Virus record (IMG/VR): IMGVR_UViG_3300042503_001614
Coordinates: 1 to 38,100 of that record
Reading direction: 5' to 3' (one strand)
Source of the DNA: a virus
Length of the DNA: 38,100 nt
Within the stretch, counting starts at the first letter, position 1. Each line of letters starts with the position of its first letter. The position numbers were made by a program, and so were the translations under genes. This document shows, piece by piece, positions 1-38,100 of this stretch. The notes under the pieces are model-generated. The model did not search any database. It saw only the letters and a program-made list of their open reading frames with translations, and was not told where the DNA came from.

Positions 1-127
1 TATAGTCGACATTCGATTCAAGATTCTGGTTTGTTTTCTCTCATGTTTGGAGCGGCAAAAGCGGTAAGGAGCAAAGAGTTCATTGACTCTTGGTATCATA
101 AGTTAGTCGAGACGACTCGTGAAAACG
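1..127. repeat. Terminal direct repeat, left copy
   Basis: These bases are identical to 37974-38100. The repeat lies inside one open reading frame that continues across the join, so it is the overlap left when a circular (or circularly permuted) genome is written linearly. A 127-base overlap equals a k-mer size common in short-read assemblers, so I read it as an assembly signature, not as physical phage ends. Confidence 0.95.
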
Positions 128-714
128 GATATCTTGGATCAGTGGTTGAAGTCGACTGTCAAAAGTTATTTGGAGTCGATGCCGCTTGGTACTATCGAGA
201 ACGAATGAGAAAAGATCTTCCAGACAATAGGATCATAAATGTATTTCATCTTGAAGATGGACAAAAGGGACTTGATCGATTGATCGAGTTTAGCGATTAC
301 ATCGCGGTATCGATCCCCGAGTTGAGAAGTGTCGGCAAAAGAAACCATGCAGAGAGGATCGGTCACTATATCAAGAATAAAAAGCCGGAGATTGATATTC
401 ACCTTCTTGGTTGTACGGAAAATAAATTATTGAAATCATTAAACTTCTGTTCGTCGGCAGATTCCACCACTTGGACCGCTTTCAATAAGTATGGTTTCTT
501 CCGCTTTAACAATGGACAAAAGACTTTCAATGTAAAAAAGAAACAGATCAACCGCGAACTCTTGAAGGAAAAGTATTTTCAGAAGGCAATAGAGTTGATG
601 GAAATCTCAGGATATAAGATCACTGAAAGTTATGCATTCTATTTTGCTTGCGATCTTTTACAATTGGAATATCTGATCAAACAATACACCTACTATGCTG
701 GTCCACAAGATTAA
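1..714 (+). CDS. dpdA: DpdA-type DNA guanine transglycosylase, copy A (3' part)
   Basis: This is the C-terminal part (residues 69-305) of a 305-residue protein whose GTG start is at 37770. DpdA enzymes are relatives of tRNA-guanine transglycosylase (TGT) that swap guanine in DNA for a 7-deazaguanine base. Seen here: DSG at residues 76-78, matching the TGT substrate-binding DSGGF box; VEVDCQ around Asp120; HLLGCTEN near 202-209; and ADSTTW, with Asp222 as the candidate nucleophile. The zinc-binding CxCxxC motif of bacterial TGT is not visible. The protein matches copy B (715-1623) over its full length, and the stop is followed directly by the ATG of copy B. Family assignment rests on motifs, the paralogue and the queuosine-type neighbours. 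Substrate choice cannot be read from sequence. Confidence 0.85.
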   Translation, partial: YSRHSIQDSGLFSLMFGAAKAVRSKEFIDSWYHKLVETTRENGYLGSVVEVDCQKLFGVDAAWYYRERMRKDLPDNRIINVFHLEDGQKGLDRLIEFSDYIAVSIPELRSVGKRNHAERIGHYIKNKKPEIDIHLLGCTENKLLKSLNFCSSADSTTWTAFNKYGFFRFNNGQKTFNVKKKQINRELLKEKYFQKAIELMEISGYKITESYAFYFACDLLQLEYLIKQYTYYAGPQD

Positions 715-1623
715 ATGATCATAGAAAATCAATCAAATATCAAAATACATTTTGCTGGTCTTGAAGTCCAACTCTTTGCCGAGATTCTTCATGAATGTTC
801 GGGAATCAGATATTCCCTTTTCTCGATCTTCCCGCTTATCGCAAATGTACTCGGTATCAAGGCGATCAAACAAACGAGCGTTGAAAAAGAGAGCGCAAAA
901 TATCTGAGCAAAGCGAGTCGACATTCAATAATGGATAGCGGTCTGTATTCATTGATGTTTGGAGTCCATGCAGGCAAGAGAACCGAAAAGGACATTGAAA
1001 TATGGTATAACGAAATAATCAATTTCGTCAATGAAAACCAAGTCCGATCGAGTATCGTTGAGGTCGATTGTCAAAAAATGTTTGGAGTTGAGAAGGCATG
1101 GGAATACAGAATCAGGATGGAAAAAGATCTTCCATCGAATCGAAGGATCAATGTCTTCCACATTGAAGATGGTCAGAAGGGATTGGATCGGTTGATTGAA
1201 TTCTCAGACTATCTCGCCATATCGGTTCCGGAATTAAGGAAGATCAAAAAAAAGGATCATGTTGAAAGACTGGCAAACTATATCAAGAGCAAGAAGCCCA
1301 GTATCGATATACATTTGCTTGGATGTACCGAGAATAATCTTTTGAATAAATTAAACTTTTGTTCAAGTAGCGATTCGACATCTTGGCAGCAAGTGAATAG
1401 GTTTGGTGTCTTGAATTACAATAATGGCAAGAAAAATCTGAAGATCAGAAACCGAGATATCAACAAAGATATTCTCAACCAAAAATATAGAAAGCAAGTT
1501 GACTCGATCATGAGCAAGTGGTTTGAGCCGAATGAGAAAAGATTCGATTCTTATTCCAAATTTGCTCTTGCTGGAGAATTACTCTTAAAACAATATACAC
1601 ATTATGCTGGCACTCAAGATTAG
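715..1623 (+). CDS. dpdA: DpdA-type DNA guanine transglycosylase, copy B
   Basis: A 302-residue full-length paralogue of copy A. It starts with ATG directly after the copy A stop. The two N-termini align without gaps (both have xNxKIHFAG near residues 7-15), which supports both start choices. It keeps the same key boxes: DSG at 74-76, VEVDCQ with Asp118, INVFHIEDGQKGLDRLIEFS near 145-164, and DSTSW with Asp220 as the likely nucleophile. The known role of the family is post-replicative insertion of 7-deazaguanines into DNA, which blocks many restriction enzymes. The clearest differences between copies are at residues 18-30, at 48-68 and in the C-terminal third. They could have split in base or sequence specificity (inference). 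Confidence 0.87.
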   Translation: MIIENQSNIKIHFAGLEVQLFAEILHECSGIRYSLFSIFPLIANVLGIKAIKQTSVEKESAKYLSKASRHSIMDSGLYSLMFGVHAGKRTEKDIEIWYNEIINFVNENQVRSSIVEVDCQKMFGVEKAWEYRIRMEKDLPSNRRINVFHIEDGQKGLDRLIEFSDYLAISVPELRKIKKKDHVERLANYIKSKKPSIDIHLLGCTENNLLNKLNFCSSSDSTSWQQVNRFGVLNYNNGKKNLKIRNRDINKDILNQKYRKQVDSIMSKWFEPNEKRFDSYSKFALAGELLLKQYTHYAGTQD

Positions 1624-2128
1624 TCTCTATCTCTTTGCGATCATTATCAGTAATTTTGTCGTGCATTGGATGGGATCGCAAGGTCTGATCTTTACCGCTC
1701 TTTTCCTGATTCCATTTGATTATGTCATGAGATGTTACTTTCATGAGAAGTGGAGCGGAAAGGAATTGATCTTGAAACTTGGATCGATCACGATCCTTGG
1801 AAGTCTTTTGACTTTTGCATTTAATCAAGATACATTGAATATCGCGATTGGATCTTCAGTATCTTTTTTTTCTGCTCAAATAATGGCGGGATTGTTTTAT
1901 CGGATCAATCTCAAAAGATCGTACTTTGTAAAAGTAAATGGAAGCGACTTGATCGCTATCATTGTTGATTCATTGATCTTTCAAATGATTGCTTTTCAAA
2001 ATATAGATCTTGATATCTTTTACTCGCAAGTATTCCTCAAGTTTATTGGAGGTCTCTTTTGGTATTCTATATTGTTTAGAAAAGGAAGAGAGTCATTTGT
2101 AATGCGAGACATAGAACGAGGAGAATAA
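1604..2128 (+). CDS. yhhQ: VUT-family (YhhQ/QueT-like) 7-deazaguanine transporter
   Basis: A 174-residue, strongly hydrophobic protein with about five or six membrane segments (starting near residues 5-20, 26-42, 57-72, 77-98, 115-135 and 142-158). Its pattern fits the VUT/YhhQ family, which takes up the queuosine precursor preQ0 in bacteria: an IPFDYVMR box after the second segment, FFSAQIMAGLFY, and an NGSDLIAIIVDSLIFQ box. It overlaps the end of dpdA copy B by 20 bases, and its stop overlaps the queD start by one base, so it is translated inside the operon. It likely sits in the host inner membrane and imports a 7-deazaguanine base. It is shorter than the roughly 220-residue bacterial proteins. 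The imported substrate is inferred. Confidence 0.7.
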   Translation: MLALKISLYLFAIIISNFVVHWMGSQGLIFTALFLIPFDYVMRCYFHEKWSGKELILKLGSITILGSLLTFAFNQDTLNIAIGSSVSFFSAQIMAGLFYRINLKRSYFVKVNGSDLIAIIVDSLIFQMIAFQNIDLDIFYSQVFLKFIGGLFWYSILFRKGRESFVMRDIERGE

Positions 2129-2559
2129 TGTACATAGCAGAACGATATCACGATATCTCTTGTGGACATAGAGTAGTCGGACATGAATCCAAATGTAGGT
2201 TTATTCATGGTCATAACTATCGGATCCATTTTGTCTGCTCTTCAAAGTCGCTTGACGATCTTGGAAGAGTAATCGACTTTTCAGTAATTAAAGAAAAGTT
2301 ATGTATGTGGATCGAAAACCACTTTGATCATAAGACTTTAATCTGGAGACATGATCCAATGCTTGAAGGACTCAAGGCGATATCAGAAGAAAGTATTGTG
2401 GTCGTTGACTTTAATCCAACGGCAGAAAATATAGCCGAGTATCTTGTGAAAGTGATTGCTCCCACCTTGCTTGAAGGCACCGGAATCGATTTGATTGAAT
2501 GCAGGGTTGAAGAGACAAGAAAGTGCTCGGCAGTTTATCGAAAAGGAGAAATGTTATGA
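2128..2559 (+). CDS. queD: 6-carboxytetrahydropterin synthase QueD
   Basis: 143 residues, the normal QueD size. QueD turns dihydroneopterin triphosphate into 6-carboxy-5,6,7,8-tetrahydropterin, the second step of 7-deazaguanine synthesis. Visible motifs: zinc ligands His14 (SCGHRV) and the HGH at 27-29; catalytic Cys23 four residues before the HGH (CxxxHGH); the Asp67-His68 pair (FDHKTL); and Glu129 in CRVEET, which holds the pterin. All expected active-site residues are present, so it should be active. It is preceded by an ACGAGGAGA ribosome site. It overlaps the transporter stop by one base and the queE start by four (ATGA), so translation is coupled. Confidence 0.93.
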   Translation: MYIAERYHDISCGHRVVGHESKCRFIHGHNYRIHFVCSSKSLDDLGRVIDFSVIKEKLCMWIENHFDHKTLIWRHDPMLEGLKAISEESIVVVDFNPTAENIAEYLVKVIAPTLLEGTGIDLIECRVEETRKCSAVYRKGEML

Positions 2560-3158
2560 AATTAAATGTCTCGGAGATATTTTATTCTCTCCAAGCAGAA
2601 GGAGCGAGAAAAGGAACTCCAACTATTTTCATTCGGCTTCAAGGATGCAAAGCAAAACATGCTTGCTATGCTTCCGGTATCAAATGCGATACTGAATTTG
2701 AATCTGGAAGATCGTATTCATTATTGGAGTTATTGGGAAAGATCCAAGAGTTTTCTCTTGACTGTAACGAGATCACTTGGACAGGAGGAGAACCGCTTGA
2801 TCAATTGAATAAGGAAGTGATTGATTTCTTTAAGCAAGAAGGATATTTTCAAGCAGTCGAAACTTCTGGTCTTCATGCTTGTGATATCGGGATCGATTTC
2901 ATCTGTGTTTCTCCAAAGGTAGCCGAACATGTCATCTCGAGAAACTTTCCCGATGGTGTCGATGAACTGAGATATGTTAGGCATACTGGTCAAGAAATCC
3001 CTCAACCTTCAATAGATGCAAAACATCTTTGGATCAGCCCGCATAGCGATGGCAATCAAATCAATAGAGAAAATCTTCGACATTGCATTGACCTTTGTTT
3101 GAAGAATCCAAAGTGGAAACTATCAGTACAGGATCATAAAGTATGGAATGTTTTATAG
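2556..3158 (+). CDS. queE: 7-carboxy-7-deazaguanine synthase QueE (radical SAM), unusual Cys spacing
   Basis: 200 residues, start ATG at 2556 behind AAAAGGAGAA. QueE is a radical-SAM enzyme that converts 6-carboxytetrahydropterin to 7-carboxy-7-deazaguanine (CDG). Support: the start LNVSEIFYSLQAEG, FIRLQGC at 26-31, CDTEFESG at 44-51 and the SAM-contacting TWTGGEPLDQ. The iron-sulfur cysteines appear to be Cys31, Cys37 and Cys44, a C-x5-C-x6-C layout in place of the usual CxxxCxxC. The rest of the fold looks intact, so it is probably active with an inserted loop, as other QueE subgroups also vary here. It overlaps the next gene by 16 bases. Confidence 0.88.
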   Translation: MKLNVSEIFYSLQAEGARKGTPTIFIRLQGCKAKHACYASGIKCDTEFESGRSYSLLELLGKIQEFSLDCNEITWTGGEPLDQLNKEVIDFFKQEGYFQAVETSGLHACDIGIDFICVSPKVAEHVISRNFPDGVDELRYVRHTGQEIPQPSIDAKHLWISPHSDGNQINRENLRHCIDLCLKNPKWKLSVQDHKVWNVL

Positions 3159-3955
3159 GTTGGGAAGAGATCAAGTCAAGAGTCTCCAAACTTGATCAAT
3201 CCAAAAAATACTATGGAGTGCCACGAGGCGGTCAATACATTGCCGCTATGCTTAACCCAGTCGATACGATTGAAGAATGTGATATTATCATTGACGATCT
3301 GATCGACTCAGGCTCTACAAGAGATCGCTTTAAGCATTCGGGCAAAGAGTTTATTGGACTATTCGATAAAACCTCTGAACCTTTTCTAAAGGATAAGTGG
3401 TTAGTATTTCCATGGGAACTCAAGAGTGAGCCGATTGAAGATAATGTCCGGAGAATAATTCAATACATTGGTGAAGATGTTGATCGGGAAGGACTCAAGG
3501 AAACTCCAAAGAGATACGCAAAATTTCTTCGAGAGTTTCTGGAAGAGAAGGAATTTAATTTTACGACTTTTGATTCCGAAGGCATGGATCAAATGATCGT
3601 ACAAAGAGATATTCATTTCTTCTCGCTATGCGAGCACCATCTTGCTCCTTTTTTTGGGACCGCCACGATTGCTTATATCCCCAGCAAGAAAATAGTCGGT
3701 TTGTCAAAATTAGCCAGAGTTGTCGATCATTATGCAAACCGTTTACAAAATCAAGAAAGGATCACTCAACAGATCGCAGATCGAATCGAAGAGGAATTGG
3801 AGCCGCTTGGAGTCGCGGTGAGCCTGACCGCTGAACATCTTTGCATGTCAATGCGAGGAGTCAAAAAACCAGGAGCAAAGACAACTACCCAATGTTTGAA
3901 AGGAAGATTCATGACAGATCAACAAACGAGATCGGAATTCATGCGGTTGATATAA
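3143..3955 (+). CDS. folE: Phosphoribosyltransferase-GTP cyclohydrolase I fusion
   Basis: 270 residues in two parts. Residues about 96-270 are GTP cyclohydrolase I, which opens GTP to dihydroneopterin triphosphate and feeds QueD. Its zinc ligands Cys163 and His166 (SLCEHH) and Cys234 (EHLCMSMRGV) are all present. Residues 1 to about 95 look like a compact phosphoribosyltransferase: YYGVPRGGQ at 23-31, the PRPP loop DIIIDDLIDSGST at 47-59, and VFPWE at 88-92, which is common in small phage PRTases. The reading frame is continuous and no stop separates the parts. The PRTase half may recycle a purine-like base to its nucleotide, or the reverse, near the start of the pathway (inference). It is the last gene of the modification cluster. 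Confidence 0.9.
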   Translation: MECFIGWEEIKSRVSKLDQSKKYYGVPRGGQYIAAMLNPVDTIEECDIIIDDLIDSGSTRDRFKHSGKEFIGLFDKTSEPFLKDKWLVFPWELKSEPIEDNVRRIIQYIGEDVDREGLKETPKRYAKFLREFLEEKEFNFTTFDSEGMDQMIVQRDIHFFSLCEHHLAPFFGTATIAYIPSKKIVGLSKLARVVDHYANRLQNQERITQQIADRIEEELEPLGVAVSLTAEHLCMSMRGVKKPGAKTTTQCLKGRFMTDQQTRSEFMRLI

Positions 3956-3985
3956 CAGGCGACAAAACAAACGATAAAACAAATA

Positions 3986-4306
3986 ATGCCAAGACCAGAA
4001 AATGTCATAGGAAAAGGAAAGCGATGGAAGAAAGGAGAAAGCGGCAATCCAAAAGGAAGGCCAAAGAAACTTCCAGATCTTCGAGATACTTTTGTCGAAA
4101 TTCTCTCCGATGAGAAAAAAGACAAGACGGCTCTCTTTGCTATACTTGCTCGGTTGCGGAACGAAGCGGTAAACGGAAACATTCGAGCGGCAGAATTGAT
4201 CCTGAGATATTGTTATCCGAATGGTATTGAATCAGAGACCTCAAATGATATCGAAGTCGTTTGGGGTAAAATGAAGGTTGAAGGTCAAGATGAAACTAAC
4301 GATTGA
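3986..4306 (+). CDS. Terminase small subunit-like protein
   Basis: 106 residues with a basic N-terminus. The GESGNPKGRPKK box at about 17-28 is typical of DUF5681-type phage proteins, which are often encoded just before the large terminase. A helical part follows (LRDTFVEIL to ELILRYCYP). The gene overlaps the large terminase start by 17 bases. By position it should recognise the packaging site on phage DNA and recruit the ATPase. The box and position support this, but the fold cannot be checked here. Confidence 0.65.
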   Translation: MPRPENVIGKGKRWKKGESGNPKGRPKKLPDLRDTFVEILSDEKKDKTALFAILARLRNEAVNGNIRAAELILRYCYPNGIESETSNDIEVVWGKMKVEGQDETND

Positions 4307-5444
4307 ACTCCATGAGAAGCAATATGAAATTTTTGAAAATTACAATCGCTTTAATGTTATTCGTTGCGGTCGCCGTTTTGGCAAATCTTACCTCGCGTTT
4401 GCTCTCGCTCTTGAGTCGATGCTTGGAGAAGATGGTTGTCATGTTTTATACACCGCACCATCATACCAAGACCTCAAGAAAAGATACCGCGATGCCAAGA
4501 AACTATTCATCCCTCTTGGAGCAATATGTAAGGAAGGAGAGATCAAACTGAAAAACTCTTACTTAGAATTCTCAGGAGTTTGGAGATCGGAAACGATCAG
4601 AGGAAATTCATATCAACGAGTGATTTGTGATGAATGGGCGTTTGCAGATAATGGAGAGGAAGCATGGCAAGATGTAATCATGCCGACTCTCGCAGATCAT
4701 GAAGGCGATGCTTTTTTCTTCTCGACTCCGAGCGGTCGAAATCATTTTTACGATCTTGATAAAATGAGTGATCTGTATTCGAATTGGCAATCATTTCATT
4801 ATACAAGTTATGATAATCCCCTGATAAAAAAATCGGAAATCGATTTGATGAAACAGCAACTTCCATCGCTTGCATTTGCTCAGGAAATCCTTGCCGAATA
4901 TGTCGATCGTGGCGCTTCAAAGATCAAGAGAGAATGGATCATAAACGATGACTCTAAAGTCTGCAAAGACTTTTACATCGGAGTCGATCTCGCGATCTCT
5001 CAAAAGGAAACCGCAGACTACACCGCTATTGTGGCGATCGGAGTCACTGAAGATCAAGAGATTGTTGTCGTTGATGCGGTAAGAGGTCGTTGGACTTTCG
5101 TTGAGATTGGAAGAAGAATAATTGAAATGCATGATAAGTGGCAAGCAAGAGTGGTTGGAGTTGAGGCGGTTCAAGCACAAGCGTGGATGGTTCAAGAACT
5201 CAAACGCAATACCAGAATGAATGTTGTCGGGATGAAAGCAGATCGCGACAAAGTGATCAGATTTCAGCCGGTTGAAGCCAGATATGAACAGAGATTGATA
5301 TCACATGTATCGACTCTTCCAAAAGAATTTACTGAAGAACTTTTGAATTTTACAGGCACTTCTCAAGATAGACACGACGACTTTATTGACGCTCTTGCCT
5401 ATGCTTTTCATGCCATACGAAAAACTCCGAGCATAATGATATGA
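4290..5444 (+). CDS. terL: Terminase large subunit
   Basis: 384 residues from ATG 4290. A TTG twelve bases upstream is less likely. This is the packaging motor: an ATPase that pumps DNA into the prohead and a nuclease that cuts concatemers. Walker A is RCGRRFGKS (25-33), Walker B is VICDE (111-115), and the coupling motif FFFSTPSG follows. The RNase H-like nuclease begins at FYIGVDLAIS, with further acidic residues in VVGVEAVQ and the C-terminal HDDFIDALAYA. At 384 residues it is on the short side for TerL, but both domains are complete. It overlaps the portal gene by four bases (ATGA). Confidence 0.95.
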   Translation: MKLTIELHEKQYEIFENYNRFNVIRCGRRFGKSYLAFALALESMLGEDGCHVLYTAPSYQDLKKRYRDAKKLFIPLGAICKEGEIKLKNSYLEFSGVWRSETIRGNSYQRVICDEWAFADNGEEAWQDVIMPTLADHEGDAFFFSTPSGRNHFYDLDKMSDLYSNWQSFHYTSYDNPLIKKSEIDLMKQQLPSLAFAQEILAEYVDRGASKIKREWIINDDSKVCKDFYIGVDLAISQKETADYTAIVAIGVTEDQEIVVVDAVRGRWTFVEIGRRIIEMHDKWQARVVGVEAVQAQAWMVQELKRNTRMNVVGMKADRDKVIRFQPVEARYEQRLISHVSTLPKEFTEELLNFTGTSQDRHDDFIDALAYAFHAIRKTPSIMI

Positions 5445-7465
5445 CCATTCTTGATACAATCAGAGATCGAGTCGCAAATGCAATTCGACCACAAAGACAA
5501 ATCAACCCAAACAACAGAAGATCAGGAGATCGAAATGTCGGGACAGTTAGTGCCGGCAATGAACTTTCCGCTTCAATAAGAGGAACCGTCTTTGCTTGTC
5601 TTCAACATCGAGCAAACGCACTGGCAAATCTTGACTTCAAGTCATATAAAATGAATAACTTTTCTCTTGAAGAGAATGGAAGTTACCATTGGACAAATGA
5701 ATTGCTCAGGAATCCAAATCCTTATTTTACGAGATCCCAGACCTTCAACTATCTTGAGAATTGGTTGTCGATCAATGGCAATGCTTTTATTTGGACTCCG
5801 ACAAATGGTTATCGAGTACCAGTCCAAATGTGGGTATTGAATCCAACGAGAGTGAGAGTGATCAAAGGATCAGATTCATTCATTGATGGATATGTTTATC
5901 AATCGGCTCAGGAAGGCAATATCGCTATACCTGAAAAGGAAATGATTCACCTCGCGAGGATCCACCCAGCAGCAAGACAAGAAGAGATAATCGGGATGAA
6001 TATGTTTGGAGTCGGACTCGTGACGGCCGCTCTTGAATACGCGAATATCGATCGTGAAGTCTCTGCTTATCTCGCCAGACTTTTCAAAAATAATACCGTT
6101 CCGCCATTGATCGCAAAGTTTGCCGAAAGAATGGACTACGATGAATGGGAAAGACTCAAGGCAAGATGGAATGAGGAACTACCTGACTACAAACTTAGAG
6201 CAATGTTGGGAGGCGGTCTTGGATTGGAACTTCCACCAAAAGGAGAACTTTCGATCTCGTATGATTCCGTATCGAGTGATACAAGATCTCAAATCGCACA
6301 AGTCTTTGGAGTGCCACCGGGAATGTTGACCGGGGAATATCAAAACCGAGCAACAGCAGAGGTTCAATGGGCTATCTTCAGACAAAACACAATAGATCCC
6401 GAGGCAAGTTACATTGCTGAAGAATTTAGTCGTCACTTTCAAAGATGGGAAGAAGGAGTATTGATCGAAGCCGATAAATTTCAATACGACGATCCTTCAA
6501 CCCAAATGCAGCAAGAAGAATTTGAACTCAAGTGGGGAATCAAGACAATTAACGATTCCAGAAAACAAAGAGGTTACGATCCAATTATCGGAGGCGATGT
6601 ACCATTGATCGCAAATGGATTCGTTCCGCTTTCAATCAACTCAGAAGGCAATGTCAACCAAGTGGTCCAAAAGTCAAACGCAAAACCTTTTGAGACTCAA
6701 GATACAAGATCGGAGCTTCGTCCTCTCAATAGCGCTCCGATTGATATCACGACTGCAAACATGAGGGATCGCGACTACTTCTGGCGACAATTCGATACGA
6801 TCACCACTGACAATTCTGTCGGGATTGAAAAGATAATTTCAAAGGCATTCCAAGATATTCAAAACAAAGTGATTGAAAAATCATTGATTGATATCAAAGC
6901 GCTTGAAGGAATGGAATTGACAAAAGAACAAATGACTCAGATTCAAGATTCATTGAATGAGGCAAGTGAAATTGTTCGTGTCGAATTGGCAAAGGAACTC
7001 GGCATAGATCCTGAAGATGTCCCGCTCCCGCTATCTCAACAAATCGACACCTTGACAAAACAAAGCACCGAGAAAATCACTGAGTCGATTTCAGTTGCTC
7101 GTGCCGAGTTGATCAAAGTCGTGAGAGCAAATGCGACAAGAGATCCAAACGAGTTAAAGGATATTCTCATGAGAAAGTTTGGACAACTCAAAGAATCAAG
7201 AGCAAAGATGATCGCAAGAACGACTTCCTCAAATGTCACGAGTGGTGTCCAGTATTCGGTATATCGAAGCAAAGGAATCAAGATGGCATGGTTAACTCAG
7301 AGAGACGGAGCGGTCAGACCTGCTCACCAAGCAGTTGATGGACAGATCCCAAATGAATCAGGTCTTTTCAATGTTGGAGGTCAAATGACCACAAGACCAC
7401 TCGGAGAAGGTTTGTCGGCAGCAAATTCAGTTAATTGTCGTTGCCAATTATTCCCGGTCAGATAA
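5441..7465 (+). CDS. Portal protein fused to a MuF-type head morphogenesis domain
   Basis: 674 residues. The first ~430 look like an HK97-type portal (SPP1/HK97 family): the N-terminal arm, NWLSINGNAFIW near 105, the DRYx-type middle, and the VFGVPPGMLTGEY motif near 288 in the ring core. The last ~100 residues form a MuF minor capsid domain: ELIKVVRANATRDP, SRAKMIARTTSSNV, WLTQRDGAVRPAHQAVDGQ and a final NCRCQL. MuF is usually a separate gene after portal. Here both are one frame with no stop between them. The fusion would place a MuF domain on each of the twelve portal subunits. It starts inside the terminase stop. Confidence 0.92.
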   Translation: MTILDTIRDRVANAIRPQRQINPNNRRSGDRNVGTVSAGNELSASIRGTVFACLQHRANALANLDFKSYKMNNFSLEENGSYHWTNELLRNPNPYFTRSQTFNYLENWLSINGNAFIWTPTNGYRVPVQMWVLNPTRVRVIKGSDSFIDGYVYQSAQEGNIAIPEKEMIHLARIHPAARQEEIIGMNMFGVGLVTAALEYANIDREVSAYLARLFKNNTVPPLIAKFAERMDYDEWERLKARWNEELPDYKLRAMLGGGLGLELPPKGELSISYDSVSSDTRSQIAQVFGVPPGMLTGEYQNRATAEVQWAIFRQNTIDPEASYIAEEFSRHFQRWEEGVLIEADKFQYDDPSTQMQQEEFELKWGIKTINDSRKQRGYDPIIGGDVPLIANGFVPLSINSEGNVNQVVQKSNAKPFETQDTRSELRPLNSAPIDITTANMRDRDYFWRQFDTITTDNSVGIEKIISKAFQDIQNKVIEKSLIDIKALEGMELTKEQMTQIQDSLNEASEIVRVELAKELGIDPEDVPLPLSQQIDTLTKQSTEKITESISVARAELIKVVRANATRDPNELKDILMRKFGQLKESRAKMIARTTSSNVTSGVQYSVYRSKGIKMAWLTQRDGAVRPAHQAVDGQIPNESGLFNVGGQMTTRPLGEGLSAANSVNCRCQLFPVR

Positions 7466-7468
7466 ACC

Positions 7469-8806
7469 ATGAGTGAAACATATAAACCAAATAAAGGAAT
7501 GAAGATCGAAGCCGAACGAGGTCTTGCTTGGAAAGAGGAAGGAAAAAAGGGAGGCACAAGGATCGGATTGATCAGAGCCAGACAAATAGCGCGAGGAGAA
7601 AATTTATCTGAAGATACCGTCAAAAGAATGTACTCTTTTTTTTCTCGGCATGAGGTCAATAAAAAAGCAGAAGGTTTCGAGCCTGATGAAGAAGGATATC
7701 CCTCTCCAAGTCGTGTTGCGTGGGCACTTTGGGGAGGCGATCCCGGATTTGTTTGGAGCAAAAATATAGTCGAAAAATTAAAGAAAGAAAATGAACAAAG
7801 AGGAATGAAGATGGAAATAATCAAACGCGAACTTCTCCTTTCAAAAGGATATGGAGAATATGAGAATGAAGAATATGAGCAGGAAGAGATCAACGACATA
7901 TGGAGTTTTGTCGTATCGACTCCCGAGGTTGATCGATACGGAACAATCATTATGCCGAGTGGTATCGACTATTCTGCATTCATGAACAATCCTGTCGTGC
8001 TTGCCCAGCATGAGTCTGAAAAGTGGCCAGTCGGCAGGTGTTTAGGTTTTGCAATGAATGGAGAAAATCTGGAAGCCACATTACAAGTCGAATGCATCAC
8101 AGAAGATGGAAGGACTCTCAACAAGTTGATCAATGCGGGATTTGTAAGAGCGGTTTCTGTCGGGATCATTCCTCTCGAAACTGAAGAACAAAATATCGAT
8201 GGAAGCAAAGTTACAGTTTATACAAAAAGTGAATTGGTTGAATTCTCGATAGTGTCGGTGCCAGCAAACCGAACCGCCTTGATCAAGAGATCGATCAATC
8301 AGGATATTTCAAACATCATATCAAAATACAAAAAGGAAAAGCGAATGTTAACCCCAGAAATCGAAGCAAAGATTCAAGATGAACTTTTGCCAGCAATTCA
8401 GGAAGCAATCGCAACCGAGGTCACCAATCTTGGTTTCACTCCAGAGGAAGCAACAGCATCGGCTCTTGCTTTTATCGCGGGAGGAGCCGAAGCAATGTTA
8501 ATGGCATTGAAAGGAGAATCAGTTGATACTGAAGATCAGGTTGATGAACCCCCAGTTGCGGAACCACCAGTTGAGGTCGTAAGCGAATCTTCCGCTCCAA
8601 GCGTTGAGGCAAACTACGATCCTGTTGAGAAGAGAGTAGGAAAAAAGATTTCCGCTTCGACTCAAGCGCAGATCAAGGAAGGCATGACAAAGATCAAAGA
8701 AGGATATAAAATGATTGACAATGCAGTCGCTATCGATATGCAGAGATCAATTCAACTTAACATCCCCACAAGAAAAACAATTGACGAATTATTGGAAATC
8801 ATCTAA
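7469..8806 (+). CDS. Conserved phage domain + HK97-type prohead protease + scaffold, one polypeptide
   Basis: 445 residues in three parts. Residues 1 to about 108 are a small phage domain I recognise only as a conserved unknown (MYSFFSRHEVNKK, GYPSPSRVAWALWGGDPG). Residues about 115-290 are an HK97-type prohead maturation protease: SFVVSTPEVDRYGTIIMP, QHESEKWPVG with the likely catalytic His, and RAVSVGIIP with the likely catalytic Ser. Residues about 293-445 are acidic and helical (EIEAKIQDELLPAIQEA onwards) and fit a scaffold or delta domain. Maturation by cleavage of capsid N-termini is the known family role. Two in-frame internal ATGs with ribosome-site-like sequence may give shorter products (separate entries). 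Confidence 0.87.
   Translation: MSETYKPNKGMKIEAERGLAWKEEGKKGGTRIGLIRARQIARGENLSEDTVKRMYSFFSRHEVNKKAEGFEPDEEGYPSPSRVAWALWGGDPGFVWSKNIVEKLKKENEQRGMKMEIIKRELLLSKGYGEYENEEYEQEEINDIWSFVVSTPEVDRYGTIIMPSGIDYSAFMNNPVVLAQHESEKWPVGRCLGFAMNGENLEATLQVECITEDGRTLNKLINAGFVRAVSVGIIPLETEEQNIDGSKVTVYTKSELVEFSIVSVPANRTALIKRSINQDISNIISKYKKEKRMLTPEIEAKIQDELLPAIQEAIATEVTNLGFTPEEATASALAFIAGGAEAMLMALKGESVDTEDQVDEPPVAEPPVEVVSESSAPSVEANYDPVEKRVGKKISASTQAQIKEGMTKIKEGYKMIDNAVAIDMQRSIQLNIPTRKTIDELLEII
7811..8806 (+). CDS. Possible internally started protease-scaffold form
   Basis: An in-frame ATG at 7811 begins MEIIKRELLLSKG, exactly at the join between the N-terminal domain and the protease. AAAGAGGA at 7797-7804 precedes it by six bases, a good distance for ribosome binding. 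Another ATG lies at 7805. If used, it gives a protease-scaffold protein without the N-terminal domain. It is supported only by the start context and the domain boundary. Confidence 0.35.
   Translation: MEIIKRELLLSKGYGEYENEEYEQEEINDIWSFVVSTPEVDRYGTIIMPSGIDYSAFMNNPVVLAQHESEKWPVGRCLGFAMNGENLEATLQVECITEDGRTLNKLINAGFVRAVSVGIIPLETEEQNIDGSKVTVYTKSELVEFSIVSVPANRTALIKRSINQDISNIISKYKKEKRMLTPEIEAKIQDELLPAIQEAIATEVTNLGFTPEEATASALAFIAGGAEAMLMALKGESVDTEDQVDEPPVAEPPVEVVSESSAPSVEANYDPVEKRVGKKISASTQAQIKEGMTKIKEGYKMIDNAVAIDMQRSIQLNIPTRKTIDELLEII
8345..8806 (+). CDS. Possible nested scaffold protein
   Basis: An in-frame ATG at 8345 opens a 153-residue acidic, helical segment (MLTPEIEAKIQDELL...) just after the protease domain. 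AAAAAGGAAAAGCGA stands directly upstream and could bind the ribosome. Nested in-frame scaffold genes inside protease genes are known, for example C/Nu3 in lambda. The layout here suggests the same trick. It is not proven, as scaffold could also come only from the full protein. Confidence 0.45.
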   Translation: MLTPEIEAKIQDELLPAIQEAIATEVTNLGFTPEEATASALAFIAGGAEAMLMALKGESVDTEDQVDEPPVAEPPVEVVSESSAPSVEANYDPVEKRVGKKISASTQAQIKEGMTKIKEGYKMIDNAVAIDMQRSIQLNIPTRKTIDELLEII

Positions 8807-8816
8807 AGGAATAACA

Positions 8817-10028
8817 ATGGAAAATTTTGTAGTATCAAAAGATCAGTTGAAAGAATTGGTCGATAGAAAAGTTGGAGATACATTGAAGGCAAGCAAGCCG
8901 ATTACGACTCCAGCAAATAATGGCGTTGGGTATATCAAGGTTAAAAATGAATACGATGTCCAAGCAGAGAAGGCGAGAATCGCTGCGGACTTTATCATGG
9001 CGAGACATAAAGGTCTTGAAGGTGTAGCCGATGAAATTTCTCGTAAAGCAAATGAGAAATTTGGATATCAAAAAAGAGCAAATTTCAATACTGGAAATTC
9101 TGCTCAGGGTGGTGCATTGGTTCCCGAGTTTTGGTCAGACGATATTCAATCATATACCGACACTTATGGATATGCACGAGCGATGGCAAAGGTCTATCCA
9201 ATGAGAGGCAAAACTGAAAAGTTGACAAGCAGTGGTGCCTTCACTGGTGGCGTTGTAGCGGAAGGCAGTTCGTTGACTCTTACCGACTCAACCAACTTCT
9301 TTACATCGACATCACTCACTGCTAAAAAACTCGTAGCCGGAGCGATCATATCTGAAGAAGAACTTCAAGATGCAACACCAGCATTCTACGACTATGTTAC
9401 AAATGGTCTTGCTCGCGCTCTTGCCGAGACTGAAGACAAACAGTATTTCAATGGCGATGGTATATCTCCAAACTTTACTGGTTTGATTGGAACAAGCGGA
9501 ACAACCGTAACTTTCCAAGGTGGATCTTCAACTTCTGGAAAAGATACTTTCGCAGAGATTTCTTGGAAAGATCTGATCAACTTGCGCTTGTCGATCAACT
9601 CTTCAGTTGGAGCAAATGGTGCCTTCGTCGTTCCGCAATCTGTATTCGGTTTCCTTATGAAAGAAACTGACTCAGTAAATGGCCGTCCTATTTTTGACAT
9701 GGTCAAACCTATGGATGTACCAGCAATCGGCATGACCGCTCTTGAAGGAAATACATATGTATCAATCACCGGTCGTCCTTTACATGTGGTCCCAGACGCT
9801 CTCTTCCCAACATCGGCAGCAAGTAAAGCATCGGCAATTTATTGCGACTTTGCTCAGTTTACAGTCATGGGTATTCGTGAAGATATTTCGATCAATGAAT
9901 ACAAAGAATACTTTGGTGCTGTCGGTTTAGGCGGTTCTCATCAGAAGGGTATCGAAGTTGTTGAACGAGTGGCGTTTGCTTTCCCTGCTCCAAGTGCGAT
10001 TGGTATCTTGAAGACATCAGCATCCTAA
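8817..10028 (+). CDS. Major capsid protein, HK97 fold
   Basis: 403 residues from ATG 8817, with AAAGGA at 8805-8810 as the ribosome site. It forms the icosahedral shell. The N-terminal ~110 residues are charged and probably include the part cut off by the protease. The mature-looking core starts near GGALVPEFWSDDI, followed by the E-loop region (MRGKTEKLTSSGAF), the spine helix (EELQDATPAFYDYVTNGLARALAETED) and domain A strands (GAFVVPQSVFGFL, GRPLHVVPDALFP). Its place after the protease/scaffold gene supports the call. Confidence 0.92.
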   Translation: MENFVVSKDQLKELVDRKVGDTLKASKPITTPANNGVGYIKVKNEYDVQAEKARIAADFIMARHKGLEGVADEISRKANEKFGYQKRANFNTGNSAQGGALVPEFWSDDIQSYTDTYGYARAMAKVYPMRGKTEKLTSSGAFTGGVVAEGSSLTLTDSTNFFTSTSLTAKKLVAGAIISEEELQDATPAFYDYVTNGLARALAETEDKQYFNGDGISPNFTGLIGTSGTTVTFQGGSSTSGKDTFAEISWKDLINLRLSINSSVGANGAFVVPQSVFGFLMKETDSVNGRPIFDMVKPMDVPAIGMTALEGNTYVSITGRPLHVVPDALFPTSAASKASAIYCDFAQFTVMGIREDISINEYKEYFGAVGLGGSHQKGIEVVERVAFAFPAPSAIGILKTSAS

Positions 10029-10039
10029 GAGGTAATCAA

Positions 10040-10204
10040 ATGTTAGTAGATATCATTCTTCTTTCCAACTGGAACGGTTTGACAATCGGACAAACGACTC
10101 AGGTTACTGAAGACATTGCAACCGAATTGATCAACAAAGCGATTGGAAAGAAAGTCGAAACAATCAAACCAAAAAAAGAACAATCAAAACCAGTGAGCAA
10201 ATAA
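10040..10204 (+). CDS. Small protein after capsid, unknown
   Basis: 54 residues. It starts with ATG behind AAGAGGTAATCAA and ends one base before the next ATG region. It begins MLVDIILLSNWNGLTIGQT and ends with a Lys-rich tail. Its size, position and GL-x-IGQ-type start resemble small proteins found between capsid and connector genes in HK97-like phages, but I do not recognise the family. It is tightly packed in the head operon, so it is probably translated. Confidence 0.6.
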   Translation: MLVDIILLSNWNGLTIGQTTQVTEDIATELINKAIGKKVETIKPKKEQSKPVSK

Positions 10205-10205
10205 A

Positions 10206-10832
10206 ATGTCCTATACAAGCGAATATCCAAGGCAATTTGAATATGTCTTTTCTTTTTTGAATCTGGAAGTTAATGGCGATCCAACGGCTGAAGATATCGC
10301 CTTGTATAACTGGTTTGATAATATGATTGAAATCTGTTACGGGGAGGCTGAAAACTATTGTGGTCAACCTCTCCGGAACGGAGTTGTCGATTTCCGTTTT
10401 GATATTCAAAAAACAAAAAAGGGATTCGAAGAGAATCATTGTTGGAAATATATCCCTTACTATGCCGGCACAAGTCTTCAATCTCTACAGCATCGGGAAA
10501 ATGAGTTTGCATCTTTTCAAAATGTCAACGCAAATGATTATTCTTGGAGCAGTGAGTCGTATGGTCATTACATTGTGATACGCAATCTTACAAAAGGTCA
10601 GGTCAAGGCAACATTGTCGACTGGCTTTACTGATGCTAACATGCCAAGATCTATTCTCCAAGGAATTGCCGAGATGGTTTCTTTAATTTACAAACAATCT
10701 CCACAAGGCGGTAATTGGTTTGGTTTATCTTCCGTATCAACTGGTGGAGCAGGTCAGAATGTATCGTCGTCACTCAAGACAGAGATCGACTGGAAAAAGT
10801 ATTTCAATGCGTATGTAATCCCTACGGTGTAA
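10206..10832 (+). CDS. Head-tail connector (gp6-like) protein
   Basis: 208 residues, located where the first connector of HK97-like phages normally sits. The N-terminal ~55 residues are helical (DPTAEDIALYNWFDNMIEICYGEAENYCGQPL), matching the helix-loop-helix start of gp6/gp15-type adaptors. A beta-rich middle follows, then a closing helix (PRSILQGIAEMVSLIYKQSP), which is typical of the family. It would dock to the portal ring and seal the packaged head. The middle insertion makes it longer than the usual ~100 residues. Confidence 0.65.
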   Translation: MSYTSEYPRQFEYVFSFLNLEVNGDPTAEDIALYNWFDNMIEICYGEAENYCGQPLRNGVVDFRFDIQKTKKGFEENHCWKYIPYYAGTSLQSLQHRENEFASFQNVNANDYSWSSESYGHYIVIRNLTKGQVKATLSTGFTDANMPRSILQGIAEMVSLIYKQSPQGGNWFGLSSVSTGGAGQNVSSSLKTEIDWKKYFNAYVIPTV

Positions 10833-10834
10833 AA

Positions 10835-11314
10835 ATGTCGATGCTTGATCTTACAAAAGTTTATGAAAAGATTGCACACTCGATCGCTGCCGATCTCCAA
10901 ATGTATATTGGACTAAACATGGTCAAGACAAACTTTGACTTTTCAAAATTGAAATCAACAGCGGAAAAGAAAAATCCAAATACTGGAAAAGGAACGTTGA
11001 GAATTCAAAGCGGTAATCTCTTCAGATCTTTTTCTCCAAAAAGAAAAGACTCAGGAAATATCTTGGATATCAAGACAACGAAAGAAGGATTGACAATGCG
11101 ATATGGATCAAGTATTGTTTATGCCGCTATTCATGAGTTTGGAGGCAAAGCGGGTAAAAATGGAAGCGCAGTCATTCCGGCCAGACCTTACTTTGGACCA
11201 GCAATTGAAGAGTGGAAAAAAGAAAGGATGAATGAAACGATATCAGAGGCAAAACAGGAAATCATTGAAGGAGTAAGAAAATGGCTCGCGAGTCAAAAGC
11301 AATCGAAGAAATAA
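10835..11314 (+). CDS. Virion morphogenesis (Mu gpG / HK97 gp10-like) protein
   Basis: 159 residues from ATG 10835; an ATG six bases later is also possible. Pattern: GTLRIQSGNLFRSFSP, then MRYGSSIVYAAIHEFGGKAG, then VIPARPYFGPAIEEW. The SGxLxxS, YAxxHEFG and xARPYxGP string is characteristic of Mu gpG-type and HK97 gp10-like tail-completion proteins. It acts at the head-tail junction. It overlaps the next gene by 34 bases. Confidence 0.75.
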   Translation: MSMLDLTKVYEKIAHSIAADLQMYIGLNMVKTNFDFSKLKSTAEKKNPNTGKGTLRIQSGNLFRSFSPKRKDSGNILDIKTTKEGLTMRYGSSIVYAAIHEFGGKAGKNGSAVIPARPYFGPAIEEWKKERMNETISEAKQEIIEGVRKWLASQKQSKK

Positions 11315-11742
11315 TATACAAACTGAGCACCTTGTCTGGAATCAGAGTTTATGAACAAGTCATGATTGATAAGTGGAACGCATATCAATTTGATTACATT
11401 GGAATGCTTGGAACAGAAGACGCAAGGGAGATCGTTTCTCTTGAAGACGATTCCGCTTTCAATAATAGAGGTGTATTGAATTTCTATTTATTGGTTGGGG
11501 CTCAAGTCAAAAAACAAAATAATGGAAAAGCAAATCTTCGGAATGTACTCGCGACAAATGTTGAGAAGATCGAAAACAATCTTTCAAATTTCACTCCCGA
11601 AAGATATGTATCGAATTATGAGAATACATACTTTTCTCCTTTGCAGTTTGTAAACTCGCAAGCAATCACATATAACGAAGATGAAACAAAAGGAATATCC
11701 CTCGTTCAGTTTAGATGTTTTTACTACAAGGCAAATTCATGA
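11281..11742 (+). CDS. Probable tail terminator / neck protein
   Basis: 153 residues, placed between the gp10-like protein and the glycosyltransferase and tail tube genes. It starts with a helix (SKAIEEIIYKLSTLSGIRVYEQ), then mixed strands with LNFYLLVGAQVKK and a helix NLRNVLATNVEKIENNL, and ends with a strand (LVQFRCFYYKAN). This order and size fit tail terminators (lambda gpU-like), which cap the tail tube. The call rests on position and general pattern only. Confidence 0.5.
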   Translation: MARESKAIEEIIYKLSTLSGIRVYEQVMIDKWNAYQFDYIGMLGTEDAREIVSLEDDSAFNNRGVLNFYLLVGAQVKKQNNGKANLRNVLATNVEKIENNLSNFTPERYVSNYENTYFSPLQFVNSQAITYNEDETKGISLVQFRCFYYKANS

Positions 11743-12419
11743 AACTATCTTGCTGCGTGATCTATACCAAAGGTGACGATCTGATATCTTGGAGAAAATC
11801 TCTTCCAGTCGATAATGTTGAAGTGGTCGCTCTCGAAGTTAGATTCGACTCTTCTCTTGAAGAGATAAAAGAAGAAGTGATCGGACTCACTGATACTTTG
11901 AAAGGTCTTGCGATTACATTTCCAAATCAGGAAGACCATTTCGATTTCTCGCTTTGTCGGAATATCTTGGATAAGTATGCCGATGGTGATTGGATCTTCC
12001 ATCTTGATTCTGATGAACGACTTGCCATCCCGCATGATGAATTTTGGGATTTCCTCAACGCAGTTGATCAAGCCGGTGCCGATGCTGCTTACGTTTCCAT
12101 AGCAGGCATAACGAAAGAGAAAAAAACAAACGATATGTGCGAGCAGAGATACAATCTTGCAAATATGAGACTCCATAGAAAGTCATCAGGACTCAAGTGG
12201 AGCGGGATATGTCACGAGGTACTTGATATATCGGAAGGCGGGATCACAACCGCAGATACAGATATCTTGATCTATCACAAAGGTTACTCGATCGAAGATC
12301 AAGACTTTCAAAAAAAGTTGACACGAAACGCGAAATTGCTGGTTCGCGAATATATGAGAGAGAAGTCGGAGAGAAATTGGAAATACTTAGTTAGAACTTT
12401 TTCTTTAATCAAAACATGA
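11739..12419 (+). CDS. Family 2-like glycosyltransferase
   Basis: 226 residues from ATG 11739, overlapping the previous stop by four bases. It begins with a Rossmann-like strand (KLSCCVIYTKG). It then carries FSLCRNILDKYADGDWIFHLDSDERL, where HLDSDE is the DxD-type metal and sugar-nucleotide site of GT2 enzymes. RNILDKYADGDWI is the usual helix before it. Later NMRLHRKSSGLKWSGICHEVL matches the RLFR..W.G..HE pattern of small GT2 proteins. It would move a sugar onto a protein, glycan or DNA base. Its place between neck and tail tube genes suggests a virion protein target (inference). Confidence 0.75.
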   Translation: MKLSCCVIYTKGDDLISWRKSLPVDNVEVVALEVRFDSSLEEIKEEVIGLTDTLKGLAITFPNQEDHFDFSLCRNILDKYADGDWIFHLDSDERLAIPHDEFWDFLNAVDQAGADAAYVSIAGITKEKKTNDMCEQRYNLANMRLHRKSSGLKWSGICHEVLDISEGGITTADTDILIYHKGYSIEDQDFQKKLTRNAKLLVREYMREKSERNWKYLVRTFSLIKT

Positions 12420-12429
12420 AGGTAATAAA

Positions 12430-12978
12430 ATGGTAGTTGGAGGCGCAAACCAATCGGTCTTTTTCACCGCAAGTGAAACAGCAAACTCGGTGGGAACGAC
12501 CGCTCGTTATACAATGACGCGAAAGATCAAGACATCCTTGACTCGCACTTCTTTTACAATCGATCAGAATGAAGACTCGGAAGATTTGTCAACATTCCTT
12601 GATCTATACGCACCAAAAAATCAGGCGGCTCCTGATACTGGAGAATATGAAAACGGAGAGCGTTTCAATTCTGGAAATGCATCTTCACCAACTTTGCTTC
12701 AAATAATTTACGGAGGTGTCGATCCTTCAAACAATAAACGCAAGGTTGTTTTGATGCTTTGTAAATTGATGCAAGACTCAGGCTCTTTCGATCAGGAATC
12801 AGGTAAGTATACAAAACCAAAAGTGAGTGGCGATGTGGTCAACCCAGAGGTTGACATCACAGTAGCGGCAACTTATTTTGATGGTAACCTTGTCAGCTCA
12901 ACCCAAGCGGCAGCGGTCACGATCCCCAAACTTTACGGCTACAAAGAAGTTTGGATTCCCGTTCCAGCAACAGCATAA
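12430..12978 (+). CDS. Major tail tube protein
   Basis: 182 residues directly upstream of the tail chaperones and tape measure, the usual tail-tube position. It is preceded by GAAGGTAATAAA. It is beta-rich with Thr/Ser runs (TARYTMTRKIKTSLTRTSFTI), a helix LSTFLDLYAP, a strand block RKVVLMLCKLM and a C-terminal VDITVAATYFDG. This is plausible for a gpV/HK97-type tube subunit, which stacks in rings to form the long flexible tail. A strong hairpin follows the gene, as expected for a highly expressed structural protein. Confidence 0.7.
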   Translation: MVVGGANQSVFFTASETANSVGTTARYTMTRKIKTSLTRTSFTIDQNEDSEDLSTFLDLYAPKNQAAPDTGEYENGERFNSGNASSPTLLQIIYGGVDPSNNKRKVVLMLCKLMQDSGSFDQESGKYTKPKVSGDVVNPEVDITVAATYFDGNLVSSTQAAAVTIPKLYGYKEVWIPVPATA

Positions 12979-12983
12979 AAAAG

Positions 12984-13003
12984 GGGAGGTCAAAAGACCT
13001 CCC
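12984..13003 (+). terminator. Hairpin after tail tube gene
   Basis: Perfect 8-bp stem GGGAGGTC / GACCTCCC with an AAAA loop, followed by ATAATTTTC. It sits six bases after the tail tube stop. It probably lowers, but does not abolish, transcription into the tail chaperone genes, since no clear promoter follows. Confidence 0.75.
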
Positions 13004-13032
13004 ATAATTTTCAATACAAATGAGGATTCAAG

Positions 13033-13530
13033 ATGAAACTCTATCACAATGGAAAAGAATACGAAGTCGTTCTCTTCACCAAATTAACCCCAGCACTTTA
13101 TGAAATCGTTACTCCCTCTCTTCAAGAACTCGCCAATACGAGAGGCGCAACCACAGCGGCTGAACAAGAGATCCTTGAAAAGATATTCCAGCATGAAGAT
13201 CTTGCGAAGCGAATTGACCTTACAAAAGGAGCTGAAGCATTTGGAGATATCATGCAAGACTTCAAATTTCAAGAGATTGTCAAGAGCGCATATCTCAAAG
13301 TCAGGAAAAACCTATTTGAGTTTATCAACATTGATTCCGATACGATCCCAAAAATTATAGAATTCGCAAAAAAAGTAATCGATCGTAAAATGATCAACGA
13401 TCCCGATCTTCTGGTTCAGATCGATAGCGATTCATCTTCAGAGTTTTGGATGAATCAAGATATCGATACGATCTTGGATTCACTCAAATTTTTTCGTGAG
13501 ACAGTATGCGGACGAATCAAGTTACTGTGA
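13033..13530 (+). CDS. Tail assembly chaperone (G-like)
   Basis: 165 residues, start ATG with GAGGATTCAAG upstream. It lies between tail tube and tape measure, where long-tailed phages encode the paired G/GT chaperones that hold the tape measure during assembly. The protein is mostly helical after a short strand start (KLYHNGKEYEVVLFTKLTPALYEIV). Near its end the frame contains AAA TTT TTT CGT, and an overlapping +1 frame continues for 91 codons (see 13486-13498 and 13496-13771). This matches the family's habit of making a longer product by ribosomal frameshift. Confidence 0.75.
   Translation: MKLYHNGKEYEVVLFTKLTPALYEIVTPSLQELANTRGATTAAEQEILEKIFQHEDLAKRIDLTKGAEAFGDIMQDFKFQEIVKSAYLKVRKNLFEFINIDSDTIPKIIEFAKKVIDRKMINDPDLLVQIDSDSSSEFWMNQDIDTILDSLKFFRETVCGRIKLL
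13486..13498 (+). other. Candidate programmed frameshift site (+1 or -2)
   Basis: The zero-frame codons are AAA TTT TTT CGT. tRNA-Phe on the second TTT can slip +1 to TTC, which it pairs with at least as well, or -2 along the six-T run. Both moves enter the frame of 13496-13771. That frame has no ATG at all and only a GTG at 13496, which has no purine-rich ribosome site upstream. The joined product would be about 245 residues. Confidence 0.6.
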
Positions 13531-13771
13531 ATTCCTTCTCTCCGAACTCGTTGCCTTCAATGATCCTGAAGACGATGAATATGAAGAGCGGGACGAAGAT
13601 CCAGTTTACTATCTTGGAGATAAACTCTCTGAGTCTTATTGGATATTCAGTGGTGCGGCAAATGGAGATGTCGGAACCTATCTTAAGTTATATTTTGAAA
13701 CTTCAAGAGTTGATGTAATCAAAGCGCTTGCTTACTCTCGTACATTTTACAAACTCCAAAAGAAAAGATAA
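13496..13771 (+). CDS. Tail assembly chaperone, T-like extension
   Basis: An open frame of 91 codons (GTG at 13496 to TAA 13769-13771). It overlaps the end of the G-like chaperone and its stop overlaps the tape measure ATG by one base. It is acidic near the start (NDPEDDEYEERDEDP) and helical after that. No ATG is present in the frame, so it is probably made as the C-terminal part of a G-T fusion by frameshifting. Start at GTG 13496 is the alternative. Size and position match the T domains of lambda-like phages. Confidence 0.65.
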   Translation: MRQYADESSYCEFLLSELVAFNDPEDDEYEERDEDPVYYLGDKLSESYWIFSGAANGDVGTYLKLYFETSRVDVIKALAYSRTFYKLQKKR

Positions 13772-16700
13772 TGGCAAACGATGTCGAACTAAAACTCGGA
13801 CTTGACGCAACCGATCTTCTCAACGGTCTCAACAAAGCGATTGCAGAACTCAACAAAGCAATCGGAACGATCAATGGTACGAAGGTCGATATAAACGAGA
13901 CACCTATCGTAAACGATCTAAACAAGATCCAAGCGGAAGCAAAAGAAACCGGAAAGGTTCTTGATAAAAATTTATCTGCTGGTGCTGCTGGCGGTAGTGG
14001 TCTTGATGCTTTGAAGGGAAAACTCGGTGGCTTCGGAGATATGTTTTCAAAATTGGGAGCAGAGTCGGGAGGTCTTGGCAATGCTTTTCAATCATTGACA
14101 GGAGGAGTCACCTCACTCGTTCCGGGTCTTGGTTCATTGTCGGGAGTTTTGGCGACTGGAGGAATCGCAGCGGGTATAGCCGCAGTTGGAGCGGGTGTAG
14201 CATATTCCATTGATAAAGGCAAAGAATTTGAAACTCAACTCGCTTCGCTCTCTTCCATCACCGGAGTATCAGGACCGGCATTGGATGACCTTGGAGAAAA
14301 AGCAAAAGTCATGGCGGGTAAGTTCGGAACCGATGCCACCGCGAATATCGAATCTTTCAAAACGATCCTTTCAAAACTCGGACCAGATATTGCCAAGAGT
14401 CCCGAGGCACTTAATTCGATGGCAGATTCTGTAAACACTCTTTCGAAAGCGACTGGTGACGATCCCGGCAAAGCAACTGAAGCGTTGACTGGGGCTCTTC
14501 TCCAATTTGGAGTTTCTCTTGACGATCCAGTCAAGGCAGCGGATGCAATGTCGGTTGCAATGAATGTCCTCGCAGCGGGAGCAAAGGAAGGAGCATCAGA
14601 AGTACCCGATGTGGCGGCAGCGATCAATGTGGCGGGTGTTGCCGCTTCAAGTGCGAAGGTATCATTTGAAGAGACGAACTCTGCGATCCAGACTCTTGCC
14701 GCTGGTGGTAAAGTTGGAGCGGAAGCGGGTACATCTTTACGAAATGTTTTGAATACTCTTGGAGCAGGAAGATTCTTGCCAAAAGATACTCAAAAGGAAT
14801 TGAAAGCAGCGGGAGTCGATATCAACAAACTTGGAGACACATCGATATCACTTTCCGAACGATTGCGGGAATTGAATAAGATATCAGGTGACGCAGCACT
14901 CAAGACAAAACTCTTTGGTACCGATGCTGCCGCTGCTGCGATCTTGATCAAGGGAGCAAACGATGGAATGGACGATCTTACAAAAAAGTTGACTGGTACA
15001 AATACCGCATACGATCAAGCCGCAATCAACATGAATACATTTGATGAATCTTTGAATCGGATCAAATCAAATGTCGACAACTTTGCTATTTCATTTTACG
15101 ATGGCATGAAGATGTCGTTTGGAATGTTAGCAGAGTCAACAGGACCAGCAGTTGGGCAACTTATGAATACTCTTGGAGAATGGTTCTCAAGAATGTGGTC
15201 AGTTGTCCAACCGATCCTTGGAGCGCTCGGAGCAATCTTGATGACTGTTATTTCAAATGCGATCAATTTAGTAACGAGCGCTTTGAATTCATTTTATGAG
15301 ATGGCGGTCTATGCATTTGATGGAATCGTTAATGCCTTGCGTCCTTTAGTTGACGCGATCAAGTCGGCTCTTGGAATGGATGGAGAAGCGGGCAAAAGTA
15401 TTGATGTCATGAAGATTCTCCAAGATGTCATGAATGGAGTCGGCATTGTAATTGGTGTCGTGTTTGATGCGATCACCACTCTTGGTAAAATTATTCTTGA
15501 TGTATTGATCGGTGGCTTTACAAATGTAATCAAAGTGATCATAACAGTAGGGGAATGGTTTGCAAAGTTTGGTAAATGGATCGGAGATCTGATCTTGAAG
15601 ATCCCAGGAGTCAAGGCGGTATTTGAAGGGCTCAAGTCTGCATTTGATTCTGTTTACAACTTCTTTGCCAATCTCCCCAAAGTGATCAATGAAGTCCAAG
15701 TTTATTTGAAAGCAATCGGAGGTACCTTCAAACTTGCATTCGAAGTTATTGGACAAGCATTTGATGCCGCTTTGAAATTAGACTTTTCAACAGCGGGAGA
15801 AAAACTAAAGTCGATCTTCAACCCCGACAACTGGAAGCAGGCATTTGGAGCAAGTATGCAATCGGCTCGAAATGAATTGAAACAAACAACCGAAGCGGCA
15901 GCAAAGGCGGGACAAGAATTCAAAACCTTCCAAACGACAACGACTGATGGAACAGTTAAGCCGCCACCGGGAGGAGAAGATGAAGAAAACAAAGGAGAAA
16001 AGAAACAAGCAACGACTCTTGATAAAAGAAAAAAAGCATATCAAGACTACCTCAAAAAATTGGAGAACGATCGGAATACTTATGAGTTGACTCTTGAAGG
16101 AAGTGAGGAAGAGAAGTCGCGAAAAATGAAAGAACGACTCGAAAAAGATAATGAGGCGGCAAGGATCAAACTCAATGAACTTGCTCGGGATATTTCCGAT
16201 ACTACTTTCGATGTCGACACGATCAAGATCAAAGCAGAGCAAGACGAGTCGATGGAAGATGTAAAAGGTTTTTATGTTGGCGAGTATAAAAAACTTCAAG
16301 ATCAACTTGATAAAAATAAAGTCAAGGTCAAGCCAGATCTTTCGTGGAGAGAACCACTCGTTAAAGAACTTGACGAGTTTGTAAAGCAAGCCGATGGAAA
16401 TGCAAAGGAATATGAAAAAGTCGTTGCGGGTATGTTTACCAAACCAGTCAACACCCAGGCAAAACTTGATCAAGCCGAAGCAGACTTTGACAAGATTACA
16501 AATCTTCTCTACGAGCAAAATGTCGAACTTCAAAACAACATCGATCTCGCCAGAAGTATTGGAGATCAGAAGGCGGTCGAAAGTTTAGAAAAGATCAAGG
16601 CAACCAATGCAGAGTCGATCGCAGATACAGAGAGAAGATATTTCAGATTTGTATCAGATTCCAAAAAAGCACTTGATGAAAATTCGATATACTTCCAAGT

Positions 16701-17676
16701 GGCAAAGAATCTTGAATCTTCCATACAAGAAGCATTCAACGGCGAAAGGTTGAGACAGGAAAGAGAGACGCAAGATAAAATCAGAAATGAAAAACTTGCC
16801 GCTCTAAACTCAGAAGAGGAAGATCTCAAAAAATCACTCGCAAACAGATCGATCGGTTTTGAAGAATATGCGGCTCGGATGTCAGATATCGAATCGCAAA
16901 GGCAAGAGCAATCCAATGGTCTTCAAGATCAATATCTCAGTGCTTTGAAAGGTGCTGGCGACAAAGCGATATCTACCGTATTGAAATCGCAAAGCGAAAT
17001 GTTCAAAGAGAATGCAAAGGATCTTCAAGGAAATGAAAAGATCTTCAATGAATTTATCGGACAGACTCTTGGTGGGTTTAGTGAACTTGTGGCGAGTGGC
17101 AAAGCAAATCTTGCCGACTTTGGAAAGATGGCAGCAGGAGCGGCATTTGATGCTGTTGGAAAAATGATACCATCTTTCGTAGCCGGAATTCTCGGATCTT
17201 CAGTAACGACTTTAGGACCGATCCTCGGACCACTCGCAGCCGCAGCATTGACCGGAACGCTTTACGGTTTGCTTGGTTTGGCAAGGAGTGCCGCTGGTTT
17301 CAAAGATGGTGTTGTCGATCTGGCGGGAGCAGGATCAGAGACTTCGGATAGTATTCCCGCATGGTTGTCAAGAGGTGAATCTGTAATCACAGCAAAGGCA
17401 ACAAAAGAGAATCGAAAAGAACTCGAATGGATGAATCGTACCGGTATGAGTTTGAGTCAATTTTACAAAACCAAAGTCGATTCAAGATCCATGTCGATAA
17501 ATGAAAATGGAGAGTTGATCGAAGAGGTGAGAAGACTCAGATCAGAGACTCGAAATCTTGGAACGAGAATATCTCGAAATACCAAAGTCGAAGTGAGTGG
17601 TCTTTTGTCTGCAGATAATAGATCGATAACAGCAATCATAGATTCCCAAAGAAAAAAAAATATGAGAAGAGGTTAA
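13771..17676 (+). CDS. Tape measure protein
   Basis: 1301 residues, the longest gene. It sets tail length and travels down the tail during DNA entry. It starts with helices (DATDLLNGLNKAIAELNKAIG). Hydrophobic Gly/Ala-rich stretches follow at about 108-150, 475-575 and 1160-1215, and a long charged coiled-coil part lies between about 740 and 1100. A TP901-type core pattern (FETQLASLSSITGVSG, AINVAGVAASSAKVSFEETNSAIQTLA) is visible near 150-320. At roughly 1.5 Angstrom per residue a tail near 190-200 nm is expected (a rule of thumb). The Gly-rich C-terminal part may be trimmed. Confidence 0.92.
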   Translation: MANDVELKLGLDATDLLNGLNKAIAELNKAIGTINGTKVDINETPIVNDLNKIQAEAKETGKVLDKNLSAGAAGGSGLDALKGKLGGFGDMFSKLGAESGGLGNAFQSLTGGVTSLVPGLGSLSGVLATGGIAAGIAAVGAGVAYSIDKGKEFETQLASLSSITGVSGPALDDLGEKAKVMAGKFGTDATANIESFKTILSKLGPDIAKSPEALNSMADSVNTLSKATGDDPGKATEALTGALLQFGVSLDDPVKAADAMSVAMNVLAAGAKEGASEVPDVAAAINVAGVAASSAKVSFEETNSAIQTLAAGGKVGAEAGTSLRNVLNTLGAGRFLPKDTQKELKAAGVDINKLGDTSISLSERLRELNKISGDAALKTKLFGTDAAAAAILIKGANDGMDDLTKKLTGTNTAYDQAAINMNTFDESLNRIKSNVDNFAISFYDGMKMSFGMLAESTGPAVGQLMNTLGEWFSRMWSVVQPILGALGAILMTVISNAINLVTSALNSFYEMAVYAFDGIVNALRPLVDAIKSALGMDGEAGKSIDVMKILQDVMNGVGIVIGVVFDAITTLGKIILDVLIGGFTNVIKVIITVGEWFAKFGKWIGDLILKIPGVKAVFEGLKSAFDSVYNFFANLPKVINEVQVYLKAIGGTFKLAFEVIGQAFDAALKLDFSTAGEKLKSIFNPDNWKQAFGASMQSARNELKQTTEAAAKAGQEFKTFQTTTTDGTVKPPPGGEDEENKGEKKQATTLDKRKKAYQDYLKKLENDRNTYELTLEGSEEEKSRKMKERLEKDNEAARIKLNELARDISDTTFDVDTIKIKAEQDESMEDVKGFYVGEYKKLQDQLDKNKVKVKPDLSWREPLVKELDEFVKQADGNAKEYEKVVAGMFTKPVNTQAKLDQAEADFDKITNLLYEQNVELQNNIDLARSIGDQKAVESLEKIKATNAESIADTERRYFRFVSDSKKALDENSIYFQVAKNLESSIQEAFNGERLRQERETQDKIRNEKLAALNSEEEDLKKSLANRSIGFEEYAARMSDIESQRQEQSNGLQDQYLSALKGAGDKAISTVLKSQSEMFKENAKDLQGNEKIFNEFIGQTLGGFSELVASGKANLADFGKMAAGAAFDAVGKMIPSFVAGILGSSVTTLGPILGPLAAAALTGTLYGLLGLARSAAGFKDGVVDLAGAGSETSDSIPAWLSRGESVITAKATKENRKELEWMNRTGMSLSQFYKTKVDSRSMSINENGELIEEVRRLRSETRNLGTRISRNTKVEVSGLLSADNRSITAIIDSQRKKNMRRG

Positions 17677-17677
17677 T

Positions 17678-18154
17678 ATGTCGTGGAGGTTTTGGGTAAA
17701 GGTTCAGGGAGCAACTGAGCCGACTTTCAACCCGGTCAATACATTGGCGATCGAACTCCCAATTTTTGGTATTCATCATTCGCCAGAAGAAGAATCGGAA
17801 GTCGAGGTATCAATGTCTGGAAGCGAAGTATCGCAAAGTCAATATCGAATCAAGTTAGAGATCGAGTGCATTCCGTTTTCAACATGGGATCCTTTGACGA
17901 TCAATTCCGATGCTACAATCTACTTGCTTCAATCGATCTTGAAGAAAAAGCATAAGAGATTGATCGCTCCCGATCCTGGTCTTGACAACAAAGTACTTCC
18001 TGATCGTTGGCGAGATACGACAAACTTTCCACTCATTTCTGGTCTGCTATCAAGTGGGTTTGTATTTGAAAGGAATGAAGTATCAAATGAAAAGAAATGG
18101 GCATCAGGACTTGAACAATTATCGCTTACGGTCTATAGTAAGGAATTGTTGTAA
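17678..18154 (+). CDS. Tail protein, possibly distal tail (Dit-like)
   Basis: 158 residues, start ATG behind AAGAGGTTAAT just after the tape measure. It is beta-rich with an acidic patch (HHSPEEESEVEVSMSG). In siphoviruses the first gene after the tape measure usually encodes the distal tail protein at the tail tip. I do not recognise a sequence family, so the call rests on position. Its TAA overlaps the next start by one base. Confidence 0.5.
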   Translation: MSWRFWVKVQGATEPTFNPVNTLAIELPIFGIHHSPEEESEVEVSMSGSEVSQSQYRIKLEIECIPFSTWDPLTINSDATIYLLQSILKKKHKRLIAPDPGLDNKVLPDRWRDTTNFPLISGLLSSGFVFERNEVSNEKKWASGLEQLSLTVYSKELL

Positions 18155-20040
18155 TGTTAATTCCAAGTAATTACTTTCCAAATAATAGATTCGTAACCTC
18201 ATGGACAAGTCAAGATGCTATTCAATACCGACTATACATAATACCATCCAATGCCGACTATTCAAGTGGAAGTTATGATCTAACTTTGCCAAAAGATTTC
18301 CTCCTTCGAGATATGAAACTTGATACTTCGATTGGAGAACTTCCCGCTGGGATACAATCACAAGTCATGACCTTTTCTGTCAATATCGCTTCTCTTGAAG
18401 GGACTCAGGCTCTTGATAACTTACGAGAACAACTCTTGAAGGGAACGACGACTAAACTCACTCCAAAGAATTCAAATGGCACTGAATATCTAAATGTATC
18501 ACAACTTGGATATCATACTGAGTTGACAAACGAACAAAAGGAATTTGAAGTCTTCAATACTTTTATCCTTTTGTATAACGATGGTTTCGGGTTTACTCCA
18601 AATGTCTGGAAGGTTGGTTTTATTGGTTGTCAGAAATATGCTGCCGAAAATGAACTCGAAGTGACCAGTCTTCAAAATGTAGTCAAGTTTTCAATCGAAG
18701 CCCATGACATCACAAGATGTATTGGAGAAATGATCACTCCCGAAATCTGGAAGATTGCATTGCGAGCACGAAATGAAATGATCAACCTTACCTCTACTCT
18801 TCAAAAATCAGAGACAGAAGAATATCGAGAAATCTTGATCGGAAAAGATTACTACTATCAATCCAACTACGATAGACCACTCAACGCTGTCGACTGGTTA
18901 AACGGAAGGTTTTGGATGTATGTATCGACATTTGATCGACTTGGGACAAAGATATCAGAAATGATGTCTGCTTATTTCCGAGCAATCATGAGAAACAATT
19001 CTTGCTCGTTTACATTTCCTCAGTTATATGAAAAGTCGATCGCGTTTAAGGATGAAGAAGGATCAGAGTTTTTATCTGAGAACTATCTTTGTTACATTGC
19101 TGAAATATGGGAAGCGTCGAACGGAAATATCAATCTCGTATCGGGAGCGCATGCAGATTCAAAAATGTTTGCCCAGTTTACTAACTTCTATGAGGTATTG
19201 AAAAACCTTTGTGAAAACTCTCTTGAACTTTTCATTCCTTCAATCACTTGGGCTGATGGCGATCCAGACACTCATTCGATTACATATCAATCTTCATATC
19301 CTTTTGGATCTTCCTCTGTCTCTTCTATTGAACTTAATAGAGATAATACATATTCATCTTTCAAAATGAAAATGTTTTCTGAGTCATTGCGATACGCAAC
19401 AATATCAGTGACTTCAATATCGGGAGATCAAGATACAACTGAATATAGGTTTGGAGATAAAGGAACGAGTGGTGATAATTCTAAAGAAATGAAGATCATG
19501 TTCCATAACTTGCCGATTCTTCAAGATCGTAAATTTGTGGAAAGGTACTATGGAATATGGGACAATGAGAATGAATCTTGGGTAAGGAAATCAACGAGTC
19601 CAGGTTACATCTTATATTTTGAAGATCAGACCCCACACCTGCCAAGAAAAGTCTATACTCAATGTTTTATTTTTTTTGATGGTGATGCAAGCCTGCTCGC
19701 TTACTATACTCTTCAATATCCTATCGTGCCATACTATAAACCTGACGGAGTCCTTTTTATGATCAGAGAGCAACAAAATTCAGGACTTCCATCTACGATT
19801 GCATATTCGATGGTACAAGCATTTGGAGATAAAAAGCAAGCGGAAGCAAATTTGACTTCCAGATTTGTAGATGTAAAATGGAATGAGGTTGGTAAAAGAT
19901 GTAAGATCAATCTAAACGACTACAATAGTTTACTTGAGAAGATCTACAATTCCAATATCGTAAAAGGAGTCTTGATGGAATCAAGTCAAGATGTTTATCA
20001 AGGCACTGTCGATCTTACAATCAGAATAGATGCGGAGTAA
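18154..20040 (+). CDS. Large tail-tip protein
   Basis: 628 residues, the second gene after the tape measure, where tail-associated (Tal-like) proteins are found. It is mostly beta-rich, with many aromatic residues, a Tyr-rich segment (DYYYQSNYDRPLNAVDWLNG) and two regions like the domains of phage tail hubs. No peptidase motif is visible. It likely forms part of the tail-tip hub that carries the fibres. I have no sequence-family recognition to rely on. Confidence 0.55.
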   Translation: MLIPSNYFPNNRFVTSWTSQDAIQYRLYIIPSNADYSSGSYDLTLPKDFLLRDMKLDTSIGELPAGIQSQVMTFSVNIASLEGTQALDNLREQLLKGTTTKLTPKNSNGTEYLNVSQLGYHTELTNEQKEFEVFNTFILLYNDGFGFTPNVWKVGFIGCQKYAAENELEVTSLQNVVKFSIEAHDITRCIGEMITPEIWKIALRARNEMINLTSTLQKSETEEYREILIGKDYYYQSNYDRPLNAVDWLNGRFWMYVSTFDRLGTKISEMMSAYFRAIMRNNSCSFTFPQLYEKSIAFKDEEGSEFLSENYLCYIAEIWEASNGNINLVSGAHADSKMFAQFTNFYEVLKNLCENSLELFIPSITWADGDPDTHSITYQSSYPFGSSSVSSIELNRDNTYSSFKMKMFSESLRYATISVTSISGDQDTTEYRFGDKGTSGDNSKEMKIMFHNLPILQDRKFVERYYGIWDNENESWVRKSTSPGYILYFEDQTPHLPRKVYTQCFIFFDGDASLLAYYTLQYPIVPYYKPDGVLFMIREQQNSGLPSTIAYSMVQAFGDKKQAEANLTSRFVDVKWNEVGKRCKINLNDYNSLLEKIYNSNIVKGVLMESSQDVYQGTVDLTIRIDAE

Positions 20041-20042
20041 AA

Positions 20043-20765
20043 ATGAGATATAACGAACCGATCAAACCGCAAGGAATTGGAAGGAATCAACTTGCTTTTA
20101 ATACTGGGAATATCCCGAGCACATTTTCTCAAGGTGACGATCAAGAGCGTGATCCGATCTTGGATCAATCTCAAGATTATTCGATCAGTACTCTCGCTAA
20201 AGCAAAAGCATCAGCAGAGGCAACCGCGACATCACTCAAACAAGATATCCAAAATGTTTGTTTTGAGATTACAGGGATTGGTGATATGTATGTCGCTTCG
20301 GGAGCAACCGGAGCGGATATCTTATGGAATCAGGGAAGAGTGATAGTCGATTCGCCACTTTACTTTTACAATTGGTATGATCGATATATCTATGTCAAGA
20401 AGCCGGGATGGTATCTTGTAAGAGCAAATCTATTTGCTCCCGAAGTCAATGCGGGTGGTGAATGGGGACTCAAGATAATTTCAAATATCAATCTTGAGAA
20501 TTCTCAGTTTGAAAGATATCCAACTTATATGGATTATCAACATACCGCCAAACATCCATATGTAAATGGCATGACTTTTTTTAACGCACCCGAGCAAGTT
20601 TTCAAATCGAATAGCGGTGGTCTTCCAGGATTCAAGTTGAGGATCACTTCTTCATTTAATGGTTTCAACTTTTTCTCATATAACACCTATGCCAATTTGC
20701 AAGTGATTCGTTTATCTGATCTCGACTATTCTACAAGACAAGTTTATACTTTTAGCCCAGTTTAA
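20043..20765 (+). CDS. Tail-tip or fibre-related structural protein
   Basis: 240 residues, starting two bases after the previous stop. The N-terminal ~70 residues are polar and end in an Ala-rich helix (LAKAKASAEATATSLKQDI), which looks like a trimer-forming stalk. From residue 75 the protein becomes a compact beta domain rich in Tyr, Phe and Trp (SPLYFYNWYDRYIYVKKPGWYLVRA), similar to C1q/TNF-like phage heads (general pattern). It may be a small receptor-facing tip. The function is inferred. Confidence 0.5.
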   Translation: MRYNEPIKPQGIGRNQLAFNTGNIPSTFSQGDDQERDPILDQSQDYSISTLAKAKASAEATATSLKQDIQNVCFEITGIGDMYVASGATGADILWNQGRVIVDSPLYFYNWYDRYIYVKKPGWYLVRANLFAPEVNAGGEWGLKIISNINLENSQFERYPTYMDYQHTAKHPYVNGMTFFNAPEQVFKSNSGGLPGFKLRITSSFNGFNFFSYNTYANLQVIRLSDLDYSTRQVYTFSPV

Positions 20766-20780
20766 TAAAGGAAAAACAAA

Positions 20781-21275
20781 ATGGAATTTTACTCAGGAAA
20801 ATATGGAGTCGATCGAAGAAAAGTATCGAGTGACTTTGGACAATTTGATACCATCGCTTACGCGACTGGCGATATATTGACTTCATCGGCAATATCATTT
20901 GCAAACATGGCAAGGTCGGTTGGTTTTTCTGGAAAGATGGCAAGAGTCATCTTGAAGGAAACGACTTCCGGTACTCTTCAAAGACCATCACTCAGACTTT
21001 GGTTTTTTGGAGCATCAGTAACACCAGCAAGTCGAAATTCTCCACAAGCGTTTACCACTTCCCAAATTGATGTACTTCTCGGGACCACTGATGTCTTGAA
21101 TGCAAATTGGATCAATTGTGGTAGCGGAGTTTCAATGATAGAAAAGGATATCGAAATACCTTATGTCTTGAGTTCTGGATCTTCAGCGATCTATGTCGTT
21201 CCGGAAGTAAGAGCCGCTTATACATTCCACTCAACGAGTCGAATAATAATGCAGTTGATTTCGGAGGTTGATTGA
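20781..21275 (+). CDS. Structural protein of the tail module, unknown
   Basis: 164 residues, ATG behind AAAGGAAAAACAAA. It is beta-rich with a Ser/Thr-rich composition (FDTIAYATGDILTSSAISFANMARSVGF). LRLWFFGASVTP and a C-terminal TFHSTSRIIMQLISEVD are visible. I do not recognise the family. Its location at the end of the tail operon suggests a virion protein. It overlaps the next gene by one base (TGATG). Confidence 0.5.
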   Translation: MEFYSGKYGVDRRKVSSDFGQFDTIAYATGDILTSSAISFANMARSVGFSGKMARVILKETTSGTLQRPSLRLWFFGASVTPASRNSPQAFTTSQIDVLLGTTDVLNANWINCGSGVSMIEKDIEIPYVLSSGSSAIYVVPEVRAAYTFHSTSRIIMQLISEVD

Positions 21276-21460
21276 TGTCTGCTACTTTTACAGAATTGAA
21301 TAGCGGTATGACTTTGATCCTCGACAAAAACAATATCCAGTCGGCATACAATCTTGAAGAGTTTTGTCAACTGATCATGATCGATGAAACGATCTACGAT
21401 GTTTCCGATACATGGTCATATGTTTTGAATCAGATCCAAGGCGGTCCAACTGGTCCATAA
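21275..21460 (+). CDS. Small tail-module protein ending in GGPTGP
   Basis: 61 residues from ATG 21275; a TTG three bases upstream is less likely. It closes the late operon and is followed directly by a hairpin. The C-terminal IQGGPTGP has the look of the first unit of a collagen-like run found in fibres, but the frame stops there. No other family feature is visible. Confidence 0.5.
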   Translation: MSATFTELNSGMTLILDKNNIQSAYNLEEFCQLIMIDETIYDVSDTWSYVLNQIQGGPTGP

Positions 21461-21465
21461 AAAAA

Positions 21466-21489
21466 AAGATCGATCCGAAGACCGATCTT
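21466..21489. terminator. Hairpin at end of late operon
   Basis: Stem AAGATCG / CGATCTT with a ten-base loop, placed right after the last tail gene. An A-run precedes it and no strong T-run follows. It may end + strand transcripts weakly and would work better for the opposite strand. Confidence 0.55.
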
Positions 21490-21549
21490 ATGTTCTGGGG
21501 GAAGAGCATACGGTTATGATAGACCGCATTTCAAAACTAAGAAAATAAA

Positions 21550-21774
21550 ATGAAAAGAGCAAAATCAATATCGGTAAAATTTACAAAGAGAGAAGATATA
21601 GATCTTTTGAGATCAAGATCAAAAGAGATGAATCTTCCCATGACAAAAACGATCATTGAAGCGGTCAAGATGTCTAAAGAAATATATCTCACGAGAGGCA
21701 AGATCTCAACTCTTGAATTTCTCAACCGGGAACTCTTCAGAGATTATTTCGAAAGGCATAAAAAAAAAGAGTGA
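21550..21774 (+). CDS. Small DNA-binding-like protein (ribbon-helix-helix type)
   Basis: 74 residues, basic. It starts with a short strand (SISVKFTKRED) followed by two helices (IDLLRSRSKEMNLPMTKTIIEAVKMSKEI), the order seen in ribbon-helix-helix repressors. A charged tail follows. It lies alone between two hairpins, apart from both the tail operon and the early operon, so it probably has its own promoter in 21490-21549. It could regulate the nearby early promoters (inference). Confidence 0.55.
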   Translation: MKRAKSISVKFTKREDIDLLRSRSKEMNLPMTKTIIEAVKMSKEIYLTRGKISTLEFLNRELFRDYFERHKKKE

Positions 21775-21786
21775 CCTGAGTCACTC
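21769..21786 (+). terminator. Hairpin ending the small DNA-binding gene
   Basis: Perfect 7-bp stem GAGTGAC / GTCACTC with loop CTGA, followed by TCTTT and preceded by an A8 run, so it may work both ways. The stop codon of the gene lies inside the left arm. Confidence 0.8.
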
Positions 21787-21994
21787 TCTTTCCCCGCCTA
21801 ATAAATGTAAGCAGCATATTTACCTCAACAAAAAAAAGTTGTATTGGTTAATTCATCAGGCAAAAGCAAACTACAAAAATTCCTCATAAGAAGCAACAGA
21901 ATTATCAGGGGATGGTAATTCTCTTCAATCTCCAATCAATCGTCATAAAACAAACAATAATTCCTGATCAAACAAAAAATTTATGATCGGGATA

Positions 21995-22025
21995 TTTTGC
22001 GTGCTCATAACTCTACATATTTCAA
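21995..22025 (+). promoter_or_regulatory. Promoter-like motif TTTTGCGTG, copy 1
   Basis: TTTTGCGTG at 21995-22003, with a TA-rich box (TATTTCAA) starting 23 bases after its first base. The same motif with the same spacing occurs at 30011 and 32106, also in gene-free leaders. The second box here is the weakest of the three. Confidence 0.4.
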
Positions 22026-22072
22026 GGGGTTAAGGAACTCAAAAAAAAAGTTTAGTAAAAGAAAAAAAACTG

Positions 22073-22103
22073 TTGCCTTCAAACAAAAAAGCCCTTATGT
22101 TTG
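22073..22103 (+). promoter_or_regulatory. Bacteroidota-type promoter candidate for early operon
   Basis: TTG at 22073-22075 and, 20 bases on, TATGTTTG at 22096-22103. The second box fits the Bacteroidota -7 consensus TAnnTTTG exactly and the first fits the -33 TTTG partly. The first early gene starts 42 bases further on, so the geometry is good. Confidence 0.6.
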
Positions 22104-22145
22104 ACATAGAAATTAAATGATCAAACAAACAATCGGAGCAGAGAA

Positions 22146-22451
22146 ATGCAAGCGTCATCAGAAATCAGAATCGAAGTAGCATTGGAAATGAAGAAAGCAT
22201 TTGAGTTGAAAAATGATCTTGGAGAGTTTGGCAACATGAGCACCATGGTTTATGATTACATGGATTACGAAGGAGAAGATTGTTTCCTTTGTGAAGATGA
22301 AAACGATTATCAAAACAAACTCAACGACTTTACTTCTTACATGATCTCTGAGTTTGGGATCGCAAGTCAACTCTTGAAAGATTATTGCAAATTTTATTTT
22401 GAAGAGTGTGTCGCAGTTGAGATCTACTATACAAATGCAGATAATGCATAA
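22146..22451 (+). CDS. Early protein, unknown, acidic
   Basis: 101 residues, first gene of the early operon, ATG behind CGGAGCAGAGAA. It is strongly acidic in the middle (YMDYEGEDCFLCEDENDY) and helical around it. Its acid content and first position in the early region resemble small host-takeover or DNA-mimic proteins, but I recognise no family. It has no membrane segment. Confidence 0.6.
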   Translation: MQASSEIRIEVALEMKKAFELKNDLGEFGNMSTMVYDYMDYEGEDCFLCEDENDYQNKLNDFTSYMISEFGIASQLLKDYCKFYFEECVAVEIYYTNADNA

Positions 22452-22477
22452 TTAACTAAACATAAGGATCAAGAGCA

Positions 22478-22744
22478 ATGAAAGAATTATTTGAAATGAC
22501 CATGACCTATTTTGAGCAGGCAGGAACCGTCTCTGAAAAAGAAGCAAAACTCGCAAAGTTGAGATCCATGAGAGCAGGTGAGGCATACAATTATTTTATC
22601 AATAGCCAGACAAAGCATGATCAATATACAAACCTATTTGAATTACTCGATCTCTATACAATAGGCCAAACATATAGCACTCATGAACAGTTGAAAAAAA
22701 CAAAAGATGTCATTCAATTTATGATAATAAAAAATATCCTTTAA
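22478..22744 (+). CDS. Early protein, unknown
   Basis: 88 residues, ATG behind AAGGATCAAGAGCA. Predicted mostly helical (MKELFEMTMTYFEQAGTVSEKEAKLAKLRSM reads as two helices). No motif or membrane segment is recognised. It follows the first early gene after a short gap and is transcribed with it. Confidence 0.6.
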   Translation: MKELFEMTMTYFEQAGTVSEKEAKLAKLRSMRAGEAYNYFINSQTKHDQYTNLFELLDLYTIGQTYSTHEQLKKTKDVIQFMIIKNIL

Positions 22745-22761
22745 TCATTTGGAGTAAAGCA

Positions 22762-23004
22762 ATGAAGGTTTACAAATTAAGAGCGGAAGCATTGATCGAT
22801 ATCTTCAATATGATGGAAGATCCCAGATTTCATGCTATTGAATTCGATATCAAAAAAGAAAAGTTTTACGACATTACATTTACCTTCAAGACCTCACTGG
22901 TTCTCGATCAAATCATTTCAATTATTGAAGATGTAAAAGATGGACATGTAATGTTGAGAACCATTCAACCCATAAGAAAATACACTGGCGAGTTGATCGC
23001 ATAA
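22762..23004 (+). CDS. Early protein, unknown
   Basis: 80 residues, ATG behind TTGGAGTAAAGCA. It has a mixed helix and strand pattern (AIEFDIKKEKFYDITFTFKTSLVLDQIISIIEDV), suggesting a small alpha/beta fold. No family is recognised. Confidence 0.6.
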   Translation: MKVYKLRAEALIDIFNMMEDPRFHAIEFDIKKEKFYDITFTFKTSLVLDQIISIIEDVKDGHVMLRTIQPIRKYTGELIA

Positions 23005-23034
23005 ACATTTATCATTTTTATTCGGAGTAAGATC

Positions 23035-23388
23035 ATGGAGAAGGAAAGAGTAGCGGAAATCAGACAAACCTTGAAGCAGGAATTTCCTGATATCAAATTC
23101 AGTGTCTCAAAAGAAGCATGGCGAGGGATCCATATCAATGTAATGAAGGCACCATCGAAATATGGTTTCCAAGATTACAATCAAAAGCCGGTAAATGAAT
23201 ACCATTTGGAGAGTCAATTTGCAGATCATGAAGATGCAAAGTCGGTCATGATCAAGATACGAGATATTGCAAATACATTGCTCGGAGTCACCTATCGTGA
23301 AACTGGCGACTACGGATACCAACCAAACTACTATGTCTGGCTTGGCATTGGTAAGTGGGATAAGGAATTTCAAATCATTGATAATTAA
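23035..23388 (+). CDS. Early protein, LPD29-like
   Basis: 117 residues, ATG behind CGGAGTAAGATC. The start RVAEIRQTLKQEFPDIKFSVSKEAWRGIHI resembles the small phage and mobile-element domain LPD29 (basic helix, then xFPxxKFSV, then a strand). It continues with HLESQFADHEDAKSVMIKIRDIAN and a Tyr-rich segment DYGYQPNYYVWLGIG. The role is unknown. Such domains occur in proteins that phages and plasmids bring in early. Confidence 0.5.
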   Translation: MEKERVAEIRQTLKQEFPDIKFSVSKEAWRGIHINVMKAPSKYGFQDYNQKPVNEYHLESQFADHEDAKSVMIKIRDIANTLLGVTYRETGDYGYQPNYYVWLGIGKWDKEFQIIDN

Positions 23389-23399
23389 GGAGAATAAAA

Positions 23400-23582
23400 A
23401 TGAAAGTGGTCACAAAGCAAGATAAAGAAACTCTTGAAGTTCAAATGATAACTCTTGAAAGAACATGGCGGGAATTGAATGGAAGGATATCGATCGACTA
23501 TGAAACAGCGATCAGATATTTGAAAGAAGGAGCGATCTTGCAAACATTATTTTACACATATAAAATTGGAGAGCCTAAATGA
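23400..23582 (+). CDS. Small early protein, unknown
   Basis: 60 residues, ATG behind AAGGAGAATAAAA, one of the better ribosome sites in the operon. Helical, basic and acidic residues mixed, no motif recognised. It overlaps the next gene by four bases (ATGA). Confidence 0.55.
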   Translation: MKVVTKQDKETLEVQMITLERTWRELNGRISIDYETAIRYLKEGAILQTLFYTYKIGEPK

Positions 23583-23767
23583 GAGACTTAGTAAATGTAG
23601 AAGTTATGGCAGAAGTATTCCAAATGGAAGTCAGAGAAGCGATAGCAAAATATCATGAATGTCGTAAAGCGGTTGATTGGTTGGAAGGAGAATTGGAACA
23701 TGCTTTGAATGAATTAGAGATCGCAAAAGATGTATTGGATATGATGAATGTAAAAGAATATGAATAA
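23579..23767 (+). CDS. Small early helical protein, unknown
   Basis: 62 residues, translationally coupled to the previous gene by an ATGA overlap. The whole sequence reads as two long acidic helices (EVFQMEVREAIAKYHECRKAV and WLEGELEHALNELEIAKDVL), suggesting a coiled coil or a small helical hairpin. No family is recognised. Confidence 0.55.
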   Translation: MRDLVNVEVMAEVFQMEVREAIAKYHECRKAVDWLEGELEHALNELEIAKDVLDMMNVKEYE

Positions 23768-23778
23768 GGAGCAGAGTC

Positions 23779-24021
23779 ATGAGAATTAACTATTTCAAAT
23801 CAAGAGAAGAGTTGTGTTTATATTTTATCGGGCAGGCAAGACAAAGTCTCGGCTTTTATGGTTTGTCTGACAATGGCGACTTTTACAAGACCACCGAAGC
23901 AAGATGGAGTGAAGATCAAATGGAATACTTATATCCCGACTGGGCAATTCTCTTCAATGTTATGCGAGACGATCGGATTGAATTCAAAGATACTATCCAT
24001 AAACTTTCATGTGGAGTATAA
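23779..24021 (+). CDS. Small early protein, unknown
   Basis: 80 residues, ATG behind AAGGAGCAGAGTC. Mixed fold with aromatic residues (ELCLYFIGQARQSLGFYGLSDNGDFYKTTEARW). No motif or membrane segment is recognised. It ends just before the next start. Confidence 0.55.
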   Translation: MRINYFKSREELCLYFIGQARQSLGFYGLSDNGDFYKTTEARWSEDQMEYLYPDWAILFNVMRDDRIEFKDTIHKLSCGV

Positions 24022-24022
24022 A

Positions 24023-24235
24023 ATGGAGATCAACGAAATATCGTATAATCATAATGACCGGGTACTTATGGCGAATAGGTTGAGAAAGTTACGAGTCAAG
24101 ATCTGGTGTGAAATGTATGATAATAGAGATACGATCGAACCGGAAGAGTTTAGTCAATTGGATGAGGCATGCTGTCTGATATCAAATGTTATTTCAAATT
24201 TATCACAAGGAGAACCGAATGAAGAAACAGAGTGA
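24023..24235 (+). CDS. Small early protein, unknown
   Basis: 70 residues from ATG 24023, one base after the previous stop, so probably coupled. Helical (VLMANRLRKLRVKIWCEMYDNRD). No family is recognised. It overlaps the following gene by 17 bases. Confidence 0.5.
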   Translation: MEINEISYNHNDRVLMANRLRKLRVKIWCEMYDNRDTIEPEEFSQLDEACCLISNVISNLSQGEPNEETE

Positions 24236-24470
24236 AATTTATCGCGATCATGATCCATATTCTCGCATGATCTTACAAGAGTTGAATCAACTCAGAGATC
24301 AAAAGGAGATATACAAAGCGCAAATCATGACACAAGTTGAAGAGATCGAAAATCTGGAAGATCGAATTGAAAGGATGAAAGGAGTTTTGTATTTCACCTT
24401 TGCCCTTTCGACTCTTGCAATTATCTTGATCCTTGAAAATATCTTACACCCATTTTTGAGAACGCTATGA
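24219..24470 (+). CDS. Small membrane-anchored coiled-coil protein
   Basis: 83 residues from ATG 24219, with ACAAGGAGAACCG upstream. Residues about 15-55 form a charged coiled coil. Residues about 58-75 (LYFTFALSTLAIILILEN) form one membrane segment near the C-terminus. It likely sits in the inner membrane with the coil in the cytoplasm. It overlaps the next gene by four bases. The function is not known. Confidence 0.6.
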   Translation: MKKQSEIYRDHDPYSRMILQELNQLRDQKEIYKAQIMTQVEEIENLEDRIERMKGVLYFTFALSTLAIILILENILHPFLRTL

Positions 24471-24706
24471 TCGACATTGAAGATAAGGAATGGTTGAGCG
24501 TGGCGGAAGTTGCTGAGATCATAGGTTGTTCAATTCAAAACATTCACTACCTGATCAAAGGACGATATCGACCACAAGCCAAAAGAAAAAAGATATCACC
24601 AAGAAGATTCTTAAAAACTCAGACAAGAAAAACCAATAAAAACAATCTTGTCTATTTTATACATAAAAGCGAGATTGAAAAATATCTCAAAGGAGAAAAG
24701 TCATGA
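24467..24706 (+). CDS. MerR/excisionase-type helix-turn-helix protein
   Basis: 79 residues. The N-terminal part (EWLSVAEVAEIIGCSIQNIHYLIKGRY) is a clear winged helix-turn-helix of the excisionase/MerR type. A very basic loop with several Lys/Arg follows, then a final strand-helix (NLVYFIHKSEIEKYLKG) typical of the wing end. It probably binds DNA near the early or replication region. It could act as a regulator or an origin-binding accessory. It is coupled to the Sak4-like gene by an ATGA overlap. Confidence 0.75.
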   Translation: MIDIEDKEWLSVAEVAEIIGCSIQNIHYLIKGRYRPQAKRKKISPRRFLKTQTRKTNKNNLVYFIHKSEIEKYLKGEKS

Positions 24707-25608
24707 AGGTTTTTGAAAAACACCAAATCGTTTCCTCAACTGGTTTGATCGTTACAATTTATGGAGATCCTGGAATCGGGAAAACAACTCTTGCCAATAC
24801 CGCTCCAAATCCGATCTTGCTCGACTTTGATCGCGGGGCACATCGCGCTTCTCTCGGCAAGATGACTGTACAATTTGATTCATGGAGTGATCTGATCGAA
24901 AGCGAGCAAGAATTGAAAACCCTATTTGATCAACATGATTCAATCATAATTGATACAGCCGGAACGCTTCTCGATTACATGAATAATTATCTTCTGGAGA
25001 CTCAACCATCACTTGCAAAAAATGGAATCAAGTTATGGGGAGAGTTGAAAAAAACATTTAACGACTTTTTCCAGCCGTTAAAAAAACTCAATAAGAATAT
25101 CATATTCATTGCCCATGCGAAGGAAAGAGAAGAGGGAGATATCAGGATCAAGAGACCTCTGATTCAAGGATCGAGTTATGATCTGTTGATGCAATCTTCA
25201 GACCTCGTTGGATACTATACTTCAACTGGAACTAAGAGAGTCTTGACTTTCGATCTTAGCGAAACGATCACCGCAAAAAATTGTGCCGATCTCAAACCAA
25301 TCATTGTTTCCGATGTCCCTTCAATGCATTCTCAAATGGAAGATATCATTGTGGCAACAAAGAAGGCATTGATCCAAAGATCTGAAAACCATGAATCTTC
25401 AATCACTATTGTACAAGAGTGGGAAAAGATAGCAGAGTCGAGCGATCCAAATGAGTTGTATAAAATGTTGAGTGAATCCAAGATCAAGAAAACAGAAAAA
25501 ACATCAGTGTGGGCAAAGGTAATTCAAGTAATGTCTTCAAGAGGTTATGAATGGAATGCAGATTCAAAATCATTTGAAAATAAAATCAGTGAGGTGTCAA
25601 ATGGTTAA
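24703..25608 (+). CDS. Sak4-like RecA-fold ATPase (recombination mediator)
   Basis: 301 residues. It has Walker A YGDPGIGKTTL (20-30), DFDRGAHR at about 42-49, Walker B DSIIIDTAGTLLDY near 84-97, and IIFIAHAKERE near 137-147. This AAA_24 layout is that of phage Sak4 single-strand annealing ATPases, which work with a single-strand binding protein and an exonuclease. Here a DUF3127 protein and a PD-(D/E)XK nuclease are nearby candidates for those partners. The C-terminal ~70 residues form a separate helical part. It overlaps the next gene by eight bases. Confidence 0.82.
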   Translation: MKVFEKHQIVSSTGLIVTIYGDPGIGKTTLANTAPNPILLDFDRGAHRASLGKMTVQFDSWSDLIESEQELKTLFDQHDSIIIDTAGTLLDYMNNYLLETQPSLAKNGIKLWGELKKTFNDFFQPLKKLNKNIIFIAHAKEREEGDIRIKRPLIQGSSYDLLMQSSDLVGYYTSTGTKRVLTFDLSETITAKNCADLKPIIVSDVPSMHSQMEDIIVATKKALIQRSENHESSITIVQEWEKIAESSDPNELYKMLSESKIKKTEKTSVWAKVIQVMSSRGYEWNADSKSFENKISEVSNG

Positions 25609-25762
25609 CAAAGAAGATTTCAATTTGATCTTGTTATTGATCTGCGTGGCATTGAATATGACATCTTTGTATTTTTCTATGCCATATAAGTTTCGTCAAA
25701 AGATCGCAAGAACGATCAACCCTCCCAGACCATACCGGAGGAAGACAAATGATATCTCGTGA
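25601..25762 (+). CDS. Small single-span membrane protein, unknown
   Basis: 53 residues from ATG 25601. Residues about 8-26 (NLILLLICVALNMTSLYFS) are one membrane segment and a basic, Pro-containing tail follows. It overlaps both neighbours slightly, as in the rest of the operon. No family is recognised. Confidence 0.5.
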   Translation: MVNKEDFNLILLLICVALNMTSLYFSMPYKFRQKIARTINPPRPYRRKTNDIS

Positions 25763-25991
25763 ATTACTTAGATATCTGGAAGTTGGATATCAAGAATTTT
25801 ATCATGCTGACCTCAACCCAAAACAGATCCAAGAATACATGATAGGTTTTGCCAAGGATCTACATGAAAAGGAAAGATTGAATATCATTCGTGCTTTTTT
25901 GGCTGGGTGGAATTATCGCGGTCAATGTGACCACCCGCAAATCTTGGCAAGTTTGTATTGGGACATAACTCATGGAGACTATAAAAAATGA
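25749..25991 (+). CDS. Small protein beside the nuclease, unknown
   Basis: 80 residues. Helical, with DLNPKQIQEYMIGFAKDLHEKERLNIIRAFLAGWNYRG and a His/Cys pair (CDHPQ). It overlaps the previous gene and the nuclease gene (ATGA). No family is recognised. Confidence 0.55.
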   Translation: MISRELLRYLEVGYQEFYHADLNPKQIQEYMIGFAKDLHEKERLNIIRAFLAGWNYRGQCDHPQILASLYWDITHGDYKK

Positions 25992-26635
25992 TAAGAATAA
26001 GTGCTTCTCTTTTGAGCAATTATCTCGCTATGATTGAAGATCGGATCTCGTATGATCAATTTTCAAAAAACATAATTGATCCCGATCCTCCTTCTTTGAA
26101 AATGAGAGCCGGCACTCTATTCCATCACTTGATACAAAACGGAGAAGGAATAGATGTCAGGAAAGAAAATCAAGATCAAATCGGACAAGATATCGATCTC
26201 TTAAAATTTAATGAGCAAGATATCATTGAAGCAAGATCTAAAATAGATCGAAGAGTTGAGATCTTTGAATACAAGATCAGGAAGCCATACGAATATAAAA
26301 ATCGTATGATCTATTTGACTGGCGTGGCAGATCAATTACTCGGTAATGTGGTTCATGAATACAAAACAACTTACGGATCTTTTTCGTATGATAATTATGC
26401 CGACTCGATTCAATGGAAATTGTATTGCGAATTATTTGGAGTCGAAGAGGTAAGATATCAAGTCTGGCAGATCAGTGAGCCGAATGAAGATGGAAAGGAA
26501 ATGAAAGTTAAATCGTACCATGAATTTAGTATGTTCGAAAGCGAGTGTTCTCGAAAGATGTTATTTGAGACGATCCATAGCGCTGTTGATCTGATCTACT
26601 CAAAAGGTCTTGATCAATATCTTCAACTAAAATAA
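25988..26635 (+). CDS. PD-(D/E)XK exonuclease (Cas4/RecB-like)
   Basis: 215 residues. GTLFHHLIQ at 42-50 holds the conserved His46 of the RecB-type nuclease group. The catalytic core is GVADQLLGNVVHEYKT, with Asp115, Glu124 and Lys126. A later Gln/Tyr motif (DSIQWKLYCELFGV) fits the QxxxY of this group. It likely trims DNA ends for recombination with the Sak4-like ATPase upstream. It is the last gene before a strong terminator. Confidence 0.82.
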   Translation: MIRISASLLSNYLAMIEDRISYDQFSKNIIDPDPPSLKMRAGTLFHHLIQNGEGIDVRKENQDQIGQDIDLLKFNEQDIIEARSKIDRRVEIFEYKIRKPYEYKNRMIYLTGVADQLLGNVVHEYKTTYGSFSYDNYADSIQWKLYCELFGVEEVRYQVWQISEPNEDGKEMKVKSYHEFSMFESECSRKMLFETIHSAVDLIYSKGLDQYLQLK

Positions 26636-26638
26636 AAC

Positions 26639-26663
26639 AAGGCGGGTCATCCCGCCTTTATTT
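26639..26663 (+). terminator. Strong intrinsic terminator
   Basis: Stem AAGGCGGG / CCCGCCTT around TCAT, then TTTATTT. Textbook form. It separates the recombination genes from the replication genes. Confidence 0.9.
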
Positions 26664-26685
26664 CCAAACTTACCCGGAGAAGAAA

Positions 26686-27231
26686 ATGGACGGAATGCCA
26701 TACAATAGAGAAGACCTGGAAGAATTGGCAAAAAAGACAGAATATGAATTATTGAAGATTTCGCAGTTTTTGGAAAAAATGGAAGAAATGTCAAAAAATG
26801 CAGGTACAAGTTTAAGGTTTATTCTTTCTATTCTTAATAAAGATAATATACCTTCAATCGTGACAAGCAAAAAAAGCAAAAAAGAACAAAAAATCCAAAA
26901 AGAGCAGATTCTTCAAAATCGGCAAAAAATTCAAATTCTTCAAGAAATGATATTTCCTCATATTTCGAAAATAGAAAGAAGTCGACTCGAAAGTGAAAGA
27001 GGCATCTTGATCGCTTGTGAAACATTTGATAAGTTGATCCAAAAAGGATATACTGATGAAATGATCAAGCAGGCAGTTTTCAATGCCACCCGCGATGAAT
27101 TCTGGTCAAGACAGTTCAGATCGCTTGCCAAACTCTTGAGAAAGAATCGCGATGAAGTTTTGTATATCGATATATTCCTTGCCATTGGAGTCAAGAATCA
27201 TAAAATATCAATCCCCAAAATAGTGAGGTGA
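26686..27231 (+). CDS. Probable replication protein (initiator or loader-like)
   Basis: 181 residues, ATG behind CCCGGAGAAG. The middle (about 65-105) is very Lys/Gln-rich and coiled. The C-terminal part (FDKLIQKGYTDEMIKQAVFNATRDEFWSRQFRSLAKLLRKNRDEVLYIDIFLA) matches the DxFWxxxFxSLxKLxKK pattern that ends many phage replication initiators and helicase loaders. It sits just before a DnaA-IV-like gene and the primase-helicase. Its exact role is inferred from this pattern and context. Confidence 0.5.
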   Translation: MDGMPYNREDLEELAKKTEYELLKISQFLEKMEEMSKNAGTSLRFILSILNKDNIPSIVTSKKSKKEQKIQKEQILQNRQKIQILQEMIFPHISKIERSRLESERGILIACETFDKLIQKGYTDEMIKQAVFNATRDEFWSRQFRSLAKLLRKNRDEVLYIDIFLAIGVKNHKISIPKIVR

Positions 27232-27233
27232 AT

Positions 27234-27752
27234 ATGATACGCAGCATAGGGAGTATATCTGAACATGTGATATCTCATAGTGAGAGAAAGGATAGAGGTC
27301 AACAAAAAAGTCTGAGCCAACAACTCAGAGAAGAAAAGGAATTGTTATTTGGATCCCCAAGAAAAAGGAAGATGAAAAACATACTTCCCCAATGTCAAAA
27401 GAAAAAACATCTTATGATCAGATTCGAACACCCAGTGGAATGTGAAGGCGTATTGAATCTTATTTTGTCAAGATATCGACTCGAAAATGATGAACATATA
27501 TTGCTTGAAGATCTTAGATCTCCAAAAACAAATCGACATAAACATATCAGAATGATTGTTTGTTATATCGCTTATCAATGTTTTTGGATCAGACAAAAAG
27601 ACATAACAGATTATTTTGATATTCATCGTGATATCGTCGGGACTTCAAATCACATGCTTGGAAGACTCTTTGAAAACAAACCAAATGAGAAACAAAAATT
27701 CCTTGACTTTTTTGACTATTTTATGACCTTATTGAAAAGAGAATATCAATGA
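27234..27752 (+). CDS. DnaA domain IV-like DNA-binding protein
   Basis: 172 residues from ATG 27234; a GTG at 27228 is possible. The N-terminal half is basic and low in structure. The C-terminal half (RHKHIRMIVCYIAYQCFWIRQ then KDITDYFDIHRDIVGTSNHM) looks like a DnaA domain IV or related helix-turn-helix: helix, RxxIxxYFxxHR, then a recognition helix. DnaA domain IV binds origin boxes. There is no AAA+ ATPase part, so it would bind DNA without being a full initiator. It overlaps the primase-helicase gene by four bases. Confidence 0.55.
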   Translation: MIRSIGSISEHVISHSERKDRGQQKSLSQQLREEKELLFGSPRKRKMKNILPQCQKKKHLMIRFEHPVECEGVLNLILSRYRLENDEHILLEDLRSPKTNRHKHIRMIVCYIAYQCFWIRQKDITDYFDIHRDIVGTSNHMLGRLFENKPNEKQKFLDFFDYFMTLLKREYQ

Positions 27753-29443
27753 CAAATTTCAGAGATCATGGAATCAAGATCCCAAATGAGAGCAAAGGTC
27801 AATATCATACGACTTGTCCCGAATGTTCTCACACCCGCAAAAAATCTTCGGAAGCATGTTTGTCAGTTAATGCCGACGATGGAACATGGTATTGTCATCA
27901 TTGTGGGTGGTCCGGAGGTTTGAAGAAAAGTAATCAGATCGAAAGATCGATCCCGAACTTTAATGAGATATACAAAGCGGCAAAAGTGATCGAAAGCAAG
28001 AATGATATCTTGAGAAAAAGTCTTGTATCTTATTTTGCTGGAAGATCGATCTCTGAAAAAACTCTAAACATGGCAAGCGTAACTTTAGAGGTTGATCAAT
28101 ATGGAGTCGAGCAAATAGCATTTCCATTCCTTTACGATGGTAATGTGGTCAATATAAAATACCGTTCAAAAGATAAAACCTTCAAGCAGACAAAAAATGG
28201 TTTCCGTACATTTTACAATATCGATTCGATATCGGGATCAAAAGTTGCAATCATTACAGAAGGCGAGATCGATACTTTATCATTCATCGAATCTGGCTTC
28301 CATTTTGTTTGCTCGGTTCCCGATGGTGCCTTGAATCCTGATGCCAAAAATATATCAAGTAAGATGACATTCCTTGATAATTCCGCAGATAAATTCGATC
28401 AATGTGAAATGATATACCTTGCTCTTGATGGTGATGCACCCGGTCGGAGGATGCTTGAAGAACTGGCGAGAAGACTCGGCAAAGAAAGATGTGCAGTGAT
28501 TACATATCCTGATGGTTGCAAAGATGCAAACGATGTCCTCGTTAAGTATGGAAGAGAAGGCGTAAAAGATCTGATCAAGACCGCTGTAGAATTCCCAATA
28601 GAGGGAGTAAAATTTCTCAATGAATCAACAGATCGAGTTCTCGATATTTTTATCAATGGTTTCCCAGAAGGTGTGGTGACTCAAGAGTGGAAAGAATTTG
28701 ACAAATTGATCAAGTGGTTTCTTGGACAATTAACTGTCGTGACCGGAATACCTTCTCATGGAAAATCAAACTTCGTTGATAATCTGATCGTACATCTTGC
28801 TCGGAATAATGGTTGGAAGACTGCGGTCTTTTCTCCCGAGAACCCGACTCATGAAATGTGGGTAATCAGATTGTTGGAGATCGCGACTGGTCAATCATTT
28901 TTCGGATCTTCCAGAATCGAAATCGAAAAGATAAAACCAATGATCGATACTTTATCAAAATACTTTTTCTTGATCAATCCGAGTGAGGAGTTTACTCTTG
29001 ATATTGTGCTTGCGACAATGCGATCGTTGATCAGGAAACATGGAGTCAATGTTTTAGTGATCGATCCTTGGAATAATCTGGAAGTAAGATCAAAAGCCGG
29101 AGAATCAGAGACCTCATATACCGCCCGCATACTTGTCAAGTTGAGGACCTTTGCCCGACAAATGGGAGTCCATATCATTCTCATTGCGCATCCACGAAAA
29201 ATGTCTAAATTGTTGGACGGCACCTACGAGATACCAACAGCATACGACATCAGTGGTTCGGCTCACTTTTACAATGTGGCCGATAATATCATGAGTGTGT
29301 ATCGGGAATTTTTATCTGAAGATTCTGATCGCTCAACGACTCATGTCCATATTCAAAAGGTCAAGACAAAATATACTGGTCAACTTGGTTGCGCAAAATT
29401 TTCGTACGATAAAATGACTCAAAAGTTTAGCGAGACAATATGA
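27749..29443 (+). CDS. Primase-helicase (T7 gp4-like)
   Basis: 564 residues in three parts. A zinc ribbon with Cys23, Cys26, Cys49 and Cys52 finds primer sites. A TOPRIM primase core has Glu171 (ITEGEID) and Asp227/Asp229 (ALDGDAPG). A RecA-like DnaB-type helicase has Walker A GIPSHGKS (333-340), FSPENP near 361 (the usual E after the second strand) and Walker B VLVIDPWN. It unwinds the phage DNA and lays primers in one chain. No phage DNA polymerase is visible in the window, so the host polymerase probably does synthesis. Confidence 0.93.
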   Translation: MTNFRDHGIKIPNESKGQYHTTCPECSHTRKKSSEACLSVNADDGTWYCHHCGWSGGLKKSNQIERSIPNFNEIYKAAKVIESKNDILRKSLVSYFAGRSISEKTLNMASVTLEVDQYGVEQIAFPFLYDGNVVNIKYRSKDKTFKQTKNGFRTFYNIDSISGSKVAIITEGEIDTLSFIESGFHFVCSVPDGALNPDAKNISSKMTFLDNSADKFDQCEMIYLALDGDAPGRRMLEELARRLGKERCAVITYPDGCKDANDVLVKYGREGVKDLIKTAVEFPIEGVKFLNESTDRVLDIFINGFPEGVVTQEWKEFDKLIKWFLGQLTVVTGIPSHGKSNFVDNLIVHLARNNGWKTAVFSPENPTHEMWVIRLLEIATGQSFFGSSRIEIEKIKPMIDTLSKYFFLINPSEEFTLDIVLATMRSLIRKHGVNVLVIDPWNNLEVRSKAGESETSYTARILVKLRTFARQMGVHIILIAHPRKMSKLLDGTYEIPTAYDISGSAHFYNVADNIMSVYREFLSEDSDRSTTHVHIQKVKTKYTGQLGCAKFSYDKMTQKFSETI

Positions 29444-29778
29444 GCAAAGTGATTGAAGGAATCAAAAAAGAAAATGAGAATGCAATCAAATTTCTTTTTC
29501 TTATCAAGGCATACAAGATCCCCAAACCGCAAAGAGAATTCAAATTCCTTCAAGATCGAAGATTCCGTTTTGACTTTGCATGGGAAGAAAAAAAGATGGC
29601 GGTTGAGATCGAAGGCGGTCTCTGGAGTGGTGGTAGGCATACGAGAGGAAAAGGATATTTGAAAGATATGGAAAAATATAACTTGGCAGTCGCAAAAGGA
29701 TGGCGGGTCTTGAGGTTTTCCCCTGATCAGATATCCAAAGAGGAAACTTATCTTTTGATCAAAGAATGTTTGGAGTAA
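29440..29778 (+). CDS. PD-(D/E)XK endonuclease, Vsr/DUF559-like
   Basis: 112 residues, overlapping the primase-helicase by four bases. FRFDFAW (Asp45) and AVEIEGG (Glu56 and Glu58) form the nuclease core. GGRHTRGKGYLKDMEKYNLAVAKGWRVLRF is the arm typical of the small Vsr/DUF559-type phage endonucleases that often sit in replication modules. It may resolve branched DNA or nick the host or phage genome. The exact substrate is not known. Confidence 0.75.
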   Translation: MSKVIEGIKKENENAIKFLFLIKAYKIPKPQREFKFLQDRRFRFDFAWEEKKMAVEIEGGLWSGGRHTRGKGYLKDMEKYNLAVAKGWRVLRFSPDQISKEETYLLIKECLE

Positions 29779-29783
29779 AAGTC

Positions 29784-29909
29784 ATGAAATTTGTAAAAAA
29801 TACAAAATACTATTCAGGCGTTGTCTATGAATGGAATTTGCCGACAGGATCGACATGTCCATTTGCAAAGGAATGCAAAGTGACAATAGATAATTATGAA
29901 AAAAAATGA
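29784..29909 (+). pseudogene. Remnant of a phage protein with the NLPTGSTCPF motif
   Basis: 41 codons. The start KFVKNTKYYSGVVYEWNLPTG and then STCPFAKECK looks like the N-terminus of a longer phage family whose members continue for about 200 residues. Here the frame stops at an A-rich site (TATGAAAAAAAATGA), and no other frame continues the family. It is therefore a truncated relic, or a short working peptide kept for its own use. The Cys pair (C25, C31) might bind a metal. It sits just before the repeats and the promoter at 30011. Confidence 0.45.
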
Positions 29910-29943
29910 TCATATCACTTAAAGCGAGAATCTGTTCCAAATG

Positions 29944-29979
29944 GTGCTTAAAGCCACAAAAAGTGCTTAAAGCCACAAA
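29944..29979. repeat. Two tandem GTGCTTAAAGCCACAAA units (iteron-like)
   Basis: GTGCTTAAAGCCACAAA occurs at 29944-29960 and 29963-29979, with two bases between and a period of 19. A weaker relative (CACTTAAAGCGAGAA) lies just upstream near 29916. The region is A/T-rich and gene-free (29910-30062) and follows the replication genes. Such repeats often bind initiators or regulators, so this is a candidate origin or operator. Confidence 0.6.
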
Positions 29980-30010
29980 GAGCGGTATTGATCTATAAAA
30001 AGAAAAATAA

Positions 30011-30041
30011 TTTTGCGTGAATATCACTTTTTTTATATTTG
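30011..30041 (+). promoter_or_regulatory. Promoter TTTTGCGTG / TATATTTG, copy 2
   Basis: TTTTGCGTGA at 30011-30020 contains the -33-like TTTG. TATATTTG at 30034-30041 fits TAnnTTTG exactly. The spacing matches the copies at 21995 and 32106. The DUF3127 gene starts 21 bases downstream. This is the best of the three copies. Confidence 0.65.
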
Positions 30042-30062
30042 ATACAAATCTGGAGAATTATC

Positions 30063-30392
30063 ATGATCAAGTGTGAAATCAATGGAGTCTTGATTGAAAA
30101 GTCAAGACCAGTTGTCGTCTCTGATAAACTAACAAAATCAGAGATCGTGGTCGAATCAAATCAAGGAAAGTATCCTCAACATATCAAGATCGAAGTGGTC
30201 AATGAGGATATCAAAAAACTTGATGTAATCAAGACTCTTGAAGATGTTAAAGTGGTCGCTTATCTTCAAGGCAGAAAATATACCGACAAAGTATCGGGAC
30301 AATTAAAATACTTCAATTCTGTCAAACTCTTATCGATAGAACCATTATCGAAAGGAATGCAGATAATTGAAGAAGAAGAGTCGATATTTTAG
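30063..30392 (+). CDS. DUF3127 protein, probable single-strand DNA-binding protein
   Basis: 109 residues, ATG 30063 behind TCTGGAGAATTATC. The pattern KSEIVVESNQGKYPQHIKIEV, later VKVVAYLQGRKYTDK and GQLKYFNSVKLLSIEPL fits DUF3127, a small OB-fold family known mainly from Bacteroidota and their phages and proposed to bind single-stranded DNA. This is the second host clue beside the promoter boxes. It ends in an acidic tail (EEEESIF), as SSB proteins do to recruit partners. It could serve the Sak4-like ATPase and the helicase. It stands alone between its own promoter and a terminator, which suggests high expression. Confidence 0.7.
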   Translation: MIKCEINGVLIEKSRPVVVSDKLTKSEIVVESNQGKYPQHIKIEVVNEDIKKLDVIKTLEDVKVVAYLQGRKYTDKVSGQLKYFNSVKLLSIEPLSKGMQIIEEEESIF

Positions 30393-30418
30393 AGGATGGT
30401 TTTCCATCCTTTTTTTTA
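30393..30418 (+). terminator. Intrinsic terminator after DUF3127 gene
   Basis: Stem AGGATGG / CCATCCT around TTTT, followed by a T-run. Very clear. Confidence 0.9.
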
Positions 30419-30423
30419 TTCTT

Positions 30424-30684
30424 ATGATATACGACTTCAGAGAATATAGCGATCACGAAATACCAAACTTTGTTTGGTTTACTTCAGGATCAGATCTCAT
30501 AGCGAGAGTCATTATCGGAGCCGATGAAATCAATATCAAAGCGATCGTAAAAGATGACCTTTGGAAGATTACGGCAAAGAAAAAAAATGGAGTCAAGATC
30601 ATGAATCTTCGAGTCCGCAATCTTACAAAAGAAGAAGTCATGATAATAACCGAAACAAATCTCTTGGATAGATACAATGATTGA
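30424..30684 (+). CDS. Small protein, unknown
   Basis: 86 residues from ATG 30424, only a few bases after the terminator T-run and with no ribosome site visible. It begins MIYDFREYSDHEIPNFVWFTSG and ends with a basic and acidic helix. The first 13 bases around the start (TTATGATATACGA) recur at 32211, also just after a terminator. Translation may depend on read-through from the DUF3127 gene or on leaderless initiation. No family is recognised. It overlaps the next gene by eight bases. Confidence 0.5.
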   Translation: MIYDFREYSDHEIPNFVWFTSGSDLIARVIIGADEINIKAIVKDDLWKITAKKKNGVKIMNLRVRNLTKEEVMIITETNLLDRYND

Positions 30685-31360
30685 CTACAGAAAATTTTTT
30701 GGGTGGGGATCCCAAAACCTCAACGGAAAAGCATTTGTCGAAATGATCCAAACCATCTTCAAGACAAAGCAAAACAAATCAGACCTTCAACTCGATATCC
30801 TCAACATCCCGACTTTTACAGGAAGAGTTTTATCGATCTTGATCAATGAAACCGGCAACTTTGTTCATGGTGAAGCCAGATTGAATATCATGTCGGCAGA
30901 TCCTTTTTTATATCCTGGCAAATCCGATGTCGAGAAAAAGTCTGCTCTCTTATTTGATACCTTAGATAATTTGGATAAACTTGAATATCCTTTTTTGAAA
31001 AATGTCAAGATAGAAAAAGCAGACTCGATCGAAGATCTGCAAAGTAAAAAATACGACGCAATCATTATTTCCAGAATTGATATCAAAGTTACCGATCAAG
31101 TCTTGAAGATCATTGATAATGTTGCAAAAGATGGTGCCTTGATATCGATCGACTTTACACCGATTGAAGATCAATATCTCAAAAATGAAAATCATGAACT
31201 TGAATTGATCAACCAATTTAATAACAGAGAAGATGGCGAGATCAGATCTATTTTTGTATATCAATTAACAAGGCGAATCAAACCAACGACGAAGAATCAT
31301 AAAAATGAAATGAAAGAAGTCGTCAATGTTTTGAGTCAAAATAATAACAAGGAAAAATGA
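30677..31360 (+). CDS. Unknown, weakly Rossmann/methyltransferase-like
   Basis: 227 residues. Residues about 125-165 (KKYDAIIISRIDIKVTDQVLKIIDNVAKDGALISIDFTP) look like strand 4, helix and strand 5 of a class I methyltransferase. No clear glycine-rich SAM loop is seen, so it is either divergent or another alpha/beta enzyme. The N-terminal 60 residues are basic. It lies between the small 86-residue protein and the lysis genes. The function is unknown, and a modification role would be speculation. Confidence 0.4.
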   Translation: MIDYRKFFGWGSQNLNGKAFVEMIQTIFKTKQNKSDLQLDILNIPTFTGRVLSILINETGNFVHGEARLNIMSADPFLYPGKSDVEKKSALLFDTLDNLDKLEYPFLKNVKIEKADSIEDLQSKKYDAIIISRIDIKVTDQVLKIIDNVAKDGALISIDFTPIEDQYLKNENHELELINQFNNREDGEIRSIFVYQLTRRIKPTTKNHKNEMKEVVNVLSQNNNKEK

Positions 31361-31361
31361 A

Positions 31362-31628
31362 ATGAATGCTCTGAAAACCTTTATTCCTCTCTTCGTGTTG
31401 AGTTTTATCGCGCTTGGAGTGACCTTAGGTTATGCGGATGGAAGTTTCAGTACCTTTGCAATCGGTCTGACAAAGTATGCGATTGCGGTCGGTGCTGCTT
31501 GGTTTGTTGATTCGTTCTTACTAAAGGAGGTAAACACTCGTGAAATTATCAGTACGAATCCTATTGCCTATGCTCTTTTTCTTTCTGCAAACATCCTCAC
31601 TGCCGCTCTTTGCTTCTCGCAGTCATGA
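31362..31628 (+). CDS. Holin-like membrane protein
   Basis: 88 residues with three hydrophobic stretches (about 5-24, 32-50 and 65-82), no signal-peptide look and a short polar end. The size, three spans and position directly before a secreted endolysin fit a class I holin, which opens the inner membrane at lysis. Its last 89 bases overlap the endolysin gene in another frame. Family identity is not certain. Confidence 0.6.
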   Translation: MNALKTFIPLFVLSFIALGVTLGYADGSFSTFAIGLTKYAIAVGAAWFVDSFLLKEVNTREIISTNPIAYALFLSANILTAALCFSQS

Positions 31629-32097
31629 AGTCTTGAAGATCGCAGAAGGTTTTGTCGGGACTAAAGAAGAAAAAAATAATTCAGGTTTCTGGGTTGATCG
31701 TTTTCTCAAATCATGTAAGATCAAACCAGGAGCACAATGGTGTGCCGCATTTGTAAATTTTTGTCTTGACTCTGCAGGGATCAAGACTCTTCCTTTTACT
31801 GGATCAGGTCTGGCGAGACATTTTGCCACTCGAAATAAAACGATCAAAGCAAAAGATGTCCTTCAAAAAAATATAGATCTTCCAGCCGGAACGATCGTCG
31901 TTTGGAGAAGAGGCACGACTCCTTTTGGACATGCAGGGATAGTAAAATCTTGGAAAGGAAAAAACGGAATCACAATTGAAGGCAATACATCTTCAGGGCA
32001 AAAAGGATCGCAAAGTGATGGCGATGGAGTTTGGAGAAGATCAAGATCGATCAACCCAACAAACTACTTTCGAATAACTGATTTTGTAATCTATTGA
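31540..32097 (+). CDS. CHAP-type endolysin with N-terminal signal sequence
   Basis: 185 residues from GTG 31540, chosen because AAAGGAGG (31523-31530) lies at ideal spacing. The N-terminus (KLSVRILLPMLFFFLQTSSLPLFAS) is a signal peptide or signal-anchor. The rest is a CHAP cysteine amidase/peptidase with Cys68 (GAQWCAAFV), His131 (TPFGHAGIV) and a polar partner near 147-149 (IEGNT). CHAP enzymes cut peptidoglycan stem peptides or the amide to muramic acid. Export by the host Sec system would put the enzyme in the periplasm before the holin fires. It is short and without a wall-binding domain, as is usual for Gram-negative hosts. Confidence 0.85.
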   Translation: MKLSVRILLPMLFFFLQTSSLPLFASRSHEVLKIAEGFVGTKEEKNNSGFWVDRFLKSCKIKPGAQWCAAFVNFCLDSAGIKTLPFTGSGLARHFATRNKTIKAKDVLQKNIDLPAGTIVVWRRGTTPFGHAGIVKSWKGKNGITIEGNTSSGQKGSQSDGDGVWRRSRSINPTNYFRITDFVIY

Positions 32098-32105
32098 AAA
32101 AAAAT

Positions 32106-32136
32106 TTTTGCGTGAACAAAATATCAATTAAATTAT
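32106..32136 (+). promoter_or_regulatory. Promoter TTTTGCGTG / TAAATTAT, copy 3
   Basis: TTTTGCGTGA at 32106-32115 with TAAATTAT starting 23 bases later (32129), the same geometry as the copies at 21995 and 30011. The second box matches TAnnTT but not the final TG. It lies directly after the endolysin stop and before a short stretch that ends in a terminator. Confidence 0.5.
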
Positions 32137-32139
32137 CAA

Positions 32140-32212
32140 TGCAACCCAATGTGGTAGCGCTCTTGATCTCATGACTTCTCCGCAGGGGCTTCTTTCGGGA
32201 AGCCCTTGTTTT
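32140..32212 (+). ncRNA. Possible short RNA between promoter and terminator
   Basis: From the likely start near 32140 to the hairpin at 32186-32205 there are about 70 bases with no gene. A promoter-terminator pair this close suggests a small RNA, or a leader that stops early unless the phage later allows read-through into the tail-fibre genes. The stretch AATGTGGTAGCGCTCTTGAT contains a D-loop-like box, but a full tRNA cannot be folded. Confidence 0.35.
32186..32212 (+). terminator. Intrinsic terminator before membrane/fibre genes
   Basis: Stem GGGCTTC / GAAGCCC with loop TTTCGG, followed by TTGTTTT. The next gene starts 11 bases after it with no ribosome site visible. Confidence 0.85.
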
Positions 32213-32222
32213 ATGATATACG

Positions 32223-32519
32223 ATGGAAATACTATTCGAACTCCTCAGGAATTTAGTCGCCACTTTCGTTTCCGTTGGAACATTGATCGTAATGTTTTCA
32301 AGACATCTCAACAAAGAGCGACTTTTACATTCCAAGCAAATATCAGACATAATCGATAAAACGGCAAGCAAGGTCTTCTCGAATGCGCAACTTGAACAAA
32401 GAGTCAAACAACTCGAAAGTCAAGAAAAAGCAAATCAAGAATACATGAGAGAATCTTTTGCCAAGGTTAATGATCGCCTTGATCAGATCTACTCTATCGT
32501 TGCTGGTATAAAAAAATGA
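32223..32519 (+). CDS. Membrane-anchored coiled-coil protein
   Basis: 98 residues. Residues about 5-24 (FELLRNLVATFVSVGTLIVMF) are one membrane segment. The rest is a long helix with heptad-like repeats (QLEQRVKQLESQEKANQEYMRESF). This is the shape of spanin-like or lysis-accessory proteins. It overlaps the next holin-like gene by four bases (ATGA), which supports a lysis role. No ribosome site is seen. Confidence 0.55.
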   Translation: MEILFELLRNLVATFVSVGTLIVMFSRHLNKERLLHSKQISDIIDKTASKVFSNAQLEQRVKQLESQEKANQEYMRESFAKVNDRLDQIYSIVAGIKK

Positions 32520-32710
32520 AGTTTGGTTTTAAGTATTGGAACGAGCCGACTCCAAAAAAGATAAGGAGAATCTTTGGAGCAATATCGGCAGCAGGGATGG
32601 CGGGATCAGGATTTGCATACCTCCGAGAAGATCAAACTCTTGCGATAATCCTTTTGTCGTGCTCGGTATTGGGAGCGTTTATTTCAAAACTCTTTGCAGA
32701 GAATCCTTGA
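32516..32710 (+). CDS. Small two-span membrane protein, holin-like
   Basis: 64 residues. A basic start (KYWNEPTPKKIRRIFG) leads into two hydrophobic stretches (AISAAGMAGSGFAYL and LAIILLSCSVLGAFISKLF). The NEPTPKK start followed by two spans is a pattern I know from small membrane proteins of Bacteroidota phages, often called holins. Together with the three-span protein at 31362 the phage may carry two hole-forming proteins, or a holin and an antiholin. Confidence 0.55.
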   Translation: MKFGFKYWNEPTPKKIRRIFGAISAAGMAGSGFAYLREDQTLAIILLSCSVLGAFISKLFAENP

Positions 32711-33055
32711 ATGACAAACCGAGATCGTTTCAATATCAAGATATACAAAGGCGAAACATACTCAACTCAAGTCGAGTTGAAAGACTCTTCAGGATCTCCA
32801 ATCCCTCTAACAGGAGCAACAATCACTTCACAATGCCGATCTAAGAAAAGCAATGAAGTGGTTTTTTCTTTTGTATGTTCGGTAACCTCTCCGGCTACAA
32901 ATGGGATATTTACTTTATCTCTTCCAGCAGCAAATTCAATCAATTTAGAAGCGAGCAGATCTCTGATCTATGATGTGAAAATATCATGGACAAATGGGGA
33001 TGTCAAAAAGTGGTTGAGTGGTGATGTCGAAATAATAGATACCGTAACGCAATGA
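32711..33055 (+). CDS. Baseplate/fibre Ig-like domain protein (BppU-like)
   Basis: 114 residues, start ATG abutting the previous stop. The pattern RDRFNIKIYKGETYSTQVELKDSSGSPIPLTGATIT... followed by NGIFTLSLPAANS and RSLIYDVKISWTNGDVKKWLSGDVEI matches the N-terminal BppU-type Ig fold found in many phage baseplates and fibres. It probably connects fibres to the tail tip. It overlaps the next gene by four bases. Confidence 0.7.
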   Translation: MTNRDRFNIKIYKGETYSTQVELKDSSGSPIPLTGATITSQCRSKKSNEVVFSFVCSVTSPATNGIFTLSLPAANSINLEASRSLIYDVKISWTNGDVKKWLSGDVEIIDTVTQ

Positions 33056-33420
33056 GTCTTGAAGATCAAAATATCAAAATAATTACAAAACCATCTTCAG
33101 TCAATCTCAACATTAACGAGTCGACTGGAGATATAGATATATCAACTATTCCCCAGATAATAAAAGTACAAGTTGGAGCGATCCTCCAAACTTCAAGCGG
33201 GTCTTTTGTTGTTGGGGAAACTCCTTTGGGATTGATCAACGGAAGCAATGCAATTTTTTCGACATCCCAAAATTTCGTTCCTGAGTCTATCCAAGTTTTT
33301 ATCAATGGAATATCCCAAACAAATTCCATTGACTATACGACGAGCGGAACCAATACAATCAATATGAATGTATCGCCGATCGTTGGAGATTACATTCGAG
33401 TTAATTACAAAATAGGATAA
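33052..33420 (+). CDS. Small fibre protein with shared C-terminal module
   Basis: 122 residues, beta-rich. From residue 53 on it carries a module (FVVGETPLGLINGSNAIF ... VFINGISQTNSIDYT ... SPIVGDYIRVNYKIG) that recurs at the end of the next fibre gene (33427-34251). ETP-x-G-x-INGSN and GDxIxVxY are the shared marks. It is likely a fibre or adhesin piece. The family is not otherwise recognised. Confidence 0.6.
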   Translation: MSLEDQNIKIITKPSSVNLNINESTGDIDISTIPQIIKVQVGAILQTSSGSFVVGETPLGLINGSNAIFSTSQNFVPESIQVFINGISQTNSIDYTTSGTNTINMNVSPIVGDYIRVNYKIG

Positions 33421-33426
33421 AATATC

Positions 33427-34251
33427 ATGGCAGAAACTACAATTGCTGGAAGACAAATACGCGACGGAGCGATCACGAATAGTAAAGTTGCTGCTGGTGC
33501 GGCAATCGATACGAGTAAACTTGCCGATGGATCAAACTTTTTGAAAAAGGATGGAACGGTTGCTCTCACTGGCAATCTTGACTTCAATAATAATACTGGT
33601 TTGAATGTTGGGACTCCAACTCAAAATGGACATGTCGCTAACAAAGTATATGTTGATAATCTGATCGCTTCTCTTCCATCGGCATACAAATATCGACAAG
33701 TCCATGCTGCGACAACTGGGAATATAAATTTATCAAATCCAGGAACAGCGATATTCGATGGTCATACATTGGTGTCGGGAGATAGATTACTCGTAAAGGA
33801 TCAGACCCTCCAAACTCAAAATGGTATTTATGTTTTCAATGGATCTTCAAGCGCTTTAACGAGAGCAACTGATTCGGATGCATGGGATGAATTAGTCGGG
33901 ACTCTTGTATATGTTGATCAAGGAACGACATTTGGAGAGGCAAGGTTTTTCTGTACTTCCAATAGTGGCGGTACTCTTGGATCGACTGCAGTTACTTATG
34001 TCCAAGATTCAAGCGGGACTCTTTCACCTTCCAACTTCGTTATTGAAGAGACTCCAAGCGGAACGATCAATGGATCAAATGTAACATTCAATTTGGCAAA
34101 TACTCCAACAGCAGGAACTTTGAAAGTATATTTGAATGGTTTGAGATTGAAGAGCGGTGCTGGTAACGATTACACTTTGTCGACAAACATTATCACATTT
34201 GCGACGGCTCCAATATCTGGCGATGTTATTCTTGTCGACTATATGAAGTAA
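33427..34251 (+). CDS. Tail fibre protein
   Basis: 274 residues. It starts with a phage-fibre repeat style (AGRQIRDGAITNSKVAAGAAIDTSKLADGSNFLKKDG). VALTGNLDFNNNTGLNVGTPTQNGHVANKVYVDN, the classic tail-fibre peg, follows. The middle looks like a fibre domain (YRQVHAATTGNINLSNPG, LLVKDQTLQTQNGIYVF, as in phage stabilisation domains). The end is the ETPSGTINGSN module shared with 33052-33420. It probably forms trimers at the tail. Confidence 0.8.
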   Translation: MAETTIAGRQIRDGAITNSKVAAGAAIDTSKLADGSNFLKKDGTVALTGNLDFNNNTGLNVGTPTQNGHVANKVYVDNLIASLPSAYKYRQVHAATTGNINLSNPGTAIFDGHTLVSGDRLLVKDQTLQTQNGIYVFNGSSSALTRATDSDAWDELVGTLVYVDQGTTFGEARFFCTSNSGGTLGSTAVTYVQDSSGTLSPSNFVIEETPSGTINGSNVTFNLANTPTAGTLKVYLNGLRLKSGAGNDYTLSTNIITFATAPISGDVILVDYMK

Positions 34252-34269
34252 AATCTGAGAGGTCATGAG

Positions 34270-35349
34270 ATGCCAGAAACAAAATTAAAGAATACTCAAA
34301 TTCCATCGACTCTTCAAAATAAGACGATCGATAATTCAAATGATATCAATACAACGACTACCAAGTTGAAGATATCAGGCGGAACGACTGGTCAAGTTTT
34401 ATCAACTGATGGATCAGGAAATGTATCATGGATAACCGCAGGTGGTGGCGTCACTGATGGCGATAAAGGCGACATCGTTGTTTCTGGGAATGGAAGTATA
34501 TGGTCAATCGATACCGGAGCAGTCGTTGAGGCAGATATAGCAAGCAATGCGGTCACAACAGCAAAGATTGCAAACGCAAATGTGACATTCGCCAAGATTC
34601 AAAATGTCTCAACTGGAAGACTTCTTGGAAGGTCAATGTCAAATCCAAATGGTCCGCCAGAAGAAATAGTTGCCACCGGTGGACTCGCTATGAATGCAAA
34701 TACAATTTGGATTCCTTTACAAGGAATTGACTACAATAGGATTGTCAACAATTCTCAGACAGGAGTTTTAGGAGGGCAGGCGGGAACATCGCCTTCTATA
34801 CAGCAGCCGAATGCGACTATAAACATAAGTGGAGGAATAATTGGAACGAATAAACAAAGAGTGCCATACTATGACCAGAATGTAATTACATTATCTTCCA
34901 ATCAAGTATTCACTAACACTTCGACTCTCGCTCCGATACCAAGCATGACAGGAATAGTCTTGGGAGGTAGCGGCTTTACACCCGCGACATATTTAATAGA
35001 ACTTGATCTTCTTGTCGCAAGAAATAGTGGAGCGGCAAATCCTGGATACAAGATTCGTTTAGGATGTTCTGGAGTTGGAACCTATGGTGGCTACTACAAT
35101 TTTGCATTTGATGAACAAAATGCCAAATCGTTGACAGACAATGCCACATTTCTTGAATACGATTTTAATCTTGCTGAAATAAATCAATTCCCTTCCCCAA
35201 GAACTTTAAGAGCGGCATTGTTCATATCGACATCAAATACCACTGTTCAATTAAATTTATCAGCAGCGCAAAAGACGGCAACCTCTGCTGCGAATACTTT
35301 AATAATGGCGGGGACGACTCTTAGAGTTTTTAGAAGACCGGTTTTGTAA
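34270..35349 (+). CDS. Tail fibre / receptor-binding protein
   Basis: 359 residues. N-terminus: repeat-rich fibre stalk (KNTQIPSTLQNKTIDNSNDINTTTTKLKISGGTTGQVLSTDGSGNVSW), as in many phage fibres, then VTDGDKGDIVVSGNGSIWSIDTGAVVEADIASNAVTTAKIANANVTFAKIQNVSTGRLLGRSMSN. The C-terminal ~150 residues form a new beta domain with IPSMTGIVLGGSGFTPATYLIELDLLVARN. This free end is the likely receptor-binding tip. Call by fibre repeats and position. Confidence 0.75.
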   Translation: MPETKLKNTQIPSTLQNKTIDNSNDINTTTTKLKISGGTTGQVLSTDGSGNVSWITAGGGVTDGDKGDIVVSGNGSIWSIDTGAVVEADIASNAVTTAKIANANVTFAKIQNVSTGRLLGRSMSNPNGPPEEIVATGGLAMNANTIWIPLQGIDYNRIVNNSQTGVLGGQAGTSPSIQQPNATINISGGIIGTNKQRVPYYDQNVITLSSNQVFTNTSTLAPIPSMTGIVLGGSGFTPATYLIELDLLVARNSGAANPGYKIRLGCSGVGTYGGYYNFAFDEQNAKSLTDNATFLEYDFNLAEINQFPSPRTLRAALFISTSNTTVQLNLSAAQKTATSAANTLIMAGTTLRVFRRPVL

Positions 35350-35359
35350 GGAAACAAAA

Positions 35360-35524
35360 ATGACCTTAATAAAAAATTATCTTGATACCAATCAAGATGG
35401 TATCGAAGTGATGATGTGGATCTTCAAAGATCAAGATGAAAATCTATGGGTAACTGAAACTGCGATCATTGATAATGAAAAAAATGCGCTTGATATAATT
35501 TTGCTCGCTATGGAACCACAATGA
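35360..35524 (+). CDS. Small protein, unknown
   Basis: 54 residues from ATG 35360, behind AAGGAAACAAAA. It reads MTLIKNYLDTNQDGIEVMM and then acidic, and is mostly strand. It overlaps the metallophosphoesterase start by four bases (ATGA). No family is recognised, but its position between fibre and phosphoesterase suggests a small chaperone or virion piece (guess). Confidence 0.55.
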   Translation: MTLIKNYLDTNQDGIEVMMWIFKDQDENLWVTETAIIDNEKNALDIILLAMEPQ

Positions 35525-36402
35525 TGTCGACTCGAAAAAGACATATTCGAGTCTCAGTTACTGAAGATGAATATCGATTTGTAAGAGAGGTTCTCCAAAA
35601 AAACAAAGCGGGAGGACGGCTCCCCAAACTCGAAGAGATCGACACATTCGTTTCGGAATGGCTAAACGACTTTCCCGATGGAAGAGAGGAAACTTTCAAC
35701 CCTATATCGATTGAAGGCAAGACCGCTATCTTATCTGACATACATCTTGGTATTCATGATAAACAAGCGTTGACTTCCGCTTTAACTTATCTCAAAAAAG
35801 AGAAGATCGAAAACCTGATATTGAATGGAGATATACTCGACTCGACTGCTATCTCAACTCATCCCAAGAATCCACAGACTCCAAAATATCTATATGAAAT
35901 CAATCTTGCAAATCAATTACTTTCTTCATTAGGATCAGACTTTCCAAAAGTCAAGATCTATTTTAAGGAAGGCAATCACGAAGATCGACTCCAAAGATAT
36001 ATCATGGCAAATGCCGAACAACTTGAAGGGATAGTCGATCTACAAAAGATACTCGATCTTGAGTCAAAAGGAATATCTTATGTCGAGTCTCTTCGATATA
36101 TGATCGTCAACTCGATTCATGTCTTCCATGGTCACGAGATCAAGGTATCGGGAAATCTTGCCGCAAGAAAGTTATATGATAAAACGGCAAACTCTTCCCT
36201 TATGGGACATGTCCACAAGATCGGACATTATGTAAAAAAAGGAATCGATGGACGGTATCGGGATGCTTTTACAACTGGATGTCTTTGTAAATTATCTCAA
36301 GGATACATGATGCATTCCGACTCTCAACATGGTTTTGCAATTATTGAAAAAGATGGAATCGTAAGAAATATCGAAATAAGAAACGGAGTGGTCTTGCCAT
36401 GA
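35521..36402 (+). CDS. Calcineurin-like metallophosphoesterase
   Basis: 293 residues. The N-terminal ~60 are basic and helical, like a small DNA-binding head. The catalytic part has LSDIHLG (Asp73, His75), NGDILD (Asp104), GNHED (Asn152, His153), FHGHEI and GHVHK, the five metal-binding blocks of the family. Members cut phosphodiesters in DNA (Mre11/SbcD-type), RNA or small nucleotides. A DNA substrate is plausible given the basic head, but other substrates are not excluded. It overlaps both neighbours by four bases. Confidence 0.85.
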   Translation: MMSTRKRHIRVSVTEDEYRFVREVLQKNKAGGRLPKLEEIDTFVSEWLNDFPDGREETFNPISIEGKTAILSDIHLGIHDKQALTSALTYLKKEKIENLILNGDILDSTAISTHPKNPQTPKYLYEINLANQLLSSLGSDFPKVKIYFKEGNHEDRLQRYIMANAEQLEGIVDLQKILDLESKGISYVESLRYMIVNSIHVFHGHEIKVSGNLAARKLYDKTANSSLMGHVHKIGHYVKKGIDGRYRDAFTTGCLCKLSQGYMMHSDSQHGFAIIEKDGIVRNIEIRNGVVLP

Positions 36403-36875
36403 TAAACAAAATGACAATCGCCTTGATATCTGCGATACTTGGTATCTTGTTATCTTTGTCGATAGAGTGGAAATCTTGTAACATGATTCCAAAAGAAACA
36501 AAGATCGATACTCTTCAAATGATTACAGTCGTTCCGAGAGAAGTTTTTATCACTGATACGATCAAGGTCAAATCGGTTGCTTGGAAGACAAAAGATTCTT
36601 TGATCTTTGTCGAAAATGAGATTCCTTGTTCAGATACCAACTTTGTTGCCCAGTCTGATTCGATAATCGTTCCGACTGGTGATACATTGAATCTGGCCTT
36701 CAATTATTTCCAAAGGAAAGGATCATTTTCGATGGTCTATAAACCAAGACCCGACTCGATAGTATATCGAGAAATCTTGAAGCCAATTATCAAGGAGAGC
36801 GAATATCCATATTCTCATATCCTTGGTGCTATTGGAGTGGGGATCTTGATCGGAGTTTTTTCAAAGACAAAATAA
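36399..36875 (+). CDS. Membrane protein with two spans, unknown
   Basis: 158 residues. N-terminal span about 6-22 (TIALISAILGILLSLSI) and C-terminal span about 139-156 (YSHILGAIGVGILIGVF), with a ~115-residue Thr/Ile-rich domain between them, probably in the periplasm. The two-anchor shape with a soluble middle could suit a spanin-like or superinfection-exclusion protein. No family is recognised. It ends ten bases before the ParB-like gene. Confidence 0.5.
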   Translation: MINKMTIALISAILGILLSLSIEWKSCNMIPKETKIDTLQMITVVPREVFITDTIKVKSVAWKTKDSLIFVENEIPCSDTNFVAQSDSIIVPTGDTLNLAFNYFQRKGSFSMVYKPRPDSIVYREILKPIIKESEYPYSHILGAIGVGILIGVFSKTK

Positions 36876-36884
36876 GGAGCAAGC

Positions 36885-37412
36885 ATGAAGGTCAAGTTGA
36901 GTCAAGTCAAAGAAAATGAAATGAATCCAAGATTCATTCGTGACGATAATTTCAAAAAACTGGTCAAAAGTATCCAAGAGTTTCCTGAAATGCTATCGGT
37001 GAGAAAACTTGTCGTGAATAAGGACATGGTGGTTCTCGGAGGCAATATGAGATTGAAGGCATTGAAGGAAGCCGGAATCAAGGAAGTTGAAGTTGAGGTC
37101 GTTGATTGGAATGAAGAGAAGCAAAGAGAGTTTGTCGTGAAAGATAACCTCGGATATGGAGAGTGGGACTTTGAAATGTTGGCAAACGAATGGGATCATG
37201 AATCACTTGAAGACTGGGGACTCAAGATTCCAGGATTCGAATCGGTTGATAATCTTGAAGATCTATTTGATGTCCCTTTACAAGAAGAAGAAAAGGATAA
37301 CTTCAAGATCGTACTCGAATATACTGAGGAAGAATATCAAAAAGTGATAGAAGCCTTCAAGATCCATGCTGGCAGTAAAGAAGAAGTTGTCGCGAGGTTG
37401 CTTGGACTATGA
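36885..37412 (+). CDS. ParB/Srx-fold protein at the head of the modification cluster
   Basis: 175 residues, ATG behind AAGGAGCAAGC. Residues 1 to about 90 are a ParB N-terminal fold: EMNPRFIRDDNFKKLVKSIQEFPEMLSVRKLVVNKDMVVLGGNMRLKALKEAG with the GGNMRxxA box, then VEVEVVDW. These folds bind nucleotide (CTP in ParB) or act as nucleases or kinases. In phages they are often found beside DNA modification enzymes. The C-terminal part is acidic. It overlaps the QueD-like gene by four bases, linking it to the 7-deazaguanine operon. Its role there is unknown. Confidence 0.78.
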   Translation: MKVKLSQVKENEMNPRFIRDDNFKKLVKSIQEFPEMLSVRKLVVNKDMVVLGGNMRLKALKEAGIKEVEVEVVDWNEEKQREFVVKDNLGYGEWDFEMLANEWDHESLEDWGLKIPGFESVDNLEDLFDVPLQEEEKDNFKIVLEYTEEEYQKVIEAFKIHAGSKEEVVARLLGL

Positions 37413-37786
37413 AAATAGTAAACAAAAAAAATATCGTGATCGGTAAGATCAAAGTGGAAGGTTTTCATTTTTATCCAACGGCACCACAATTGGTAGAATA
37501 TCTTGCTCAAAAGCATCGACATACATTTGAAATCACATTTGGATATCAAGTCACAGATCTTGATCGCGAAAGAGAAATCTTCATTGAAAGGAATAGAGTT
37601 TTATCTTTTATCTTTTCAAAATATCCAAATGTCGAGCATGAAATCTATTTTACAAATAGATCGTGCGAAATGATCGCGAATGATATCTTGAGTGAATTTG
37701 AAGATGACGGCATGATATTTTGCGAAGTATGGGAAGAGCAAACTGGTGGAGCAAGAATAGAGGTCGAAAGTGATCACTGGAAATAG
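37409..37786 (+). CDS. QueD-like tunnelling-fold protein lacking the catalytic Cys
   Basis: 125 residues. It keeps the zinc-type histidines His20 (GFHFYP) and His36/His38 (KHRH in place of HGH), a His77 where QueD has its DH pair, and the Glu109/110 block (CEVWEEQTGGARIE). The residue four before the first zinc His, Cys in QueD, is Leu32 here. So it has the fold but not the normal QueD chemistry. A true QueD is at 2128-2559. It probably acts on a pterin or 7-deazaguanine product. A tailoring enzyme such as a CDG decarboxylase (DpdL-type) is one possibility. Its end overlaps the start of dpdA copy A by 17 bases. Confidence 0.7.
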   Translation: MKIVNKKNIVIGKIKVEGFHFYPTAPQLVEYLAQKHRHTFEITFGYQVTDLDREREIFIERNRVLSFIFSKYPNVEHEIYFTNRSCEMIANDILSEFEDDGMIFCEVWEEQTGGARIEVESDHWK

Positions 37787-38100
37787 TCATAACCTGAAGA
37801 TTCACTTTGCTGGTGGCGAAGCCCTGATCAGATCAAACATGATCTTACAAGGAGCGGGATCGAAATATGTCTTGTTTACTATCTTTCCATATCTATGTGA
37901 TCAGTTTGGGATCAAGCATGGATATCAACGCAACAAAGAAGGATATAAGGACATCGCGGAAAACAACATGAAGTATAGTCGACATTCGATTCAAGATTCT
38001 GGTTTGTTTTCTCTCATGTTTGGAGCGGCAAAAGCGGTAAGGAGCAAAGAGTTCATTGACTCTTGGTATCATAAGTTAGTCGAGACGACTCGTGAAAACG
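37770..38100 (+). CDS. dpdA: DpdA-type DNA guanine transglycosylase, copy A (5' part)
   Basis: Start and N-terminal part of copy A, which continues at base 1 (38100 equals base 127). GTG 37770 is chosen because the product then aligns to the N-terminus of copy B residue by residue over the first 15, and AGAGGTCGAAA stands upstream. The reading frame joins the 1-714 frame exactly after removing the 127-base overlap, giving 305 residues in total. It overlaps the end of the QueD-like gene. Motifs and role are given under 1-714. Confidence 0.87.
   Translation, partial: MITGNSHNLKIHFAGGEALIRSNMILQGAGSKYVLFTIFPYLCDQFGIKHGYQRNKEGYKDIAENNMKYSRHSIQDSGLFSLMFGAAKAVRSKEFIDSWYHKLVETTREN
37974..38100. repeat. 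Terminal direct repeat, right copy
   Basis: Identical to bases 1-127. It closes the genome into a circle of 37,973 bp and confirms that the window is complete. Confidence 0.95.

Follow-up and report, generated by a model that had tools for sequence, protein, structure and literature searches.

A phage 7-deazaguanine operon with two DpdA proteins of separate ancestry and a T-fold protein in place of QueC

The window, as we call the whole stretch of viral DNA analyzed here (a metagenome contig of 38,100 nucleotides; IMG/VR record IMGVR_UViG_3300042503_001614), starts with 127 bases that are exactly repeated at its end, so that the contig can be closed as a circle of 37,973 bp. An operon spans the join, and is composed of genes for a ParB-like protein, a small T-fold protein (TF), two DpdA proteins (copies A and B), a VUT transporter, QueD, QueE and a FolE protein fused to a phosphoribosyltransferase-like stretch, all in one overlapping run on the + strand (Table 1). 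The crossing of the contig join, proposed in the preliminary description of this DNA, is borne out by the terminal repeat and by the reading frame of copy A, which is unbroken across the join; the match to the DpdA of phage L033 also runs at full length through it. The interval 37409-38100, which had been given as the start of the operon, covers no more than the TF gene and the initial third of copy A, and that part of the description did not stand. The transporter and the three 7-deazaguanine synthesis enzymes listed there were confirmed by profile matches (Vut_1, QueD, QueE and FolE). In most relatives, a ParB-like gene likewise comes directly before dpdA or before the T-fold gene. The N-terminal stretch of the window's FolE contains a DDLIDSGST motif, and similarly long FolE proteins (270 aa or more) are present in many relatives. 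Overall, profile, fold, motif and context evidence supports the assignment of the operon to the phage 7-deazaguanine DNA-modification type, with two predicted DpdA enzymes, both intact.

Table 1. Coordinates of the operon genes and of the terminal repeat in the window.
Feature	Position	Strand	Remarks
Terminal direct repeat	1..127	no strand	Identical copy at 37974-38100; unique length 37,973
ParB N-terminal-domain protein, first gene of the block	36885..37412	+	Pfam ParB_N E 7e-5, just below cut-off; PHROGs 498/620
TF, small T-fold protein, QueD/PTPS superfamily	37409..37786	+	PHROG 17812; fold model; 36-row alignment
DpdA copy A, first part	37770..38100	+	GTG start; overlaps TF end; continues past the join, base 128 to 714
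DpdA copy A, second part	1..714	+	Bases 1-127 are the repeat; TAA stop 712-714; whole protein 305 aa
DpdA copy B	715..1623	+	302 aa; begins directly after the stop of A (TAA-ATG)
VUT-family transporter, YhhQ-like	1604..2128	+	Pfam Vut_1 E 2e-5, just below cut-off; uptake of 7-deazaguanine precursor presumed
QueD, 6-carboxytetrahydropterin synthase	2128..2559	+	PTPS E 2e-26; PHROG 2389 E 7e-51
QueE, 7-carboxy-7-deazaguanine synthase	2556..3158	+	TIGR04508 E 8e-32 (under equivalog cut-off); PHROG 2076 E 6e-22
FolE (GTP cyclohydrolase I) with N-terminal phosphoribosyltransferase-like stretch	3143..3955	+	GTP_cyclohydroI E 4e-68; TIGR00063 above cut-off; PHROG 8995 at residues 48-96

Copies A and B had been described as full-length, adjacent and alike from end to end, which holds, as 154 of 305 residues are identical (50%) in a match over the whole length (E 2e-112). 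PHROG 887, a "queuine tRNA-ribosyltransferase" family, matches both copies (E 9e-19 and 9e-21), while searches with Pfam and NCBIfam profiles returned no match for either. The fold was modelled for copy B (pLDDT 94.5), and its top fold matches are all tRNA-guanine transglycosylases (TGTs; Z 16.7 over 264 residues); copy A was placed through its 50% identity to B along its length. A solved DpdA was not among the fold-search matches listed, and a sequence search of solved structures with the DpdA and TF proteins gave no relevant match. Copy B can be aligned by profile (E 4e-5) with the DpdA of Escherichia phage CAjan, a protein of genetically proven function (PMC6884629), and the DSG, FH, LHxxG and DSxSW motifs then fall in register. 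The candidate catalytic Asp, said earlier to be kept in both copies, is indeed retained, both in the DSG motif and in the DSTSW/DSTTW motif: these are D74 and D220 in B, with equivalents in A, and they are invariant across nearly all relatives. His149 of B (VFH motif) is invariant as well, and aligns with the FH of the CAjan protein by motif, not by the published number 196, the conserved His at that residue being absent from DpdA2 (PMC6884629). With tblastn, this subfamily of approximately 300 aa was found in a single isolate phage record (Roos). Judging by sequence and fold, both A and B probably act on DNA, inserting a 7-deazaguanine.

To see how the two copies are related, trees were built from 89 and from 40 DpdA proteins. 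They place copy A as sister to the DpdA proteins of phages L031 and L033 (76% identity, support 100/100), whereas copy B falls in another clade, together with those of L006, L008, L013 and L014 (identity up to 68%), and the tree neighbors of each copy are DpdAs that stand alone in other phages. Constraining A and B as sisters resulted in a tree 159 log units worse (p_AU 8e-57), which rules out the local duplication of one dpdA gene; "paralogues", in the sense of copies duplicated in place, is thus not a term that fits the pair, as they are not each other's closest relatives. The collinear phage L033 (38,096 bp) has one DpdA, of type A and in the same place, and most of its proteins are 60-90% identical to those of the window; the ParB, QueD, QueE and FolE proteins of the window are 77-86% identical to those of the L031/L033 phage. 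The idea that TF, B and the transporter were imported as a single block was rejected: in the transporter tree the window branches with L031/L033, which indicates a native transporter, and the TF tree is unresolved. Taken together, the best explanation is that the pair was formed by recombination, which united two old DpdA lineages in one operon.

Across the wider family, 116 loci were compared, and two of them carry a pair of full-length DpdA copies, those of the window and of L126; within the window's own DpdA family (about 115 loci) the full-length pair is found in the window only. The L126 pair (4291-6038) is likewise adjacent and accompanied by TF, VUT, QueD, QueE and FolE; unlike that of the window, it belongs to a distant DpdA subfamily and consists of sister copies (64% identity), i.e., it is a true local duplication, separate from the event in the window. 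Its first copy carries DSG and its second DCG. A tblastn search of isolate phages with one L126 DpdA found 215 records with one place each, in a comparison where a divergent second copy could escape detection. No other operon with two DpdAs of separate origin was found in this search. In two further loci (L091 1140-2020 and L168 5992-6868), DpdA is split into two open frames, either because the gene is broken or through an error in sequencing. Moreover, Arthrobacter phage Sonali (L270; 1054-1671 and 4041-4931) has two genes annotated as DpdA-like or queuine transglycosylase; the DpdA profile matches gp87 and not gp81, and its operon order (ParB-DpdA-QueC-QueD-QueE-FolE) is the same as that of L259.

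We next turned to the missing QueC. No QueC was found in the window's circle with two profiles, by a search that did recover the gene from L031, L033 and L052 and from control genomes. TF, a member of PHROG 17812 (function unknown), was modelled with a pLDDT of 93 as a T-fold, with E. coli QueD (4ntk) as best match (Foldseek E 1e-6, Z 13.4). In a 36-row alignment, H20 and H36 are invariant and H38 is present in 35 of 36 sequences, three histidines of the zinc type as in the QueD/PTPS family, with which TF also has in common a Glu near the C-terminus; C86, E87 and E109 are conserved too. However, none of the 36 sequences shows a conserved Cys just ahead of the HxH motif, where QueD has its catalytic Cys, the conserved Cys of TF lying instead in an SCE helix. 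The window's ordinary QueD, which is a gene separate from TF, does carry this residue (C23 in KCRFIHGH).

A count over those DpdA loci that include pathway genes and whose upstream sequence is complete gave TF without QueC in 88, QueC without TF in four, and no locus with both or with neither. Whole-contig searches agree with this alternation, which the tree maps as three switches with both genes changing together each time. As three concerted switches are too few for significance in a paired test (p 0.25), the pattern rests on the absence of exceptions. Among 12 isolate phage genomes, TF was detected in four (Roos, phiST, MA9V-3 and BUCT-ZZ01) and QueC in six (CAjan, 9g, Dp-1, Sonali, nt-1 and M39), never together. 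The sequence pattern suggests that TF replaces QueC, acting on the QueE product, 7-carboxy-7-deazaguanine (CDG); that it would do so by removing the carboxyl group of CDG is a guess. Since QueC is absent and TF is found instead, the inserted base is probably other than preQ0. In addition, TF, QueD, QueE and FolE are present with no recognised DpdA in phiST and BUCT-ZZ01 (in the latter, within 18 kb), and TF therefore probably acts before insertion, on the free base. Cui et al. 2023 reportedly described further phage 7-deazaguanines, some needing no QueC, and the T-fold family may already have a name. As side observations, the QueC proteins of L033 (7473-8126), L052 (6917-7585) and L259 (2136-2789) score above the TIGR00364 cut-off but are missing the zinc cysteines expected at the C-terminus, C(x)8CxxCxxC, a QueC signature (PMC13329287); their reaction might end at the amide, or they might not bind zinc. 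L236 has, between TF and DpdA, an open frame of 205 aa (4397-5014) of unknown function.

Phages with DpdA and the pathway, including one, Bipper, that lacks QueC alone, have been described, and YhhQ transporters have been noted in some phages (PMC6884629). The CAjan system resembles that of the window in the TGT fold and motifs of its DpdA and in an operon with FolE, QueD and QueE and a transporter nearby, but the window has two non-sister DpdAs of about 300 aa in one operon and a T-fold protein instead of QueC. In the operon of Mycobacterium phage Bipper (FolE, QueD, QueE and DpdA; PMC6884629) the pathway also ends before QueC and a ParB-like gene lies upstream, although there is one DpdA only, and an extra small gene, gp4, has no match to TF. 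The pathway genes of Bipper come without QueC and without any TF that could be detected, which shows that not every such phage depends on TF; profile comparison gave no support to gp4 as a divergent T-fold. In Cellulophaga phage phiST, a TF homologue adjoins QueD, QueE and FolE, and QueC is absent, as in the window; unlike the window, it carries genes for a phosphoribosyltransferase and a kinase-like protein and no DpdA was found, which suggests insertion at the nucleotide level. Several loci have DpdA and no base-making gene in the stretch covered: Faecalibacterium phage Roos (L001, 7831-10562) has ParB-like, TF, DpdA and transporter genes, while L050, L051, L057, L058, L063 and L079 have ParB-like and DpdA genes and no TF, with a YhhQ-like transporter adjoining DpdA in L050. 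These look like users of a host or imported base. In comparison with earlier work, it is new that two DpdAs of one operon descend from separate lineages, and perhaps also that QueC and a QueD-like T-fold protein alternate without exception. The preliminary description had mentioned neither the joining of two lineages, nor the absence of QueC, nor the QueD-like protein in its place, and the TF gene is the most informative part of the operon.

Both copies are under purifying selection: compared with the nearest relative of each, pS is about 0.85 and pN 0.17-0.21 (for B against L006, 0.86 and 0.21), these values being given instead of dN/dS as synonymous sites are saturated. Copy B contains 12.1 GATC sites per kb, against 12.8 in the window's genome. 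With GATC absent from the B relatives L006 and L008, this density indicates that B has long been resident. GATC is not linked to the DpdA clade, as counts over 90 loci vary inside both clades (the window and L033 are GATC-rich, several B-type phages GATC-free), and its content looks host-driven. In the window's circle as a whole, GATC is in excess (487 observed, 371 expected), and other sites are strongly avoided: AGCT (3 vs 80), ACGT (2 vs 31), GGCC (8 vs 41), CTAG (0 vs 20) and AATATT (0 vs 22). AGCT is not avoided in L033 (83 vs 104), and the two phages therefore probably meet different restriction systems.

To what extent do A and B differ in function? The preliminary description had put forward a split in base or in sequence context, and thus two different guanine modifications, and had proposed structure models of both copies with a comparison of their pockets. 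Copy B was modelled, with a TGT fold, and the pockets were compared through motifs, 18 positions being paired by eye with those residues of Z. mobilis TGT that take part in catalysis or bind the base. A and B have the same residue at fifteen of these presumed catalytic or pocket positions, against 51% identity overall, and the three that differ are all conservative (Tyr/Phe 78, Ile/Val 169 and Val/Ile 171). By contrast, clade-fixed differences flank the catalytic residues: position 73, immediately before catalytic Asp74, is Gln in A and Met in B, and positions 226 and 229 lie six and nine residues past the nucleophile Asp220. The residues that follow the nucleophile touch neighboring bases in the tRNA enzymes, and by analogy the corresponding residues of DpdA may read the bases next to the target. 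A conservative pocket together with clade-fixed differences beside the catalytic residues favors the same base in different contexts, so that two target-sequence contexts appear likelier than two bases. The context half of the earlier proposal thus gains support from these differences, whereas the base half, and with it the claim of two modifications, is not supported, given the pocket and the presence of one base-making pathway only.

Some room for a difference in base is nevertheless left by the relatives of A. Its sister DpdA has QueC but not TF in its operon, in the phage type to which the ParB, QueD, QueE and FolE proteins of the window are also close, and Ile171 is common to A and the QueC-type enzymes, most TF-type enzymes having Val; the equivalent position in Z. 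mobilis TGT, Val233, is changed to Gly in a queuine-bound structure (title of 4hqv). Copy A could then insert a preQ0-type base, imported or made via the host's QueC, and copy B the base finished by TF. We consider this improbable, as A-clade DpdAs in L028, L032, L034 and L088 occur with TF and without QueC, showing that the A lineage is not bound to preQ0, as the pocket differences are conservative, and as the whole genome yielded no QueC. A passing state, in which the second DpdA was gained by recombination and one of two redundant copies will be lost, would suit the finding of the pair in a single locus of its family, and is only slightly less doubtful: B has diverged by at least 32% from any relative found and shows no decay, and its GATC density indicates a residence long enough for loss.

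Still less probable is that A and B form a heterodimer working as one enzyme, like the two-subunit eukaryotic queuine transglycosylase. TGTs are dimers, and the direct succession of the two genes suits equal expression, but both lineages are single in the other phages examined, apart from the 2 of 116 loci with two copies, and must work alone there; furthermore, all catalytic residues are kept in both, unlike in the non-catalytic eukaryotic partner. We therefore retain as the best explanation, at a probability of roughly one half, a 7-deazaguanine operon with a T-fold protein in QueC's place and two DpdAs that insert the same base in different contexts.

Under this explanation, FolE, QueD and QueE would make CDG, which TF would pass on as such or as a simpler base derived from it, with a possible contribution of imported base through the VUT protein. 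The two DpdA enzymes, both of which would have stayed functional, would exchange guanine in the phage DNA for this base, A and B most likely recognizing different DNA contexts, and together they would shield more sites from host restriction. A broader outcome, that the T-fold protein gives a non-preQ0 base and that two DpdAs of separate origin, with different contexts or even bases, produce two overlapping patterns of guanine modification, is put forward tentatively, as something possible though on balance doubtful.

If true, the operon would represent a natural experiment on DpdA targeting, with two related enzymes that have a near-identical base pocket and clade-fixed differences beside the catalytic site. 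Moreover, the exclusivity of QueC and the T-fold protein would be a simple gene-content rule by which phages with a non-preQ0 base could be predicted, and would single out one small gene, while DpdA enzymes of known context would be of use wherever modified bases are to be written into DNA.
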